Positions 1 through 64,000 of a DNA stretch of 64,000 bases are shown in pieces. Source of the DNA: Candidatus Rokuibacteriota bacterium. Lineage in GTDB: Bacteria; Methylomirabilota; Methylomirabilia; Rokubacteriales; CSP1-6. Under the pieces are notes generated by a model. It was not told the DNA's origin. It saw nothing but the letters and a program-made list of their open reading frames with translations, and searched no databases. A program made the translations under genes and the position numbers. Each line of letters starts with the position of its first letter. Position 1 is the stretch's first letter. Location: NCBI GenBank assembly GCA_003221515.1, contig QHSI01000105.1, forward strand, positions 1-64,000, read 5' to 3'.

Positions 1-173
1 AGGTCGTGCGGCAGCAACGCGGCTCGACGGCCGGCCGTGTTGGGGAACACGACCGGGACGGGCCCGAGCTTGATTCGGACCCACTGTTGGGCGTAGCCAC
101 CGTCGTCCGCGATGCCGTTCGCCCGGAAGTACTGGGCGCGCGCTTCACGAAGAGTCAAGTCTCTCTGATCCAT
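1..173 (-). CDS. N-terminal fragment of an unrecognised protein
   Basis: The first 57 codons of a gene that runs off the left edge, read from an ATG at 173. The fragment contains an acidic/basic N-terminus (MDQRDLTLREARAQYF) followed by GPVPVVFPNTAGRR. This resembles the start of an uncharacterised bacterial family I cannot name with certainty. No signal peptide or membrane segment is visible. There is only a weak GACGGA-like ribosome site before the ATG. The 206 bp between it and the next minus-strand gene (174-379) hold no other gene, only a small inverted repeat (CGTAC-5-GTACG at 231-245), so its promoter is presumably there. Confidence 0.5.
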   Translation of the reverse strand, partial: MDQRDLTLREARAQYFRANGIADDGGYAQQWVRIKLGPVPVVFPNTAGRRAALLPHD

Positions 174-379
174 TCCGTCGCGAGTCGAACAACTGTTAGA
201 GATTGGCCGCCCGGCCTCTCCTCAGATCGTCGTACTCCCAGTACGCGCCGATCAAGTGCTGAATCCCATGGGAGTCACCGACGTACGTTGGGGACTTCCC
301 GTGCGGGTTGGCACGAGAAGAGCGTCGGCGATCCTCGCGAGTTCCCGACTCGAGAGACAAAGTCATCAACGTGATCGAT

Positions 380-1120
380 CTACTCCTTCGGTCCCGAGTA
401 GCGAGCCAGCACTCCGCCCCAGAGGATGGGATCCGGCGGCGGGCGATTCATGCTTCGTCGTGTTCGATCGCCGTTGATCGTGAGCATCCGTCCGCTCCAC
501 GACAGGCGCAGTGTCGGCTCTTCCCTGAAGTACAGGATCGTCTGCGCCGTCCACCAGAAGGGCCGTCGTGTGAGCAACACCTGCCGGTTGAAGCCGGTCA
601 CGGCGCCGCAGTCCACCTGGGCGACGGCGGCTCGATATCGACCATTCGGCGAGACCGCCTCGTCGAATGTCGTCGTTTCGCACATGAGGGGGCGGACCAC
701 GAGACCCAGGGCCGACGGCAGCATGAATGCCACGACAACGACGGCGCCCACCGAAGCGACGATCGCGCCGCCTATCACGATCCCACGCGCGACTTCCGAG
801 GCGACAAGCTGTCTGCGCCGTACGACGACCCGCCACGTTGTCCACGTGCAGACGGCGAACGCGACGCCGATCAGCTCGGCAGCGAAGAGCCAGATCACGA
901 ACAGGAAGTCGATGGCGAGCCACACCACGGGCGGCACCGATGCTTCTCCCCCGTGGCTGACGCGTCCGTAGACCCAGGGGGTGACCAGGAACTCCAGGCC
1001 GCCGAGCGATCCGACTCCCGCAACGACGATCCACGCGTAGATGGCGAACCGAACGCGCCGATCGGCGGGGCTCGCGGCACGACGCCAGGCTTCGGTCCGC
1101 GCTACGGCCGCCGGCTCCAG
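380..1120 (-). CDS. Predicted membrane protein downstream of gcvPB
   Basis: An open frame of about 240 codons with three hydrophobic segments: one around [20 protein letters not shown], one around [20 protein letters not shown] and one around [21 protein letters not shown] soluble C-terminal domain of about 110 residues follows, containing [17 protein letters not shown] do not recognise the family. The start is unresolved because no ATG, GTG or TTG lies before the first membrane segment. The given start is an in-frame CTG at 1120 overlapping the gcvPB stop (1102-1104), which would fit translational coupling as elsewhere in this window. It is the last gene of the gcv run and nothing in the sequence ties it to glycine metabolism. 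Confidence 0.5.
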
Positions 1121-2574
1121 CGCAGATCGGGCTCGCGCGCGGCCTTCGTCTGATCGAGGCGCCGCACCGGCGTGGTCAGGGGCGCGTCGTGGATCACGGC
1201 GGCGGTCGTCTCGGTCTCCCGCGCGATCTGGATCATCGCGTCGCAGAACTGGTCGAGCGTTTCCTTGGCCTCCGTCTCGGTGGGCTCGATCATCAGCGCT
1301 TCCTCGACGATCAGCGGGAAGTAGGTCGACGGCGCGTAGAAGCCGAGATCCAGGAGGCGCTTCGCGATGTCGGTGGCAGTCACACCGAGTTTCTTCTGAC
1401 GACGCGCCGACAATACACACTCGTGCATACACGGGCCGGGGACGGCGATGTCGTAAACCTTCTCCAGGCGCTTCATGATGTAGTTCGCGTTCAGGATCGC
1501 GTTGTCGGAGACGGCGCGCAGGCCGTCGGGTCCCATCGTCCTTATATAGGTGTAGGCGCGCACGAGCATGCCGAAGTTGCCCCAGAAGGCTTGGAGCTTG
1601 CCGATGGACTTGGGCCGCTTCCAGTCGAGCGCGTAGGCGTCGCCGGCCTTCGTGACCACCGGCACCGGCAGGAACGGCTCGAGGTGCGCCTTGACGCCGA
1701 CCGGGCCGGCGCCCGGGCCGCCGCCGCCGTGCGGGGTCGTGAAGGTCTTGTGCAGGTTGAAGTGGCACACGTCGAAGCCGAGGTCGCCGGGGCGCGTAAT
1801 CCCGAGGATCGCGTTGAGGTTGGCGCCGTCCATGTAGACCTGGACGCCCCTGGCGTGGCAGAGCTCGGTGATCTCGACGATGCGCGGCTCGAACATCCCG
1901 AGCGTGTTCGGGACCGTGATCATGAACGCCGCCACGTCGGTGTCGAGCGTGCGGGCGAGCGCGTCCACGTCCACCTCGCCGTTCGCCAGCGACTTCACCT
2001 CGACGACTTCGTAGCCGGCGAGCGCGGTCGACGCCGGGTTCGTGCCGTGCGCGGAGTCGGGCACCAGCACCTTCGTGCGCTTCTCGCCGCGCGACCGGTG
2101 GTACGCGCGGATCATGAGCACGCCGGCGAACTCGCCCTGGGCGCCGGCGGCGGGCTGGAGCGAGACGGCGTCCATTCCGGCGATCTCGGCGAGGTCCCGC
2201 GCCAGCTCGTGCATGAGCTGGAGCGCTCCCTGCGCGACGGCTTCCGCCGCCAGTGGGTGCAGACGCGCGAAGCCGGCCAGGCGCGCCATGTCCTCGTTGA
2301 TCCTCGGGTTGTACTTCATCGTGCACGAGCCGAGCGGGTAGAAGTGCGTGTCGACGGCGTAGTTCATGCGCGAGAGCCGCGAGTAGTGGCGGACGACATC
2401 GAACTCGGAGACCTCGGGCAGCGCCGGCGCTTCGGAACGCAGGTGCTTGGCCGGCAGCAGCGTGCGTGCATCGGCCTCCGGCACGTCGGCGTCGGCCAGC
2501 GACCAGGCCACGCGCCCGGGCGAGGACAGCTCGAAGATCAGCTTGTCATACGCCGCCGCGGCGGAATGGGCCAT
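1102..2574 (-). CDS. gcvPB: Glycine dehydrogenase (decarboxylating) subunit 2, GcvPB
   Basis: C-terminal half of the two-subunit P-protein. It binds PLP, decarboxylates glycine and passes the aminomethyl group to lipoyl-GcvH in the cytoplasm. Its 490 residues match the usual size. The PLP lysine is K276 in [18 protein letters not shown], next to the glycine-rich phosphate-binding loop. [16 protein letters not shown] near residue 76 is the conserved N-terminal signature. The ATG at 2574 overlaps the TGA of gcvPA by one base, so translation is coupled. A GTG one codon upstream is possible but adds nothing. It sits at the end of gcvT-gcvH-gcvPA-gcvPB. Confidence 0.95.
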
Positions 2575-3923
2575 CACGCCACCGCCTTCTCGAGCGCGGC
2601 GGCGAATCCGTCGATCTCGGCCTTCGTGCGCTTCTCGGTCACCGCGACCAGCAGGCAGTCGGCCAGGGCCCGGTCGAAGCTCTTGAGCGGCACGCCGGCC
2701 AGGAAGCCCTGCTTCGCGAGCCGCGTGACCACGCGTTCCGGTGGCTTCGCCAGCTTCAGCGCGAACTCCTTGAAGAACGGCGCCGCGAAGCGGAGCGAGA
2801 TGCCCGGGATCTTCGTGAGCCGCTCGGCCGCGTAGTGGGCCTTGGCGGTCGACAGCTCGCCGACCCGCACGAGCCCGCGACGGCCCAGCGTGGCGAGGTA
2901 CACCGTCGCCATCAACGCGCAGAGCGCCACGTTCGTGCAGATGTTCGAGGTCGCCTTGGCCCGGCGGATGTGCTGCTCGCGCGTCTGGAGCGTCAGCACG
3001 AAGCCGCGCGCGCCGTCGCTATCCACGGTGGCGCCGACGAGCCGCCCGGGCATCCGGCGCACCAGCTCCTTCTTGGCGGCGAACACGCCGAGGTTCGGGC
3101 CGCCGAAGCTCAGCGGCACGCCGAGCCCCTGCCCCTCGCCGATAACGATATCCGCGCCGAGCTTCCCGGGCGCTTCGAGCACCCCAAGATTTACTGGGTC
3201 AGCAACCACTACCAGCAGCGCTCCAGCGCCATGTGCAATCTCGGCAGCGACCGCGACGTCCTCCAGGCATCCGTAGAAGTTCGGCGTCTGGATGACCAGG
3301 GCCGCGGTCTTGGCGCCGACGACCTTCCTCGCCGCCTCGAGATCGGTGACGCCGTCGGGCCCGGCGGCATCGCGCAGGCGGATGCCCGGCCCCTCGCAAT
3401 AGGTGGCGGTGACGCGCTTGTAGAGCGGATGCACCCCACGCGACAGCACGATCTCGTTGCGCGCGGTGACCGCGTGGGCCATCAGCGCCGCCTCGGCCAG
3501 CGACGACGCGCCGTCGTAGATCGACGCGTTCGCGACGTCCATGCCGGTCAGCTCGGCGATCATCGTCTGGTACTCGTAGATCGTCCGCAACGTACCCTGG
3601 CTCGCCTCGGGCTGGTACGGCGTGTACGCGGTGAAGAACTCCCCCCGCGAGACCAGATGGTTGATCGGGCTCGGCACGTAGTGGTCGTACGAGCCCGCGC
3701 CCATGAAGCAGACATGGCTGTCCGCGTCGGCGTTCTTTCCCGCGAGCGCCTTCAGGTGGCGGATCAGGTCGGTCTCGGCCATCGCCGGAACGAGGCCGAG
3801 CGGCCGGGCCAGGCGCACCTTCGCCGGGATCTTGACCAGCAGCTCCTCGATCGAGCCGGCGCCGATCACGCCGAGCATCCGCTTCTGCTCGTCCGCGGTG
3901 TTCGCGATGTAGCGCGATGCCAT
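2574..3923 (-). CDS. gcvPA: Glycine dehydrogenase (decarboxylating) subunit 1, GcvPA
   Basis: N-terminal half of the split P-protein; it forms the functional decarboxylase with GcvPB. Its 449 residues match the family. It begins [17 protein letters not shown], the usual GcvPA start, and contains [16 protein letters not shown] and [16 protein letters not shown], both hallmark motifs. The ATG at 3923 overlaps the gcvH TGA (TGATG). The open frame extends about 20 codons upstream into gcvH, but that extension has no homology-like content. A split P-protein is typical of many bacteria and archaea outside Proteobacteria such as E. coli. Confidence 0.95.
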
Positions 3924-4315
3924 CAGTGGGCCGCCCGCGCCAGGAAGTCCTCGTACTGCTGGGCGGTCAGGAGCTGGTCCCACTCGCCCTTGTTCGAGGG
4001 CTTCACCACGATCATCCAGCCGCGGCCGTACGGATCCTGGTTCACCGTCTCGGGCTTCTGCGACAGCTCCCCGTTGATCTCGACGACCTCACCCGAGATC
4101 GGCGCGAAGAGATCGGAGACCGCCTTCACCGATTCCACGACGCCGAAGTTCTTGGTGGCCGTCACCTTCGCGCCGACCTTCGGCAGTTCGACGAACACGA
4201 CATCGCCGAGCTGCTCCTGGGCGTAGGCGGTGATCCCCACGCGCACGCTGTCACCTTCCTGCTTGGCCCACTCGTGCTCGCGCGTGTACTTGAGGTCCTT
4301 GGGAACGTTGGCCAT
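3923..4315 (-). CDS. gcvH: Glycine cleavage system H protein
   Basis: Lipoyl carrier of the glycine cleavage complex, shuttling the aminomethyl group between P, T and L proteins. Its 130 residues are standard. The lipoylated lysine is K64 in VVESVKAVSDLF, inside the typical biotinyl/lipoyl fold (GITAYAQEQLGDVVFVELP before it, PISGEVVEIN after it). The C-terminus has the conserved GWMIVVKPSN. Three bases separate it from gcvT upstream and it overlaps gcvPA downstream. The L-protein (dihydrolipoyl dehydrogenase) and lipoylation enzymes are not in the window. Confidence 0.96.
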   Translation of the reverse strand: MANVPKDLKYTREHEWAKQEGDSVRVGITAYAQEQLGDVVFVELPKVGAKVTATKNFGVVESVKAVSDLFAPISGEVVEINGELSQKPETVNQDPYGRGWMIVVKPSNKGEWDQLLTAQQYEDFLARAAH

Positions 4316-4318
4316 GGG

Positions 4319-5425
4319 CTATGCCCTCTTCACTCGTGAGGGGTGGAAGGGCGTCTTGACCACGCGCGCCGCCTTCCCTTGCCCGCGGACCTCGACGGCC
4401 AGCGCGGTGCCGACGGCGGCCAGCGCGGTCTCGACGTAGGCCATCGCGATGTACTTGTCCACCGAGGGCCCATACGAGCCCGACGTCACGATGCCGACCT
4501 CGCGGCCGTCCCTCCGCACCGGATAGCCGTGGCGGGCGATGGCCGTGTCGACCATCTCGATCCCGATCAGGCGCCGGCGCACGCCCTCGGCCCGGATCTT
4601 CTCGAGCGCGTCGCGGCCGACGAAGTCACCCTTCGCGGGCTTGACGACCCAGCCGAGCCCGGCCTCGAGCGGGGTGGTGGTGTCGTCGATGTCGTTGCCG
4701 TAGAGCGCGTACTTCATCTCGAGCCGCAACGTGTCGCGGGCGCCCAGGCCGATCGACGCCACCCCGTCGGCGCGGCCCGCATCGAGCAGCGCCGTCCAGA
4801 GCCGCGGCGTGTCGGCGGCGGCCGCGTAGAGCTCGAAGCCGTCCTCGCCGGTGTAGCCCGTGCGCGAAATCAGCGTGGCAACGCCCGCCACCGCGCCCCG
4901 CGCGAACCGATAGTAGCCGATCTTCGTCACGTCCTGATCGGCCAGACGGCCCACCAGCGCTTCGGCCTTCGGCCCTTGCACCGCGATGAGCCCCGTCTGG
5001 TCGGAGACGTTCCGCCAGCGCGCCGCCTTCGCGTGGTGGGTGACCCACGCGTAGTCCTTGTCGATGTTGGAGGCGTTCACCGTGAGCATGTAGCGGTCGG
5101 CGGCGAGCCGGTACACGGTGAGGTCGTCGACGATCGTGCCGTTCGGATAGCAGAAGACCGAGTACTGGACCTGGCCGATCTCCAGCGCCGCGACGTCGTT
5201 GGTGGTGACGGACTGGAGCGCGGCCAGCGCGGCGGGCCCGTTGCACTCGAACTCGCCCATGTGGCTCACGTCGAAGAGGCCGACGGCGCCGCGCACCGTC
5301 CGATGCTCGTCGAGGATGCCGGTGTACTGGACCGGCATGTCCCAGCCACCGAAGGGCACCATGCGCGCGCCCGCGGCGACGTGCGCGGCATGGAGCGGCG
5401 TGCGCTTGAGTGGCGCCTCGCTCAC
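4319..5425 (-). CDS. gcvT: Aminomethyltransferase, glycine cleavage T protein
   Basis: Transfers the methylene group from lipoyl-GcvH to tetrahydrofolate and releases ammonia. Its 368 residues begin [20 protein letters not shown] and contain [15 protein letters not shown] and the folate-site signature [26 protein letters not shown] and [12 protein letters not shown] complete the GCV_T core. The C-terminal barrel domain has [10 protein letters not shown]-type sequence. The start is GTG at 5425, overlapping the pxpA TGA by four bases (GTGA). The coupling physically joins the oxoprolinase genes to the glycine cleavage genes in one transcript. Confidence 0.95.
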
Positions 5426-6201
5426 GCCTTGGGCAGCCAGTCGCGCAGCGGCTTCACCTGACAGCCCGCGCGCTCGAGCCCCTCGCGGACGGCTTTCACG
5501 ATCCGCTGGGCGCCCGGCGTGTCGCCGTGACAGCAGATGGTCTGCACGGAGATGTCGACCTCGACGCCGTCGATCGTCCGCACCTTGCCCTCCGTCGCCA
5601 TCTTCACGGCCTGGGCGGCGGCGCGCTCGGGATCGGTGATCAGCGAGTTCGGGAGCTTGCGCGAGACCAGCGTGAGATCGATGTTGTAGGCGCGATCGGC
5701 GAACCCTTCCGACGCCACGCGCACGCCCATCTTGCGGGCGAGCCGGTCGTAATTCCCCGACGCCAGCGCCATCAGGATCAGGTCGCGGCCGGACTCCCGC
5801 GCCGCCTCGGCCACCGCGGTAGCCAGTGGCTCGTCCTTCTCGATCATGCCGTACAGGATCCCGTGGGGCTTGGTGTGCTGCAGGTCGCCGCCGGCGGCGC
5901 GCAGGTACTCGCGCAGCGCGCCGGTCTGGTAGCAGAGGTAGTCCTTCAGCTCCTGTGGCGTGACGTCCATCACGCGGCGCCCGAAGCCCATCAGGTCCGG
6001 CAGCGAGGGGTGCGAGCCGACCGCCACGTTGTAGCGGAGCGCCAGCGCCACGGTCTTGCGCATCACGTGCGGGTCCCCGCCGTGGAAGCCGCAGGCGACG
6101 TTGGCCGACGTGATGTTCGGCATGATCTCTTCGTCGGCGCCGAGCGTCCAGCGGCCGTAGCTCTCGCCCATGTCGCAGTTGAGGTCGATGATCTTGGCCA
6201 T
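5422..6201 (-). CDS. pxpA: 5-oxoprolinase subunit A (LamB/YcsF family)
   Basis: LamB/YcsF protein of 259 residues. With PxpB and PxpC it hydrolyses 5-oxoproline to glutamate using ATP. The N-terminal signature [14 protein letters not shown] and the following [14 protein letters not shown] are diagnostic, as is CCHGDTPGA near the C-terminus. The ATG at 6201 has an AAGGAG ribosome site six bases upstream, the clearest in this operon. It lies ten bases after the aminotransferase gene, which separates it from pxpC; in most genomes the three pxp genes are contiguous. Confidence 0.93.
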
Positions 6202-6211
6202 GGGAGACTCC

Positions 6212-7540
6212 TTACGCTCTCGCGTTCACGCGTGCGAGCGCATTCACGAAACGGTCCACGTCCTCGTCGGTCATCGCGAGCGAGCAGGCGCCGAGGCCGC
6301 GCTGCGTGGTCAGGATCCCCTCGTTCAGGAGCCCCAGGAACACGCGCATCGGGGCGTCGGCTTCCTTCGGCTTCGCCGAGCGATAGTCGGTCAGCGGCTC
6401 GGACGTCCAGTGTAACCAGAAGAGCGATCCGAGGCCGGTCACCTGCCCCTTGCGCCGGGTGCCGGCGAGCAGGCGGGTGACGCCGCCGCGCAGCCGCTCG
6501 CCCAGCGCGTCGAGCCGCGTGTACGCCTCGGGCGTGAGGGCGTTCAGCGTCGCCAGACCCGCCGCCATCGTCACCGGGTTCGCGTTGAAGGTGCCGCCGT
6601 GGCTGATACGGGCGCCGCTCTTGCGCGGGTCGTAGAAATCCATGATGTCGCGCCGGCCCCCGAAGGCGCCGACCGGCAGGCCGCCGCCGATGATCTTGCC
6701 GAACGTCGTGAGATCGGGCCGGATCCCGAACCGCTCCTGGGCGCCGCCCCACGCGGTGCGGAACGAGATCACCTCGTCGAAGATCAGCACAATATTGTGC
6801 CGTTCGGTGATCTCGCGCAGGCGCGCCAGGAACCCGTCGACCGGCGGTATCAGGCCGGCATTACTCATCATCGGATCCACGATCAGGCAGGCCAGTTGCG
6901 TGGCTTCTTCTTCCAGGATCTCCGCGCACGCGTCCGCGTCGTTCCACGGCAGCACCACCACGTGCTTGAGCACCGCCGGCGGCACACCGGACGACCAGGC
7001 GACCGGCTTGGGCCGCTTGCGGCTGCCGGTACCCTTGCCGTCGCCGCCGCTGACGCTCACCATCACCCAGTCGTGCGTGCCGTGATAGGCGCCCTCGAAC
7101 TTCGCGATCTTCGCCCGGCCCGTGAACGCGCGCGCCAGCCGCACCGCGTTCATCGTGGCTTCGGTGCCCGAGTTCGTGAAGCGGATCGACTGCACCGACG
7201 GTACCCGGCGCGTCAGCGCCTCGGCCAGGCGCACCTCGTACTCGGTCGGCCCGGGGAACGACAGCCCGTTCTCGGCCGCCTGCTGCACGGCCTTCACGAC
7301 GTCCGGCGGTGCGTGGCCGAGGATGAGGCTCGTGTAGTTGCCGTTGAAGTCGAGGCGGCCGACCCCGTCGGCGTCCCAGACGTGCGCGCCCTGGCCGCGC
7401 TGGATCGCGAACGGATACGGATCGAAGAAGGTCGTGGTGCGGCTGTTGCCGCCCGGCATGACCGCCAGCGCCTCTTCGTGCAGCACGCGCGAGCGGCCGG
7501 TCTTCGCGGTGTACTCGCTCAGCTCCTTGTCGATGCTCAT
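6212..7540 (-). CDS. Class-III PLP aminotransferase, glutamate-1-semialdehyde aminomutase-like
   Basis: A 442-residue PLP enzyme of the class-III (GSA aminomutase-like) fold. Visible motifs are NSGTEATMNAVRLARAFT (residue 123 on), the cofactor aspartate in IFDEVISFRTAWGG (D255) and the Schiff-base lysine K282 in TFGKIIGGGLPVGA. It could be a HemL-like aminomutase, but such paralogues placed in catabolic operons often act on other amino acids. Its position between pxpC and pxpA argues for a role in amino-acid breakdown rather than haem synthesis. The ATG at 7540 overlaps the pxpC TGA by four bases. Confidence 0.85.
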   Translation of the reverse strand: MSIDKELSEYTAKTGRSRVLHEEALAVMPGGNSRTTTFFDPYPFAIQRGQGAHVWDADGVGRLDFNGNYTSLILGHAPPDVVKAVQQAAENGLSFPGPTEYEVRLAEALTRRVPSVQSIRFTNSGTEATMNAVRLARAFTGRAKIAKFEGAYHGTHDWVMVSVSGGDGKGTGSRKRPKPVAWSSGVPPAVLKHVVVLPWNDADACAEILEEEATQLACLIVDPMMSNAGLIPPVDGFLARLREITERHNIVLIFDEVISFRTAWGGAQERFGIRPDLTTFGKIIGGGLPVGAFGGRRDIMDFYDPRKSGARISHGGTFNANPVTMAAGLATLNALTPEAYTRLDALGERLRGGVTRLLAGTRRKGQVTGLGSLFWLHWTSEPLTDYRSAKPKEADAPMRVFLGLLNEGILTTQRGLGACSLAMTDEDVDRFVNALARVNARA

Positions 7541-8481
7541 GCGATCTCCTCTCTCACCGCCGTCTCCAGAAGCGCGTCGGCGTCCCGCAGCAGCCGGTGC
7601 GCCTCCGCCACCGTGACGGCGCGGAAGCGCAATGTCTGTCCCGGCCGGCGCTGACCGATGCGCCACACGTCGAAGGAACACACGGTCGCCACTTTCGTGT
7701 AGCCCCCGGTCGACTGCCGGTCGGCCAGCAGCACGATCGGTTGGCCGTCGCCGGGCACCTGGATCGACCCAGGCGCGATCCCGTCGGAGATGATGTCGTG
7801 CCCGCGCGCGTGCTCGATCCGAGGCCCACGCAGCCGCGTGCCCATGCGGTCGGACTGGGGCAGCACCTCGTAAGTATCGCCGAGCAGCGTGCGAATCCCC
7901 CCATCCGTGAAGCGGTCGTTCTGCGGCCCCAGGACGACCCGGGCGGTCAGCTCGGCGCCATAGTCCGGGATGGCCCGCGGCGTCACGCGCCGCCGCGCCG
8001 CCGGGCGTCCGGCGCCGGACGCCAGGACCCGCAGCACGTCGCCCTTTCTCAGCGCGCGCCCTTCCATCCCGCCCAGACGCCCGCGCAAATACGTCGAGCG
8101 GGACCCGAGCACGAGCGGCACGTCGAGCCCGCCCCCGAACGCGACGTAGGATCGCACGCCGGTTCGCGCCGCGCCGAGCTTGACGACGTCGCCGGCGGCG
8201 AGCGCGATCGCGACCCATCCAGCCGCCTCGCGGCCGTTCACGGTCAGCGCCATGTCGGCGCCGGTCACCGCGATCATCAGCGGCCCACCGACCTCGAAGC
8301 GCGGGCCCATCAGCGTGCACTCGAGCGCGGCGGCCGTGTCGGGGTTGCCGACGAGCCGGTTCGCGAGCACGAAGGCGAAGCGGTCCACCGGTCCCGACGG
8401 CGGAATGCCGTAGCGAAGCTGGCCGGCGCGGCCGAGATCCTGCACGGTGGTCTGCGGCCCGGCGTCGCTGATGGTGATCAT
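7537..8481 (-). CDS. pxpC: 5-oxoprolinase subunit C, biotin-dependent carboxyltransferase family
   Basis: KipA/AHS2 family protein of 314 residues, the partner of PxpB. It starts MITISDAGPQTTVQDLGRAG, the usual N-terminus, and contains YGIPPSGPVDRFAFVLANRL. The later DRQSTGGYTKVATV motif is also conserved. The ATG at 8481 overlaps the pxpB TGA (ATGA). In other bacteria the same fold is fused to urea amidolyase or linked to KipI as a sporulation kinase regulator. The neighbouring LamB/YcsF gene and D-glutamate cyclase homologue make oxoprolinase the better call here. Confidence 0.92.
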   Translation of the reverse strand: MITISDAGPQTTVQDLGRAGQLRYGIPPSGPVDRFAFVLANRLVGNPDTAAALECTLMGPRFEVGGPLMIAVTGADMALTVNGREAAGWVAIALAAGDVVKLGAARTGVRSYVAFGGGLDVPLVLGSRSTYLRGRLGGMEGRALRKGDVLRVLASGAGRPAARRRVTPRAIPDYGAELTARVVLGPQNDRFTDGGIRTLLGDTYEVLPQSDRMGTRLRGPRIEHARGHDIISDGIAPGSIQVPGDGQPIVLLADRQSTGGYTKVATVCSFDVWRIGQRRPGQTLRFRAVTVAEAHRLLRDADALLETAVREEIA

Positions 8482-9188
8482 CGCGCGATCAGGGGCCGGT
8501 AGGTCCGCGCGGCGACCGTCGTGGTGATCGCGTCGAACTCGCCGCGCGTGATCGGTCGAAAGCGCACGCGGTCGCCCGGACGCAGCAGTGTGGGCTCGGC
8601 CGCGTCGGCGTCGTAGAGACGCAGCGGCGTGCGGCCGAGGATCCAGAAGCCGCCGGGGCTCTCGACCGAGTAGATGCAGCACTGGATGCCGCCGATCCCG
8701 ACGCTGCCGGGCGGCGTCTTCGTGCGCGGCGTGTCCAGGCGCGGGATGTTGATCCGCTCGGGCATGCCCGTCATGTACGGCAAGCCCGGCGTGAAGCCGA
8801 TGAAGTACACGAGGTACTCGGCGCCGGCGTGGAGGCGCACCAGCTCGTCGACCGGCAGCTCGAGACGGCCGGCCGCCGCCTCGAGGTCGAAGCCGAGCTC
8901 CGTGTCGTAGCAACAGGGCAGCTCGACCGTGCGCGCCGGCGGCAGGACCCCGGTGGTCGCCTGCGGAACGAGCTCGGCGATCGCCGCGCACAGAGCCTCG
9001 TAGCCGACGGCGCGCGGGTCGTAGTAGACGAGCAGCGAGGAGAACGTCGGCACCGTCTCGACGACGCCGGTGAGGCCCTTCTGCTGGATGAGGAACTCGA
9101 GCGCGCGGACGCGGGTATTGACGTCTACGCTGATTTCCTGGCCGAGCTCGACGGAGACTGCGAGATCGCCCGCCGGCCGGAACCGCAA
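8478..9188 (-). CDS. pxpB: 5-oxoprolinase subunit B (KipI/AHS1 family)
   Basis: KipI/AHS1 family protein of about 236 residues. The diagnostic block YFIGFTPGLPYMTGMPERI is present, followed by GSVGIGGIQCCIYSVESPGG. A TTG at 9188 is preferred because the residues that follow (LRFRPAGDLAVSVELG) align with the usual start of the family and it lies just after the upstream stop at 9193. An in-frame ATG at 9224 would add 12 residues (MCRTPRCRRSSA) that look like read-through of the upstream gene. It forms a heterodimer with PxpC. Confidence 0.9.
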   Translation of the reverse strand: MRFRPAGDLAVSVELGQEISVDVNTRVRALEFLIQQKGLTGVVETVPTFSSLLVYYDPRAVGYEALCAAIAELVPQATTGVLPPARTVELPCCYDTELGFDLEAAAGRLELPVDELVRLHAGAEYLVYFIGFTPGLPYMTGMPERINIPRLDTPRTKTPPGSVGIGGIQCCIYSVESPGGFWILGRTPLRLYDADAAEPTLLRPGDRVRFRPITRGEFDAITTTVAARTYRPLIAR

Positions 9189-9192
9189 CGCG

Positions 9193-9981
9193 CTAGATCG
9201 CCGACAGCGCGGAGTTCGGCACATCCGTGATGAACATGTGCCCCGGGCTGTGCGTGATCATGAACGACGGCTTCGAGGCGAGCGCGACGGCCTGGGGCGT
9301 GACACCGCAGGCCCAGAAGACCGGCACGTCGCCAGGGCGAAACTCCTGGGCGTCCCCCCAGTCCGGTCGCCCCACGTCCTTGATACCGATGGCGGCGGGA
9401 TCGCCGATGTGCACCGGCGCCCCGTGCGCGCCGGGGAAGCGCGCGCCCGCGGTCACCGCGCGGGCGAGCTGGCCGGCCGCGATGGGCCGCATCGAGACGA
9501 CCATCGGCCCGTGGAAGACACCGGCGGGCCGGCACGGCGTGGACGTGCGCCACATCGCCACGTTCTTGCCCTGCTCGACGTGCCAGAGCCGGATGCCCGC
9601 GTCCAGCAGCGCCCACTCGAAGGTGAACGAGCAGCCGAGCAGGAACGCGACCAGGTCGTCTCGCCAGTAGGGCGTCGCGTCGGTCACCTCGTCGGCGAGC
9701 ACGCCGTCCTTGTAGATCCGGTAACGCGGGATGTCCGTTCTCAAATCCGCGCCGGGCGCGGCGCCGACCGGCTCGGGCGAGCCGACCTCGGTCACCTCGA
9801 TGAGCGGGCACGGCTTGGGATTGCGCTGGCAGAACAGCAGGAAGTCATAGGCGAGGTCGCGCGGGAGCACCGCGAGATTGGCCTGGACGTAGTTCTGCCC
9901 GAGGCCCGCGGTGATGCCGCTCAGCTTGCCCGTGCGGATATCCTGCCGGATCTCCCGCGGATGGCGCGCGTCGATCGGCAT
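9193..9981 (-). CDS. DUF1445 / D-glutamate cyclase-like putative hydro-lyase (YcsI family)
   Basis: A 262-residue YcsI-type protein. The family hallmark FWACGVTPQAVALASKP is present, followed by THSPGHMFITDVP, and the N-terminus has AGLGQNYVQANLAVLPRDLAYDF. The mammalian homologue converts D-glutamate to 5-oxo-D-proline, and Bacillus carries the gene beside ycsF, kipI and kipA. The same neighbourhood here supports a role in feeding or salvaging 5-oxoproline. The ATG at 9981 lies nine bases after the dehydrogenase gene. The substrate in this organism is inferred from context only. Confidence 0.88.
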   Translation of the reverse strand: MPIDARHPREIRQDIRTGKLSGITAGLGQNYVQANLAVLPRDLAYDFLLFCQRNPKPCPLIEVTEVGSPEPVGAAPGADLRTDIPRYRIYKDGVLADEVTDATPYWRDDLVAFLLGCSFTFEWALLDAGIRLWHVEQGKNVAMWRTSTPCRPAGVFHGPMVVSMRPIAAGQLARAVTAGARFPGAHGAPVHIGDPAAIGIKDVGRPDWGDAQEFRPGDVPVFWACGVTPQAVALASKPSFMITHSPGHMFITDVPNSALSAI

Positions 9982-9990
9982 GAGACGATT

Positions 9991-10977
9991 CTACCTCCGG
10001 CCGAGACGTGGCCACACGTCCGGATTCACGAGCACGTCCGGCCGCTCGCCCCGCAGCACGCGCAGCATCTCGCCCGACACCTGCATGGCCGCCTGGCGGG
10101 TCGCCTCGCGCGTGACGCCGGCGACGTGCGACGAGCACACGACGTTCTGGAGGTTGAGCATCGGGTTGTCGCGCGACGTCGGCTCGTCCTCCCAGACGTC
10201 GAGACCGGCGGCGGCCAGCTTGCCCCGCGTCAGCGCCTCGAAGAGCGCCCGCTCGTCCTGCACGGGGCCGCGCGAGGTGTTGATGAAGATCGCGCCCGGC
10301 TTCATGAGGCCGAGGCTCTTCTCGTTGATCATGTGCTTCGTCTCCGGCGTGAGCGGCGTGTGACACGTGAGCACGTCGACGTGAGCGAGAAGGGCCTCGA
10401 GGCTCGCGACCGGCTCGGCACCGCGCCGCCGCAGCTCGTCGTCGGCCACGTACTTGTCGTAGCCCAGCACGCGCATGCCGATCGCGCCGGCGAACTTCGC
10501 GACGCGCCGGCCGACGTTGCCGACGCCGACGATGCCGAGGGTCTTGCCGGCGAGCTCGGTGTTGCCGGACCGAGGCGCGCCCCAGTCGGCGGCGCGCGTC
10601 GCCTTGTCGACCGCGAGCGTGCGCTTCACGCAGTTCAGCATCAGCATCAGCGCGTGCTCGGCCACCGCCTGCGAGTTCGACCCGGGCGCGTGGACCACCG
10701 CGACGCCGAGCCGTGTCGCCGCCGGAATATCGACGGTGTCGAGCCCGACGCCGTGCCGGCCGACCACCTTCAGCTGCTTGCAGGCGGCCATCAAGCTCTC
10801 GGTGCAGTCGGGCCGGATGCGAAACAGGATCGCCTGGGCCTCGGCGGCGACCTTCACGAGACCGGCCTCGGTTTCGTCCTCGCACACGACCACCCGGGCT
10901 TCTTTGTCGAGGAGCGCCTTGCCGTCGGGGTGGATCGGACCGGCGAGCACGACCAGTGGGCGCGGATCAGTGGCCAT
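9991..10977 (-). CDS. D-isomer-specific 2-hydroxyacid dehydrogenase (SerA-like)
   Basis: An NAD-dependent 2-hydroxyacid dehydrogenase of 328 residues. The Rossmann motif is GIVGVGNVGRRVAKF. The substrate-side arginine region is INTSRGPVQDERALFEAL, and the catalytic histidine is in CSSHVAGVTREAT. It is shorter than regulated phosphoglycerate dehydrogenases because it lacks the C-terminal ACT domain. The substrate cannot be told from sequence: 3-phosphoglycerate, glyoxylate/hydroxypyruvate and other 2-keto acids are all possible. It heads the tightly packed minus-strand run, and glyoxylate or hydroxypyruvate would fit its link to glycine metabolism. Confidence 0.88.
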   Translation of the reverse strand: MATDPRPLVVLAGPIHPDGKALLDKEARVVVCEDETEAGLVKVAAEAQAILFRIRPDCTESLMAACKQLKVVGRHGVGLDTVDIPAATRLGVAVVHAPGSNSQAVAEHALMLMLNCVKRTLAVDKATRAADWGAPRSGNTELAGKTLGIVGVGNVGRRVAKFAGAIGMRVLGYDKYVADDELRRRGAEPVASLEALLAHVDVLTCHTPLTPETKHMINEKSLGLMKPGAIFINTSRGPVQDERALFEALTRGKLAAAGLDVWEDEPTSRDNPMLNLQNVVCSSHVAGVTREATRQAAMQVSGEMLRVLRGERPDVLVNPDVWPRLGRR

Positions 10978-11019
10978 CGAGCGGATCTCCTTTCGCGGAG
11001 GGCGAGCCCTCGAATTCTA

Positions 11020-11781
11020 CTACTTCCAGGCGACCAGGACGAGCCGCCGGGCGTCGAGTGAGAAGGGGGTGCCGTCGAGCCCGCCGAAGAGCTCGACCTT
11101 GCGCCAGCGCTCGGGACGCAGCATGGCGAGGAGCTCGTGGGCGGAGTAGAGCCGGATCTCGCTGTCGCCGATCAGCTCCCCCGCGCCGTCTTCGGATTTG
11201 GCCGTTGCGCGCTTGAGACGCCACCAGCGAGCGCGCCAGCGACTCGTGGTCGGATCGAACTCGTTCTCGACGCGGATCGTCGAGCTGCCCCGCCGCATGC
11301 GCTCTTCCGGCGGCAGCGACCGCACGCACTGGTCGCGGTTGCGCGTGTCCACGACGAAGGTGCCGCCGGGCTTGAGCGCGCGCCAGAAGCGGTCGAGCAC
11401 CAGCCGGTCTTCGTCCTCGGAGAAATAGCCGATGGAGCTGAACAGGTTCACGGCCAGGTCGAACTCACCGGAGAACTCCATGTCGCGGATGTCCTGGCAG
11501 GCGAGCGTGAGCGCGACACCGGCGTCGGCGGCGGCCTTGCGGGCCCGGCCCAGCTCGGTCTCGCTGAAGTCGACGCCGGTCGTCGGGGAGCCCCGGCGCG
11601 CGAACTCGACCGAGTGGCGGCCGAACCCGCACGGGGCGTCGAGCACGCTGGCGCCGGAGTCGAGCGCGGTGACGCCGGCGATCCACTGCACGTCGCTCGC
11701 GGCGTCGGTCGACTCGACCGACTGCGAGATCTGCGGCCACGCTTCGCGGAAGAAGCGTTCGCTCTGGAACACGAGGGGCAT
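11020..11781 (-). CDS. Class I SAM-dependent methyltransferase
   Basis: A 253-residue methyltransferase. Motif I is VLDAPCGFGRHSVEFA, followed by TGVDFSETELGRARKAA, and the post-I/II region is DIRDMEFSGEFDLAVNLFSS. The acceptor is unknown. The ATG at 11781 leaves only 12 bases to the oppositely oriented ATG of the epimerase remnant at 11794. If these starts are right, the promoters of both genes must lie inside each other's coding DNA, or the methyltransferase is transcribed from an internal start. It is 42 bp upstream of the dehydrogenase and may belong to the same transcript. Confidence 0.85.
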   Translation of the reverse strand: MPLVFQSERFFREAWPQISQSVESTDAASDVQWIAGVTALDSGASVLDAPCGFGRHSVEFARRGSPTTGVDFSETELGRARKAAADAGVALTLACQDIRDMEFSGEFDLAVNLFSSIGYFSEDEDRLVLDRFWRALKPGGTFVVDTRNRDQCVRSLPPEERMRRGSSTIRVENEFDPTTSRWRARWWRLKRATAKSEDGAGELIGDSEIRLYSAHELLAMLRPERWRKVELFGGLDGTPFSLDARRLVLVAWK

Positions 11782-11793
11782 TATAGTCCGTTC

Positions 11794-12053
11794 ATGACCA
11801 CCCTCGTGACCGGCGCGTTCGGCTGCATCGGCGCGTGGGTGATCAGCGGGCTGCTCGCCGCCGGCGAGCGTCCGGTCGTGTTCGACCTCGGCGACGACCC
11901 GTGGCGGGTGCGGATGATCGCGGGGCCCGACGCGATCGACCGTGTCGTGCTCCCGCACCGGCCACCTCCCTCGACGCCGGCATCAGGCAGACGCTCGACG
12001 AGTTCGCGCGCCGGCAGAAGGATGGGCGGCTCGACAGCCGAGACCTGACGTGA
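11794..12053 (+). pseudogene. Collapsed NAD-dependent epimerase gene (both ends kept, middle deleted)
   Basis: The first ~55 codons encode an ordinary Rossmann start, MTTLVTGAFGCIGAWVISGL, then VVFDLGDDPWRVRMI. At about 11950 the sequence jumps into a different frame that encodes only the C-terminal tail of such epimerases, GIRQTLDEFARRQKDGRLDS then RDLT and TGA at 12051. About 700 bp normally found between these parts is missing. The tail's stop overlaps the GTG of the downstream acetyltransferase (GTGA), as it presumably did in the intact operon. An 84-codon chimeric frame is still open but cannot form the fold. Confidence 0.7.
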
Positions 12054-12649
12054 CGGCCTATCGGGTGCGCCTCGCGGCACCGGCGGACGCCGAGGCGATC
12101 TGCCGCATCTATAACCAGGGGATCGAGGATCGCGTCGCGACGCTCGAGACCGAGCTACGCACGCCCGAAGAGCGCCGCCAGTGGCTGTCCGCCCGCAGCC
12201 CCCGCCACCCGGTCATCGTCGCCGAATTTGTTGTAGCGGGGACCGTTGTAGCGGGGACCGTGAGCCCGGCTCTCATCGAGGGTGGCCTGAGAGAGACGCC
12301 ACCCGGCTCCGCGTCCGCGGACACCCGTTCCGCCCGTTCCGGCCTTATCGCCTGGGCGAGTCTGAACGTCTTCAACGCGCGCGAGGCCTATCGCCACGTC
12401 GCGGATATCTCCGTCTACGTGGAGCGGGAGTGGCGCGGCAAGGGCGCGGGGCGCGTGCTGCTCGAGAAGCTCGACGATCTCGGCCGCCAGCACGGCTTCC
12501 ACAAGCTCGTGCTCTCGGCGTTCCCGTTCAACACGGGCGGCATGGCGCTCTACGAGCGGCTCGGCTATCGCACGGTCGGGATCTACCGCGAGCAGGGCCG
12601 GCTCGACGGCAAGTGGGTCGACACGATCGTCATGGAGAAGCTCTTGTAA
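12050..12649 (+). CDS. GNAT N-acetyltransferase (phosphinothricin acetyltransferase-like) with in-frame insertion
   Basis: A 199-residue acetyltransferase of the Pat/bar type. It starts VTAYRVRLAAPADAEAICRI and has the acetyl-CoA loop region VEREWRGKGAGRVLLEKLDD, then FPFNTGGMALYERLGYRTVG and the C-terminal GIYREQGRLDGKWVDTIVME. GTG at 12050 overlaps the stop of the epimerase remnant. Between the strand HPVIVAEF and the strand LIAWASLN there are about 37 extra residues compared with the usual family layout. They are encoded by DNA containing a 15-bp tandem duplication and a hairpin, so they look like an inserted element rather than normal sequence. Confidence 0.85.
   Translation: MTAYRVRLAAPADAEAICRIYNQGIEDRVATLETELRTPEERRQWLSARSPRHPVIVAEFVVAGTVVAGTVSPALIEGGLRETPPGSASADTRSARSGLIAWASLNVFNAREAYRHVADISVYVEREWRGKGAGRVLLEKLDDLGRQHGFHKLVLSAFPFNTGGMALYERLGYRTVGIYREQGRLDGKWVDTIVMEKLL
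12231..12260. repeat. 15-bp tandem duplication inside the acetyltransferase gene
   Basis: The unit TTGTAGCGGGGACCG occurs twice without a spacer (12231-12245 and 12246-12260). Eighteen bases further on there is a perfect inverted repeat, GGGTGGC at 12280-12286 and GCCACCC at 12298-12304. The whole 12231 to about 12345 segment accounts for residues that other acetyltransferases of this family lack. Both copies stay in frame (VVAGT VVAGT), so the gene remains open. Confidence 0.9.
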
Positions 12650-12664
12650 CTTCTGCGACCTCGG

Positions 12665-13918
12665 TCACCGGACGCGGATCGTGACGACCACCGACATCCC
12701 TGCGCGGAGGGTGTGGGGGTTGCCGACTCCTTTGGCGTCCAGGTGGATGCGCACCGGGACCCGTTGCACGACCTTGACCCAGTTGCCGGTGGCGTTCTCG
12801 GGGGGCAGGAGCGAGAAGCGAGAGCCGGTGCCGGCGCTCATCGATTCGAGCGTGCCGCTATAGGTCTTGTCGGGATAGCCGTCGACCTCGACGCGCGCTT
12901 TCATGCCGGCCTTGAGGCGGGCGAGCTGCGTCTCTTTGAAGTTCGCGACCACCCACACGTCCTGGAGCGGCACGAGGGCCAGCAGCGGTTGGCCCATCTG
13001 GACCACCTGACCGATCTCGACGCTGCGCTTGGACACGACGCCCTCGAGCGGGGCCCTCACCTCGGTGTGCCCGAGCTGGAGCTCGGCGACCGACAGATCC
13101 GCCTGCGCCTCCCGCAGCCGCGCCTCGGCGCGGCTCACCTCGGCGTCCTTGATCGCGACCTGATGGATCTGACTGCCGGCGAGCGCCACCATGGCGCGCG
13201 CCTCGGCGACGCGCTGCCGTGCCTGCTCGACCGCGTGGAGCCGGGCGCCGAGCTCGGCCTCCGCCTGCTGCACCTCGCGCTCGGTCTGCGCCATTCTTCG
13301 CTGCAACGCCTCGACGGTCGAGCCGGCGGTCTCGTACGCCGATTCGGCCTGGTCGAAGTCGCGCCGGGCGACGAGGTCACTTTTCAGAAGGCTGCGGGCC
13401 CGCTCGAGCTCACGCGCCGACTGGCGGTGCGTGCTCTGGGCGCCGGCGACGTCGGCACGCATCGCGGCGGTGGCGGCCTGCCGCGCCTCGAGCCGCGCGC
13501 GCGACTCGTCGACGGCCGACTCCGCGGACTTCACGCCGACGATCGCCGACTGCAGCGCGGCGCGCGCCTGGTCGATCTGCGCGCGCGTGCCCTCGCGCGC
13601 CAGCGGCAGCTCGGAGCGAGCGGCGCGGAGGTTCGCCTCGGCGGTCGCCACGGCGGCGCGCGCTTGCTCCCGCTTGGCCTGGAAGTCCCGGGGGTCGACG
13701 CGCAGCAGCAGGTCGCCCTGCTTGACCGCTTGGTTGTCCTGGACCTTCAGCTCGACCACGTGGCCGGCCACCTTGGCACTGATCGGGGAGATCGTGCCGT
13801 CCACGTACGCATCGTCGGTCGATACGTAGGTGATCGCGTTGTACCAAGCATAACCACCGTAGGTGAGCGTCGCCAGGCCGACCAGGCAGCCGAGGGCGAG
13901 CAGCAGCTTGCGCTTCAT
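12665..13918 (-). CDS. HlyD/EmrA-type membrane fusion (periplasmic adaptor) protein
   Basis: A 417-residue efflux adaptor. A short cytoplasmic start (MKRKLLLALGCLVGLATL) leads into one membrane anchor. A biotinyl-lipoyl half-motif follows (SPISAKVAGHVVELKVQDNQ), then a long coiled-coil hairpin rich in Ala, Arg and Glu (about residues 85-260). The second lipoyl half is VRAPLEGVVSKRSVEIGQVV, and the beta-barrel domain contains DVWVVANFKETQL. This arrangement is EmrA-like and would pair with an MFS (EmrB) or ABC pump and an outer membrane channel; none is adjacent. It is divergent from bamD across 69 bp. Confidence 0.9.
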   Translation of the reverse strand: MKRKLLLALGCLVGLATLTYGGYAWYNAITYVSTDDAYVDGTISPISAKVAGHVVELKVQDNQAVKQGDLLLRVDPRDFQAKREQARAAVATAEANLRAARSELPLAREGTRAQIDQARAALQSAIVGVKSAESAVDESRARLEARQAATAAMRADVAGAQSTHRQSARELERARSLLKSDLVARRDFDQAESAYETAGSTVEALQRRMAQTEREVQQAEAELGARLHAVEQARQRVAEARAMVALAGSQIHQVAIKDAEVSRAEARLREAQADLSVAELQLGHTEVRAPLEGVVSKRSVEIGQVVQMGQPLLALVPLQDVWVVANFKETQLARLKAGMKARVEVDGYPDKTYSGTLESMSAGTGSRFSLLPPENATGNWVKVVQRVPVRIHLDAKGVGNPHTLRAGMSVVVTIRVR

Positions 13919-13987
13919 TAGGCATGCATATCTTACTCCCGAAGGCTGCGCACGGGACAGACGGCTTTTCCCTTTGGAGTGTGCTAT

Positions 13988-14767
13988 ATGTATGGGCCAA
14001 TTTCGATGCCAGGGTACCTTCCGATTCGCGCGCGCGTCCTCTTGATCGGCCTGCTGCTCGTCGCGGGCGGCTGCAGTATGCTCAGGCCCGCACCGACGCC
14101 GATCCTGCCGCCGGAAGAGCTCTACCAGCTCGGCGAGACCGAGCTGAACAACAAGCGCTATGATGAGGCGCGAGGGCACTTCCGAAAGATCGTCGAGCGA
14201 CATCCGAACTCGTCGCACGCGCCGAAGGCGCGGTTCCTCATCGGCGAGGCCTACTACCGAGAGGGGGAATTCGACAAGGCGGCGCGTGAGTTCGAGGCCT
14301 TTCTGTCCTTCTTCCCACGGCATCAGATCGCCGACCTCGCGCAGTTCCGGCTCGCGATGAGCTACTACGATCAGCTCAAGCCGGTCGAGCAGGATCAGGG
14401 CCTCACGCAGAAGGCGCTCGACCAGTTCAGAAAGCTCGTCAAGGAATACCCGCAGAGCCGCTACTTCCCGGACTCCCTCTCGAAGATCGACGTGTGCCGG
14501 GGGCGGCTGGCCCAGAAAGAGCTGTGGGTGGCGTCGTACTACTTCAATCAGGGCAACCCGAGCGCGGCGCGCCAGCGCCTCGAGCTCGTGCTCAAGGACT
14601 ATCCGCGAACCCTCGTGATTCCGGAAACGCTCTTCTTGCTCGCCGAGGTGAACTTCTACGAGAGCAAGAAGGACGAGGCGGTCGAGCTGCTCCGCCGCCT
14701 GTCGGTCGAGTACGGGTTCACCGAGTGGGGCCGGCGGGCGGCCGTTCGTCTCCGAGCCCAGAGGTAA
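13988..14767 (+). CDS. bamD: Outer membrane assembly lipoprotein BamD (YfiO)
   Basis: TPR lipoprotein of 259 residues that helps insert beta-barrel proteins as part of the BAM complex. The signal peptide ends in the lipobox LVAGGC, giving a lipid-modified Cys. Repeats such as YDEARGHFRKIVERHPNSSH and FDKAAREFEAFLSFFPRH are the typical TPR units. The start at ATG 13988 is chosen because GGAG lies eight bases upstream (13976-13979). A GTG at 13979 overlaps that site, and a later ATG at 14006 would shorten the signal peptide. Four bases separate it from ltaE. It marks a Gram-negative envelope. Confidence 0.9.
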   Translation: MYGPISMPGYLPIRARVLLIGLLLVAGGCSMLRPAPTPILPPEELYQLGETELNNKRYDEARGHFRKIVERHPNSSHAPKARFLIGEAYYREGEFDKAAREFEAFLSFFPRHQIADLAQFRLAMSYYDQLKPVEQDQGLTQKALDQFRKLVKEYPQSRYFPDSLSKIDVCRGRLAQKELWVASYYFNQGNPSAARQRLELVLKDYPRTLVIPETLFLLAEVNFYESKKDEAVELLRRLSVEYGFTEWGRRAAVRLRAQR

Positions 14768-14771
14768 CCAC

Positions 14772-15830
14772 GTGCACGACATCGTCGATCTCCGGTCGGA
14801 CACGCTGACGCTCCCGACCCCGGAGATGCGCGAGGCCATGGCGCGCGCCGAGGTCGGAGACGACGTCTGGGAAGAGGATCCGACCGTCAAGCGGCTGGAG
14901 GCGATGGCCGCCGAGCGGCTCGGCAAGGAGGCCGGCCTCTTCGTCGCCTCCGGCACGATGGGGAACGTCGTCTCGGTGGTGAGCCACACCCGGGCCGGCC
15001 AGGAAGTCGTCCTCGACCTCGACTCGCACATCTTCAACTACGAAGTCGCCGGCGCGGCGGTGATCGGCAGCGTGCAGATGCGGCCCGTCAAGACCGCGCG
15101 CGGGTTCCTGAGCCCTGAGCAGGTTCGCGAGGCGATCCGTCCGGAGAACATCCACCTCCCGCCGACGGGCCTGGTGTGCGTCGAGAACACGCACAACCGT
15201 CACGGGGGCACCTGTTGTACGCCGGAGGAGATCAGCGCCGTGGCCGCGGTCGCCCACGGCGCGTCGGTGCCGGTGCACCTCGACGGCGCCCGGCTCTTCA
15301 ACGCGGCGGTGGCCCTCAGGCGCGAGGCGCGGGAGTTCACGCGCGACGTCGACTCCGTCACGTTCTGCGTCTCGAAGGGGCTGGCGGCGCCGGTCGGCTC
15401 GGTGATCTGCGGCTCCGCCGTGTTCATCGCGCGGGCCCGCCGCGTGCGCAAAATGCTGGGCGGCGGCATGCGGCAGGCGGGCGTCATCGCCGCGGCCGGT
15501 ATCGTCTCGCTCGAGCGGATGGTGAACCGTCTCGCCGAAGACCACGCGAACGCCCGGACGCTGGCCGAGGGCATCGCCCGGCTCCCCGGGCTGCGGGTCG
15601 ATCTGGCGAGTGTCCAGACGAACATCGTGATCTTCGCCGTCGAGCGCGCCGGCGGCGCGGCCGGGTCCACGGTCGCCACGACCGATCTGGTGAAGGGGTG
15701 CGCCGCGCGCAAGGTGAAGATCCACGCGATTGGGCCCACATCGATCCGATGCGTCACCCACAAGGACGTGGACGCGGAGGACATCGGGCGTACGCTCGAT
15801 GCGTTCGCGGAAATCACCCGCAAGTGGTAG
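14772..15830 (+). CDS. ltaE: Low-specificity L-threonine aldolase
   Basis: A 352-residue PLP enzyme that cleaves threonine or allo-threonine to glycine and acetaldehyde. It begins (GTG) [18 protein letters not shown], the classic aldolase N-terminus, and continues with [29 protein letters not shown] is the substrate-site region and the PLP lysine sits in [13 protein letters not shown]. The GTG start is four bases after the bamD stop. Its product glycine could enter the gcv system encoded at the start of the window, but there is no direct linkage between them. Confidence 0.93.
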
Positions 15831-15844
15831 CGCCAGGGGGCGTC

Positions 15845-16822
15845 ATGGCCGAACGATTGCTCGACGTCAAGGGCTTGAAGACGTACTTCTACACCGACGA
15901 GGGCGTCGTGCGCGCCGTCGACGGGATCGACTTCCACATCAACAAGGGCGAGACCCTCGGAATCGTCGGCGAGTCGGGCTCGGGCAAGAGCGTCACCGCG
16001 CTGTCGGTGATGCGCCTGATCCCGCAGCCGCCGGGCCGCATCGTCGAGGGCACGATCCACTACCGGGACAAGAACCTCCTCGAGTTGCCCCCGGCGCAGA
16101 TGCGCAAGATCCGCGGCAAAGAGATCTCGATGATCTTCCAGGAGCCGATGACCTCGCTCAATCCAGTATTCACGGTCGGGGAACAGATCGCCGAGGCCAT
16201 CCGGCTCCACGAAGGGCTGGGGCGCCGGGACGCCATGGCCAAGACGGTCGACATGCTCAAGCTCGTGCACATCCCGAACGCCGAGCGCCGCGTGAAGGAG
16301 TACCCCCACCAGCTCTCGGGCGGTATGCGGCAGCGCATCATGATCGCGATGGCGCTCTCCTGCAACCCCAACCTCCTGATCGCCGACGAGCCGACGACCG
16401 CGCTCGACGTCACCATCCAGGCGCAGATCCTCGAGCTCCTGAACGAGCTGAAGGCCAAGCTGGGGATGGCGATCTTGCTCATCACCCACGACATGGGCGT
16501 CATCGCCGAGACCGCCCAGCGCGTGATCGTGATGTACGGGGCGCAGGTGGTCGAGGAGGCGCCGGTCGGCGAGCTGTTCAAGGAGCCGCTGCACCCGTAC
16601 ACGCAGGGGCTGCTCCGCTCGATCCCGCGCATCGATCTCGCCGCCACCCAGAAGCAGAAGCTCGAAGCGATCCCCGGCACCGTCCCGACGCTGCGAGGCG
16701 ACATCAAGCCCGGCTGCCGCTTCGCGCCGCGCTGCGCGCTCGCGAAACCCATGCACTTCGACAACACGCCGCCGCTGAAGGAAGTCCGGCCGGGCCACAA
16801 AGTGGCCTGCTTCCTTTATTGA
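15845..16822 (+). CDS. Oligopeptide/dipeptide ABC transporter ATP-binding protein (OppD/DppD-like)
   Basis: A 325-residue ABC ATPase. Walker A is GESGSGKS, the signature is LSGGMRQR and Walker B is [12 protein letters not shown], followed by the H-loop LLITHDMGV. The C-terminal extension has the cysteine pair [10 protein letters not shown] typical of the Opp/Dpp C-terminal domain. It powers import of peptides, or nickel, with its partner directly downstream. No substrate-binding protein or permease gene is adjacent, so the pair must work with membrane subunits encoded elsewhere. ATG at 15845. Confidence 0.92.
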
Positions 16823-16830
16823 GGTCCGCC

Positions 16831-17817
<987 letters not shown>

Positions 17818-17837
17818 GGGCGGGGTCGTCGGATTCC

Positions 17838-18033
17838 TTCGGCAGGGCGAGGCCATCACCGCGCACGACACGCTCGAGCGCGCCGCGCTTCTCTCGCGAG
17901 ATCGCCGCGCGCATCCCCGGCGCGACGCTGCACGTGGTCCCAGGCGCCGCGCACGGCTACTTCATGGAGCGACCCGACGTGTTCAAATCGGCTGAGCCTG
18001 GACTTCATCGCGCGTCACTCGAAGGGCAACTAG
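17838..18033 (+). pseudogene. C-terminal remnant of an alpha/beta hydrolase, two frameshifts
   Basis: Three short pieces in three frames reconstruct the last ~65 residues of an alpha/beta hydrolase. They are GEAITAHDTLERAALLSR, then REIAARIPGATLHVVPGAAH with GYFMERPDVF, then LDFIARHSKGN and a TAG at 18031. The middle piece carries the GAAHGY catalytic-histidine region. No upstream nucleophile or core is present. It fills the gap between the OppF-like gene and the convergent M23 peptidase gene, which otherwise holds nothing. Confidence 0.65.
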
Positions 18034-18064
18034 CTAGAAGCCGAACGATGGGGGGCTACGACTC

Positions 18065-19021
18065 CTAATCCCAGAGGTAGGCGCGAGGGTTGACGGCCTG
18101 ACCCTTGACCAGGATCTCGTAGTGCAGGTGCGCGCCGGTCGAGCGGCCGGTGTTCCCGCTCCAGCCGAGCACGGCGCCGCGCTCGACGCGCTCGCCGACC
18201 TTCACGTTCGTCTTCGACAGGTGGCCGTACACGCTCTTGATGTCCTGGCCGTGGTCGACGATGACCGTTATCCCGTACTCCTGGTAGCTCCCGGCCACGT
18301 TGACGGTCCCGCCGGCCGGCGCGCGAATGGGGGTGCCGTGCTGGGCGCGGATGTCCAGGCCGCTGTGGAATTCGGTGCCGGAGGACCAGGGCGACTGCCG
18401 CATGCCGAATTCCGAATTGACGCCGCCGCGGATCGGCCAGCGGGACGGTAGCGCCGCGAGCGCCTTTCCGGCCCGCGTCATGAGCCGGTCGAGCGCGCGG
18501 AGGCTGTCGCCCTGCTCCTTCACGTTGTCCGCGAGGCGCTCGAGCTCGTCGCGCGCGGACAGCCGGTCGGCCGGTCGATCGGCCTTGAGCGGGCTACCAC
18601 CGATGCCCTTGTCACGGTTGCCGGGCTGAAGCTCGGGGCCGAAGGGCTCCCAGATCCTCGCGTGGAGGTCGCGCCACCCCGCCATCTCGGTGCGAAGCTC
18701 GACCACCCGGCGGTTGAAGGAGTCGATCGTCGCGTGCTGGTCGGCGATCTGCTGCTTGAAGGTCCGGGCCTCCACCGTGAGCTTACGGAGTTGCACCCAG
18801 TCCCCGAAGAGCACGCCGAACACGGAGACCGCGACGGCTATTGCCGCGAAGGCGGCCATGGCGGCCGGGCGTGGGAAGTTGAACCGGACCAGGCGAGAGC
18901 CGTCTCCCCGGACGATCAGCAGGCTGAACTGCTGCCGCGCCTTCCGCCGTGGGCGCCGCGACGCGGGCACCGGCGGCGGCGCCGCCATTTCCGCGGTGAC
19001 AGAACTGTCGGCGACAGGCAT
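18065..19021 (-). CDS. M23 family metallopeptidase (LytM/NlpD-like)
   Basis: A 318-residue envelope protein: cytoplasmic basic N-terminus (RRPRRKARQQFSLLIVRGDG), one membrane helix around FAAIAVAVSVFGVLFG, a coiled-coil region (about residues 75-180), then a C-terminal LytM domain. The zinc ligands are visible in FHSGLDIRA and GAHLHYEI, so it should be an active peptidoglycan endopeptidase. ATG at 19021 is chosen because AGGAG lies just upstream; a GTG at 19033 is also in frame. The architecture resembles the DipM/MepM group of cell separation or stalk-pole factors. It is divergent from alaC. Confidence 0.88.
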   Translation of the reverse strand: MPVADSSVTAEMAAPPPVPASRRPRRKARQQFSLLIVRGDGSRLVRFNFPRPAAMAAFAAIAVAVSVFGVLFGDWVQLRKLTVEARTFKQQIADQHATIDSFNRRVVELRTEMAGWRDLHARIWEPFGPELQPGNRDKGIGGSPLKADRPADRLSARDELERLADNVKEQGDSLRALDRLMTRAGKALAALPSRWPIRGGVNSEFGMRQSPWSSGTEFHSGLDIRAQHGTPIRAPAGGTVNVAGSYQEYGITVIVDHGQDIKSVYGHLSKTNVKVGERVERGAVLGWSGNTGRSTGAHLHYEILVKGQAVNPRAYLWD

Positions 19022-19189
19022 CTCGCTCCTCACGCGAGGGTGTTAGCGCAAGGGACGTGCCGGGTGGGCACCCTCGAACAATCAATGACTTGCGAGACGG
19101 CTTCCCTGCCATTGCGACAAACCTGCCGGCACGCCGCGACAATTTGGGCGCCGGCCTTGATGGCTAACCCCGCGTGGGATCGTCGTTTA

Positions 19190-19219
19190 TTGACACTCCG
19201 CGCGACGAACGAGTATCAT
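19190..19219 (+). promoter_or_regulatory. Sigma70-type promoter for alaC-hom-thrC
   Basis: A perfect -35 box TTGACA at 19190-19195 and a -10-like TATCAT at 19214-19219 are separated by 18 bp. The start of transcription would lie near 19226, about 22 bases before the ATG at 19248, with AAGGGAG (19235-19241) as ribosome site. It stands out against the high-GC background and is the best housekeeping promoter I found in the window. Confidence 0.6.
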
Positions 19220-19247
19220 TTCTGCGCGACCTCGAAGGGAGCCTCCG

Positions 19248-20417
19248 ATGGATGACTTCTACCGAATCAAACGCCTGCCGCCGTACGTCTTCGCGATCGT
19301 CAACGACCTCAAGAGCAAGGCGCGAGCTCGCGGCGAGGACGTCATCGATCTCGGAATGGGCAATCCCGATCTCGGTACGCCGAAGCACATCGTCAACAAG
19401 ATGATCCAGGCGGCACAGAATCCAAAGAACCACCGGTACTCCGCGTCGCGCGGCATCACGCGTCTGCGCACGGCCATCATGAAGTGGTACCGCGATCGGT
19501 ACGGCGTCGAGCTTGATCCGGAATCGGAGACGATCGCCACGATCGGCGCCAAGGAGGGGCTGGCGCACCTGGCGCTGGCCGTCCTGCAACCCGGTGACGG
19601 CGTGCTCGTCCCGAACCCGACGTATCCGATCCACGCCTACTCCGTGGTCATCGCCGACGGCGACTTGAGATCGGTGCCGCTCACGCCCGACGGAGATTTC
19701 TTCGCGCGGCTCGAAGAGACCGCCCGGCTCGCGTGGCCGAAAGCCAAGCTCCTGATCCTGTCGTTCCCGCACAACCCGACCACGATGTGCGTGGACCTGG
19801 CCTTCTTCGAGAAGGTCGTCGCGTTCGCGCGCGAGCACCGGCTGATGGTGGTCCACGACTTCGCGTACGCGGACTTCGCCTTCGACGGCTACCAGCCGCC
19901 CTCGTTCTTGCAAGTGCCCGGCGCCAAGGACGTCGGCGTGGAGATCTTCTCGCTGTCGAAGTCCTACAACATGCCGGGCTGGCGGATGGGCTTCGTCTGC
20001 GGCAACTCGCGGATGATCCACGCGCTCGCGCGCATCAAGAGCTACCTCGACTATGGCGCCTTCCAGCCCATCCAGATCGCCAGCATCATCGCGCTGGAGG
20101 GCAACCAGTCGGTGGTCACCGACATCGTCGAGGTCCACCGCCGGCGGCGCGACGTCCTGGTCACCGGCCTCAACAAGCTTGGCTGGAACGTGCCGAATCC
20201 CAAGGGCACGATGTTCGTGTGGGCACCGATTCCCGAGGCGTTCCGTGCGATGGGCTCGCTGGAGTTCTCGAAGCTGCTCATCCAGGAGGCCAAGGTCGCC
20301 GTGTCCCCCGGCATCGGCTTCGGCGAGTACGGCGAGGGCTACGTGCGGTTCGCGCTGGTCGAGAACGAGCAGCGGATCCGCCAGGCGCTGCGCGGCCTCA
20401 AGACCGTCACCCGTTGA
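19248..20417 (+). CDS. alaC: Alanine transaminase-type aminotransferase (AlaC family)
   Basis: A class I/II PLP aminotransferase of 389 residues. It starts [20 protein letters not shown], highly characteristic of the AlaC group. The substrate-binding region is [13 protein letters not shown] and LSFPHNPTT, and the PLP lysine is in [15 protein letters not shown]. In E. coli AlaC makes alanine from pyruvate and glutamate. The family is close to LL-diaminopimelate and aspartate aminotransferases, so an aspartate-forming role is possible given that hom starts eight bases downstream. A strong ribosome site (AAGGGAG) precedes the ATG. Confidence 0.88.
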
Positions 20418-20425
20418 TCCAATCC

Positions 20426-21754
20426 ATGACGAACGAAGTCCGAATCGGACTGCTCGGTCTCGGCACGGTCGGCGCCGGCGTCGTCAAGGTCCTCGACGCG
20501 CAGCGCGCCACCCTCGAAGAGCGCGCCGGCTGCCGGCTGCGGCTCGGCGCGATCGCCGACGTCGACGTCACCCGCCGTCGCGAGGGTCTCGACCTGGCCC
20601 AGCTTCCGATGACGACGGACGCCGCGCGGGTCCTCGACGATCCGTCGATCCACATCGTCATCGAGCTGGTCGGCGGCCTCGAGCCGGCCCGGTCCTTCAT
20701 CTTGAAGGCGCTCGCCGCCGGCAAGCACGTGGTCACCGCCAACAAGGCGCTCCTTGCCCACCACGGCGCCGAGCTCTACGACGAGGCGCGCCGGCGTGGG
20801 ATGACCCTCGCGTTCGAGGCGGCCGTGGCCGGCGGCATCCCGCTGATCCGCGCGGTCAAGGAAGGCCTGGTCGCCAACCGGATCCTGTCGGTGTTCGGCA
20901 TCGTGAACGGGACGTCGAACTACATCCTGTCCAAGATGACCGACGAGGCCCTCGACTTCGCGATGGTCCTCAAGGAGGCCCAGGCGCAGGGCTACGCCGA
21001 AGCCGACCCCACGTTCGACATCGAGGGCCTCGACTCGGCCCACAAGCTGCAGATCCTGGTCACGATCGCGTTCCGTACGTTCATCGACCTCAAGCACATC
21101 CACACCGAGGGCATCACCCGCGTGACCGCGCAGGACATCGCGTACGCGCGCGACCTCGGCTATCGGATCAAGCTGCTGGCGATCGCGAAGACCTCCGGCG
21201 ACGCCGGCTCGGGTGGCGCGGGCGTGGAAGTCCGGGTCCACCCGACGATGATCCCGGCGCGGTCGCCGCTCGCCGCGGTTTCCGGCGTCTTCAACGCCGT
21301 GTTCATCACCGGGGACGCCGTCGGTGACCTGATGTTCTATGGGCGCGGCGCGGGCCAGATGCCGACCGCCTCGGCGGTGTGGTCGGACGTGCTCGAGATC
21401 GCGCGCCGTACAGCCCACGGCATCCCGGCGCTCGGGCTCGAGCTGCCGGCCGTCGGCGCCGGCGCCCTGCCCCTGCGCTCGATCGACACCGTGCGCTGCT
21501 GCTACTACCTGAGAGTCATGGCCCAGGACCGGCCGGGCGTCCTCTCGCGCGTGGCCGGCATCCTCGGCCAGCACGACATCTCGATCGCGTCGGTGCTGCA
21601 GCGCGAGCGCGCCGCCAACGAGGCGGTGCCCATCGTCATGATGACCCACGAGGCGCGCGAGCACGACATGCGGCACGCGCTCGCCGCGATCGATCGGCTG
21701 CCGGACGTCGCCACCGCGACCACGATGATCCGGGTGGAAGGCGGGCCGGCGTGA
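20426..21754 (+). CDS. hom: Homoserine dehydrogenase
   Basis: Reduces aspartate semialdehyde to homoserine, the branch to threonine and methionine. Its 442 residues comprise an NAD(P) domain (RIGLLGLGTVGAGVVKVL), the catalytic core (VTANKALLAHHGAEL, GGIPLIRAVKEGLVANRI, GIVNGTSNYILSKM and YAEADPTFDIEGLDSAHKLQ) and a C-terminal ACT domain starting near YYLRVMAQDRPGVLSRVAG. The ACT domain suggests feedback control by threonine. The ATG at 20426 is used, and the stop overlaps the thrC GTG by four bases. Confidence 0.95.
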   Translation: MTNEVRIGLLGLGTVGAGVVKVLDAQRATLEERAGCRLRLGAIADVDVTRRREGLDLAQLPMTTDAARVLDDPSIHIVIELVGGLEPARSFILKALAAGKHVVTANKALLAHHGAELYDEARRRGMTLAFEAAVAGGIPLIRAVKEGLVANRILSVFGIVNGTSNYILSKMTDEALDFAMVLKEAQAQGYAEADPTFDIEGLDSAHKLQILVTIAFRTFIDLKHIHTEGITRVTAQDIAYARDLGYRIKLLAIAKTSGDAGSGGAGVEVRVHPTMIPARSPLAAVSGVFNAVFITGDAVGDLMFYGRGAGQMPTASAVWSDVLEIARRTAHGIPALGLELPAVGAGALPLRSIDTVRCCYYLRVMAQDRPGVLSRVAGILGQHDISIASVLQRERAANEAVPIVMMTHEAREHDMRHALAAIDRLPDVATATTMIRVEGGPA

Positions 21755-22809
21755 AGACGTGGCGGGGCGTCATCGAGGAGTACCGGGACTTCCTGCCGGT
21801 CTCCGACAAGACGCCAGTCGTCACGCTCTTCGAGGGCAACACCCCGCTCGTTCCCGCACCCCGGCTGGCCGAAGCGACCGACGCGCGGATGCAGATCTAT
21901 CTCAAGTGCGAGGGATTCAACCCGACCGGTTCGTTCAAGGACCGCGGGATGACGATGGCGATGTCGAAGGCGCTCGAGACGGGCGCGCGCGCCGTCATCT
22001 GCGCCTCCACCGGCAACACCTCGGCCTCCGCCGCCGCGTTCGCGGCGCGCGCCGGCATCCGCGCGTTCGTCATGGTGCCGAAGGGCGCGATCGCGCTCGG
22101 CAAGCTCTCGCAGGCCGCCATCCACGGGGCGCGGGTGCTCACCGTGGACGGTAACTTCGATCAGGCGCTGACCATCGTCCGCCAGATCGCCGAGCGGCAT
22201 CCGGTGACGCTCGTGAACTCGGTGAACCCGTTCCGGCTCGAGGGACAGAAGACCGGCGCCTTCGAAGTGTGCGATCAGCTCGGGCGCGCGCCCGATTATC
22301 ACCTGATCCCCGTCGGTAACGCCGGCAATATCACCGCGTACTGGCGGGGCTACCGCGAGTACCATCGCGCCGGTCGCGTGCGCGAGCTGCCGCGGATGGT
22401 CGGCTTCCAGGCCGCGGGCGCGGCGCCGATCTACGAGAACCGCATCATCGAGGAGCCGCGCACGGTCGCGACCGCCATCAAGATCGGGAACCCCGCGTCC
22501 TGGGGCCCCGCCCTCGAGGCGATGAAGGACTCCCGCGGCTGGATCGACATCGTCACCGACGAGGAGATCCTGCGCGCGTATCGCATGCTGGCCCGCGAGG
22601 AGGGCATCTTCATGGAGCCGGCGTCGGCCGCGACCGTGGCCGGATTGATCAAGTCGATCAAGGCCGGCCGCTTCGAGGCGGGGTCCACCCTCGTCCTCAC
22701 GCTCACCGGCCACGGGCTCAAAGATCCGGATACCGCGCTCGAGTCCGCGTCGCGGCCGACCACCGTGCCGCCGCAAATCGACGCCGTCCTGGCGCAGCTC
22801 GGCCTCTGA
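21751..22809 (+). CDS. thrC: Threonine synthase
   Basis: Converts O-phosphohomoserine to threonine with PLP. Its 352 residues fit the short plant/archaeal-like class found in many bacteria. The PLP lysine is K63 in NPTGSFKDRGMTMA. CASTGNTSASAAAFAARAGI and the phosphate-binding PVGNAGNITAYW are both conserved. GTG at 21751 overlaps the hom TGA. Together with alaC and hom this is a compact threonine operon; homoserine kinase (thrB) is not in the window. Confidence 0.95.
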   Translation: MKTWRGVIEEYRDFLPVSDKTPVVTLFEGNTPLVPAPRLAEATDARMQIYLKCEGFNPTGSFKDRGMTMAMSKALETGARAVICASTGNTSASAAAFAARAGIRAFVMVPKGAIALGKLSQAAIHGARVLTVDGNFDQALTIVRQIAERHPVTLVNSVNPFRLEGQKTGAFEVCDQLGRAPDYHLIPVGNAGNITAYWRGYREYHRAGRVRELPRMVGFQAAGAAPIYENRIIEEPRTVATAIKIGNPASWGPALEAMKDSRGWIDIVTDEEILRAYRMLAREEGIFMEPASAATVAGLIKSIKAGRFEAGSTLVLTLTGHGLKDPDTALESASRPTTVPPQIDAVLAQLGL

Positions 22810-23819
22810 GCCGGCTCAAGCTCCTGCTCGGCGTCGCGATCAGCGCCGCCCTGCTCGTCTATCTCTTCCGCAGCGTGCACCTGACGGAGCTCGGCCACCA
22901 GCTGCGGGACGCCCACTGGGGCTGGGTTCTGATCTCGACGGCGCTGGCGCCGCTCCAGCTCGTGGCGCGCGCGCAACGCTGGCGGTATCTGTTCCCGCCC
23001 CACGCAAACCCTCCGGGGCTCACCCCGGCGGTCATGATCGGCTACATGGCCAACAACGTCCTCCCGCTCCGCGCCGGCGAATTCGTGCGCGTCTATGTGG
23101 TCGCCCGGCGGTGGCGCGCGGCCGCCGGCGGCGCGGAGACGCGGGCCGATCCGTTCTGGACGACGCTCGCCACCCTCGTCGTCGAGCGAGTGCTCGACAG
23201 CCTGGCGATCGTGCTGATCCTGGCGGCCCTGATCCTCACCGTTCCCGTCCCACGATTTCTCGAGATCGCTGCGCTGGTCGTGCTGGCGATCGACGTGGCG
23301 GGCGTGGCGGTCCTGCTGTCGCTCGTGGTGGCGCCGGCCAGCTGCGAGCGGGTCGTCGCGCGGCTCGTCGGGCGCTGGCCCGGCCTGCAGGGCCGGGCGC
23401 TCCGAGTCTTACAGACGTTCGTCCACGGCCTCGACGGCATCCGCGCGCCGGCGCACACCGCACCGCTGCTGATGTGGACGATCGCGGTGTGGCTGCTCGT
23501 CGCGCTGGCCGCGTGGACGATGCTCTTCGCCCTGGATCTCCGGCTGCCGTTCTCCGCGGGCTGGGCGGTGCTGGCCTTCGTCGGCCTGGGCGTGTCCATC
23601 CCGTCGGCGCCCGGCTATGTCGGCGTCTTCCACGCCGCCGCCGCGCTCGCGGTCGGCCTGTTCGGCGTGGCGCAGTCGACGGCCGTGGGCTATGCGCTTC
23701 TGTTCCACGCCAGCCAGATCCTGCCGGTGACGCTGCTCGGCTGGCTCTATCTGGTGCGTGAGCAGATGAGCCTGAGCGAAGCCGTTGCCGGAAGGCCGGC
23801 CGAGGGTGGCCCGAGATAG
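22806..23819 (+). CDS. Lysylphosphatidylglycerol synthase TM-region / flippase-like (UPF0104) membrane protein
   Basis: An integral membrane protein of about 337 residues with some eight hydrophobic segments. The conserved QLVARAQRWRYLF, GYMANNVLPLRAGEFVRVYV and SIPSAPGYVGVFHAAAALAV are typical of the UPF0104/AglD-like family. The homologous N-terminus (SRLKLLLGVAISAALLVYLF) continues upstream of the first ATG/GTG-type codon at 22875 to a CTG at 22806 overlapping the thrC TGA (CTGA). I therefore take CTG as the start; a conventional call would lose the first helix. It probably transports or flips lipid-linked substrates. Confidence 0.8.
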   Translation: MSRLKLLLGVAISAALLVYLFRSVHLTELGHQLRDAHWGWVLISTALAPLQLVARAQRWRYLFPPHANPPGLTPAVMIGYMANNVLPLRAGEFVRVYVVARRWRAAAGGAETRADPFWTTLATLVVERVLDSLAIVLILAALILTVPVPRFLEIAALVVLAIDVAGVAVLLSLVVAPASCERVVARLVGRWPGLQGRALRVLQTFVHGLDGIRAPAHTAPLLMWTIAVWLLVALAAWTMLFALDLRLPFSAGWAVLAFVGLGVSIPSAPGYVGVFHAAAALAVGLFGVAQSTAVGYALLFHASQILPVTLLGWLYLVREQMSLSEAVAGRPAEGGPR

Positions 23820-23869
23820 ATGCGAACCGGCTCCAGGGAGTCCGCGGACCCGTGTTAAATTTTTAGGCC

Positions 23870-25093
23870 ATGGCGCTGATCGTTCAGAAGTACGGCGGCT
23901 CGTCTGTCGCCGACGTCGAGAAGATCGCGAACGTCGCCCGGCGCGTCGTCGCGAGCGCGCCCGGCAACCAGCTCGTGGTCGTCGTCTCGGCGATGGGCAA
24001 GACCACCGACGGCCTGCTGGCGCTGGCCCGCCAGATCTCCACGGCTCCCGATCTGCGCGAGACAGATATGCTGCTCGCCACCGGCGAGCAGGTCACGATC
24101 GCGCTCCTGGCGATGGCGCTGCAGTCGCTCGGCGTGAAGGCACGCTCGTTCACCGGTCCCCAGGTCGGTGTGCGAACCGATCACGCGCACACGCGAGCTC
24201 GGATCACCCAGATCGACGCCGACCGCGTGCGCCGCGCGCTCGACACCGGCGAGATCGCCGTGGTGGCCGGGTTCCAGGGGCTCTCCGATCAGGACGAGAT
24301 CACGACGCTCGGTCGCGGCGGCTCCGATCTCACGGCGGTCGCGCTGGCGGCGGCGCTGAAGGCGGACGTGTGCGAGATCTACACGGACGTCGACGGCGTG
24401 TTCACGGCCGACCCCAACATCGTCCCTGACGCCCGCAAGCTCGCCCGCGTGTCCTACGACGAGATGCTCGAGCTGGCGAGCCTCGGGGCCAAGGTGCTCC
24501 AGAGCCGCTCGGTGGAGTTCGCGAAGAAGTACGGCGTGACGGTTCACGTGCGGTCCACCTTCAGGCCGGATCCGGGCACGCTCGTCACGAAAGAGGAGCT
24601 CGGCATGGAACAGGCGGTGGTCACCGGAGTGACGCACGACCGGAGCCAGGCGAAGATCTCGCTGCTGCGGGTGCCCGACCGGCCCGGGATCGCGTCGGCG
24701 GTGTTCGGCGGGATCGCCGCCAGCAACATCGTCGTCGACATGATCGTGCAGAACATCAGCCAGGACGGCTACACCGACATGTCCTTCACGCTGCCGCGCA
24801 GCGACCACGCGCGCGCGGTCGCCCTGCTCGAGGGGGTGGCGCGCGACGTCGGCGCGCGCGGGATCGCGCACGACGAGCGCGTCGCCAAAGTTTCCATCGT
24901 GGGCGTCGGGATGCGCAGCCACTCCGGCGTGGCGTCGAAGATGTTCGCGGCGCTCGCGCGGGAGGGCATCAACATCCAGATGATCTCGACCTCCGAGATC
25001 GCGATCTCGTGCGTGATCGAGGACAAGTACGCGGAGCTGGCGGTGCGGGCGCTGCACGATGCGTTCGAGGTCGGCGCGGGGATCGCGCACTGA
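23870..25093 (+). CDS. lysC: Aspartate kinase
   Basis: Phosphorylates aspartate, the first step to lysine, threonine and methionine. Its 407 residues are a kinase domain starting [17 protein letters not shown], with the substrate region [19 protein letters not shown] and [12 protein letters not shown]. Two ACT domains follow ([18 protein letters not shown] and [19 protein letters not shown]). The latter, with [11 protein letters not shown], matches lysine/threonine-inhibited class enzymes. The ATG at 23870 follows an AT-rich spacer (TTAAATTTTTAG), the likely promoter or leader end. It completes the threonine/lysine gene group. Confidence 0.95.
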
Positions 25094-25118
25094 CCGCGAT
25101 CCTCCAGCGGTCAGCTCC

Positions 25119-27653
25119 TCAGGGCTCGGCGGACAGCGGAACGACGGTGAAGCTCGTGATGACGCCCGTCCGGGCCAGCTCACGACCGTACGCTTCCGCC
25201 TCCACCATCGTCCCGAATTGGCCGATCGAGACGGTCCCGGGTCCGGCCCCCTTGCCGCTCGGGATCGAGAGCCGGATCGTGAAGCCCGCGGCCCTGGAAG
25301 CCTCCTGAGCCCGTGGCGCGTCGACGACCGTCTCCGTCAGAGCCGGGCGGTCCGCGGCGCTCGACCGGGGGTGCGCCGACGAGATGAGGCGCGAGAGCCA
25401 CACGGCGCCCGTGACGATCAGTACCGCGCCCGCGATCGCCGCGCCCCAGCGGACCAGACGACGACGAACGGCGCCGGAGCCTCCGGTCGGGCCGGGCTTG
25501 GCTCGCTCGATCTCCGCGGCGTAGCGGTAGCCGTACGACGCCATCTCCGCGTAGTCGGAGCTCAGGTCCGGCCTCACCCCGCTCAAGCAGACGCCCAGTA
25601 ACCGCGTGCTCGTCGCGTCCAGCAGGGCCTTGGCCCTTCTGAGCGCGACGCGGGGCATGTGCCCCACCCGGATGACCAGGAGCGTCGCGTCGGCGCGGGA
25701 GGCCAGGACCGCCGCGTCGGGCACCGGCAGGAGCGGGGAGGAGTCGAGGATCAGGTAGTCGTAGCGCCCTCGCGCTTCGTTCAGAACCTTGACCAGACCC
25801 TGCGAGCTCAGGAGCTCGGACGGGTTGGACGGCGGGTAGCCGCTCAGCAGCACGAAGAAGTTGTCCATCCCGGGAGAGTCCAGCATCCGCTCCATACCGA
25901 CCTTTCCCATCATGAGGTCGGCGATCCCCAGGGTCACCTCGCCGAGGCTGGCGGATCCCAGCACCACCTCCGACAAGCCCGGCGCCTTCGCGAGCCCCAG
26001 GACGCGCCGGATGGAGGGTCGTCGCAGATCGGCTTCGACGAGAAGCGTCTTCTTGCCGAGCTGGGCCAGGGTGATGGCCAGGTTGATGGCCACCGTGGTC
26101 TTTCCCTCCATCTGCGAGCCGCCGGCCACCAGAATGGTCTTGAGGTCGCGCTCGAGCGTCGCGAAGACGAGGTTCGTCCGAAGGCTTCGGAACGCCTCAG
26201 CGAGGCGCGATTTCGGGGCAAACAGGCTGGTGAGAGACGGGTGCCGCCCTCGCGTCTCCTCGGAGGCGATCGCCTCCGTGGCTTCCTCGGCGAGGTCGAC
26301 GGTCGGATCCAGGGCGGGAATGACCCCGAGGACGCGAGTCTCCATCAGCGCCTCGACTTCGTCGATGGCTCCGATGGAGGTGTCCAGGGTCTCCACGAGG
26401 AAGGCGAAAATCAACCCGAGGATGAGCCCGAGGACGAGTCCGATCTGGGCCTTGCCCATGGGCTGCACGGGCTCGACGGGCGTGGTCGGGGCGATGGCCG
26501 GTCTGACGACACTGACCTCCGCCCCTTGCTCCTTTTCCTTGATCAGCGCCTCTTGGAGCCGCTCCTTGAGGAGCGAGAAGATGCGCTCGTTCACCTTCAC
26601 GTCCCGCTCGATCCGCGTGGCTTCGAGGGCGGCGCCCGGCAGCGCCGCCTGCTTGACCTGGACGCTGGCGATGGCGTTTTGCGCCTCGGCCGCATTGGCC
26701 TTCAGGGCCCGACGCTTCGCGGACAGCGCTTGCACGAGGCTCTGGCGAACGTTGGCGATCCGGGCCTCGACGCCCTTCACCTGGGGATGCGACGGGAACA
26801 GGGTGAGGAGGAGGTCTTGCCGCTCGATCGTGAGCTCGCTCAGAGAAGCGTGGAGCTTTGCCAGAGCCGGATCGGCGTCCGTCGACGAGGGCGAGGGGCG
26901 ATTGTCGCTTCGTCCGTCCTCGACGAGCCGAAGCTGCGTCTCCGTCACGTTGATCTCCCGCGTGACACGCTCGAGCTCCGCCTCCATTGCCCCCCGCCGG
27001 CTCGCGGTGGCCCGCGCCTCGTCGGGGATCGAGAGCCGCTGGTCCAACTCCTGAAAGTTCTTCATCTGCTCCTCGGATTGGCGCAGGCGCTGCCCCACCT
27101 CCTTCAGCTGGGTCTCGATGAACCGCCGCGCGTTCACCACCTGCTGCGTGCGGTTCGCGAGGTTTTCTTCCTGAAACGCCTCGGCCACCCGATTGGCGAC
27201 CTGAGCCGCGGTCGAGGCGTTCGCGGACGTGGCCGAGATCTCGATGAGGCTCGTCCCGCCCGACCGGGTGACCTGCAGCGCCGCGCCAAGCTCGCCGACG
27301 ATGTCCTGGTAACGCGTCGAGGCCCGGATCTCGGCGGCCGTCGTGTCGGGCGGGATCAACCCGAGCTTCACGGCGGCGCGGCTCACTACCGGGAAGCTCG
27401 TGATGAGCGCCACCTGCGTTTCCAGATCCCCCACCGGGCTGACGTTCAGCACGTCGCTCAGCAGCAGCCCGGACACGTTGACCACCCGCTCGAATCGGAC
27501 GGCGGCCGTGGCCCGATAGACCGGGCTGGGCGCCAGGAGAAACGCGTAGGCGAGGCTGGCGAAGCTGGTGGCGACGGCGACGGTGACGACGAGCCACGCT
27601 CGGCGCCGGATGATCCTCCAGCAATCGCGGAGATTGAGATCGTACTGCGTCAT
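25119..27653 (-). CDS. GumC/Wzc-type chain-length determinant fused to BY-kinase and a C-terminal SPOR domain
   Basis: An 844-residue protein of the polysaccharide co-polymerase class. TM1 lies about residues 19-41, a Wzz-type periplasmic region with coiled coil (to ~395) follows, and TM2 is at about 401-420. A bacterial tyrosine kinase domain follows: Walker A GGSQMEGKTT at 511-520, A' LLVEADLRRP at 537-546 and Walker B YLILDSSP at 633-640. A tyrosine cluster (Y701, Y707, Y709, Y711) comes next. Unusually the protein then continues with a third hydrophobic helix (about 737-755) and a SPOR-like domain (about 788-842, ending FTVVPLSAEP). It should control chain length and link export to peptidoglycan. 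Confidence 0.88.
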   Translation of the reverse strand: MTQYDLNLRDCWRIIRRRAWLVVTVAVATSFASLAYAFLLAPSPVYRATAAVRFERVVNVSGLLLSDVLNVSPVGDLETQVALITSFPVVSRAAVKLGLIPPDTTAAEIRASTRYQDIVGELGAALQVTRSGGTSLIEISATSANASTAAQVANRVAEAFQEENLANRTQQVVNARRFIETQLKEVGQRLRQSEEQMKNFQELDQRLSIPDEARATASRRGAMEAELERVTREINVTETQLRLVEDGRSDNRPSPSSTDADPALAKLHASLSELTIERQDLLLTLFPSHPQVKGVEARIANVRQSLVQALSAKRRALKANAAEAQNAIASVQVKQAALPGAALEATRIERDVKVNERIFSLLKERLQEALIKEKEQGAEVSVVRPAIAPTTPVEPVQPMGKAQIGLVLGLILGLIFAFLVETLDTSIGAIDEVEALMETRVLGVIPALDPTVDLAEEATEAIASEETRGRHPSLTSLFAPKSRLAEAFRSLRTNLVFATLERDLKTILVAGGSQMEGKTTVAINLAITLAQLGKKTLLVEADLRRPSIRRVLGLAKAPGLSEVVLGSASLGEVTLGIADLMMGKVGMERMLDSPGMDNFFVLLSGYPPSNPSELLSSQGLVKVLNEARGRYDYLILDSSPLLPVPDAAVLASRADATLLVIRVGHMPRVALRRAKALLDATSTRLLGVCLSGVRPDLSSDYAEMASYGYRYAAEIERAKPGPTGGSGAVRRRLVRWGAAIAGAVLIVTGAVWLSRLISSAHPRSSAADRPALTETVVDAPRAQEASRAAGFTIRLSIPSGKGAGPGTVSIGQFGTMVEAEAYGRELARTGVITSFTVVPLSAEP

Positions 27654-27663
27654 GGCGCCGTCT

Positions 27664-28728
27664 CTATTTGACGAGCTCCTTGAGCAGGAAGTAGTTGGAG
27701 ACGGACTGGAGCGGAAGGGTCAAGAACTCGAGCGTCGGGCGAATCTGCGCGATGAAGGCGTTCCAGTCGCCGATGCGGCTGCGCGGGAAGACGATCAGAT
27801 CGTTGGTCTGGAGCACGATGTCCTGACTGCGGTCCGGGGCGCCGGTGAAGCTGCCCGCGAAGACCTCGACGATCTGCGGACTGCGCAGGTCGCCGCGAAC
27901 CACGCGGACACTCTCCAGGACCGCCGAGGATGTGGGCCCCCCGGCCATCGCCAGGATCTGAGAAACCCGGATGTTCGGCGTGAAGGGGTAGACCCCCGGG
28001 CTCTTCACTTCACCGAGGACGAAGACCTTCCGCTGTTCGTCCGGCGCTCGGCTCGGAACGAACACGACGTCTCCCGCGTCGAGGATCAGCTCTCGAAACC
28101 GCTGCCCCTCGGAGACGAGGCGAAACAGGTTGATCGTGTACGAATCGCCCTCCCGGCGCAGCAGACGGATCGCGCGCGAGTCGGCGTTGGCCGTCAGCCC
28201 TCCGGCCTCCGCCAGCAGATCGACGAGATTCGTCATTCCCTTCAGCGGGTAGACACCGAGCTTCTGGACTTCGCCCAGGACCGACACCGTCTTGCTCGCA
28301 TACTCCTTGACCGTCACTTCGACGGTGAGCTGTCGGTGCGTGGCGGCCAGGACGCGTCCGATCTCCGCTTCGGCCTGATCGGTCGTCAGTCCCGCGACCG
28401 CGGCCTCGAAGAAGCCGATGGTCACTCGTCCGTTCGGCCTCACCGCGGCCGACATCTTGTCCAGCGCGAGCTCTCGGGTCAGCGTGATGTCGAGGACGTC
28501 ACCGGCACCGATCCGGTATCGAGGGACACCGTCGATCGTGACGAAGGTCCGGTTCTCGGCGACGAGGGACGGGAGCACCAGGGGCTCCGCGGCCTCCGCT
28601 GGTGGCGAGGGAGCACCGGCCGTCCCGGGCGCCGTCGGCGGATGGATCGGAAAACCCACCGGCGCGCAGCCGACCACGCCGAGCGGGAGGAGGAAGAGGA
28701 ACGGCCACAAGCGGAGCAGACGGTTCAC
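27664..28728 (-). CDS. Polysaccharide export outer membrane lipoprotein (Wza-like)
   Basis: A 354-residue exporter. The signal peptide ends at GVVGCAP (lipobox Cys about residue 21). A Poly_export domain follows (YRIGAGDVLDITLTRELALD with GRVTIGFFEAAVAGLT), then two SLBB units (VLGEVQKLGVYPLKGMTNLV and VLGEVKSPGVYPFTPNIRVS). It forms the outer membrane channel for the polysaccharide made with the GumC/BY-kinase protein ten bases downstream. The stop overlaps the start of the upstream gene's last codons (ATGA at 28725-28728). The order matches exosortase-linked exopolysaccharide clusters. Confidence 0.9.
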   Translation of the reverse strand: MNRLLRLWPFLFLLPLGVVGCAPVGFPIHPPTAPGTAGAPSPPAEAAEPLVLPSLVAENRTFVTIDGVPRYRIGAGDVLDITLTRELALDKMSAAVRPNGRVTIGFFEAAVAGLTTDQAEAEIGRVLAATHRQLTVEVTVKEYASKTVSVLGEVQKLGVYPLKGMTNLVDLLAEAGGLTANADSRAIRLLRREGDSYTINLFRLVSEGQRFRELILDAGDVVFVPSRAPDEQRKVFVLGEVKSPGVYPFTPNIRVSQILAMAGGPTSSAVLESVRVVRGDLRSPQIVEVFAGSFTGAPDRSQDIVLQTNDLIVFPRSRIGDWNAFIAQIRPTLEFLTLPLQSVSNYFLLKELVK

Positions 28729-29636
28729 GGCGCGCCTCCTTCGGCTTCTCGATCGAGCGTCTCCTCCGTGACGAATCCGTGGATGTGGAGGAACGGGTGT
28801 TGGCTGAGATCGATGGCCGTGGACTCCGGCACACGCTTGCGGTGGCGGACGAGGACCATCACGGTCGGGCGGAGTGGGAAGCCTTCGTTCTTCGCCACCA
28901 CCCGACAGATCTCACCCGTGTTGAGGCGAACGAGTGAGCCCACCGGAAGGGTCGCCAGGACGCGAATCAAGGCCTTGAGGATCTGTTCGGGATACGTCCC
29001 CCGCTCGTGCTTGAGAATCTCCTTCATGGCCTCGGAGTGCCCCAGACCGGGTCGCACCGGCTTGCGGCGGACGAGGTTCTCGAGGTGGCCGGCAAGTCGC
29101 ACGATGTGAACGTGGTCGCGAATCTCCGTCGACCCGGCGTCTGACGCGTCGCCGGCCCCGTTCATGCGCTCGCGGAGCTGGACGAGCACCTCCGACACCC
29201 CCGCGTATTCGACCCCTAGGCCCTGAACGCGCAGGGGCTCGTCCTTGGGGCCCCGGCCGACGCCGCCCTCGTGGAGCAGGGCCGTCAGCCCGAGCTTGAG
29301 CAGCGCATCGTGTGCGTAGTTGAGCTGCGTCGCGATCTTCATCGAGAGCACGCAGACGTTCACCGCCCGCTCGGCTGGGTCGGCAGAACCTCCACGCGGA
29401 GTGAAAAACGGTAGGAGCAGAAGGTCGCTGGTTCGCAAGCTCTCGAGCAGCGTGCCCAGCGGGGTCTCGAGCATCGTGACGGAAAGCGCGGTGCCCGCTC
29501 GAACAGACGCCTGGACTTGGTGCATCGTCTCGACCGCACGATCGAACGCGTCGGTGGCGGCCTCGAGGTCTTCAGACTCGAGTGCTCCGGGCGCCGAGCC
29601 GAGCGTCTCCGATCTCTCGGGCACGGTGTCCGTCAT
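28725..29636 (-). CDS. Degenerate HD-GYP-domain protein of the exopolysaccharide cluster
   Basis: A 303-residue protein whose layout follows an HD-GYP phosphodiesterase, including the usual tail LPVGSLVRLNTGEICRVVAK then PLRPTVMVLV. The catalytic motifs are broken: the HD pair is replaced in LTALLHEGGVGRG by H-E, and no GYP motif is seen where HHE...GYP is expected (region LGHSEAMKEILKHERGTYPE). It is therefore unlikely to hydrolyse cyclic-di-GMP and may instead sense it or act as a scaffold. ATG at 29636; the 105 bp upstream are non-coding. Confidence 0.7.
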   Translation of the reverse strand: MTDTVPERSETLGSAPGALESEDLEAATDAFDRAVETMHQVQASVRAGTALSVTMLETPLGTLLESLRTSDLLLLPFFTPRGGSADPAERAVNVCVLSMKIATQLNYAHDALLKLGLTALLHEGGVGRGPKDEPLRVQGLGVEYAGVSEVLVQLRERMNGAGDASDAGSTEIRDHVHIVRLAGHLENLVRRKPVRPGLGHSEAMKEILKHERGTYPEQILKALIRVLATLPVGSLVRLNTGEICRVVAKNEGFPLRPTVMVLVRHRKRVPESTAIDLSQHPFLHIHGFVTEETLDREAEGGAP

Positions 29637-29741
29637 CGGCCGGGCTGGGTGGCCGCCGGAGAACGCCGGCGGAGGCGCGTCCGCGGAGTGCGCGGGACTC
29701 GACGGGCGCAGGAGCCGGACGAATCGCGGTGAAGTGCATGC

Positions 29742-30536
29742 TCACGCCAGCCCCGCCGCGACCCTCACGAGGGGAGCGCTCACGTCCTGGGCATTTCTCT
29801 TCTGGCCCTCGTACAGGCAGATGTCGCACAGCTTGTTGACGTTCCGCAGAATCCCGCGGCTCTCCTCGTAGATTGCCCGAACCGCGTCCTCGGTGAAGAT
29901 GGGCTGGGACGCGCCGGCCTTCTCGAGGCGAAAGTCGATGTACTGACTCGTTTGCTTTTCGTCGGGTGTGTCGAGGCTCAGGCAAAAGGCCATCCGTTGA
30001 CGAAACGCGTCGAATGCGTCGAGCGCCGAGCGGAGCGGCGGGAGCCCCACGAGGACGAGCGAGAGCAGTTGGCGATCGTTGGCCTGAAGGTTCAGGAGCA
30101 TCCGCAAATCCTCGAAGACCGCTTCGTCACTGATCAGATGCGCCTCGTCGACGATGAGCACCGTCGCCCTGCCCTCGGCGGCGTTCCCGAGCAGGTGGTC
30201 GCTCAGGCAACGGAAGAGGGCGAACCGCTGCGAGCTTGCCGGCGAGAGATCCAGCTGCATCGCGACCTCGTACAAGAACTCGTCCGGCGGCAGGGCTGGA
30301 TTGATCACGAGGCCCACGTCGTATTTCTCCTCGTCGAGCTCCAGCAGGAAGGCGCGACTCAACGTGCTCTTCCCGCACCCTGACTCCCCGGTGACGACGA
30401 CACCTCCCTGGCCACTGTCCACCGCGTAGACGAGTCGCTCGAGCGCGTCCTGATGGGCGGGCAGCGGGCAGAACACCGTCGGATCAGGAACGTTGCGGAA
30501 CGGCGAGCGCGCCAGCTTCCAGTAGCGTTCGTACAT
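29742..30536 (-). CDS. ExeA-like AAA ATPase (exosortase-cluster type)
   Basis: A 264-residue AAA ATPase starting MYERYWKLARSPFRNVPDPT, the characteristic ExeA/GspA start. Walker A is [11 protein letters not shown], Walker B is VLIVDEAHLI, and sensor-like residues are in LSLVLVGLPPLRSAL. ILRNVNKLCDICLYEG is the C-terminal winged part. In type II secretion ExeA handles peptidoglycan remodelling. Shorter forms without a peptidoglycan-binding domain, like this one, occur in exopolysaccharide/exosortase clusters. The gene follows the HTH gene by three bases and precedes the HD-GYP-like gene. Confidence 0.88.
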   Translation of the reverse strand: MYERYWKLARSPFRNVPDPTVFCPLPAHQDALERLVYAVDSGQGGVVVTGESGCGKSTLSRAFLLELDEEKYDVGLVINPALPPDEFLYEVAMQLDLSPASSQRFALFRCLSDHLLGNAAEGRATVLIVDEAHLISDEAVFEDLRMLLNLQANDRQLLSLVLVGLPPLRSALDAFDAFRQRMAFCLSLDTPDEKQTSQYIDFRLEKAGASQPIFTEDAVRAIYEESRGILRNVNKLCDICLYEGQKRNAQDVSAPLVRVAAGLA

Positions 30537-30539
30537 GCG

Positions 30540-30758
30540 CTAGGACGCGCCGTTCTCGCGCCCGGCGACGCGGTTGCGATCGGCCGGCGCGCGCTGAGCG
30601 CCGCCGGCCACGAGGTCCAGGATGCTCTTCCTTCTGAAGCGCCACCGGCGCCCGATCTTGTGCCCGGGAATGACCCCTTGCTCGGCCAGTCGATAGACGG
30701 TTTTCACGTGGACCTGGAGGAGCGCGGCCACTTGAGAGGGGGTGATTATTTCCTGCAA
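30540..30758 (-). CDS. Small excisionase/MerR-type helix-turn-helix protein
   Basis: A 72-residue DNA-binding protein. It consists of one HTH_17 domain (ITPSQVAALLQVHVKTVYRL then AEQGVIPGHKIGRRWRFRRK) and a short polar tail. TTG at 30758 is chosen because homologues start immediately before the HTH and GGAG lies about ten bases upstream. An in-frame ATG at 30890 would add a 44-residue extension crossing the promoter described below. As first gene of the exopolysaccharide operon it is a candidate autoregulator; an inverted repeat lies 35-67 bp upstream. Confidence 0.7.
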   Translation of the reverse strand: MQEIITPSQVAALLQVHVKTVYRLAEQGVIPGHKIGRRWRFRRKSILDLVAGGAQRAPADRNRVAGRENGAS

Positions 30759-30792
30759 CGACCGTTGACTCCTTCCCGCACTCTCAATCTCC

Positions 30793-30825
30793 CTCGTGCT
30801 CCCGGGTGCGCCTCTAGAGCACGAG
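30793..30825. promoter_or_regulatory. Inverted repeat upstream of the HTH gene (candidate operator)
   Basis: Perfect 9-bp arms CTCGTGCTC (30793-30801) and GAGCACGAG (30817-30825) are separated by 15 bp. The right arm overlaps the -12 part of the sigma54-like promoter on the minus strand, and the left arm would fall in the leader of that transcript. That geometry suits either a repressor operator for the small HTH protein or an RNA hairpin in the leader. Confidence 0.45.
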
Positions 30826-30833
30826 CTGTGCCA
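30818..30833 (-). promoter_or_regulatory. Sigma54-type (-24/-12) promoter for the exopolysaccharide operon
   Basis: The minus strand reads TGGCACAGCTCGTGCT, close to the sigma54 consensus TGGCACG-N4-TTGCA. The invariant GG (30832-30831) and GC (30820-30819) have the correct 10-bp spacing. Transcription would begin near 30807, about 49 bases before the TTG start of the HTH gene. A very similar site precedes the gene at 55412. Exosortase/PEP-CTERM exopolysaccharide systems are known to use sigma54 with the PrsR regulator, so the site fits the genes it precedes. Confidence 0.5.
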
Positions 30834-31093
30834 GGGCGCACCATCGGGCGGAAGTGGCCGGTTCGACGAGTGTTTGCAGCCATGAATCACACCCTCGGCC
30901 AGTGAGGAGGGGACAAAGTGCTACCGCTTTGCGGCTGGACTGACAGTTTCTGGTCCATCTGTCCGCGCTCTGGAACCGAGTCGTGGCGAGCGACGGCAGT
31001 AAGGACGCCAGCATTTCGTGAGGCTGGCGATAGACTCGGAAAGACATCGTGACGAGCGGAATTCAGATCAGGCTACGAACTACCTCGGCGTGA
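30834..31093. other. Intergenic region between the divergent exopolysaccharide arms
   Basis: About 260 bp with no convincing gene. Its left end is bounded by the sigma54-like site serving the minus-strand operon. The plus-strand genes (HPrK-like kinase onward) must also be transcribed from here, but I see no sigma54 or sigma70 match in that direction. It is slightly less GC-rich than its surroundings (for example around 30945 and 31050-31090). A TGA at 31091-31093 closes the kinase frame upstream. Confidence 0.5.
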
Positions 31094-31183
31094 ATCGAGA
31101 AGATCGACCGCCTCGGGTGGGCGGCGGGCCGGTCGTTCGTTTCCTACGGGCTCACGATCGGCGTTCGCACGAACGAGCCGCGG

Positions 31184-31909
31184 ATGCTGTCGCACATCGT
31201 GAATTGCCTGCCGCCGGGCTACCGGCCCTCGGAGGCGACTCGAGTGGACCGCCTGTACTCGCTCGTCGTCGGGCGACCCGCGTCAGGTCTTGGGCTCCGG
31301 CGGTTCACGCTGCTCTATGCCGACGCGATGAGGCTGGCGCGATCGCTCGAGGTTCCCGAAGTTCTGCGAGCGCTCGAGTCCGACATCCAGCTCTACGTCG
31401 CTGCCGGCGCCCGACGCCGGCTCTTCGTGCACGCGGGGGTCGTCGGGTGGCGCGGGCGCGCGATCGTGATCCCGGGACGGTCCATGAGCGGCAAGAGCAC
31501 GCTGGTCGCCGCCTTGATCGAGGCTGGGGCCACCTATTATTCGGACGAGTACGCCGTCTTCGATGACCAGGGCCGCGTCCATCCCTACCCGAGAGCACTC
31601 TCGCTCCGCGACGACTCGGTGGCAGGCCGAAGGGAATTGCCGATGCCGGGGCCGGGCCGCGCTCCTGGGCCACTGCCGCTCGGACTGCTCGCGGTGACGC
31701 GCTACCGCCCCGGCGCCCGCTGGAGACCTCGGCCACTCTCTCTCGGACGCGCGGAGATCGAGCTCCTCGGTCACACCGTCGCGGCGCGGCAGCAGCCGGC
31801 ACGGGCGCTGAGCGTGTTGTCCCGAGCCCTGGCCGGAACGATCGCCTTGAAGGGCGCCCGGGGAGAAGCGGCCGACGTGGTCGACGCCGTGATCGGCGCG
31901 GTGTCGTGA
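31184..31909 (+). CDS. HPr kinase-related protein (HprK-related kinase A type)
   Basis: A 241-residue P-loop kinase distantly related to HPr kinase/phosphorylase. Walker A is PGRSMSGKST, and the HprK-like acidic segment after it is YYSDEYAVFDDQGRVHPYPR. VHAGVVGWRGRAIVIPGR is typical of the family found beside PqqD proteins. Homology-like sequence continues upstream of the ATG (GRSFVSYGLTIGVRTNEPR, 31127-31183) to a TGA at 31091 without any ATG, GTG or TTG. Either the N-terminus is truncated or a rare start is used. TGA at 31907 abuts the next ATG. The substrate is unknown; in paeninodin-type lasso clusters a homologue phosphorylates the peptide. Confidence 0.78.
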   Translation: MLSHIVNCLPPGYRPSEATRVDRLYSLVVGRPASGLGLRRFTLLYADAMRLARSLEVPEVLRALESDIQLYVAAGARRRLFVHAGVVGWRGRAIVIPGRSMSGKSTLVAALIEAGATYYSDEYAVFDDQGRVHPYPRALSLRDDSVAGRRELPMPGPGRAPGPLPLGLLAVTRYRPGARWRPRPLSLGRAEIELLGHTVAARQQPARALSVLSRALAGTIALKGARGEAADVVDAVIGAVS

Positions 31910-32442
31910 TGACGAGCGGCTTCGGCGAGTCGATGCCTCAGGCGAGAACGACGGATCTCCTCATCGAAGTTCTGCGCGACGAGACCCTGGTCTACGACCT
32001 CAGACGGCACCGGGCGCACTGCCTCAACCGGGCCGCCGCGCTCGTGTGGAAGCATTGTGACGGGCGCACGACCGTCGCGGCAACGGCCACGATTCTTGAT
32101 GAGGCACTGCGGCTGTCAGCGGGCGAAGCGCTAGTCAGAACCGGGCTCGACCAGCTCACGCGGGCGCACCTGCTGAATGGCCCGCCCGACATCCGCGGTG
32201 CGCGATCTCGCTACTCGCGGCGGGCGGTCTTGCGGGCGCTCGGCCTGACCGGCGCGGCGGCACTGCTTCCGCCGCTGGTCGAGACGGTCGTCTCGCCGGT
32301 CTCCGCCGAGGCCGCTTCGTGCCTGACGGACGCCGAATGCCGAGCGTTGATCCCTCCCTTCTGCTCAGGGCAGCCGATCTGTGGAAGCCCCGGCAGTTGC
32401 TGCCAGCCACGGGGGATGCGGTGCAGGACCGGCCAGTGCTGA
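31909..32442 (+). CDS. PqqD-domain protein fused to a twin-arginine segment and a Cys-rich tail
   Basis: A 177-residue protein with three parts. Residues ~13-92 are a PqqD-like winged-helix recognition domain (VYDLRRHRAHCLNRAAALVW). Residues ~101-137 are a twin-arginine, signal-like segment (YSRRAVLRALGLTGAAALL). Residues 138-177 hold eight cysteines (C138, C144, C152, C158, C164, C165, C172, C177) with knottin-like C...C...C...C...CC...C...C spacing. PqqD domains bind leader peptides for modifying enzymes, so this looks like recognition domain and exported substrate in one chain. It is not a PQQ biosynthesis gene, as no pqq genes are near. ATG at 31909; a GTG one codon earlier is possible. 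Confidence 0.8.
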   Translation: MTSGFGESMPQARTTDLLIEVLRDETLVYDLRRHRAHCLNRAAALVWKHCDGRTTVAATATILDEALRLSAGEALVRTGLDQLTRAHLLNGPPDIRGARSRYSRRAVLRALGLTGAAALLPPLVETVVSPVSAEAASCLTDAECRALIPPFCSGQPICGSPGSCCQPRGMRCRTGQC

Positions 32443-33512
32443 GGTCAGCCGCCGCGCTCCGGGACATCGAGCGTCGACGCGGCGAGCTGGTGCGGTCCCT
32501 CCTCGCCGGGTCGTGGCGCCGATCACCGTCGCCGCCGTCAATCTCGGCTGACGCGCTGGCGCGGGTCGCGTCGCTCCTCGCCCGAACGGGATCGGCGGGA
32601 CTGGCCTGGTGGAGGCTCCGCGATTCAACGTTGAGCGCGTCGGCGGCGGCGCTCGACCTTCGCCAGGCCTACCGTCTTCAGACGCTCGAGGCTCGACGTC
32701 ACGAGCGTCGCATCGAGCAAGCCATCCGGATCCTCCGAGAGGCGAGCGTAGAGCCGATCATGGCCAAGGGCTGGGCCGCGGCCCAGCTCTACCCGGAGCC
32801 GGGACTGCGCCCCTACGGCGACATCGACCTGTGGGTTCGGGCCTCGGAGCACGGCGCGGCGCAGACGGCGTTGCACTGTCCCGTCGGACAGCGCTGTCGG
32901 GTGGATCTGCACGCCGAGTTCCCGCAGCTCGACCGGAGCTGGGATGAGCTCTACGAACGCTCGCGGCTCGCGCGCGTCGGTGCGGTCGACGTGCGCGTGC
33001 TCGGGCTCGAGGACCATCTGCGGCTCCTGTGCCTGCACATGCTCAAGCATGGGGCCTGGCGCCCGATCTGGCTCTGCGACATCGGGGCAGCCGCGGAGTC
33101 TCTGCCCTCCGATTTCGACTGGGAGGTCTGTCTTCGCGGCCCGGCGCGCCGGGCCGAGTGGGTCAGTTGTGCCATCGGTCTGGCGCGAGAGCTCCTGGGG
33201 GCGCGCCCGAGGGGCGAGCGACCGGGGACCCGTCTGCCTCGGTGGCTTCCGGCCGCGGTGCTCCGGCAGTGGTCCGATGAGGAGCACTACATGGTCAGCC
33301 CCTCGATGGCGTTCGCGCTTCGACGTCGCGATCGAATCCTCAAGGCGCTCAGGCTCCGCTGGCCCAACGCCATTCAAGCCACGGTCGGGCTGGGCGGTCC
33401 CTTCAACGGCGTGCCCAGGCTTCCGTTTCAACTGGGTGAATGCGTGCTGCGAACGATCGCCTTTGCCCGGCGCGCTCCCGAGCTGATGCGGACTGGCTCG
33501 CCGAGCGTCTGA
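32436..33512 (+). CDS. Nucleotidyltransferase family protein (NTP_transf_5-like)
   Basis: A 358-residue putative nucleotidyltransferase. The core motif is KGWAAAQLYPEPGLRPYGDI followed by DLWV, giving K111 and the metal aspartates D129 and D131. A conserved LEDHLRLLCLHMLKHGAWR and WLCDIGAAAE follow. The GTG at 32436 is chosen because it overlaps the PqqD-fusion stop by seven bases (GTGCTGA) and removes ~39 residues that are only the PqqD tail read in another frame. Proteins of this family occur with HprK-like kinases in lasso-peptide and exopolysaccharide clusters. The target here is unknown. Confidence 0.78.
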   Translation: MLRSAAALRDIERRRGELVRSLLAGSWRRSPSPPSISADALARVASLLARTGSAGLAWWRLRDSTLSASAAALDLRQAYRLQTLEARRHERRIEQAIRILREASVEPIMAKGWAAAQLYPEPGLRPYGDIDLWVRASEHGAAQTALHCPVGQRCRVDLHAEFPQLDRSWDELYERSRLARVGAVDVRVLGLEDHLRLLCLHMLKHGAWRPIWLCDIGAAAESLPSDFDWEVCLRGPARRAEWVSCAIGLARELLGARPRGERPGTRLPRWLPAAVLRQWSDEEHYMVSPSMAFALRRRDRILKALRLRWPNAIQATVGLGGPFNGVPRLPFQLGECVLRTIAFARRAPELMRTGSPSV

Positions 33513-33559
33513 ATTGTTCGACTCTAGTCAGCCGTGTGGCGGCGTGGGATCGTCGCCCC

Positions 33560-34045
33560 ATGACGCCGTACTCGCGACGCCAGCTCCTCGTGCTGCTGAT
33601 CCTCCTCGCCGTCGCCGGGCTCGGCCTCGTGGTCGGGCACTGGCGACGCGCCCACCCTGACCTCGCCGACCATCTCGAGCAGCTCGACCGCGCCGAGGCG
33701 CCCGCCTCCTCTCCCGAGCTCGGCGGCCGCGGGGCGACGCCGACGCGCTCATCCGAGGAGCCCATGCCGCGACGCTCGCGGCGCCGCGCATCCGCCCGCG
33801 ACACCGGCCTCGACGAGCGGACGCCCGCACGCCTCGACCCGCCGGCGTCGGCGCTCGACCTGAACCGCTCCACGGCGATCGAGCTCACGCGCCTCCCCGG
33901 CATCGGCGCGGTGCTCGCGCGGCGGATCGTGGACGCCCGCGAGGCGGATGGACCGTTTTCGAGCGTCGACGAGCTGCGCCGCGTGCCGGGGGTGAGCGCC
34001 CGCAGGCTCGAGCAGGTGCGCGCCCTGGTGACGATCTCCGATTGA
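33560..34045 (+). CDS. comEA: ComEA-like helix-hairpin-helix DNA-binding protein
   Basis: A 161-residue protein with one N-terminal membrane anchor ([18 protein letters not shown]), a low-complexity linker rich in Ser, Arg and Pro, and a C-terminal helix-hairpin-helix pair ([20 protein letters not shown] then [20 protein letters not shown]). ComEA captures double-stranded DNA in the periplasm during transformation. ATG at 33560 follows the conserved membrane-anchor start. The stop overlaps the TTG of comEC. The linker is longer than in the secreted Gram-negative ComEA type. Confidence 0.82.
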
Positions 34046-36276
34046 GCTTCACGCGGACTCCGCTGGTGCCGCCGGCCGTGGCCTTCGCCGCCGGCATCGC
34101 CTCCGCGTCGCTGTGCGGACCCGCCCTCGCCTGGGTCGTGTGGCTCGCGGCGCTCGTGGCGGGCGGGGCGCTGGCGGTGCTGGGCCGGACGGGGTGGGCG
34201 GCCGGCGCGTTGCTGATCGGCGTCGCGGCCCTCGGCGCGCTTCGCGCCGCCGAGGCTCCGCTGGCGCTCGATCACGTCCGTCGCCTACCGCTGCCGACGA
34301 TCGCGTACATCGAGGGCCGGCTCGCCGCCGAGCCGAGATACTGGGCGCCGGACCGCGTGCGGCTCTGGGTCGATGCGCTGCGGGCGGACGAGGCGCCCGC
34401 CTCGGGGCGCATTCAGGTGACCGCGTACGGCGTGCCGCCCGCGCTCACGGTGGGCCAGCGGATCGCCGCGCCGCTGCGGCTTCATCCGGCCACGGGCTTC
34501 CGCAACCCGGGGACGTTCGACTACGGCGAGTACCTGGCACGCGAGGGGATTCACGTGATCGCCACCGTACGAGCCGAGTCGATCACGCCGCTGGACGATC
34601 CACCGGTACCGTGGCCGGCGCTGGTGAAGCGCCAGGCGGTCGCGGCCGTCGGACACGCGCTGCCGCCGGCGTCGGCCGCGCTGCTCGGCGGCCTGCTGCT
34701 CGGCGAGCGCACCGGCCTGCCACCGGACATCGACGAGGCCTTCCGGCGCGCCGGCGTTTACCACGTGCTGGCCGTCTCGGGCTTCAACGTGGCGCTGCTC
34801 GCCGCCGCGGTCTGGGCGCTGTGCAGCCTCGCACGCGTGGGCCGGCGGCTTGCCGCGATCGTCGCGATCGTCGTCGTGATCGGGTTCGCGTTGGTCGTCG
34901 GGCCTCAGCCGTCAGTCCTGCGCGCCGCGGTCATGGCCGTACTGGTGCTGGCCTCGGTGCTGCTCGAGCGCGACCCGTCGGTGACGAACAGCCTGGCGCT
35001 CGCCGCGCTGGCGATCCTCGCCGTCAGGCCGGGCGACCTTTTCGATCCGGGCTTCCAGCTCTCGTTCGCCGCCACCCTCGGAATCGTCGTGGCGCCGCTG
35101 CCCAGAGGCGTCGTGCTCGGCGCGCTCGGCGCGAGCGCCGCCGCGCAGCTCGCGGTCCTGCCAATCACGCTCGCGCACTTCAACCAGCTCTCGACGGTGG
35201 GCCTCATCGCCAACCTCGGTGTGGTCCCGCTCGCGGGCGCCGCGACCGTCCTGGGCCTCGTGGCGGTCGCCCTCTCGCTCTTCAGCGAGGCGGTCGCGGC
35301 GGTGGCGTTCGACGCGGTGTGGCCCCTGCTGCTGGCGTTGCGCGGGATCGTGGCGCTGGCCGCCGCGATGCCGGGCGCCGTCGTGCATTTGCCGGCTCCC
35401 CCGCCGCTCGCGGTGGCCAGCTACGTCGGGGGGTTGGCGCTCCTGGTCTTCCGGAGGCCTCTCGCCGCCGCGATCCTGCTCGCCGTCGCCCTCGGCGCCG
35501 GGGCGTGGCCGCTCGTGCGGCCGCCCGACGCTCGCCTGCGCGTGACGGTGCTCGACGTCGGCCAGGGCGACGCCATCGTCGCCGAGATGCCCGACGGCCG
35601 CGCGATCCTCGTCGACGCCGGCTCGGGCGGCGCCAGGCGCCTCGATGCGGGCGAGCGGGTCGTCGCGCCGTTTCTGTGGAACCGCGGCTTTCTCCGTCTG
35701 GCCGGCGCGATCGTGACCCACGACGACAGCGATCACGCCGGCGGCATGCCGGCGGTGCGGCGGCTGCTTCGCGTCGACGAGCGGTGGACCAGGCTCGACC
35801 CGCCGGCGACGCCACGTGCGTTCGGCGGCGTGGTGGTGACGGCGCTCCCGCGGCTGGCAACGGGCGGACGGCGCAACGACGGCGGCCTCGTGTTGCGAGT
35901 CGAGGTCGGGCGGGTGTCGTTCCTGCTCGCGTCGGACATCGAGGCGGCCCGCGAGCGCGAGCTGGTGGATGCCGGTCTTCCCCTGGCGACGACGGTACTC
36001 AAGGTGGCTCACCACGGCTCGCGCTCGTCGAGCACCGCCGAGTTCGTCCGCGCCGTCCGTCCGGCGGTCGCCGTGATCTCGGTCGGTCCGCGCAACGCCT
36101 ACGGTCATCCCGATCCCGGTGTGCTCGCGCGGCTCGCCGAGGCCGGCGCACGGATCTACCGGACCGATCGCGATGGCGCGGTGATCCTCGAGACCGACGG
36201 TCACACGCTCATCGTCACGCGGTGGGCGAGCCGTCGCGTCGACCGCATCTGCGTCGACCCCGAAGCGATCTGTTAG
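34042..36276 (+). CDS. comEC: ComEC/Rec2 DNA uptake channel
   Basis: A 744-residue polytopic membrane protein with the full three-part layout. An N-terminal OB-like region ([40 protein letters not shown]) comes first. The Competence membrane domain ([36 protein letters not shown]) is next. A C-terminal metallo-beta-lactamase-like nuclease domain follows ([47 protein letters not shown]). It conducts single-stranded DNA across the inner membrane and probably degrades the other strand. TTG at 34042 overlaps the comEA stop. The pair indicates natural competence potential. Confidence 0.92.
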
Positions 36277-36287
36277 AATCGGGCGCC

Positions 36288-37523
36288 ATGGCGAGAGTCA
36301 ACGATCACTACCTCAAGCTCCGCGCCAGCTACCTCTTCAGCGAGACCGGCCGGCGCACGCGCGAGTTCCAGGCGGCGCACCCCGACGCGAAGCTCATCCG
36401 TCTCGGCATCGGCGACGTGACGCGGCCGTTGCCGCCCGCGGTGATCACGGCGATGCACGTGGCGGTGGACGACATGTCCCGGGTAGAGACCTTCCGGGGC
36501 TACCCGCCCGAGACGGGCTGGGACTTCCTGCTCGACGCGATCGTCCGCCACGACTACGGCGAGCGCGGCATCAAGCTCACGCCGGACGAGATCGTCGTGA
36601 GCGATGGCGCCAAGAGCGACACCGGGAACATCCAGGAGATCTTCGGGCCGGACTGCGTCGTCGCGCTCAGCGACCCGGTGTATCCCGCCTATCTCGACGT
36701 GACGGTCATGGGCGGGCGCGCGGGCAGCGCCGACACCGGCGGGCGTTACGATCGCATCGTGTACCTCCCGTGCACCGCCGAGAACAACTTCCAGCCGCGG
36801 CTCCCGGAGCGGCCGGTGGACCTCATCTTCCTCTGCTACCCCAACAACCCGACCGGCGCCGTGATGACGCGCGCGACGCTCAAGACGTGGGTCGACTACG
36901 CGCGTGAGCGAGGCGCCGTCATCCTGTACGACGCGGCCTACGAGGCGTACATCCGCGAGCCCGACATCCCGCACTCGATCTACGAGGTCGAGGGCGCGCG
37001 CGAGGTCGCGATCGAGTTCCGCTCCTTCTCGAAAACCGCGGGGTTCACGGGCGTGCGCTGCGCCTACACGGTGGTGCCGAAGGAGCTCCAGGGACGGTCG
37101 GCGTCGGGCGAGCCGGTGAGCCTCAACGCGCTCTGGGTACGGCGGCAGTCCACCAAGTTCAACGGTGTGGCCTACGTGATCCAGCGCGCCGCCGCGGCGA
37201 CGTATACCGACGAAGGGCGCCAGCAGGTGCGCGCGGTCGTGGACTACTACATGGAGAACGCGCGGATCATCCGGCAGGGGCTCGAGACGGCCGGGCTCAC
37301 GGTGTACGGGGCGCGCAACGCGCCGTACATCTGGGTGAAGACGCCGGCCGGGCTCGACTCGTGGGGGTTTTTCGACAAGCTGCTGGCCGACGCGCACGTA
37401 GTCGGCACGCCGGGCGCGGGCTTCGGGCCGAGCGGCGAGGGTTACTTCCGGCTGACGGCGTTCGGCGGGCGCGAGCAGACCGAGGAAGCGGTCGAGCGCA
37501 TCAAGAACCGGCTGAAGCGCTAG
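36288..37523 (+). CDS. dapL: LL-diaminopimelate aminotransferase
   Basis: A 411-residue class I/II aminotransferase that converts tetrahydrodipicolinate directly to LL-diaminopimelate, bypassing the acylated intermediates. It starts [20 protein letters not shown], diagnostic for DapL, and has [11 protein letters not shown]-type substrate sequence ([18 protein letters not shown]) and the PLP lysine in [15 protein letters not shown]. The ATG at 36288 is 11 bases after comEC. With dapA, dapB and lysA further along, it defines the lysine/peptidoglycan route. Its stop overlaps the convergent rpoA stop by three bases (CTAG-type overlap at 37520-37523). Confidence 0.95.
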
Positions 37524-38515
37524 GCCTCGTAGGCGCGCTCGTACTGCGAGCGCAGGCGCTCCAGCTCCTCGGGGTCGAGCCGCATCCCCAGGGCCAGCCC
37601 CATCTCGCCGAGGATCGTCTTGATCTCGTTCAGCGACTTCTTGCCGAAGTTCTTGGTCTTCAGCAGCTCGGCCTCGCTCTTCTGCACCAGATCGGCGATC
37701 GTCCGGATGTTCGCGGTCTTGAGGCAATTCGACGCGCGCACGGACAGCTCGAGCTCGTCGACGTTACGGAAGAGGTTCTCGTTGAGCTCGGTGCGCGGAC
37801 GCGCCTCGTCGCGCTCGGCGGCCTCTTCCTGGGGCGTCGACTCCGGGAAGTTCGTGAGCAGGTCGAAGTGGTCCTCGAGCAGCCGCGACGCTTCGCCGAC
37901 CGCGGTGGTCGCGTTGACGCTGCCGTCGGTCCACAGCTCGAGCACGAGCCGCTCGCGGCCCTCGGTGCCGACCGGCTCGATGTGGAAGTTCACGCGCTTG
38001 ACGGGCGAGAAGTCGGCGTCGAGCAGGATCGCGTTGATCGGCAGCGCCTCCGGCTCACGCTTCTCGGCCGGGACGTAGCCGCGGCCGCGCTCCACGCAGA
38101 CCTCCATCTCCAGCACACCGTCCTTGTCGAGCGTGGCCAGCACGACGTCGGGCGTGAGGATCTCGACGTCGGCGTCCGCCTCGAAGTCACCGGCCTTGAC
38201 GACCGAGCCGCCCTGGGCCTTCAGCCGGAGGATCTTGGGCCGGTTGACGTGCAAGGAAAACACGACCTTTCGGAGGTTCATCATGATGTCGAGCGTGTCG
38301 TCCATGACGCCCGGCAGATACGAGAACTCGTGGAGGACGTTCTCGATCTTGACCCAGGTCGGCGCCGCGCCGTGGATCGCCGAGAGGAGCACCCGCCGGT
38401 AGGCGATGCCGACCGCGAGGGCGAAGCCGGGCTCGAACGCCTCGATGGCCAGCTTGCCGTAGTTCTTGTCCTGGACAGTCCAGTCGTGACGCGTGGGAAG
38501 TTGAAGCTCCAGCAT
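37520..38515 (-). CDS. rpoA: Divergent RNA polymerase alpha subunit, outside the ribosomal operon
   Basis: A 331-residue RpoA with both domains. The N-terminal domain keeps [16 protein letters not shown] and the invariant RGRGYVPA. The assembly motif normally reading TLGNALRRILLSS appears as [13 protein letters not shown], so only the arginines and the LLS part are conserved. The C-terminal domain is normal ([20 protein letters not shown] then [19 protein letters not shown]), so promoter and activator contacts should be intact. The gene stands alone: no rpsK, rpsD or rplQ is next to it. It may be a second, alternative alpha subunit. Confidence 0.9.
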
Positions 38516-38611
38516 GAGACCCCCTAGAGACGACCGTGCGTGAAATCGGTGGTGTGGCCCAGCCCCAAGGCAACACAGTATACCAAAGCCCGGATGTTAC
38601 ACTGGTAGATC

Positions 38612-39610
38612 ATGCGGTTGCGCACCGCCACCAGCCTGATGTCGCTCCTCGGCGCCCTGGCCCTGGGGTTCCTGGCCTACGAGGTCGTGACTCCGGCCGC
38701 CCGGCTCGAGGCCGGATCCCTGGTCGTGGAGCTCCCGGCCCACGATGGGGTCCTGGACATCGCCAACCGGCTCCAGCGGGCGGACGCGATCCGGAGCCGC
38801 GCGGGGTTCGTCCTGCTGACCATGGCGCGCGGGAGCTCGCGGTCGCTCAAAGCCGGCGAGTACGAGCTCGAGCGGGGGGCGACGACGCTCGACGTGCTGA
38901 CCCTGATCGAGTCCGGGAGGGTCAAGCAGCACGCGATCCTGCACCCCGAAGGCGCCACCGTGACCGAGCTCGCCCGCGGGCTCGAGGCCGACCGGTTGAC
39001 GACCGCCCGCGACGTCGCGCGCCTGTCGACCGACGCGGCCTTCCTCAAGACCCTGTCCATCGACGGGCCGAGCCTCGAGGGCTATTTGTTCCCCGACACC
39101 TATCAGCTCGTGCGCGGGATGACGCCCGAGGAGATCCTGACGCGCATGGTCCTGCGCATGCGCTCGAAGCTCGGGGCCGACATCGCCGCGCGCGCCAGGG
39201 CGCGAGGCTTCACCGTGCACCAGCTCCTCACGCTCGCGTCGATCATCGAGCGCGAGGCGGTCGACCGCGAGGAGATGCGGACGATCTCCGCGGTGTTCTG
39301 GAACCGGCTCAAGGTCGACATGCCGCTGCAGGCCGATCCAACCGTCCAGTACGCGGCCGGCAAGGAACGGCGCACGCTCACCCGCGCCGACCTCCAGCTC
39401 GACCATCCGTACAACACCTATCGCCGGTCGGGGCTGCCGCCGGGACCGATCGCCAGCCCCGGGCTCGCCGCGGTCGAGGCCGCGCTCGACCCGGCGCCGG
39501 TGAAGTATCTCTACTTCGTCGCCATCGACGAGCACCGTCACTTCTTCTCGTACACGATCGAGCAGCACAACGCCGCAGTCGCCCGGTACCGGCTCGCCCG
39601 CGCTCGGTGA
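38612..39610 (+). CDS. mltG: Endolytic murein transglycosylase MltG
   Basis: A 332-residue YceG-type enzyme that cuts nascent glycan strands at the inner membrane. It has a single N-terminal membrane helix (SLMSLLGALALGFLAYEVV), a LysM-like region (LKAGEYELERGATTLDVLTL) and the catalytic domain. The catalytic glutamate lies in LASIIEREAVDREEM. GYLFPDTYQLVRGM, QADPTVQYA and NTYRRSGLPPGPIASPG are family signatures. ATG at 38612 lies 96 bp from the divergent rpoA. The short gap presumably holds both promoters (for example TTACACT at 38597-38603). Confidence 0.94.
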   Translation: MRLRTATSLMSLLGALALGFLAYEVVTPAARLEAGSLVVELPAHDGVLDIANRLQRADAIRSRAGFVLLTMARGSSRSLKAGEYELERGATTLDVLTLIESGRVKQHAILHPEGATVTELARGLEADRLTTARDVARLSTDAAFLKTLSIDGPSLEGYLFPDTYQLVRGMTPEEILTRMVLRMRSKLGADIAARARARGFTVHQLLTLASIIEREAVDREEMRTISAVFWNRLKVDMPLQADPTVQYAAGKERRTLTRADLQLDHPYNTYRRSGLPPGPIASPGLAAVEAALDPAPVKYLYFVAIDEHRHFFSYTIEQHNAAVARYRLARAR

Positions 39611-39630
39611 ACGTGCTATAAAGCCCGGAC

Positions 39631-40365
39631 ATGACGGGCCCCACCGCCCTGTCCGCGAACGAACGCTTCACGCGCGAGTCCTCGCCCCTGCCGTGGCTCT
39701 ATCGGACGCTTCGCGGGCCCGTACGCAAAGCGCTCGCGCGCTGGTTCGATCTCCAGATCGATGGGCTCGAGAATCTCCCCTCGAGCGGCCCCTATCTCCT
39801 CGCGGCGAATCACCACAACTATCTGGACGGCATCGTGCTCGGCGTGGCGACGCCGGAGCCGATCTCGTTCCTCGTCATGCCGCGCGTCTGGCGGGCGACG
39901 CCGCTCCATCCGATCTTTCATCGCCACGTCGGATCGATCCCCATCAACCTCGAGCGACCTGATGTTGGCGCGCTCCGCCGCGCGCTGCACCTCCTGCAGG
40001 ACGGCGGCGTGGTCGGGATCTTCCCGGAGGGACCATTCAGCGTGCGCGGTCGGCTCGAGCCCGGCCTGCCGGGTGTCGCGCTCCTGGCGCTCCGCTCCGG
40101 CGTGCCCGTGGTGCCCGCCGGCATCCGCGGTACGTTCGAGGCGCTGGAGGGCCGCCGGGGCTACATCCCGCGACGGGTGCCGCTGGGCGTTCGGTTCGGG
40201 CCAGCGCGACGATTCTCCGTCGTGCGTGCCGCCAGCCGTCGCGGGGTCGGGGCCTCGCCCGCTGAGGCGAGGCTACCCATCGAGGACGGGACCAACGATC
40301 GGCGGAACGCGCGGCTGTTCGTCACCCGGCGAATCATGGACGACATCGCCGCGCTCCTGCCGTGA
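39631..40365 (+). CDS. Lysophospholipid (1-acylglycerol-3-phosphate-type) acyltransferase
   Basis: A 244-residue PlsC-like acyltransferase. The catalytic H-x4-D motif is NHHNYLDG. The second motif is FPEGPFSVRGRLEPGLPG, and VPVVPAGIRGTFEAL is the third. It transfers acyl chains to lysophospholipid at the inner membrane. Near the C-terminus the stretch GVGASPAEARLPIEDGT is encoded by a perfect hairpin sequence (40252-40273) and seems extra relative to the family, an apparent in-frame insertion. The gene lies 20 bp after mltG, and the argH frame opens across its stop. Confidence 0.87.
   Translation: MTGPTALSANERFTRESSPLPWLYRTLRGPVRKALARWFDLQIDGLENLPSSGPYLLAANHHNYLDGIVLGVATPEPISFLVMPRVWRATPLHPIFHRHVGSIPINLERPDVGALRRALHLLQDGGVVGIFPEGPFSVRGRLEPGLPGVALLALRSGVPVVPAGIRGTFEALEGRRGYIPRRVPLGVRFGPARRFSVVRAASRRGVGASPAEARLPIEDGTNDRRNARLFVTRRIMDDIAALLP
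40252..40273. repeat. Hairpin element inside the acyltransferase gene
   Basis: Perfect 8-bp arms GCCTCGCC (40252-40259) and GGCGAGGC (40266-40273) flank a 6-nt loop. It lies in frame and encodes part of GASPAEARL. It resembles other small palindromic segments in coding DNA in this window (in dapB, the acetyltransferase and a methyltransferase gene). Confidence 0.6.
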
Positions 40366-40415
40366 AGCCGCGGCCGAGACCGCGGCGAGGCGCGAAGACT
40401 CGCCGGCCGCGGCCC

Positions 40416-41792
40416 GTGAAGCTCTGGGGCGGACGCTTCAGCCAGTCCGCGGACCCGGCCGCCGAGCGGTTCACCGGGTCGCTCGCCTTCGACCGGCGCC
40501 TGTGGCCCCACGACATCGCGGGCAGCGTCGCGTGGACGAAGGCGCTCGCGCGCGCCGGCCTCGTGTCGGCCTCCGAGCGGGACACGCTCGTGAAGGGTCT
40601 CGACGCCGTGCGGGCGGAGCTCGAGAACGGCACGTTTCCGTTCCGCCCGGAGCTCGAGGACATCCACACCAACGTCGAGCGCCGGCTTCAAGAGCTGGTC
40701 GGCGACGTCGGCGGCAAGCTCCACACCGGACGGTCGCGCAACGATCAGATCGCGCTCGACGAGCGTCTCTATCTCCGCGAGGTAATCGCGCGCGTCCGCG
40801 AGTCTCTCCGCGCGGTGCAGGCCGCGTTAGTCGCCCGCGCCGCCGAGACCGTCGAGACGCCGATGCCGGGCTACACGCACCTGCAGCGCGCCCAGCCGAT
40901 CGTCCTCGCGCACCATCTGCTCGCCTACGTCTTCATGCTGCAGCGTGACCGCGAGCGGTTCGGCGATTGCGGCGGCCGCGCCGACACGCTGGTGCTCGGC
41001 GCCGCCGCGCTCGCCGGCACCGCGTTTCCGATCGACCGCGAGGCGCTCGCCAAGGACCTCGGCTTCGCCGCGGTGTCGCCGAACAGCCTCGACGCGGTCA
41101 GCGACCGTGACGGCTTGCTCGAGTTCCTGTCGGCGGCGGCCATCACCGGCATGCACCTCTCGCGGCTCGCCGCCGACTTGACGCTGTGGGCGACCGCGGA
41201 GTTCGGGTTCGTCGAATTCTCCGACGCGTTCGCGACCGGCTCGTCGATCATGCCCCAGAAGAAGAACCCCGACGTGGCCGAGCTGATCCGCGGCAAGAGC
41301 GGCCGGCTCTACGGCAATCTGATGGCGGTGCTCACGACGATGAAAGGGCTGCCGCTCGCGTACAACTCCGACATGCAGGAGGACAAGGAGCCGTTCTTCG
41401 ACTCGGTCGACACCCTCGACGCGATCCTGCCCGTCCTGCCGCCGATGCTCGCGTCGCTGGTGTTCCGCACCGATCGCATGCGCCGCGCGGCCGGCGAGAA
41501 CTTCGCGACCGCGACGGACCTCGCCGACTATCTGGTGCGCAAGGGTCTACCCTTCCGGCAGGCCCACGAGGTGGTGGGCGGAGTGGTCCGTTTCTGCGAG
41601 ACCGAGCGGAAGTCGCTGGAGGGCCTCGGCCTCACCGAGCTCCGGCGCTTCTCGCCGCTCTTCGCCGACGACGTCAAGGACGCGCTGACGGTGGACGCGT
41701 CGCTGCGTGCCCGCGCGGTCACCGGCGGCACCGCGCCGGTGGCCGTCCGCCGGTCGCTCGCGCTCGCGCGCACGCTCGTCGCGCGCGGATGA
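40416..41792 (+). CDS. argH: Argininosuccinate lyase
   Basis: Cleaves argininosuccinate to arginine and fumarate, the last step of arginine synthesis. From the GTG at 40416 it has 458 residues, the usual length, and starts VKLWGGRFSQSADPAAERFT. GRSRNDQIALDERLYLREVI and GSSIMPQKKNPDVAELIRGK (signature loop with the catalytic serine) are intact. A GTG at 40362 overlapping the acyltransferase stop would add 18 basic residues (KPRPRPRRGAKTRRPRP); it may be used for coupling but is not supported by homology. The next gene overlaps by four bases. Confidence 0.94.
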   Translation: MKLWGGRFSQSADPAAERFTGSLAFDRRLWPHDIAGSVAWTKALARAGLVSASERDTLVKGLDAVRAELENGTFPFRPELEDIHTNVERRLQELVGDVGGKLHTGRSRNDQIALDERLYLREVIARVRESLRAVQAALVARAAETVETPMPGYTHLQRAQPIVLAHHLLAYVFMLQRDRERFGDCGGRADTLVLGAAALAGTAFPIDREALAKDLGFAAVSPNSLDAVSDRDGLLEFLSAAAITGMHLSRLAADLTLWATAEFGFVEFSDAFATGSSIMPQKKNPDVAELIRGKSGRLYGNLMAVLTTMKGLPLAYNSDMQEDKEPFFDSVDTLDAILPVLPPMLASLVFRTDRMRRAAGENFATATDLADYLVRKGLPFRQAHEVVGGVVRFCETERKSLEGLGLTELRRFSPLFADDVKDALTVDASLRARAVTGGTAPVAVRRSLALARTLVARG

Positions 41793-42865
41793 GGCGGGGG
41801 CGCCGGCTCGCCGCCGGTGTCGGGCTCGCCGCGCTGGCCCTCGCCGCCTGCGGCAAGAAGGCGCCGCCGGTCGCGCCCGAGATGCGCGCGCCCCAGACGA
41901 TCACCGACCTCACCGCCGCGGTGCGCGAGTCGGCGATCGAGCTCACCTGGTCGCCGCCGGGCCGACGGATGGATCGCACCCGGCTGCGCGATCTCGAGCT
42001 CACGCGCATCTTTCGCGTCGAGGACGCGGGAACCGGCGAGCCCAGGTCCGCGATGCTCGTCGACGGCATGGTCAGGGGATACGCGGAGATCGCGACGATC
42101 CGGGCCGCCGACCCGGCGCCGGCCGTGGCGCAAGGCGCGCGCATTTTATACACCGATCGCCGGGACCTCGCCTACGGTCGGCGCTACACGTACGTGCTCG
42201 TCGCCGGCGATTCGCACGGCCGCATCGGTCCGCCCTCGCCGCGAGTCTCCGTGACTTACGTGGCCGCCGCCGAGGCGCCCGGCGATGTCGTCGCCGAGGC
42301 CGGTGAGCGCGAGGTGCGCTTGCGCTGGCGCGCCCCGGCCCGGCTGCTCGACGGGGGCGCCGCGCCGGAGACCCTCACGTACGAAGTCCTGCGCGCGCCG
42401 TCGCCCGACGCCGCGGCGACTCCCCTGACGCGCACGCCGCCGGGACAGCTGGCGCTGACCGACCGAAATGTGGAGAACGATCACACCTACTACTATGCGA
42501 TCCGCGCGCTGCGCGTGGAGGGCGCGACGACCGTCTACAGCGCGGCGTCGCCCCGCGTCGCGGCGACGCCACGAGACGTGACGCCGCCCTCGTCGCCCAC
42601 GACCCTGGCGGCGATTCCCTCGGAGGGGGCCGTGCGACTCTCGTGGGGCGCCAGCCCGGAGAGCGACGTCGCCGGCTACGTGATCTACCGCGCGACCGAA
42701 TCGGGCGCGTTCGAGCGCATCGGCACGACGCGGGCGCCGGCGACCACGTTCCTCGACCGCGGCGTCACCCGCGGGACGTATCGCTACGCGGTGACCGCCG
42801 AGGACACGGCCGCGCGGCCCAACGAGAGCCGGCGCTCGAATGAAGTCAGGGTCACCGTACCTTGA
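41789..42865 (+). CDS. Lipoprotein with fibronectin type III-like domains
   Basis: A 358-residue predicted lipoprotein. The signal peptide ends in ALAACGKKAPPVAP, so the lipidated Cys is about residue 21. Three fibronectin III-like modules follow, each with the pattern IELTWSPP, VRLRWRAP or VRLSWGASPESDVAGYVIYR. The function is unknown. A small lipoprotein gene between argH and lysA is a common arrangement in Gram-negative bacteria, where the short LptM lipoprotein occupies this spot. Here the gene has the same position and a similar N-terminus but a large extracytoplasmic FN3 extension. Confidence 0.85.
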   Translation: MRRGRRLAAGVGLAALALAACGKKAPPVAPEMRAPQTITDLTAAVRESAIELTWSPPGRRMDRTRLRDLELTRIFRVEDAGTGEPRSAMLVDGMVRGYAEIATIRAADPAPAVAQGARILYTDRRDLAYGRRYTYVLVAGDSHGRIGPPSPRVSVTYVAAAEAPGDVVAEAGEREVRLRWRAPARLLDGGAAPETLTYEVLRAPSPDAAATPLTRTPPGQLALTDRNVENDHTYYYAIRALRVEGATTVYSAASPRVAATPRDVTPPSSPTTLAAIPSEGAVRLSWGASPESDVAGYVIYRATESGAFERIGTTRAPATTFLDRGVTRGTYRYAVTAEDTAARPNESRRSNEVRVTVP

Positions 42866-42900
42866 CTTCACCTGGCTCGAATGTTACCAACAACGGATAC

Positions 42901-44151
42901 ATGGCCCATTTCGACTACCGTGACGGGCATCTCTGCTGCGAGCAGGTCGACCTCGGCAAGCTGGCGGCCGAAGTCGGCACGCCGGCCTACGTGTACTCGA
43001 AGGCGGCGCTGCTCGAGAGCCTCGCCGCGTACGACCGCGCGTTCCGTGACGTGCCGCACGTCGTCTGCTACTCGGTCAAGGCCAACTCGAACCTCGGCGT
43101 CCTCTCGGTGCTGGCCAAGGCCGGTGCGGGCGCGGACATCGTGTCGGGCGGCGAGCTGTTCCGCGCGCTCCGCGCTGGCGTGCCGGCGAAGAAGATCATC
43201 TTCTCCGGCGTCGGCAAGAGCCGCGACGAGCTCCGCGACGCGCTGAAGGCCGAGATCCTCATGTTCAACGTCGAGTCGCGGAGCGAGCTCCGCGTGCTCG
43301 ACGAGGTCGCGCGTGAGATGGGCGTGCGCGCGCCGGTCGCGCTCCGCGTGAACCCGGACGTCGACCCCCAGACGCATCCCTACATCGCCACCGGGCTCAA
43401 GACCTCCAAGTTCGGCATCCCGTACGCCGACGCCCTCCAGGTCTACGAAGAAGCCGCGGCGCTGAAGGGCCTGTCGGTCATCGGCGCCGACATGCACATC
43501 GGCTCGCAGCTCACCAAGGCCACGCCGGTCGCCGACGCCGTTGCGCGCGTGGTCGGGCTCGTGAAGAGCTTGCGCGAGCGCAGGATCGAGGTCCGGATGA
43601 TCGACGTGGGGGGCGGCCTCGGCATCCGCTACCGCGACGAGACGCCGCCGACGCAGGAGCAGTACGCGATGCTCCTGCTGCCCGCGCTCCGCGAGGTCGG
43701 CGTCACCGTCCTCCTGGAGCCCGGCCGGTCCATCGTCGGCAACGCCGGCGCGCTCCTCTCGCGCGTGCTGTATCGCAAGGACACCGGCACCAAGAAGTTC
43801 GTGGTGATCGACGCGGCCATGAACGATCTGATCCGGCCCTCGCTCTACGACGCGCACCACGACATCGTGCCCCTCGACGAGCGGCGCCGGGCGGCGCCCA
43901 CCGAGAAGGTCGACGTGGTGGGGCCGATCTGCGAGTCGGGCGACTTCCTGGCCAAGGATCGCGAGCTGCCGAAGGTCGAGGAAGACGACCTCGTGGCGCT
44001 GATGAGCGCGGGCGCCTACGGGTTCGCGATGGCTTCCAACTACAACACGCGGCCGCGGGCCGCCGAAGTGCTCGTGGACGGCAGTCGCTACACGATCGTG
44101 CGCCGCCGGGAAACGTACGAGGACCTGGTGGCGGGGGAGACCACCCTATGA
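42901..44151 (+). CDS. lysA: Diaminopimelate decarboxylase
   Basis: Converts meso-diaminopimelate to lysine with PLP. Its 416 residues are typical. The PLP lysine is K60 in HVVCYSVKANSNLGVL, the phosphate site is in MIDVGGGLGIRY, and the dimer-contributed cysteine is in VVGPICESGDFLAKDRELP. ATG at 42901 is chosen over an upstream TTG at 42862 because the added residues (TSPGSNVTNNGY) are not family-like. The stop overlaps the dapA ATG by four bases. Confidence 0.95.
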   Translation: MAHFDYRDGHLCCEQVDLGKLAAEVGTPAYVYSKAALLESLAAYDRAFRDVPHVVCYSVKANSNLGVLSVLAKAGAGADIVSGGELFRALRAGVPAKKIIFSGVGKSRDELRDALKAEILMFNVESRSELRVLDEVAREMGVRAPVALRVNPDVDPQTHPYIATGLKTSKFGIPYADALQVYEEAAALKGLSVIGADMHIGSQLTKATPVADAVARVVGLVKSLRERRIEVRMIDVGGGLGIRYRDETPPTQEQYAMLLLPALREVGVTVLLEPGRSIVGNAGALLSRVLYRKDTGTKKFVVIDAAMNDLIRPSLYDAHHDIVPLDERRRAAPTEKVDVVGPICESGDFLAKDRELPKVEEDDLVALMSAGAYGFAMASNYNTRPRAAEVLVDGSRYTIVRRRETYEDLVAGETTL

Positions 44152-45035
44152 GCCAGACATTCCAGGGTTCGTTCGTCGCGATGGTCACGCCGTTCCGGGA
44201 CGGCAAGGTCGACGAGGCGAAGCTCCGGGAGCTGGTCGAGTTCCACGTCACGCACGGGACCGACGGCCTCGTTCCCTGCGGGACCACCGGCGAGTCCCCG
44301 ACGCTGAGCCACGACGAGCACAAGCGAGTGGTCGAGACCGTCATCGAGGCCGCGCGCGGTCGGATCAAGGTCGTCGCCGGCACCGGCTCCAACTCGACGA
44401 GCGAGGCGATCGACCTCACGAAGCACGCGGAGCGCGCGGGCGCGAACGGCGCCCTGGTCGTCAACCCGTACTACAACAAGCCGACGCAGGAAGGGCTCTA
44501 CCGCCACTACCGCGCGGTGGCCGAGTCGGTCACGATCCCGATCGTCGCCTACAACATCCAGAGCCGCACCGCGGTGAACGTGGAACCCGATACGCTCGCC
44601 CGTCTCGCCCGCGACGTCCGGAACATCGTCGGCGTGAAGGAGGCGTCCGGCTCGCTCGATCAGATGAGCCAGGTGATCCTGGCGTGCGGGCCCGACTTCT
44701 CGGTGCTTTCCGGCGACGACAACATCACCCTCCCGCTGCTGGCCATCGGGGGCAGCGGCGTCATCTCGGTCATCGCGAACATCCTGCCGCGCGAGACATC
44801 CGACATGGTGCACGCGGCGCTCGACGGTGACTGGAAGCGGGCGCGCGATCTGCACTACCGGCTCTTCCCGCTCGCGCGGGCGGCGTTCCTCGAGACCAAT
44901 CCCATCCCGATCAAAGAGGCGATGGCGATGGCCGGCATGATCGAGCCGGAGTTCCGGCTCCCGATGTGCCGCATGAGCGACGCCAATCGCGCGCAGCTTC
45001 GCGCGATCCTCAAGGCGTACGCCCTCGTCACGTAG
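44148..45035 (+). CDS. dapA: 4-hydroxy-tetrahydrodipicolinate synthase
   Basis: Condenses pyruvate with aspartate semialdehyde, the committed step to diaminopimelate. Its 295 residues begin SQTFQGSFVAMVTPFRDGKV. The substrate loop is CGTTGESPTLSHDEH, the Schiff-base lysine is in IVGVKEASGSLDQ, and the tyrosine motif is VNPYYNKPTQEGLYRHY. One departure is YNIQSRTAVNVEP in place of the common YNVPGRT; the arginine is kept. The ATG overlaps the lysA stop (ATGA). Confidence 0.95.
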   Translation: MSQTFQGSFVAMVTPFRDGKVDEAKLRELVEFHVTHGTDGLVPCGTTGESPTLSHDEHKRVVETVIEAARGRIKVVAGTGSNSTSEAIDLTKHAERAGANGALVVNPYYNKPTQEGLYRHYRAVAESVTIPIVAYNIQSRTAVNVEPDTLARLARDVRNIVGVKEASGSLDQMSQVILACGPDFSVLSGDDNITLPLLAIGGSGVISVIANILPRETSDMVHAALDGDWKRARDLHYRLFPLARAAFLETNPIPIKEAMAMAGMIEPEFRLPMCRMSDANRAQLRAILKAYALVT

Positions 45036-45044
45036 CCGCACCCC

Positions 45045-45902
45045 ATGATGGTTGCCGGCGGGGACACATCCCCGAGCAGGGGCGCGTCACCGCGCCCCAC
45101 GGCCGACCTCGTCGTTGCCGGCGCGGCTGGGCGCATGGGCGGCCGCATCATCGCGTGCCTGGCCGACACGCCGGAGCTCAGGCTGGTCGCCGCCCTCGAG
45201 GCGCCCGGCCACGCGTCGCTCGGGCGCGACGCCGGCGAGCTCGCGGGCGTGGGGAAGCTCGGCGTCGCCGTCGGCGACGACGCCGGCCTGGCGGTCACGC
45301 GCGACCGGATCCTGATCGAGTTCTCCGTGCCCGAGGCCTCGCTGGCGCACCTGCGGCTAGCCGCGCACAGCGGCGCCCGCGCGGTCATCGGCACCACCGG
45401 CTTCAGCGCGGCGCAGCGCGCCGAGATCGCCGACCTGGCCCGCCGAACCGCGATCGTGCTCTCGCCGAACATGTCGGTCGCGACGAACGTCGCGTTCGAG
45501 CTCCTCGCCAGCATGGCCCGGGCGCTCGGGGACGAGTACGACGTCGAGATCACCGAGACCCACCACCGCTTCAAGAAGGACGCGCCCAGCGGCACGGCGC
45601 TCCACATGGCCGAGATCGTCGCCGGCGCGCTGGGGCGCGACCTCGGTCGGGTGGCCGTCTACGGCCGCCAGGGAGTGCCGGGCGAGCGGCCAAAGCAGGA
45701 GATCGGCATCCTCTCGCTGCGCTCGGGCGACGTCGTCGGCGAGCACACCGTCTCGTTCGGCACCCTGGGCGAGCGCATCGAGCTGGTGCTCAAGGCCCAC
45801 AGCCGCGACACCTTCGCGCGGGGCGCGCTGCGGGGCGCCCGCTTCGTGGCCGGGCGCGCGCCGGGCCTTTATTCGATGGCGGACGTCCTCGGCCTGGCGT
45901 GA
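45045..45902 (+). CDS. dapB: 4-hydroxy-tetrahydrodipicolinate reductase, with a 21-codon N-terminal insertion
   Basis: Reduces the DapA product with NAD(P)H. The Rossmann motif is VVAGAAGRMGGRIIACLAD, the active-site block is ETHHRFKKDAPSGTALHMAE, and EHTVSFGTLGERIEL is conserved. Its 285 residues exceed the usual ~265-270. The extra residues GDTSPSRGASPRPTADLVV sit between MMVAG and AAGRMG. They are encoded between two copies of GTTGCCGGCG (45051-45060 and 45114-45123), so the ancestral start was probably MMVAGAAGRMGG. The reading frame is kept because the insertion is 63 bp. Confidence 0.93.
   Translation: MMVAGGDTSPSRGASPRPTADLVVAGAAGRMGGRIIACLADTPELRLVAALEAPGHASLGRDAGELAGVGKLGVAVGDDAGLAVTRDRILIEFSVPEASLAHLRLAAHSGARAVIGTTGFSAAQRAEIADLARRTAIVLSPNMSVATNVAFELLASMARALGDEYDVEITETHHRFKKDAPSGTALHMAEIVAGALGRDLGRVAVYGRQGVPGERPKQEIGILSLRSGDVVGEHTVSFGTLGERIELVLKAHSRDTFARGALRGARFVAGRAPGLYSMADVLGLA
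45051..45123. repeat. 63-bp in-frame element in dapB flanked by a 10-bp direct repeat
   Basis: GTTGCCGGCG at 45051-45060 is repeated at 45114-45123. The DNA between them contains two hairpins: GGGGA-4-TCCCC beginning at 45060, and perfect GGGGCGCG-TCAC-CGCGCCCC (45079-45098). Removing one repeat and the segment restores a normal DapB N-terminus. The direct repeat looks like a target-site duplication, although a slipped duplication cannot be excluded. Confidence 0.65.
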
Positions 45903-45911
45903 AGCGCCGCC

Positions 45912-46667
45912 ATGCAGATCGTGCGCTTCAAGGTCGATGACCGGACGCGTTACGGTGTGCTCGAAGGGTCGAACGTCGTCGAGTACTCGGGCACGCCGTG
46001 GACCCTCTTCCGCCGCGGCCGCCGCCGGGTTCCCGTCAAGCACGCGGTGCTGCTTGCGCCGACCCTCCCGTCCAAGATCGTGGGGGTGTCGTTCAACTAC
46101 CACGACCGCGCGGCGGAGCTGGGCCGGTCCGCGCCGGAGGAGGCCGGCTTCTTCTTGAAGCCGGCCAGCGCGCTCGTCGGACCGGACGATCCGATCATCT
46201 ATCCGCCTGATAGCCGACGGGTCGAGCACCAGGCCGAGCTCGCCGTCGTCATCAAGCGCCGGTGCCGCAACGTGCATGCGCAGCGGGCGCGCGACTACGT
46301 GCTTGGCTACACCTGCCTCAACGACGTCACCGCCCGCGATCTCGAAGCCCGGGGACAACCCATGCGCGCCAAGGGCTTCGACACCTTCTGTCCGATCGGG
46401 CCGTGCATCGCGACGGACATCGACCCCGACGCGGTGGCGATCGAGGCGTACGTCAACGGTGAGTTGCGCCAGGCGTCGTCGACGAAGGAGCTGGTCGTTC
46501 CGGTCGAGGAGATCGTGGCCAGTCTCACCCGGATCATGACGCTCTTGCCGGGCGACGTGATCGCGACTGGTACCCCGGCCGGCGCGGGCCCGCTCGAGCC
46601 GGGCGACCGGGTGGAGATCCGGATCGAGGGGATCGGAATTCTAAAAAACAGCGTCGTGAGGCTCTGA
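45912..46667 (+). CDS. Fumarylacetoacetate hydrolase family protein
   Basis: A 251-residue FAH-fold protein. It has IVGVSFNYHDRAAELGR (substrate-side), EAGFFLKPASALVGPDDPII, the metal-binding region HQAELAVVIKRRCRNV and GYTCLNDVTARDLEARGQ. LLPGDVIATGTPAGAGPLEP is the family C-terminal signature. It could be a hydrolase, an isomerase of catechol-pathway diacids or an oxaloacetate decarboxylase. Nothing nearby decides this. It lies nine bases after dapB and its stop overlaps folB by one base. Confidence 0.9.
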   Translation: MQIVRFKVDDRTRYGVLEGSNVVEYSGTPWTLFRRGRRRVPVKHAVLLAPTLPSKIVGVSFNYHDRAAELGRSAPEEAGFFLKPASALVGPDDPIIYPPDSRRVEHQAELAVVIKRRCRNVHAQRARDYVLGYTCLNDVTARDLEARGQPMRAKGFDTFCPIGPCIATDIDPDAVAIEAYVNGELRQASSTKELVVPVEEIVASLTRIMTLLPGDVIATGTPAGAGPLEPGDRVEIRIEGIGILKNSVVRL

Positions 46668-47026
46668 TGGCCGACAAGCTCCTGCTCGAGGACGTGCGCT
46701 TCTACGGGCAGCACGGGCTGACGCGCGCCGAGCAGGTGGTGGGCGCCTGGTTCTCGGTCGACGTGGAGCTGGCGGTGGACCTCTCGTCCGCGATGGTATC
46801 GGACCAGGTGGCGGCGACCGTCGACTACGGTCTGGTGGCCCGGCGCATCGTCGAGATCGGCACCAAGAACCGCGTGAACCTGATCGAGCGACTGGCCGGC
46901 CTGATCGTGGAGGCGATGCTGCGCGAGTTCCCAGCGCAGCAGGTGCGCGTGCGCGTGCGGAAGCTCACGCCGCCGCTCGAAGGCCTCGTGGGCACGCCGG
47001 CGGTCGAGCTCGTGCGGGGCCGGTGA
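46667..47026 (+). CDS. folB: Dihydroneopterin aldolase
   Basis: A 119-residue aldolase of folate synthesis that converts dihydroneopterin to hydroxymethyldihydropterin. It begins DKLLLEDVRFYGQHGLTRAE, with the catalytic tyrosine and conserved glutamate region. TVDYGLVARRIVEIG and LIERLAGLIVEAML are typical, and the catalytic lysine region is VRVRKLTPPLEGL. Its stop overlaps the folK ATG. Folate is the methylene acceptor for the GcvT reaction, but the genes are distant. Confidence 0.93.
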   Translation: MADKLLLEDVRFYGQHGLTRAEQVVGAWFSVDVELAVDLSSAMVSDQVAATVDYGLVARRIVEIGTKNRVNLIERLAGLIVEAMLREFPAQQVRVRVRKLTPPLEGLVGTPAVELVRGR

Positions 47027-47574
47027 TGGCGCGCGTCTATCTGTCGCTGGGCTCGAACGCCGGCGATCGGCTGGCCGTCCTGAAGGCCGCGGTGCAGCGG
47101 CTCCACGAGCTCGCGGCGGTCCGGTTCCTCGACGCATCCCCGCTCTACGACTCCGAGCCTTGGGAAATCGAGCCGGGCCGGAGCGCCGGCGAGCAGTCCT
47201 GGTACCTCAACTGCGTGGTCGCGGTCGAAACGACGCTGGCGCCGCGGGCGCTGCTGGCCGAGATGCAGACCATCGAGACCGCCCTCGGCCGGACGCGGCC
47301 GCGGGGGACGCCGGAGGCCCAGCGGTTCGCGGCCCGCACGCTCGACATCGACATCCTGTTCTACGCCGACCAGATCGTGAGCGCGGGCGACGACCTGCAC
47401 ATTCCCCACCTGCTCCTGGCCGAGCGTGGCTTCGTCCTGCGCCCGCTGGCGGATCTGGCGCCCGAGCTGGAGCACCCGGCGCTCTATCGCTCGGTGCGTG
47501 AGCTGCTGGCCGAGCTGGTCGACGAGCACGACGTGCGCCCGGGCGACTACCCGGCACGGTGGTTCGAGGGTTGA
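47026..47574 (+). CDS. folK: 2-amino-4-hydroxy-6-hydroxymethyldihydropteridine pyrophosphokinase
   Basis: HPPK of 182 residues, transferring pyrophosphate from ATP to the pterin made by FolB. It starts ARVYLSLGSNAGDRLAVLKA. The substrate and metal signature is DIDILFYADQIV with RTRPRGTPEAQRFAARTLDI just before. HIPHLLLAERGFVLRPLADL is also conserved. ATG at 47026 shares a base with the folB stop; a GTG immediately before it is in frame. The stop overlaps the TTG of the sigma factor gene, linking a regulatory pair to folate genes. Confidence 0.94.
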   Translation: MARVYLSLGSNAGDRLAVLKAAVQRLHELAAVRFLDASPLYDSEPWEIEPGRSAGEQSWYLNCVVAVETTLAPRALLAEMQTIETALGRTRPRGTPEAQRFAARTLDIDILFYADQIVSAGDDLHIPHLLLAERGFVLRPLADLAPELEHPALYRSVRELLAELVDEHDVRPGDYPARWFEG

Positions 47575-48095
47575 GCGAGGCCGTGGCCTCCGACGACTTC
47601 CAGCGCGCGGCGCTCGAGCATCTCGACGCCCTCTACAATTTCGCGATGTACTTGACCCGGAATCCGCCGGAGGCGGACGACCTCGTCCAGGAAACGTATC
47701 TCCGGGCTTTCCGGTTTTCCCACCGCTTCCAGCCGGGAACCCACCTCCGGGCCTGGCTGTTTCAAATTCTGAGGAACACATTCTTGACGTTCTATCGGCT
47801 TCGCGAGCGGGAATCCGCGCTCGCCGAGGACGGCGTTCCCACCTGGGACGTTCCGATGTTTCACGACGCGCCCGAGGAATCGAGCGGGGCCGTGGAAGCC
47901 CACACCGACCTCGAGCGCGCGCTGCGGCGCCTTCCCGAAGAGTTCCGCACGGTGCTCCTGCTCGCCGAAGTCGAGGGTATGGCGCTCGAGGACGTCGCTC
48001 GCGTGCTGGCCTGTCCGGTCGGGACGGTCAAGTCGCGGATCTTCAGGGCCAAGGAGCGGTTGCGTGGGCTGCTGGGCGACTACAAGAAAGAATGA
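47571..48095 (+). CDS. ECF-family RNA polymerase sigma factor
   Basis: A 174-residue extracytoplasmic-function sigma factor. Region 2 is HLDALYNFAMYLTRNPPEAD then DLVQETYLRAFRFSHRF and HLRAWLFQILRNTFLTFYR. Region 4 is ALRRLPEEFRTVLLLAEVEG then GTVKSRIFRAKERLRGLL. TTG at 47571 overlaps the folK TGA; a GTG at 47559 is an alternative. It overlaps its downstream partner by four bases, the usual layout of a sigma/anti-sigma pair. Its target promoters are not evident. Confidence 0.92.
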   Translation: MSEAVASDDFQRAALEHLDALYNFAMYLTRNPPEADDLVQETYLRAFRFSHRFQPGTHLRAWLFQILRNTFLTFYRLRERESALAEDGVPTWDVPMFHDAPEESSGAVEAHTDLERALRRLPEEFRTVLLLAEVEGMALEDVARVLACPVGTVKSRIFRAKERLRGLLGDYKKE

Positions 48096-48796
48096 CCACG
48101 CCTCCCTACGAGTCCGACGAGACCCTGGGCGCCCGCCTTCGCGCGGAGCTGCCGCGCCACGCGGCGCCCGCGCACGTGCGCGCCGCCGTCGCGCGGGCGT
48201 CCGCTCCCGCGCGACGCCCGACGCCGTGGCTGGCGCCCGTCCTGGCCGCGGCCGCCACCGCGCTGGTGCTCGGGCTCGTGTTCATGCCGATGCTGCCGCG
48301 GTTCGTCCACCCGACGGAGCAGCTCGTGCGCTCGGTCGTGGCCGAGCACACGCGCACGCTCATGTGGGGCTCCCGGCATTCGCAGGTCATCCCCGCGGCG
48401 CTCCCCTGGCTCACGCAAGAGTCGGGCATCGGTCTGCGGCAGGTCTTCGCCGGCGACGACACTCTGGTGTTCCTGGGCGCGGAGCCGGTGTACCTCGACG
48501 ACCGCCGCGGGATGGCGCTCTACTACCGCGACGGCGACGGCCACCTGCTGACCTACGTCGTGCTGCCGTTCCCCGGCATGGCGATCCTCGACCGCTGGCG
48601 CGTTCCAATCGAGCGGGGTCAGAGCCGGTATCGCCCGGCGCTCCTGCGTGACGAAGGATTCTCGACCTGGGTGTGGCGGCAGGGCGACCTGGCGTGCTTC
48701 CTGGTGTCCGACATGGTCTCCGCGGAGGACGCGGAGCGCTTCAAGGACTACTTCGTCCGCGTCCGCCGCGCCACCGACCCCGTCCCGGCCCAGTAA
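48092..48796 (+). CDS. Putative anti-sigma factor, membrane-anchored
   Basis: A 234-residue protein with a short cytoplasmic N-terminus (ELPRHAAPAHVRAAVARASA), one membrane helix (LAPVLAAAATALVLGLVFMP) and an extracytoplasmic domain (QVFAGDDTLVFLGAEPVYL, RDGDGHLLTYVVLPFPGM). Location and topology fit a transmembrane anti-sigma factor for the overlapping ECF sigma gene. It lacks the HxxxCxxC zinc motif usually seen in such proteins, so it would bind its sigma factor another way. ATG at 48092. Confidence 0.75.
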   Translation: MTTPPYESDETLGARLRAELPRHAAPAHVRAAVARASAPARRPTPWLAPVLAAAATALVLGLVFMPMLPRFVHPTEQLVRSVVAEHTRTLMWGSRHSQVIPAALPWLTQESGIGLRQVFAGDDTLVFLGAEPVYLDDRRGMALYYRDGDGHLLTYVVLPFPGMAILDRWRVPIERGQSRYRPALLRDEGFSTWVWRQGDLACFLVSDMVSAEDAERFKDYFVRVRRATDPVPAQ

Positions 48797-48815
48797 GTCC
48801 GCGCTTCCGAGCGCC

Positions 48816-48844
48816 GGGGGCCAGGGGAGCCCTTCGAGGCCCCC
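48816..48844. terminator. Hairpin between convergent genes
   Basis: GGGGGCC (48816-48822) and GGCCCCC (48838-48844) form a perfect 7-bp stem with a 15-nt loop. It lies between the ends of the anti-sigma gene (+) and the SDR gene (-). There is no T-run, so termination by this hairpin alone is uncertain. It is symmetric and could serve both directions. Confidence 0.35.
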
Positions 48845-49593
48845 TAGTGAACGACGCCGCCGCCGTCGACGACGATGGTCTGGCCGGTGATGAAGTCGCT
48901 GTCGTCGGACGCGAGGAAGACCAGCGTCCCCACGACGTCGCCCGGCACCTCGGCGCGCTTCAGCATCCGCATGCGGACGTTCGCCTCGCGCCCTGCCTCC
49001 GGCATGTTCTTCTCGTTCTCGCCGCTCGGCGTGAACCCGGGAGCGATCGCGTTCACGCGGATGCCGAAGTCCCCGAGCTCGCGGGCGAGCGAGCGCGTGA
49101 ACCCGACCACCCCGCCCTTGGAGGTCGTGTAGTGGATGTAGTGCGGCACGCCCTTGAAGAACGTCCCTGACGCGATGTTGATGATCTTGCCCTTGCCCTG
49201 CGCCTTCATCGCCGGGAACACCGCCCGCGCGCACAGGAAGAGCCCGCGCAGGTTGACCGCCATGACCCGGTCCCACTCCTCGATCGGGATCTCCATGAAC
49301 GGCCGGCGCTTGAGCGAGCCATAGAGCGCGGCGTTGTTCACCAGCACGTCGATGCGACCGAACTGGGCGAGCGTCTCGGTGGCCAGTCGCAGCGTGTCCG
49401 CCTCGCGCGACACGTCGCACTCGACCACCAGCGCCTGGGCGCCGAGGCCTTCGATCTCCTTGAGGGCGGGTTTGCCGTCGGCGACGTCCGCCACCACGAC
49501 CTTGGCCCCCTCCGCGGCCACGGCCAGACCGTAGGCGCGCCCGAGGCCTCGGGCGCCGCCCGTGACGATGACGACCTTGTCTTTGAGCCGCAT
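48844..49593 (-). CDS. Short-chain dehydrogenase/reductase
   Basis: A 249-residue classical SDR. The cofactor motif is TGGARGLGRAYGLAV, the NNA motif is LVNNAALYGSLKRRP, and the active site is ASGTFFKGVPHYIHYTTSKG with YxxxK. The C-terminus has FITGQTIVVDGGGVV, as in 3-oxoacyl-ACP reductase-like enzymes. The substrate is unknown. It is three bases downstream of the EthD-like gene and likely co-transcribed. Acyl-CoA ligase and enoyl-CoA hydratase genes nearby hint at a degradation pathway. Confidence 0.9.
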   Translation of the reverse strand: MRLKDKVVIVTGGARGLGRAYGLAVAAEGAKVVVADVADGKPALKEIEGLGAQALVVECDVSREADTLRLATETLAQFGRIDVLVNNAALYGSLKRRPFMEIPIEEWDRVMAVNLRGLFLCARAVFPAMKAQGKGKIINIASGTFFKGVPHYIHYTTSKGGVVGFTRSLARELGDFGIRVNAIAPGFTPSGENEKNMPEAGREANVRMRMLKRAEVPGDVVGTLVFLASDDSDFITGQTIVVDGGGVVH

Positions 49594-49596
49594 GTC

Positions 49597-50265
49597 CTAC
49601 TTCAGCTCGAACGTCTTCACCCAGACGCCCGGCGAGCCCTTGGTGTGGCGCATGTGCGGCCGGATGCGCTCGGTCACGGGCGAGGCGTCGCGCTGGGCGA
49701 GCCACTCGGCGCTCTCGGACACCTTGGGATGCTCGAACTCGTAGAGCGTGAGGTACGTCGGCGAGCCGACCACCGCGCGATAGCGCCGGCCGCGGATCAC
49801 GCCCGGCACCTTCTCGTAGTTCGGCACGTAGATCGTGTCGTACCAGTCGTTGAACGCCGCGTCGACCTCCGGCGGGACGTCCATGCGCCCGATCTGCAGC
49901 GCCGGGGCCATCCCGCTCGCCGCGGCCGCCGGCGAGAGCGCGCGCGGATGGATCATCGTGTAAATATTGCGGATGAAATTGGTGCCGACGGCTTGCGGCC
50001 CCGTGCGCTGGGTCCACGGCGTCGGGTTGTTCGACACTTTCTTGTACGCCGCGCTCTCCATCACCGCGGCGTTCTCGAGCTCGTAGATCGCCAGGTGCTT
50101 CGGCCCGCCCTTGACGGCCTCGTAGCGCGCGGCGTTCAGGAAGCCGGGAATCGAGAGCCGCTCGGCCAGGTGCTCCTCGTTGTACCAGCGGTTGAATTCC
50201 TTCTCTTTGTCCGACGGCACATCGGTCCAGACCATCAAGAGCCCGGTGCCCTTCTTCGTCGTCAT
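49597..50265 (-). CDS. Two-domain dimeric alpha/beta-barrel (EthD/DUF4286-like) protein
   Basis: A 222-residue protein made of two similar halves. The first has VWTDVPSDKEKEFNRWYNEE and HLAERLSIPGFLNAARYEAV. The second has DVPPEVDAAFNDWYDTIYVP and VIRGRRYRAVVGSPTYLTLY. Each half carries the W-Y pattern and the L.LYE strand of the EthD-like barrel, so one chain can build a pseudo-dimer. Such proteins assist in degradation of aromatic or alkyl compounds, but the role is unknown. The 197 bp upstream (50266-50462) contain an imperfect inverted repeat (CGGACGG...CCGTCCG) and the divergent ligase promoter. Confidence 0.8.
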   Translation of the reverse strand: MTTKKGTGLLMVWTDVPSDKEKEFNRWYNEEHLAERLSIPGFLNAARYEAVKGGPKHLAIYELENAAVMESAAYKKVSNNPTPWTQRTGPQAVGTNFIRNIYTMIHPRALSPAAAASGMAPALQIGRMDVPPEVDAAFNDWYDTIYVPNYEKVPGVIRGRRYRAVVGSPTYLTLYEFEHPKVSESAEWLAQRDASPVTERIRPHMRHTKGSPGVWVKTFELK

Positions 50266-50462
50266 GGGGTGCTCCTTCTCATCGGCGAGGGACGCAGACC
50301 CTGCTCGGCTCGCGTGGTGATCGGTGAAGCGTGGACACGAATGGCATTATCCCCCAACTGAACGGACGGCGCACTGGCCGCCGATCGCGCGTCGATGCGT
50401 AGCGTCGTAAACCGTCCGTCCCGTTCTACACAAAGCGCGCGCGCCCCAGCTTATGATGAGAT

Positions 50463-52046
50463 GTGGCCCAGCCGCGGAGCCGCACCCTGCCCGACCTGCT
50501 CGACGAGATCACCGCCCGCGACCCTGCCCGCGAGTTCATCGTGGCCGGCCCCGAGCGCCTGAGCTACGGCGAGACGCGCGGCCGCGCCCGCCAGCTCGCG
50601 AAGGGGTTGCGGCGGCTCGGCGTGAAGCGCGGCGACAAGGTTGCCCTCTTGATGAGCAACCGTCCGGAGTGGCTGCTCGTCGACTTCGCGGTGACGATGC
50701 TGGGCGCCACCCTGGTACCGATCAGCACGTGGTCGCGGGCGCGCGAGCTCGCGTACGTCCTCGACCACTGCGACGCGACGACGCTGATCACGCTCGAGCG
50801 CTTCGCCGGCCAGGACTATCTCGCCATGCTGGCCGAGCTCGGCGGTCCAGGGTCGCAGCACCTCCCCACGCTCGGCCGCGTCGTCACCCTCGGACGCGAG
50901 CTGGGCGCGCTCTGGGACCTGGGCGCGACCGTCGACGATGCCGAGCTCGACGCCGCGCAGCGCGCCGTCGCTCCCGACGACGTGGCCTGCATCCTCTACA
51001 CGTCCGGCACGACGTCGACGCCCAAGGGCGTCCAGCTCCAGCATCGCGGGCTCGTCGAGAACATGTGGAACATCGGCGAGCGCCAGCACCTGACCGCCGA
51101 CGACCGCATGTGGATGGGCATCTCGCTCTTCTGGAGCTTCGGCTGCGCGAACGCGCTGCTGGCCGTCATGACCCATGGCGGCACGATCGTGCTGCAGGAA
51201 TCGCTCGACGCGGGCGCCGCGCTGGCGCTGATCGAGCGCGAGCGGTGCACGGTGTACTACGGCACGCCCAACATCGCGCTGGCGCTCACGGAGCATCCCG
51301 ACCGGGCGCGGCGCGACCTTTCGTCGCTGCGGACGGGCGCCGCCATCGGTCCCCCGCCCGCGATGCGGATGGTGATGGAGCTCGGCGCCCGCGAGATCTG
51401 CAACGTGTACGGCCTGACCGAATGCTACGGCAACTGCACGGTCACCGACGCCCACGATCCCGCGGCCGTGCGTTGCGCGACGGTCGGCTATCCGCTGCCG
51501 GGCATGGAGCTCCGGATCGTCCATCGCGAGACGCGGCGTCCGCTGCCGGCGGGTGAGGTCGGGGAGATCCTGGTCCGCGGCTACCTGACGCCCGGCTACT
51601 ACAAAGACCCGGAGAAGAACGCGGCGGCCTTCGACCGCGACGGCTTCCTGCTGACGGGCGATCTGGGCGCCATCGGGGACGACGGCCGGCTCCAGTTCCG
51701 CGGCCGCCTCAAGGAGATGGTGAAGACCGGCGGCATCAACGTGGCGCCGCTCGAGATCGAGGAGGTCCTGCTCGGCCATCCCGCCGTCGAGCAGGCCTAC
51801 GTGGTCGGTCTTCCCGATCCTCGCAAGGACGAGATCCTCGCCGCCGTGGTGGTGCTGCGGGACGGCGCCGACGCCGGGCCCGACACGCTGCGGGCTTTCT
51901 GCAAAAAAGCACTGGCCGCCTTCAAGGTGCCGCAGGAGTTCCGCCTGCTGCGACGGGACGAGCTGCCCGTCACCGCCACCGGCAAGGTGCAGAAGTTCCG
52001 CCTGGCCGAGATGCTCGCCCGCGAGCGCGACGCCGCGGGCGCATGA
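50463..52046 (+). CDS. AMP-dependent acyl-CoA synthetase (ligase)
   Basis: A 527-residue ANL-superfamily enzyme that activates a carboxylic acid as acyl-AMP and then acyl-CoA. The P-loop is ILYTSGTTSTPKGVQLQH. The adenylate-binding motif is CNVYGLTECYGNCTV, and the hinge and C-terminal lysine region is RLKEMVKTGGINVAPLEIEE with LPVTATGKVQKFRL at the end. The natural acid is unknown (fatty or aromatic). GTG at 50463 is the likely start. The stop overlaps the MFS ATG, pairing uptake or export with activation. Confidence 0.92.
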   Translation: MAQPRSRTLPDLLDEITARDPAREFIVAGPERLSYGETRGRARQLAKGLRRLGVKRGDKVALLMSNRPEWLLVDFAVTMLGATLVPISTWSRARELAYVLDHCDATTLITLERFAGQDYLAMLAELGGPGSQHLPTLGRVVTLGRELGALWDLGATVDDAELDAAQRAVAPDDVACILYTSGTTSTPKGVQLQHRGLVENMWNIGERQHLTADDRMWMGISLFWSFGCANALLAVMTHGGTIVLQESLDAGAALALIERERCTVYYGTPNIALALTEHPDRARRDLSSLRTGAAIGPPPAMRMVMELGAREICNVYGLTECYGNCTVTDAHDPAAVRCATVGYPLPGMELRIVHRETRRPLPAGEVGEILVRGYLTPGYYKDPEKNAAAFDRDGFLLTGDLGAIGDDGRLQFRGRLKEMVKTGGINVAPLEIEEVLLGHPAVEQAYVVGLPDPRKDEILAAVVVLRDGADAGPDTLRAFCKKALAAFKVPQEFRLLRRDELPVTATGKVQKFRLAEMLARERDAAGA

Positions 52047-53254
52047 GGAGCCCTCTCCCGAACGACTGGCGGCGCAACGTCTGGGCGCTCACGCTGACGG
52101 TCTTCGTGGCCTTCGTCGGCTTCCAGTTCTTCACCCCGTTCCTGCCTCTCTACATCCGCGAGCTCGGCGTCACGGAGCCGTCGCGGATCGCGCTGTGGGC
52201 CGGCCTCATCGCGGCGGTCACGCCGGCGATGTCGGGGCTCCTGTCGCCCCTCTTCGGCCGCCTCGCCGATCGCTTCGGCCGCAAGATGATGCTGATCCGG
52301 TCGCTGATCGGCTTCGTCGTGATCGTGGCCCTGATGGGGCTCGTCACGTCGGTCTGGCAGCTCTTTCTCGCCCGCGCGCTCATGGGGCTCTTCGCCGGCT
52401 TCACGCCGATGGTGATGGCGCTCACCAGCGTCTCGGCGCCGCGCGACAAGGTGCCGGCGGCCATCGGGCTCGTGCAATCCGCCCAGCTCCTGAGCGTCGC
52501 GGTGGGGCCGGCCATCGGCGGCTACGTCGCCTCGCACTTCGGGATCCGGTACGCGTTCTTCGCGACGGCGGGGCTCTGCGGGCTCGCGCTGATCGCGCTG
52601 ATCGTCCTGTTCCAGGAAGTCTCCGACGTGGCCCCGGGCGCCGCCCGGGCGGCGACGCAGCTGCCGCTGCGGCGCGTGTTCGAGTATCCGCACTTCGGCG
52701 TGCTGGTCGGGCTCCTGCTGATGGCCCAGTTCCTCGACCGGGGACTGGCGCTGCTGATCCCGCTGCAGGTCGCTCATCTGCCGGGCGTGCAGGCGATCGC
52801 CGCGGTCTCGGGCGCGATCATCTCGATCGGGGCGGTGGCGGCGACCACGTCGGCCAACGTCGCCGCGCGGCTCTCGCGCGACGTTCCCTCGGCCCGGCTG
52901 CTCCTGATCGGCCTGCTGATCGGCGGGCCGCTCTGCGCCGCGATGGCGCTGCCCCGCGAGTGGGTCGCGCTGCTCGTGCTGCGGACGCTCGTCGGGCTCT
53001 GTCTCGGCGCGGCGATCACGCTCACCTACGCGCTCGGGGCGATGGTCGTGCCCGCCGAGCATCGCGGCGCGGCGTTCGGCTGGCTCGGGATGGGGCTCCA
53101 GGTGGGCACCGCGGCGAGCCCGCTGGTGACCGGCGCCATCGCGGCCGTCAGCATCCCCGGGGCCTTCGTCTTCGACGGCGTGCTCGCCTGGGCGGCGGCC
53201 GCGCTCCTCGCCTTCGGCGCGCGGGGGCTCCGCTCGCGCCCGGCTCACTCGTAG
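52043..53254 (+). CDS. Major facilitator superfamily transporter
   Basis: A 403-residue transporter with about 12 hydrophobic segments. Motif A is GRLADRFGRKMMLIRS between TM2 and TM3. The N-terminus (NVWALTLTVFVAFVGFQFFT) and the block MALTSVSAPRDKVPAAIGLV are typical of the multidrug-efflux branch. The substrate is unknown; the preceding ligase gene suggests an organic acid. The end overlaps the convergent enoyl-CoA hydratase gene by ten bases. Confidence 0.9.
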   Translation: MRSPLPNDWRRNVWALTLTVFVAFVGFQFFTPFLPLYIRELGVTEPSRIALWAGLIAAVTPAMSGLLSPLFGRLADRFGRKMMLIRSLIGFVVIVALMGLVTSVWQLFLARALMGLFAGFTPMVMALTSVSAPRDKVPAAIGLVQSAQLLSVAVGPAIGGYVASHFGIRYAFFATAGLCGLALIALIVLFQEVSDVAPGAARAATQLPLRRVFEYPHFGVLVGLLLMAQFLDRGLALLIPLQVAHLPGVQAIAAVSGAIISIGAVAATTSANVAARLSRDVPSARLLLIGLLIGGPLCAAMALPREWVALLVLRTLVGLCLGAAITLTYALGAMVVPAEHRGAAFGWLGMGLQVGTAASPLVTGAIAAVSIPGAFVFDGVLAWAAAALLAFGARGLRSRPAHS

Positions 53255-54000
53255 CGGGGCCGGCGCTTCTCGCGAAACGCCGCGACGCCCTCCCGGAAGT
53301 GCGCGCTGGCCCGCACCCGGTCGCCGAGCTCCTGCTCCAGCGGCTCGCGCGCGAGCGCGTGCTCGGCGATCGTCGCGCTGATCTGCTGCTTCACCGCCTG
53401 GACGGCCGACGGACTGTTGGCGGCGATCAGCTCGGCGGTCTCGAGCGCCCACGCCATGAGCGCGTCGGCCTCCACCACCCGGTTGACGAGCCCGAGGCGG
53501 GCGGCCTCGTGAGCGTCGACGAGCTTGCCGGTCAGCAGGAAGTCCATGGCGTGGACGTGGCCGATCTGCTGGACGAGCTTCACGGTCGCGCCGCCGAACG
53601 GGTAGACCGACCAGCGGACCTCCGGGAGCCCGAACCGGGCGTGCGGCGCCGCCGCGCGGACGTCGGTGGAGAGGAGCAGCTCCACGCCGCCGCCGACGCA
53701 GTCGCCGTTGACGGCCGCGACGATGGGCTTGGAGTACACGTGGTGCTTCAGCAGGGCGTGGTTGACGATGCGCGCGATGTCGGGCGACGCCGAGAGATCG
53801 CCGCTCATGTCGGCGCCGGCGCTGAAGGCGCGCTCGCCGGCACCGGTGAGCACGATGCAGCGGCAGCTCGCGCGCTCCAGCTCGTCCCAGAGCCGCCCGA
53901 GGTCTTCCATCATCGCGCGCGACATCGCATTGAGACGGGGCTGGTTGTCGATGGTCACGACGGCGACGTGTCGACCGTGCTCGCGAACCTTGATCTCCAT
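53245..54000 (-). CDS. Enoyl-CoA hydratase/isomerase family protein
   Basis: A 251-residue crotonase-fold protein. The oxyanion-hole strands are in AFSAGADMSGDLSAS and VAAVNGDCVGGGVELLLSTD, followed by ARFGLPEVRWSVYPFGGATV. The second catalytic glutamate position is in this last block (PEV). It may act on unsaturated acyl-CoA, with the ligase and SDR nearby as possible partners. The start is ATG at 54000; the quinone reductase gene lies three bases upstream on the same strand, so the two form an operon. Confidence 0.9.
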   Translation of the reverse strand: MEIKVREHGRHVAVVTIDNQPRLNAMSRAMMEDLGRLWDELERASCRCIVLTGAGERAFSAGADMSGDLSASPDIARIVNHALLKHHVYSKPIVAAVNGDCVGGGVELLLSTDVRAAAPHARFGLPEVRWSVYPFGGATVKLVQQIGHVHAMDFLLTGKLVDAHEAARLGLVNRVVEADALMAWALETAELIAANSPSAVQAVKQQISATIAEHALAREPLEQELGDRVRASAHFREGVAAFREKRRPRYE

Positions 54001-54003
54001 CGA

Positions 54004-54993
54004 TCAGCGCAGGTCCGGGACGACGACGACCTTGCCGTGGGCCTTGCGGTCGGTCAGGAGGCGGATCGCCTCGACGCTCCGCTCGAGCGGCAGGCGATGC
54101 GAGATGCATGGCCGGAGCTTGCCTTCCTCGTACCAGCGCAGCAGCTCGTCGACCGACCGGTGGAGCTTGTCCGGTGCGTTCCAGCGGAAGTAGCGCAGCG
54201 AGCAGCCGAGCGCCGCGCGGTTCTTCACCAGGAGCCGGTTCGCCGGGATCTGCTGCACGCCGCCGACGAAGCCGACGATCAGGATGCGGCCGCCCCAGCC
54301 GAGCGCGGACAGCGCCGCGTCGAAGAGATCGCCGCCGACCGGATCGAAGCACACGTCCGCGCCCTTGCTATCGGTCAGCGCCATCACCCGCTCGGTCAGG
54401 TTCTCGGTCGCGTAGTTGACGAGCGCGTCCGCGCCGTGCTCGCGGGCCACCGCGAGCTTCTCCGGCGTGCTGGCGCCCGCGATCACCCGCGCGCCCATGG
54501 CGTTGCCGATCTCGACCGCGGTGAGCCCGACGCCACCCGCGGCGCCCAGCACGAGCAGCGTCTCGCCGGCCTCGAGCCTCCCCTGCCAGCGGATGGCCAC
54601 GTGGCTCGAAATGTACGCGACCGGAAACGCGCCCGCCTCCTCGAAGCTCATTCCGGACGGAATGGCGTACGTCTCGGACTCGGGCGCCACGGCCATCTCG
54701 GCGAGCCCGCCGTAGGCGAGAATCGCCATCACGCGGTCGCCGGGCTTCAGCCGCGTCACGCCCTGGCCGCACGCGGCGACGACGCCAGCCGTCTCGAGCC
54801 CCGGGCTGAACGGCGGATCCGGCTTCGTCTGGTAGCGCCCGGCGGTCATGAGCGCGTCCGCGTAGTTGACCGCCGTCGCCTTCACGGCGATCAGCACCTC
54901 GCCCGGCTTCGGCGTGGGCGCCGTGACCTCCTCGACCTTCAGGCCCTCGACGTCGCCGAACGCGCGACAGATCACGGCCCGCATGCGCGTCAT
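54004..54993 (-). CDS. NADPH:quinone oxidoreductase (zinc-less MDR family)
   Basis: A 329-residue medium-chain reductase. It starts MTRMRAVICRAFGDVEGLKV and has ATAVNYADALMTAGRYQTKP, the nucleotide motif VLGAAGGVGLTAVEIGNAMG and the C-terminal DRKAHGKVVVVPDLR. Zinc-binding cysteines are absent, as in quinone oxidoreductases. The open frame extends upstream to 55083, but the added residues are not family-like, so ATG at 54993 is used. It lies in an operon with the enoyl-CoA hydratase. Confidence 0.9.
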   Translation of the reverse strand: MTRMRAVICRAFGDVEGLKVEEVTAPTPKPGEVLIAVKATAVNYADALMTAGRYQTKPDPPFSPGLETAGVVAACGQGVTRLKPGDRVMAILAYGGLAEMAVAPESETYAIPSGMSFEEAGAFPVAYISSHVAIRWQGRLEAGETLLVLGAAGGVGLTAVEIGNAMGARVIAGASTPEKLAVAREHGADALVNYATENLTERVMALTDSKGADVCFDPVGGDLFDAALSALGWGGRILIVGFVGGVQQIPANRLLVKNRAALGCSLRYFRWNAPDKLHRSVDELLRWYEEGKLRPCISHRLPLERSVEAIRLLTDRKAHGKVVVVPDLR

Positions 54994-55070
54994 GGGCTCG
55001 TGGCCAGGTAGCGCGGCGGCTCTCTCCGCGTCGCGGTCATGAGGATCCTCCTGGCAGGCGATATTATCCG

Positions 55071-55223
55071 ATGCGGCAGTCATCGGGAGGCTCGGACGGA
55101 GGCTACGTCGATCCGGTGCTCGGCGGCGGCTTCAGCAACATCGCGTCGTACCTCGTGCTGATCGGCGTGCTCTTCGCGCGTCCCTACGGCCTCTTCGGGG
55201 AGGCGGATATCGAGCGCGTCTGA
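55071..55223 (+). pseudogene. C-terminal remnant of a branched-chain amino acid permease (LivH-like)
   Basis: A 50-codon open frame whose last ~38 codons, GYVDPVLGGGFSNIASYLVL then IGVLFARPYGLFGEADIERV, match the final helix and tail of LivH/LivM permeases. The rest of the gene is missing and the first dozen residues are unrelated. It marks a deletion that removed a Liv-type transporter beside the acyl-CoA genes. The following 138 bp before the promoter are non-coding, with a repeated AGCCTCCG (55223-55230 and 55254-55261). Confidence 0.6.
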
Positions 55224-55361
55224 GCCTCCGAAATCGATGGCCGTATTCTGTCAGCCTCCGGAAAAGACTGCGCCACCTTGTCCAGTCTCTGACCAGGGCC
55301 CTTCGGTTTCCGGCCCCGCCAAGTCCCTGAGAAACCGCGCCTAGTCGGCCGCAAAGCCCGA

Positions 55362-55377
55362 TGGCACCCGCCGTGCA
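55362..55377 (+). promoter_or_regulatory. Sigma54-type (-24/-12) promoter
   Basis: TGGCACCCGCCGTGCA matches TGGCACG-N4-TTGCA at all but two positions, with GG at 55363-55364 and GC at 55375-55376 correctly spaced. Transcription would start near 55388, giving a 24-base leader before the ATG at 55412. A purine-rich GGGAGAGAGAG follows. It mirrors the site found on the minus strand at 30818-30833. Confidence 0.5.
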
Positions 55378-55411
55378 CTGGTGAGCTTGCGGGAGAGAGA
55401 GTGAGTCAGCC

Positions 55412-55858
55412 ATGAGAAGGCAAGTGGTACGGGTGATGATCGCGGTGGCGCTGCTCGTGAATCTGCAGGGCTGCGCGGCCGTGGCGTTGACGCTCCTGAG
55501 CGCAGGGGCCAGTGTGGGCGGCAGCGCCGGGATCGACTACACCATGAACGGCGCCGCGACCCGGACGTTCACTGCAGGGCACGACCAGCTGCGCGGCGCG
55601 GTCCTGACAACCCTCCGCCGTATGGCCATCACCGTGAAAGCCGACGCCAGCACCGACGAGGGACGGAAGATCGTCGCCCAGGCAATCGATCGCAGCGTGG
55701 AGATCGAGCTCGAGCGGCTCACCACGAAGGCCACGCGCATGCGTGTGGTCGTCAAGCAGGGGATCTTCTTCCGCGATCGAGCGACGGCGGGCGAGATCAT
55801 CGCCAAGACCGGACAGATCGTCGAAAACGGCACGAAAATCACCAGTAACGCCAACTGA
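55412..55858 (+). CDS. DUF3568-type small lipoprotein
   Basis: A 148-residue exported protein. The signal peptide ends in a lipobox (VNLQGCAAVAL; Cys about residue 21). A glycine-rich stretch (GASVGGSAGIDYTMNGAATR) and a mixed alpha/beta domain follow (LRGAVLTTLRRMAITVKADA, IELERLTTKATRMRVVVKQG). This resembles the DUF3568 family of unknown function, found on outer or inner membranes. It is the first gene after the sigma54-like promoter and is followed 12 bases later by another small exported protein. Confidence 0.75.
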   Translation: MRRQVVRVMIAVALLVNLQGCAAVALTLLSAGASVGGSAGIDYTMNGAATRTFTAGHDQLRGAVLTTLRRMAITVKADASTDEGRKIVAQAIDRSVEIELERLTTKATRMRVVVKQGIFFRDRATAGEIIAKTGQIVENGTKITSNAN

Positions 55859-55870
55859 ACGGAGCGCCCC

Positions 55871-56230
55871 ATGAAGCGAAGGATCGTGCACGGCCTCGGC
55901 GTACTCATGCTCGCGATGGCATCCACGGCGGCCGCGGAGCCGCCGTCGAGGCCGGCGCCTCCGCCGGCGATCGCGTCGGCCAATACGCCGAGCCCGTTCG
56001 CCTCGCTCTCACCGGGGAATAGAAGGATCGCGGTCGCTCTCTTCGAGTCTCAGAGGCCGACCGCTCAGCACGCGCAGTCGATGACGCTGGAGCGGATCGC
56101 GGAGGAAAAGCGGAGCGGCAAGACCTGGAACGAGGTGTTCCAGGCGATGAAGTCGCAGGGGCTCATCCAGGCCGAGACGCTCGCGCAGGTGCTGGGCCGC
56201 CACGATCGCGCTCGTTACAACCGTTCGTAG
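55871..56230 (+). CDS. Small exported protein of unknown function
   Basis: A 119-residue protein with a clear signal peptide (MKRRIVHGLGVLMLAMASTA then AAEPP), a proline-rich linker and a helical C-terminal part (ERIAEEKRSGKTWNEVFQAM then KSQGLIQAETLAQVLGRHDR). I do not recognise the family. The GKTWNEVFQ segment looks like a conserved core of small secreted helical proteins. It is co-transcribed with the lipoprotein and ends 14 bp from the convergent O-antigen ligase. Confidence 0.7.
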   Translation: MKRRIVHGLGVLMLAMASTAAAEPPSRPAPPPAIASANTPSPFASLSPGNRRIAVALFESQRPTAQHAQSMTLERIAEEKRSGKTWNEVFQAMKSQGLIQAETLAQVLGRHDRARYNRS

Positions 56231-56244
56231 GCGGGTGCGCTGGA

Positions 56245-57435
56245 TCAGGCGTCGAGGTCGCGCTCGATCACGAACGGGACGGTCATCAGGGTCAGCGCGA
56301 CGAGCAGGACCTCGGTGTCGCCGAAGTTGTATTCGAAGAGCCCCGCGACGAGAAAGGCCGCGATCGCGGCCATCGAGCCCAGCACGAGCCCCCTCGCCTC
56401 CTCATCCTCCGGCGGGATGCGCCTGAGCACACGACCCGAGGCGCCGAAGAAGGCCACCCAGATCGCGACCCACGCGGCCAGGCCCGGGATCCCGCGCTCG
56501 GCCGCGATCTGCAGCGGCGTGTCGTGCAGGTGGCTGGTCGAGCGCCGCAGCGCCTCCGGCGACGCGACGATCGGGTAGACGTTTTTGATCTGGCCGGGCC
56601 CGATCCCGGTGATCAGGTGCGCGCCGGCGACGCGCAGCCCCGTTTCGAGCATCGCCAGCCGGTCCCGCGTCGTGTCGTCGTTGAAGTCGCCCACGCTGCG
56701 CAGCCGCTTCAGCGTGCGCGGCTCCACCGCGATCGCGCCGGCCACCACCAGCACCAGCGCCGCCAGCGCCAGCCAGCGCCGGCGAAGCCCCAGCGTGCAT
56801 CCGACGCCGCCGACCGCGAAACCAACCCACGCGCCGCGCACCGAGCTGAGCCCGAGCGCCAACACGGACGCGAGCCACGCCGGCAGCGCCCAGACGAGCG
56901 CGCGCCCGCCGCGCACCAGGCGCGGCAGCGCGCTCACCAGCACGAGCGTGAGGACGCCGGCCAGCGTCATGTAGATCGAGAAGAAGCCGCGGGCGCGGCC
57001 GCATTTTCTGAAGACCAGCCGGACGAGCGCCCCGCCCGACTCGACGGTGCCCCCGGCGGGACAGAACGAGACCTGGACGATCGACACGAGCGCCACCACC
57101 GAAACGGCGATGAACAGGCCCTCCGCGAAGCGCCGCGCGACGTGACCGTTCGGGAGCGCGTGCAGCACGACGTAGAACGCGCCCAGCGTGAGGAGCCCGC
57201 GCGAGGACAGCAGGCTCTCGCGCGGCCGGTCAGAGGCGAGCGCGGCGACGAGGGTCCAGACCGCGAAGGCGACGAAGGGCCCGAGCAGCGGCCAGCGGAC
57301 ACGCAGGGTTCCCGCCGGTCGAGGGCCGAACACGAGCCAGAGGGCGAGGACGACGAGCGTCGTCTCGGCGAGCGTGATGGACGCGGCCAGGCCCGCCACG
57401 AGCGCCACGAGCAGGGTGCCGCGGACGCCGTTCAA
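56245..57435 (-). CDS. O-antigen ligase / Wzy-type polymerase
   Basis: A 396-residue polytopic membrane protein with about ten hydrophobic segments and the WaaL/Wzy periplasmic signature ITGIGPGQIKNVYPIVASPE then HLHDTPLQIAAERGIPGLAA. The arginine-rich cytoplasmic/periplasmic loops (VEPRTLKRLRSVGDFNDDTT) are also usual. It links or polymerises repeat units on undecaprenyl diphosphate. TTG at 57435 overlaps the stop of the upstream sugar transferase (TTGA). It is the last gene of the cluster. Confidence 0.85.
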   Translation of the reverse strand: MNGVRGTLLVALVAGLAASITLAETTLVVLALWLVFGPRPAGTLRVRWPLLGPFVAFAVWTLVAALASDRPRESLLSSRGLLTLGAFYVVLHALPNGHVARRFAEGLFIAVSVVALVSIVQVSFCPAGGTVESGGALVRLVFRKCGRARGFFSIYMTLAGVLTLVLVSALPRLVRGGRALVWALPAWLASVLALGLSSVRGAWVGFAVGGVGCTLGLRRRWLALAALVLVVAGAIAVEPRTLKRLRSVGDFNDDTTRDRLAMLETGLRVAGAHLITGIGPGQIKNVYPIVASPEALRRSTSHLHDTPLQIAAERGIPGLAAWVAIWVAFFGASGRVLRRIPPEDEEARGLVLGSMAAIAAFLVAGLFEYNFGDTEVLLVALTLMTVPFVIERDLDA

Positions 57436-58817
57436 TACGCGTTGCGGTTACGGAAGTACCAAAGCGTCTGAACCAGGATCTTCAGGTCGAAGGCGAGGCT
57501 CCACCGCTCGATGTAGTACAGGTCGCACTCGATCCGGCGCTCGATCGACGTGTTACCCCGCCAGCCGTTGATCTGGGCCCAGCCGGTGATGCCGGCCTTC
57601 ACCTTGTGGCGCAGCATGTAGCCGGGCACGCGCCGCCGGAACTCCTCGACGAAGCTCGGGCGCTCGGGGCGCGGCCCGACGAGGCTCATCTCGCCCCGGA
57701 GCACGTTGAAGAACTGCGGCAGCTCGTCGAAGCTCCAGCGCCGGAGGAAGGCGCCCAGCCGCGTGCGGCGCGGATCGTCGGGGCGCGCCCACACCGGGCC
57801 GGTGTGCGCCTCGGCGTCGACCTCCATGGTCCGGAACTTCAGCATGTGGAAGCGTCGCCCGTCGACGCCCATGCGCTCCTGGTGGAAGAGCACGGGCCCG
57901 GACGAGGTGAGCTTGAGCGCGGCGGCGATCGCCAGCATGGCCGGCCCGGCCAGCACCAGCGCGAGCGCGCCGAAGACCAGGTCGAAGGATCGCTTGAGGA
58001 CACGGTTCCACCCGTAGAGTGGCGACTCGCGGAGGTGGATGAACGGCACCGTCTCGAACTCTTCGACGCCGCCGCGCAGCGACGCCAGGCCGAAGACGTC
58101 GGGCACGAGGTGGATGGCGACCGGATCGTCGCCGACGCCGGTGAGCACGCTGGTCAGCCGCGAGTAGTCGGCGTGCGGAAGCGCGATGAACACGACGTCG
58201 ACCGAATGCCGGTCGAGGATCGCGCGGACGTCGTCGATGCCGCCGAGCCAGCGGACGCCCTCGGGGACCTCGCTCTTGTCGCTCAGCATCCCGAGCACCC
58301 GAATCCCGACGTCCGGCCGCCGGCGCAGCACCCGCAAGACCTCGGCGGCCGGCTCGCCGCCGCCGACGACGATCGCGTAGCGCTGGTTGTAACCGTGACG
58401 TCGCGCCACGCGCATCGCTTCGCGGAACACCGCGCGCGAAAAGCTGACCGCGACGACCGACTCGGCCCAGAAGATCACAATGACGAGGCGCGAGTAGTCG
58501 TACCCGCGGAAGGCGAACGTCATGATCGCGACGAGCACCAGCACACCGAGGGTCGAGGCCTTGGCGACGTCGAGCCACTCCGACACCCGCGAGCCCAGGC
58601 GGCTCGGCCGGTACAGGTCGAACGCGCGAAACGCGAAGCCCCAGACGACGAGGATCGGAAGCAGCTGGAGCGCATAATTCGAGAACGGGGGCAGGTCGCC
58701 GACGTAGCGGAGGAGATGGAAGCGAATCCCGTACGCCAGCATCCAGCAGACGGCGATCAGCACGAGATCGAAGGCCAGCGTGAGGTGCTCGAACAACCGC
58801 GAGTGGGCCTTCAGCAC
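57432..58817 (-). CDS. Undecaprenyl-phosphate sugar phosphotransferase (WcaJ/WbaP type)
   Basis: A 461-residue initiating transferase. Four N-terminal membrane helices are followed by a Rossmann-like cytoplasmic domain (RYAIVVGGGEPAAEVLRVLR). The C-terminal catalytic domain has KRSFDLVFGALALVLAGPAM, FHQERMGVDGRRFHMLKFRT, WSFDELPQFFNVLRGEMSLV and GPRPERPSF. It transfers the first sugar phosphate to undecaprenyl phosphate at the inner membrane. GTG at 58817 overlaps the glycosyltransferase stop by seven bases (GTGCTGA), the same arrangement as at 32436. Confidence 0.92.
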   Translation of the reverse strand: MLKAHSRLFEHLTLAFDLVLIAVCWMLAYGIRFHLLRYVGDLPPFSNYALQLLPILVVWGFAFRAFDLYRPSRLGSRVSEWLDVAKASTLGVLVLVAIMTFAFRGYDYSRLVIVIFWAESVVAVSFSRAVFREAMRVARRHGYNQRYAIVVGGGEPAAEVLRVLRRRPDVGIRVLGMLSDKSEVPEGVRWLGGIDDVRAILDRHSVDVVFIALPHADYSRLTSVLTGVGDDPVAIHLVPDVFGLASLRGGVEEFETVPFIHLRESPLYGWNRVLKRSFDLVFGALALVLAGPAMLAIAAALKLTSSGPVLFHQERMGVDGRRFHMLKFRTMEVDAEAHTGPVWARPDDPRRTRLGAFLRRWSFDELPQFFNVLRGEMSLVGPRPERPSFVEEFRRRVPGYMLRHKVKAGITGWAQINGWRGNTSIERRIECDLYYIERWSLAFDLKILVQTLWYFRNRNAY

Positions 58818-59974
58818 GCTCGCCTCGTCTGGTGCTCGCGCCAGCGGCGCTCGATCCATTCGCGGAGCCGCTGCTTGAAGATCGGCCGGTCGAACTGCTC
58901 GGCGCGGGCCCGCAGCGCCTTGGGATCGAATCGATCCCGCGCGCGCTCGAATCTGAGCATCGCGTCCACGAGCGCGTCGACCGACTGTTCGGTGAAGAAG
59001 AGCGCCGTCGGCGGCCTGTCGCCGTCGTCGAGCCCTACCATCGTCTCGACCGCGCCGCCCTTGCGGAGCGCGATCGTCGGCCGCCCCGCCGCCGCCGCCT
59101 CGAGCGGGGCGATCCCGAAATCCTCGACGACCGGGAACACGAGCGCGCGGCAGCGTCTGTAGAGCTCGGCCACTTCCGTGTCCGAGCGGTAGCCGAGGAA
59201 CGTCACGCTGGGTCCGGCCAGCGCGCGAAGCCGCGACTCCTCTGGGCCGGTCCCAACGACGACAAGCCGACGGTCGAGGCGCGTCGCCGCCTCGACCGCG
59301 AGATCGATGCGCTTGTACGGGATCAGCGCCGACACGACGAGATAATAGTCGTCGGTCGCGTCGGCGATCTCGAAGCGCGAAACGTCGACCGGCGGATAGA
59401 TCACCTCCGCCGAGCGGTCGTAGATGCGCCGGATCCGCTCGGCGATGTAGTTGGAGATCGCGACGAACTCGTGGACGCCGTTGGTGCGACGGTCCCACGA
59501 CCGGAGCCTCTTCGCCACCGGACCGGCGAGCAGGCGCACCATACCGCGGCGCCGTCCGACGTATTCGCCGTACATGTCCCACAAATACCGCATCGGAGAA
59601 AAGCAATAGCACAGATGAAGGGCGCCGGGAGCTACGGGTGCGCCTTTTGCCACGCAGTGGCTCATCGAGAGCACCAGGTCGTAGCCGCGCAGATCCAGAC
59701 GCTGGATCGCCAATGGGAACGCCGGCAGGTAGTAGCGCTTGAGACCCAGTGATGCCTCTGAACGGTACTCCGCAGTGGCCGGCGGTAACCGCTGGATGAA
59801 CGACGTGATGATGCGCCGTCGCTCGATGACGGGGCTGACGCTGCCGGGCACGTGCACCAGCGTGAAGAGCGGCGCGTCGGGAAAGAGCTCGCACAGCACC
59901 TCGAGGCAGCGCTCGCCACCCCGCATTCCCGTCAGCCAGTCGTGGACGAGGGCGACGCGCGCGCCCGAGATCAC
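58811..59974 (-). CDS. Glycosyltransferase family 4 protein
   Basis: A 387-residue GT-B enzyme. The N-terminal half starts ARVALVHDWLTGMRGGERCL, typical of this GT4 group, and the C-terminal half has VVGTGPEESRLRALAGPSVT and the donor-binding EDFGIAPLEAAAAGRPTIAL. The donor is a nucleotide-activated sugar, perhaps a GDP-linked deoxysugar given the next gene. GTG at 59974 is preferred because it lies 11 bases after the upstream stop and begins the conserved sequence; longer frames to 60070 overlap the upstream gene. Confidence 0.9.
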   Translation of the reverse strand: MISGARVALVHDWLTGMRGGERCLEVLCELFPDAPLFTLVHVPGSVSPVIERRRIITSFIQRLPPATAEYRSEASLGLKRYYLPAFPLAIQRLDLRGYDLVLSMSHCVAKGAPVAPGALHLCYCFSPMRYLWDMYGEYVGRRRGMVRLLAGPVAKRLRSWDRRTNGVHEFVAISNYIAERIRRIYDRSAEVIYPPVDVSRFEIADATDDYYLVVSALIPYKRIDLAVEAATRLDRRLVVVGTGPEESRLRALAGPSVTFLGYRSDTEVAELYRRCRALVFPVVEDFGIAPLEAAAAGRPTIALRKGGAVETMVGLDDGDRPPTALFFTEQSVDALVDAMLRFERARDRFDPKALRARAEQFDRPIFKQRLREWIERRWREHQTRRAC

Positions 59975-59985
59975 GTCCGCTCCCG

Positions 59986-60963
59986 CTAGCGCGGGCGCGC
60001 GGCGATGCGCTGTCGCCAATACTCGAGCAGATCGGTGAGCGTCTGCTCGAGCGGAATCGTCCCGCGCCATCCGACCTCCGTCTCGATCTTCTCCCGGCTG
60101 CCGCGCAAGATCGGCACGTCGGAGGGTCGAAGCCGGGCCGGATCGTGGCGGATTTCGATGCGGGGCAGCGTCGACTTGCCGATCAGGAACTTCAGGACGC
60201 GCTCGATCGACCAGTCGACGCCGGAGCAGAGGTTGTAGACGTCACCGGGCGTGCCGCGCTCGAGCAACATCCAGTAGCCGCGCACGATGTCGCGCACGTC
60301 GGAGAAGTCGCGCGTGGGATTGAGATCGCCCACGTGGACGACGGGCTCGCGCAGCCCGGCCTCCATCTCGGCGATCTGCCTGGCGAAGTTGGACTCGGAG
60401 AAGGTCTCGCCGCGACGGGGCCCCGTGTGGTTGAACGCGCGCGCCCGCACGATGTGCATGCCGTAGCTCTTGTAGTACTGGTAGCCCATCAGATCCTGGG
60501 TGACCTTGCTGACCGCGTAGGGCGAGAGCGGGCGCAGCGGATTCGTCTCGCGGATCGGCAGCTCGTTCGGGTGGACGAGGCCGTATTCTTCGCTCGAGCC
60601 GATCACCAGGAACCGCGCCGAGGACTTGAGCTGCCGCATCGCCTCGAAGAGATTCACCTGGCAGTTGACGTTCGTGTGGAACGTCTCGCCGGGCGTCTGC
60701 CAGGAGGCGGCCACGAAGCTCTGCGCCGCGAGGTGGATGATGTAGTCGGGCTGGGCCTGCTCCAGCACCGTCCGCACCGAAAGGATGTCGCGCAGGTCGG
60801 ACTCGACGAGGGTCAGCTGGTCGCGGATCCGCTCGATGTGCTCGGTCTTGCTTCGCCAGCGCAGCGCGCCGATCACCGCGGCGCCGCGCGCGAGCGCGAA
60901 TTCTGTGAGGTGGCTTCCGACGAATCCGGTGATCCCCGTGATCAGAATTCGCACGCGGAACAT
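59986..60963 (-). CDS. GDP-mannose 4,6-dehydratase-type NAD-dependent epimerase/dehydratase
   Basis: A 325-residue extended SDR. The cofactor motif is ILITGITGFVGSHLTEFALA. The active-site serine is in LVIGSSEEYGLV with tyrosine and lysine in LSPYAVSKVTQDL. ARAFNHTGPRRGETF and NPTRDFSDVRDIVRGYW are typical of GDP-mannose dehydratase and GDP-6-deoxymannose reductase. It supplies a deoxyhexose donor for the cluster. ATG at 60963 is four bases after the upstream stop; longer frames are not family-like. Confidence 0.9.
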   Translation of the reverse strand: MFRVRILITGITGFVGSHLTEFALARGAAVIGALRWRSKTEHIERIRDQLTLVESDLRDILSVRTVLEQAQPDYIIHLAAQSFVAASWQTPGETFHTNVNCQVNLFEAMRQLKSSARFLVIGSSEEYGLVHPNELPIRETNPLRPLSPYAVSKVTQDLMGYQYYKSYGMHIVRARAFNHTGPRRGETFSESNFARQIAEMEAGLREPVVHVGDLNPTRDFSDVRDIVRGYWMLLERGTPGDVYNLCSGVDWSIERVLKFLIGKSTLPRIEIRHDPARLRPSDVPILRGSREKIETEVGWRGTIPLEQTLTDLLEYWRQRIAARPR

Positions 60964-60967
60964 AGTA

Positions 60968-61783
60968 CTACACCGTCCGCGGCTGACCTCGCTTGCGCGT
61001 GGCCCGTCGGAGACCCCGCCGCCAGCCGCCGGGCAGGGCCAGCGCCAGGAGCGGCCGGGCGGCGAATGCCGCGCACCACCAGGGGTAGGCGCCGCCTCGC
61101 ACCGCCCGCCAGCGCACCCGCGCCTCGGCGCGCAACCGGTCGTCGTCACGCACGGCGGACACGCGGCCGGGGGCCAGCCGGCGGATCACGAGCGGCTCCG
61201 GCAGGTTCGCGAGACGCGTGAGACGGCTCATCCGCATCCAGAGATCGTAGTCCTGAGCCACCGGCAGCGACTCGTCGTAGCCGCCGGCGAGCTCCACGAC
61301 CGTCCGCCGCATCATCACGGACGAATGCACGAACGGGTTGGCGCGGATGAGCGCACGACGGATCGTCGCGTCGTCCCCCGCCGGCCGGACGACGGCCAGC
61401 TCGCGGCCGGTCACGTCGACCTCGCGCGCGCCGGTGCCGAGCAGCCCGACGTCGGGATGGACGCCGAGGAACGCGCGCTGGCGCGCCAGGCGATCGGGCA
61501 GCGCGACGTCGTCGGCATCGAGGCGCGCCACCAGCGCCGCCTTCGACAGCTCGAGCGCCCGGTTCAGCGAGCGCGTCAGCCCGGCGTGCGGGCGCCGCTC
61601 GATCACCAGCCGCGGGTCGCGAAGCGACGCCAGCACGTCCGCCGTCGCGTCGGTCGAGCCGTCGTCGATGACGATCACCTCGAGATCGGTCAGGGTCTGG
61701 GCGAGCAGCGACTGGACGGCCTCGCGCACCCACGGCGCGCCGTCGCGTACGGACATCAACACCGAGACGACCGGTGCGCTCAC
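60968..61783 (-). CDS. Glycosyltransferase family 2 protein
   Basis: A 271-residue GT-A enzyme. It begins VSAPVVSVLMSVRDGAPWVR. The nucleotide-binding part is DLEVIVIDDGSTDATADVLA, the DxD motif is VARLDADDVALPDRLARQ, and the acceptor-side motif is GGYDESLPVAQDYDLWMRMS. It adds one sugar of the repeat unit. GTG at 61783 overlaps the methyltransferase stop by four bases (GTGA). Confidence 0.92.
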   Translation of the reverse strand: MSAPVVSVLMSVRDGAPWVREAVQSLLAQTLTDLEVIVIDDGSTDATADVLASLRDPRLVIERRPHAGLTRSLNRALELSKAALVARLDADDVALPDRLARQRAFLGVHPDVGLLGTGAREVDVTGRELAVVRPAGDDATIRRALIRANPFVHSSVMMRRTVVELAGGYDESLPVAQDYDLWMRMSRLTRLANLPEPLVIRRLAPGRVSAVRDDDRLRAEARVRWRAVRGGAYPWWCAAFAARPLLALALPGGWRRGLRRATRKRGQPRTV

Positions 61784-62733
61784 GCGCCCCGCGTCGCCGG
61801 ACGCTTGCGGAAGAGGAGGTTGAAGTACGGTAACGCGAGGGACGGCGGCCGGCCCGCCGCGGCCAGCGCCGCGCAGAGCGGCGCGAACAGCGGCAACAGC
61901 GCCCGGCGCGTCCGCGAGCGGGCCGTGGCACGGAAGAAGCGCCAGCCGTAGCCGGCCGCCTCGGTCAGGTCTTCGAGCCCCGCCCATCCCGAGGAAGGTA
62001 GACACTCGGCGAGCGAGGCGTTGCGCCAGCCGGTGCCGTCGGCGACGAAGTCGACGTACTCGAGGTTGCCGAACTTCCGCGGCCGACAGAGACGTGCGTA
62101 GCGGTACGCCACCGACGGCGTCATCCACTGCACGAGCGGGAGCCCGATCGAGTGCGTCTCCAGCGGAAAGAAGCGGTTCGGCGTGTCGAGGATCGCGATG
62201 TGGCCGCCGGGGGCCAGGACCCGATAGTACTCGTCCACCTGCGCGCGGCGATCCCGCGGCAGGTGTTCGATCACGCCGATCGCCAGCACGAGATCGAACG
62301 CGCCGTCCGGCCACGGCAGCCGCCGCGTCTCGTCGTTGGAGAAGAGCCGCACGTCCCGCACGCGGCCGAGCCGAAGCTCGTCGACGTTCGCGCGGGCGAT
62401 CTCGACGAACTGGGGGTCGGCGTCGAAGGCGTGGATCGTCGCGATCTCGCGTTGCTCGGCCAGGTACTCCGTCATGTGGCCGAAGGAGCAGCCGACCTCC
62501 AGCACGGCGAGGTCGCGGGCGCCGCGCGCGCGGAGCCAGCGGAAGAGCGGGTCGAGGTACAGCGGACCGCGCGTCTCCTTGAAGGAGAGATAGAGCGGCG
62601 CCCGCTCCTGCTTGCGCTCGACGAGCATCTCGATCACGCGCTTGCTGTAGCGCGTCGGCGGGTAGGTGCGCCCCTGCAGCGTGAGCACGCGCCGATCACC
62701 GAAATCGTCGATGCGATACTCCAGATCGGCCAT
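61780..62733 (-). CDS. SAM-dependent methyltransferase of the polysaccharide cluster
   Basis: A 317-residue class I methyltransferase. Motif I is VLEVGCSFGHMTEYLAEQ with FDADPQFVEIA; the later motif is AFDLVLAIGVIEHLPRDRRA then LAPGGHIAILDTPNRFFPLE. An N-terminal ~80-residue region precedes the Rossmann fold and the C-terminus is basic (FRKRPATRGA). It probably methylates a sugar or lipid intermediate, judging from location. ATG at 62733; 16 bp separate it from the next gene upstream. Confidence 0.88.
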   Translation of the reverse strand: MADLEYRIDDFGDRRVLTLQGRTYPPTRYSKRVIEMLVERKQERAPLYLSFKETRGPLYLDPLFRWLRARGARDLAVLEVGCSFGHMTEYLAEQREIATIHAFDADPQFVEIARANVDELRLGRVRDVRLFSNDETRRLPWPDGAFDLVLAIGVIEHLPRDRRAQVDEYYRVLAPGGHIAILDTPNRFFPLETHSIGLPLVQWMTPSVAYRYARLCRPRKFGNLEYVDFVADGTGWRNASLAECLPSSGWAGLEDLTEAAGYGWRFFRATARSRTRRALLPLFAPLCAALAAAGRPPSLALPYFNLLFRKRPATRGA

Positions 62734-62749
62734 CGCCGAGAGTATAGCG

Positions 62750-63550
62750 TCAGGTCTTCCGGGCGACGACGAGCAGCATGTGGCCGAGCAGCCGCAGCGC
62801 CGGCTCGGTGTAGAGCAAACGCTTGGCGAGCGTGATCAGTGGCCGTCGCCGCCGCGACGCTCCCGCCGGGGACGCGTCCCCGGCGGCCGCGCTCGCATCT
62901 CGCCGCCCGCGAGGAATGAGCGGCCGGAGGGCCTGGCGGAGGATCCGGGCGGGATCGTAAGGATGCGCGGCGCGCACCGAGAAGCCGCAGCGGTCGAGCG
63001 CCGCCGCGAGCTCGGCGCGCGAGAAGGCGCTCTGGTAGAAGGCGCCGCCGCGCCGGGCGATCTCGCGATTGCGCCGCCGGATCCAGCCCGCCGCGAGCCG
63101 GCGCACGCCGTTCACGTACGGCACCGAGACGACGAGCACGCCGCCGGGCGCGAGGACGCGATGCGCCTCGACGAGGAGGGCATCCGGGCCGTCCGGGTCG
63201 TGCTCGATCACTCCGAGCGAGATGTAGCCGGAGAGCGCGCCGTCGGCGATGGCGAGACCTCGAAGCTCCATGAGCGCGAGCGGTGCCGGCGCCGCGCGCC
63301 GGCAGGCGGCGAGCGCCTCGAGGCTCCAGTCCACCCCCGCCACACGCCAGCCCCGCTCGCGGAGGAGCAGCACGTACTGACCGAGGCCGCAGCCCGCCTC
63401 GAGGATCACGCCGTCGTCGGGCAGCGCCTGCGTGATCAGCCCCGTCAGCGGCGAGCGCCGGGCGATCGCCAGCAGCTCCTCGACCGAGTGCCGGCCCCAG
63501 TGATCGGTCCAGAATTCCTGTGGGGCCGCGACCGAGTAATACGCGAGCAC
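62750..63550 (-). CDS. SAM-dependent methyltransferase
   Basis: A 266-residue methyltransferase. Motif I is VILEAGCGLGQYVLLLRERG, followed by AGVDWSLEALAACRRAAPAP and YISLGVIEHDPDGPDALLVE. GTG at 63550 (VLAYYSVAAPQEFWTDHWG) begins the conserved part two bases after the upstream stop. Near residue 220 the stretch SAAAGDASPAGASRRRR is encoded across a perfect 24-bp palindrome (62863-62886) and seems foreign to the family. It belongs to the same minus-strand transcript. Confidence 0.87.
   Translation of the reverse strand: MLAYYSVAAPQEFWTDHWGRHSVEELLAIARRSPLTGLITQALPDDGVILEAGCGLGQYVLLLRERGWRVAGVDWSLEALAACRRAAPAPLALMELRGLAIADGALSGYISLGVIEHDPDGPDALLVEAHRVLAPGGVLVVSVPYVNGVRRLAAGWIRRRNREIARRGGAFYQSAFSRAELAAALDRCGFSVRAAHPYDPARILRQALRPLIPRGRRDASAAAGDASPAGASRRRRPLITLAKRLLYTEPALRLLGHMLLVVARKT
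62863..62886. repeat. Perfect 24-bp palindrome inside a methyltransferase gene
   Basis: The 24 bp are perfectly self-complementary about the centre ACGCGT, with CCGCCGGGG arms. The encoded peptide GDASPAGAS is similar to GDTSPSRGAS in the dapB insertion, and both share GGGGAC...TCCCC DNA. A perfect 24-bp palindrome within a coding region is unlikely to be chance alone. Confidence 0.8.
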
Positions 63551-63552
63551 GG

Positions 63553-64000
63553 TCAGCCCTTGCGGGCGAGCGCGACGAACCCGGTCGCGTAGCTCGCCAG
63601 GAACGCCGAGCGCCGCACCGGGCCGAGCCCGTCGAGCGCGATCAGCAGCGCCGAGAGCGGCAACGTGGGCGCGGCCGTGAGCCATCGCACGGGCCGCGAT
63701 CGGATGTTCGCCACCGCCTGGCGGAGGTGGTTCGCCAGCGTTCCGAAGAAGCGAGCCTGGGCGCTCAGCGAGAGGACCCGAAGGCCCGAGCGCTCGACCA
63801 GCTCGAGCAGGCTGACCTCGGTGAACCGGTGCCGGTCGGTCGGGCCGTCCGCGCGATGGAGGAAGGGCACCGCGATCACCGCGCCGCCGCCGGGGACGAG
63901 GACGCGCGCGATCTCCCGCATGGCGATCTCGGGGGCGACGACATACTGGAGCACCTCGACGCACACGACCCAGTCCACGCTCGCGCCGTCGAGCGGCAGG
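63553..64000 (-). CDS. SAM-dependent methyltransferase, C-terminal part
   Basis: The last 148 codons of a gene entering from the right edge. The visible part starts at the acidic motif LPLDGASVDWVVCVEVLQYV, then REIARVLVPGGGAVIAVPFL and HRADGPTDRHRFTEVSLLEL, which are methyltransferase motifs of the class acting near polysaccharide genes. The N-terminal SAM-binding glycine loop lies outside the window. It is transcribed with the downstream methyltransferase (two-base gap). Confidence 0.85.
   Translation of the reverse strand, partial: LPLDGASVDWVVCVEVLQYVVAPEIAMREIARVLVPGGGAVIAVPFLHRADGPTDRHRFTEVSLLELVERSGLRVLSLSAQARFFGTLANHLRQAVANIRSRPVRWLTAAPTLPLSALLIALDGLGPVRRSAFLASYATGFVALARKG

Follow-up and report, generated by a model that had tools for sequence, protein, structure and literature searches.

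The window, a 64,000-nucleotide stretch of contig QHSI01000105.1 from a Candidatus Rokuibacteriota bacterium, carries an intact triplet of overlapping plus-strand genes, here called K, B and N in that order, which probably forms a small peptide-tailoring and export system with B as the precursor and K as a selenoprotein. The features of this cassette are listed in Table 1.

We propose that the N-terminal RRE of B stays in the cytoplasm, where it would bring the tailoring enzymes to its own molecule, while the internal Tat-like signal would direct export and cleavage at an AxA site would free a disulfide-rich peptide, commonly of 25–60 residues. K, a kinase of the HprK fold, would (poly)phosphorylate the conserved Ser/Thr just past the cleavage site, N would put a sugar or nucleotidyl group on that phosphate, drawing its donors from the polysaccharide genes nearby, and the peptide so tagged would end at the cell surface. 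The frame of K would cross a UGA read as selenocysteine (Sec) via a downstream bSECIS, the Sec sitting in a conserved N-terminal tail of the kinase, LPRLKxxST-U-M. Gene order, co-occurrence, residue conservation, the TGA, the hairpin and the Sec machinery were computed; we infer that phosphorylation takes place and at which residue, which reaction N catalyses, that export runs by Tat and which role Sec has.

Table 1. Position of the cassette, of its internal features and of the neighbouring export block in the window.
Feature	Coordinates	Strand	Evidence
K: HprK-related kinase, predicted selenoprotein	31049..31909	+	family, catalytic motifs, fold, frame through TGA
In-frame TGA, predicted selenocysteine codon	31091..31093	+	alignment of homologues
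bSECIS-like hairpin	31108..31124	+	6-bp stem CCGCCU/GGGCGG, 5-nt loop CGGGU
Kinase P-loop PGRSMSGKS	31472..31498	+	P127, G128, G133 and K134 invariant in 16 K proteins
B: RRE (PqqD), Tat-like signal, Cys-rich tail	31909..32442	+	overlaps K stop
PqqD/RRE domain of B	31981..32172	+	PF05402, 26.1 bits (cut-off 23.4)
SRR twin-arginine motif, hydrophobic stretch, AxA processing-like site	32212..32316	+	conservation
Ser138 codon, proposed phospho-acceptor	32317..32319	+	directly before first Cys
8-Cys tail, proposed mature peptide	32320..32439	+	Cys spacing, even Cys count
N: PF14907 nucleotidyltransferase	32436..33512	+	overlaps B end
N catalytic motif GDIDLWV	32817..32837	+	sequence, conserved residues
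Divergent polysaccharide-export block: Wzz/Wzc-type kinase, SLBB export protein, XrtA-type ATPase	25119..30536	-	context, outside cassette

Gene identities and boundaries

A sequence-only reading of this DNA had described three overlapping plus-strand genes for a kinase with an HprK-type P-loop, a PqqD domain with a Cys-rich tail and a GDIDLWV nucleotidyltransferase, and all of these were recovered. K matched TIGR04352 (HprK_rel_A) with an E value of 9e-18 and 64.4 bits, below the cut-off of 200; besides the P-loop it possesses an SDE motif (S150, D151, E152) that is invariant across the 16 K proteins, and its AF2 model resembles structures of PEPCK and HprK/P. B carries 8 Cys in its last 40 residues, downstream of a PqqD domain that scores above the model cut-off. 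The match of N to PF14907 was well above the cut-off (86.9 against 31.2 bits), with G167, D168 and D170 as well as D196 and H198 invariant in 15 proteins. No close relatives of solved structure were found by sequence.

The genes themselves stood, with corrections to their starts. Position 31094 is an ATC and not a start codon, and an in-frame TGA directly precedes it. N probably starts at GTG 32436 rather than at 32319, because its homology begins only at ~32457. The start of B is probably ATG 31909, with GTG 31906 as an alternative. It should be noted that the TGA, the Tat-like signal and the conserved Ser/Thr of B were absent from the sequence-only reading.

Proposed precursor features of B and distribution of the triplet

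The PF05402 domain was detected in all 31 aligned homologues of B, and in each of them the RRE is fused to the signal and the Cys tail. In Foldseek searches with the RRE, TbiB1–leader complexes ranked best (probability 1.00, E 5e-3), and the nearest solved folds to the modelled domain are the lasso RRE TbiB1 with its leader peptide, and PqqD. Within the signal, the RR pair and one Pro are invariant (31/31), and the AxA site is represented by Ala at P+3 in 57% and at P+5 in 76% of B proteins. TatC is present in the window's own genome. TAT models scored below cut-off, TIGR01409 giving 14.3 bits where 16.7 are required, the signal being internal; it is unusual for a Tat signal to lie ~100 residues into a protein.

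Seven residues past the conserved Pro, Ser or Thr occurs in 86% of 107 B proteins, compared to a background of ~18% and to ~10–24% at nearby tail positions. A second conserved Ser/Thr lies at P-4 inside the hydrophobic stretch (93%) and could be the acceptor instead of Ser138. The Cys spacing of the tail, C5C7C5C5CC6C4C, is nearly the same in Gemmatimonadota homologues, the number of Cys is even in 94% of B tails, and the predicted structure of the tail has a pLDDT of 90–95. Overall, the tails are hypervariable, while the RRE, the signal and the Ser/Thr are constant.

Relatives were found in Methylomirabilota, Gemmatimonadota, Acidobacteriota, Chloroflexota and Devosia. The triplet reflects more than chance, since homologous triplets with the same gene order recur in several phyla; K, B and N lie on one strand at 29 of the 53 interior K loci. 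Among 346 Acidobacteriota genomes, 36 encode B, 39 encode K and 35 both (Fisher p 2e-42); with the threshold applied, N was missing from 6 of the 36 B genomes. Moreover, three genomes with one K match each hold 38, 14 and 5 copies of B (G126, G123 and G124, respectively), and N is missing from the first of them. With so many B genes for one K, the B proteins have the look of a family of precursors served by K as a common enzyme. In the two Pyrinomonadaceae genomes with 14 and 38 B genes, no B adjoins the single K locus. K and B co-occur almost obligately, yet the regular separation of the genes that the sequence-only reading named as evidence against itself was found in part, namely in these two genomes; this pattern strengthens the enzyme–substrate reading. 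Some B genes adjoin 2OG-Fe(II) oxygenases instead.

It is unlikely, in our judgement, that B serves as an adaptor only, that is, as a membrane-tethered RRE chaperone presenting a separate, unrecognised precursor to K and N, with the Cys tail as a structural or metal-binding appendage. Discrete RREs do act in this manner in lasso and LPP systems, and the same genus and family also contain discrete RRE–kinase pairs (L004, L005, L010), one of them with N nearby. An adaptor is nevertheless hard to match with 14 or 38 copies of B for one K, with variable tails joined to a constant RRE, signal and Ser/Thr, which is a precursor pattern, and with a signal, an AxA site and even Cys counts that suggest export of the tail. 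The B genes beside oxygenases argue in the same direction, and the triplets showed no further small ORF that is conserved.

The genomic context was likewise considered, as the sequence-only reading had tied the cassette to exosortase and exopolysaccharide production. An obligate exosortase link was rejected, given that exosortase was found in just 12 of 23 carrier genomes; the polysaccharide link is genuine, though partial, with a polysaccharide gene within 7 kb of 31 of the 53 interior kinase loci, many of these loci being close relatives. In the window, the divergent export block matches NCBIfam exosortase-system models below their cut-offs, and the genes adjacent to the cassette encode HHH/ComEA-like, ComEC-like, HTH and AAA proteins. 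Many Acidobacteriota kinase loci adjoin a WecA-like transferase, glycosyltransferases and UDP-GlcNAc epimerases, and two kinase loci lie beside gmhA-hldE-like genes, which would agree with a role in the adjacent polysaccharide pathway, where K and N would modify a sugar or lipid and B would serve as regulator or chaperone. We find this quite improbable, as the Gemmatimonadota triplets (L016–L021) are intact with no polysaccharide gene cluster detected nearby, RRE domains are peptide-binding, and peptides are also the substrates of those HprK-like kinases with an RRE partner that have been characterised.

The in-frame TGA of K

K probably begins near GTG 31049, upstream of a recoded TGA; from this codon it spans 286 residues, the 15th being Sec. 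No Shine-Dalgarno sequence was seen at 31049, and this start is tentative. Starts at ATC 31094 or ATG 31184 are contradicted by the homologues. Gene callers cut K short at the TGA. We predict K to be a selenoprotein because of the shared TGA, the bSECIS hairpin, the coding sequence upstream, the Cys homologues and the presence of SelA, SelB and tRNA-Sec.

Stops at the aligned position are TGA in 24 of 24 cases and never TAA or TAG. The sequence is coding on both sides, and the TGA genes encode the upstream peptide too; for example, the differences upstream of the TGA between the close pairs L019/L020 and L121/L122 are mostly synonymous. Three homologues (L039, L184, L190) have Cys (TGC/TGT) at this position. 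Two further ones have a continuous frame as well, which speaks for the selenoprotein reading; the Trp or Gly that they carry there is odd for Sec and counts against it.

According to published rules, a bSECIS has a loop of 3–9 nt, an upper stem of 4–16 bp, a G in the first two loop positions, a distance of 16–37 nt from the UGA and an MFE of at most -7.5 (PMC13188914). The hairpin of K complies with these rules (5-nt loop, 6 bp, 20 nt from the UGA to the loop). Its stem is complete in 23 of the 24 TGA genes and the loop is mostly NGGNU; the MFE of the 48-nt region ranges from -11 to -26, with an MFE fold that differs from the hairpin in some genes. Codon usage is biased in the stem, with CGC for Arg in 23/24 genes (7.7 expected) and GCG for Ala in 22/22 (9.0 expected), and this bias peaks there and is weaker or absent just outside. 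The hairpin shows little formal covariation, with a single two-sided change and a result equalled by 47 of 500 shuffles, and Rfam returned no family at the K start, only a non-significant riboswitch match on the opposite strand.

The window's own genome encodes SelA (567 bits), SelB (360 bits) and tRNA-Sec (69.8 bits), all above cut-off, and SelB exceeded its cut-off in 24 of the 27 genomes tested, although SelB may be common in these phyla anyway. Devosia, in which SelB is missing, has Cys in K. SelB was not found in one TGA genome (G138), which is possibly incomplete.

If translation did end at the TGA, a short ORF ahead of it (..ST*) would be coupled by termination–reinitiation to K, which would begin at the codon after the TGA or further down. 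An ATG does follow the TGA immediately in 18 of the 24 loci, and TGA is a frequent stop in GC-rich genomes. Even so, we consider this very unlikely: six loci, the window included, have ATC, CTG or CAG there, none of them a start codon, and yet the downstream peptide is conserved; the TGA is always in frame with zero spacing; a Shine-Dalgarno-like motif precedes the post-TGA codon in 1/24 loci and the upstream in-frame start in 14/24; five homologues have Cys, Trp or Gly instead of a stop; and the constraint on codon choice has its centre at the hairpin.

Relation to known systems and significance

The best model for the cassette is a relative of LPP and pseudomycoidin chemistry in which the RRE is built into a Tat-exported precursor. 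In LPP, described as limited to Bacillota, a linear core is phosphorylated at Ser3 by LppK, in a system with an RRE and an NTP transferase and without a cyclase (Popov et al. 2026, PMC13381572). Our cassette resembles it in its HprK-like kinase, RRE, NTP transferase, lack of a macrolactam cyclase and polysaccharide-locus context, and also in a precursor with a conserved N-terminus, a variable C-terminus and a conserved Ser right after the processing site. LPP differs by its discrete RRE, its separate precursor with a YxxPxV leader, the SipW-like peptidase LppS and an MsbA-like exporter, whereas K-B-N has the RRE inside the precursor, Tat-like export, a disulfide-rich core and a predicted selenoprotein kinase. 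Neither a SipW-like peptidase nor an MsbA-like exporter is present in the cassette and its adjacent genes, and the LPP leader motif YxxPxVLxHQxIxFETxxS is absent from the aligned B homologues.

The analogy that the sequence-only reading drew with paeninodin-type kinases and nucleotidyltransferases was right, with LppK/LppN and PsmK/PsmN closer still. In pseudomycoidin, according to a review, PsmK and PsmN phosphorylate a Ser and then add a hexose to the phosphate (PMC8498205), and BsfK phosphorylates Ser3 with enhancement by the RRE BsfB1 (PMC10368454). These systems (PadeK, PsmK/PsmN, BsfK) share a kinase with an RRE and a nucleotidyltransferase; K-B-N lacks their cyclase, B2 protease and ABC exporter, and the target peptide and leader are unrelated. 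A scan of window proteins near the cassette showed neither a macrolactam cyclase nor a B2 protease, and comparative genomics supports the earlier notion of a stand-alone system for an exported Cys-rich peptide. As for the nucleotidylation proposed alongside it, transfer of a sugar to the phosphate is more likely, being the sole reported outcome found for such an enzyme.

The NCBIfam HPr-rel-A system (TIGR04352 kinase and TIGR04353 PqqD-related chaperone) shows the same kinase/PqqD pairing, except that B carries a signal and a tail; the names of these models give no function. Assignment of K and B to it was rejected, both scoring below cut-off (64.4/200 bits for K, 13.6/35 bits for B against TIGR04353). 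With known bacterial selenoproteins, K shares the UGA, a bSECIS-type hairpin, Cys homologues and SelA/SelB/tRNA-Sec; it differs in having no evident UxxC or CxxU redox motif around Sec. Among the papers searched, none was found on an HprK-related kinase with PqqD and exosortase, on an RRE with Tat and a Cys-rich tail, or on a selenoprotein with PqqD, and the combination of cassette peptide and predicted selenoprotein kinase was found in no published family.

We put forward only tentatively, as somewhat short of an even chance, that this is a novel class in which each precursor has its own RRE and Tat signal and is served in trans by one selenoprotein kinase of the HprK fold, whose Sec tail (LPRLKxxST-U) would dock on, or be redox-coupled to, the RRE-precursor and make tagging selenium-dependent. 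If true, the system would add a selenium-dependent kinase of HprK-like fold, the first selenoprotein kinase of that fold, to the 119 prokaryotic selenoprotein families listed in 2026, which include no HprK-like or protein-kinase family (PMC13188914). It would likewise add a precursor design with the recognition domain inside the substrate, in up to 38 copies per genome. These results bear on the role of the kinase/RRE/PF14907 modules near polysaccharide genes, for which a named acceptor residue, an enzyme and a small cassette are now proposed.

The TGA codon in the kinase gene

The open frame of K, the HprK-related kinase gene, starts in the window with ATC directly behind a TGA codon. In homologues, a short conserved stretch (about LPRLKxxST) precedes the TGA, sharing the frame of K with no spacing between them; the window has a degenerate version (IRLRTTSA). 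Read from the alignment, differences upstream of the TGA are all synonymous in the close pair L019/L020 and mostly so in L121/L122, indicating that this stretch is coding sequence. The stop codon at this position is TGA in all 24 genes having one, and the codon behind it is a non-start (ATC, CTG or CAG) in six of them. A Shine-Dalgarno-like motif precedes an upstream in-frame start in 14/24 genes, compared to 1/24 for the post-TGA codon. Other homologues carry Cys (three), Trp (one) or Gly (one) at this site.

A hairpin 14 bases past the TGA (6-bp stem, 5-nt loop) satisfies the published rules for a bSECIS, the bacterial hairpin directing UGA decoding. All six stem pairs are possible in 23 of the 24 TGA genes, compared to 3 and 5 pairs in the two Cys homologues measured. 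Relative to each gene's own codon usage, the stem favours Arg CGC (23/24, 7.7 expected) and Ala GCG (22/22, 9.0 expected), a bias that is weaker or absent directly outside it. With so little variation in the stem, formal covariation is weak.

SelB exceeded the cut-off in 24 of 27 genomes, and the genome that holds the window encodes selA, selB and tRNA-Sec together. SelB was not found in the other three of the 27: Devosia, with Cys in its kinase; G122, with the site masked; and G138, which retains the TGA, the single awkward case for a selenocysteine reading. Judged from sequence, K is very probably a selenoprotein. The selenocysteine could act as a redox switch or a docking tail, or serve some other purpose. 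No kinase of this type is among the 119 prokaryotic selenoprotein families listed in a 2026 review (PMC13188914).

The K-B-N cassette and its distribution

The three genes of the cassette overlap by a few bases. K matches TIGR04352 under the family cut-off in a profile search (E 9e-18); its P-loop is intact, and its AF2 model (mean pLDDT 86) resembles PEPCK and HprK/P. The RRE (PqqD-type recognition domain) of B matches PF05402 over the cut-off. The B model reaches pLDDT >90 over most of the RRE and tail, and among solved structures it comes closest to leader-bound lasso RREs and to PqqD.

Coordinates of features in the window and in compared loci
Feature	Locus	Coordinates	Strand
K, HprK-related kinase	window	31049-31909 (tentative start)	+
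TGA in K	window	31091-31093	+
B, RRE, twin-arginine signal-like stretch and 8-Cys tail	window	31909-32442 (probable start)	+
N, PF14907 nucleotidyltransferase carrying GDIDLWV	window	32436-33512 (probable start)	+
Polysaccharide-export block with XrtA-type ATPase, divergent from the cassette	window	25119-30536 (wider: 25119-30890)	-
HprK-like kinase beside methyltransferase-like gene	L002 (own genome)	C29:130078	
HprK-like kinase, then protein with Tat-like signal and Peptidase_S74 domain	L007	972-1565	
Pair of 2OG-Fe(II) oxygenase genes interspersed among four RRE-signal-Cys genes in tandem	L036	9242-9871, 10498-11130	
RRE and twin-arginine header fused to large VWA/YfbK protein, no Cys tail	L076 (G137)	31-1926	
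About 4 kb of other genes between K and B-N	L018 (Gemmatimonadota)	5609-9929	

Among 119 relatives, a single further genome of the class, G087, has full-length B (51% identity), with a nucleotidyltransferase-like gene behind it. A scan across GTDB species genomes found 24 loci, spread over Gemmatimonadota, Acidobacteriota, Chloroflexota, Methylomirabilota and Devosia, and local HMMs placed K, B and N as same-strand neighbours in several of these phyla. Of 53 interior kinase loci, 35 have B as a neighbour, 38 have N and 29 have both, counts that are not independent since many loci are close relatives. The gap in L018, closed in its relatives, is probably an insertion.

Other kinase modules were also seen. 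In L004, L005 and L010, from the window's genus and family, discrete PqqD proteins (~90 aa) without a fused tail adjoin HprK-like kinases, with N-like genes near. L009 and L014 share the arrangement of L002 and also have a small PqqD protein. The Peptidase_S74 protein of L007 is perhaps another exported substrate.

One kinase and its probable precursors

Residue conservation was computed over 107 B proteins aligned on a conserved Pro. They are constant as far as a processing-like AxA site (Ala at +3 in 57%, at +5 in 76%) and variable beyond. Ser/Thr occupies +7 in 86%, against roughly 10-24% at the following tail positions. The median tail contains 8 Cys, and the Cys count is even in 94% of tails, as disulfide bonding in an exported peptide would predict; several tails show the C-C-CC-C-C order of knottins. 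TatC was found in 20 of 21 carrier genomes.

K was sought in nine genomes, the majority picked for a B without neighbouring K. Exactly one strong K was present in seven; in the remaining pair (L022, L023), B lies on short contigs. B copies number 38 in G126, 14 in G123 and 5 in G124, and mostly one elsewhere. Across 346 Acidobacteriota genomes, 36 have B, 39 have K and 35 have both (p 2.4e-42); B and N co-occurred in 30 (p 3.7e-32). A single kinase for many hypervariable B proteins is the pattern of an enzyme and its precursors, and we consider it likely that K acts on B proteins as substrates.

The L036 genes suggest that this precursor family is also tailored by a different enzyme. Given these oxygenase neighbours and the L076 fusion, which has a like match in G127, the RRE-signal header may serve other cargo too.

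Proposed chemistry

The machinery for linear polyphosphorylated peptides (LPP) comprises the HprK-like kinase LppK, which phosphorylates Ser3 of the core, together with an RRE, an NTP transferase, a SipW-like peptidase and an exporter (Popov et al. 2026, PMC13381572). BsfK likewise phosphorylates Ser3, and its RRE boosts activity (PMC10368454). For pseudomycoidin, a review describes a kinase phosphorylating Ser, after which a nucleotidyltransferase puts a hexose on the phosphate (PMC8498205). By analogy, the B tail would be phosphorylated by K on its Ser/Thr at position 2-3, and that phosphate would be decorated by N; the main alternative candidate for the acceptor is the Ser/Thr at -4 inside the hydrophobic stretch (93% of the 107 proteins).

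The sequence-only reading noted that kinase/PqqD pairs are known beside exosortase exopolysaccharide genes; exosortase is not required. Exosortase-type models scored under the cut-off against the window's export block; the genome has two strong exosortase matches on other contigs (C53, C23). The link to polysaccharide genes is common, not universal. The donor for N could come from polysaccharide genes nearby (for a WecA-type transferase, glycosyltransferases and epimerases) or from the gmhA-hldE-like genes seen in two Pyrinomonadaceae. At L162 (G123) and L133/L046 (G126), the kinase lies between heptose-type genes (gmhA, hldE-like) and tsaB, with N also there in G123, hinting at a heptose donor.

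Three defining LPP features, namely a discrete RRE, an in-cluster peptidase/exporter and the leader motif, are absent from K-B-N. Thus, we do not file the cassette as LPP, although it would work like an LPP system.
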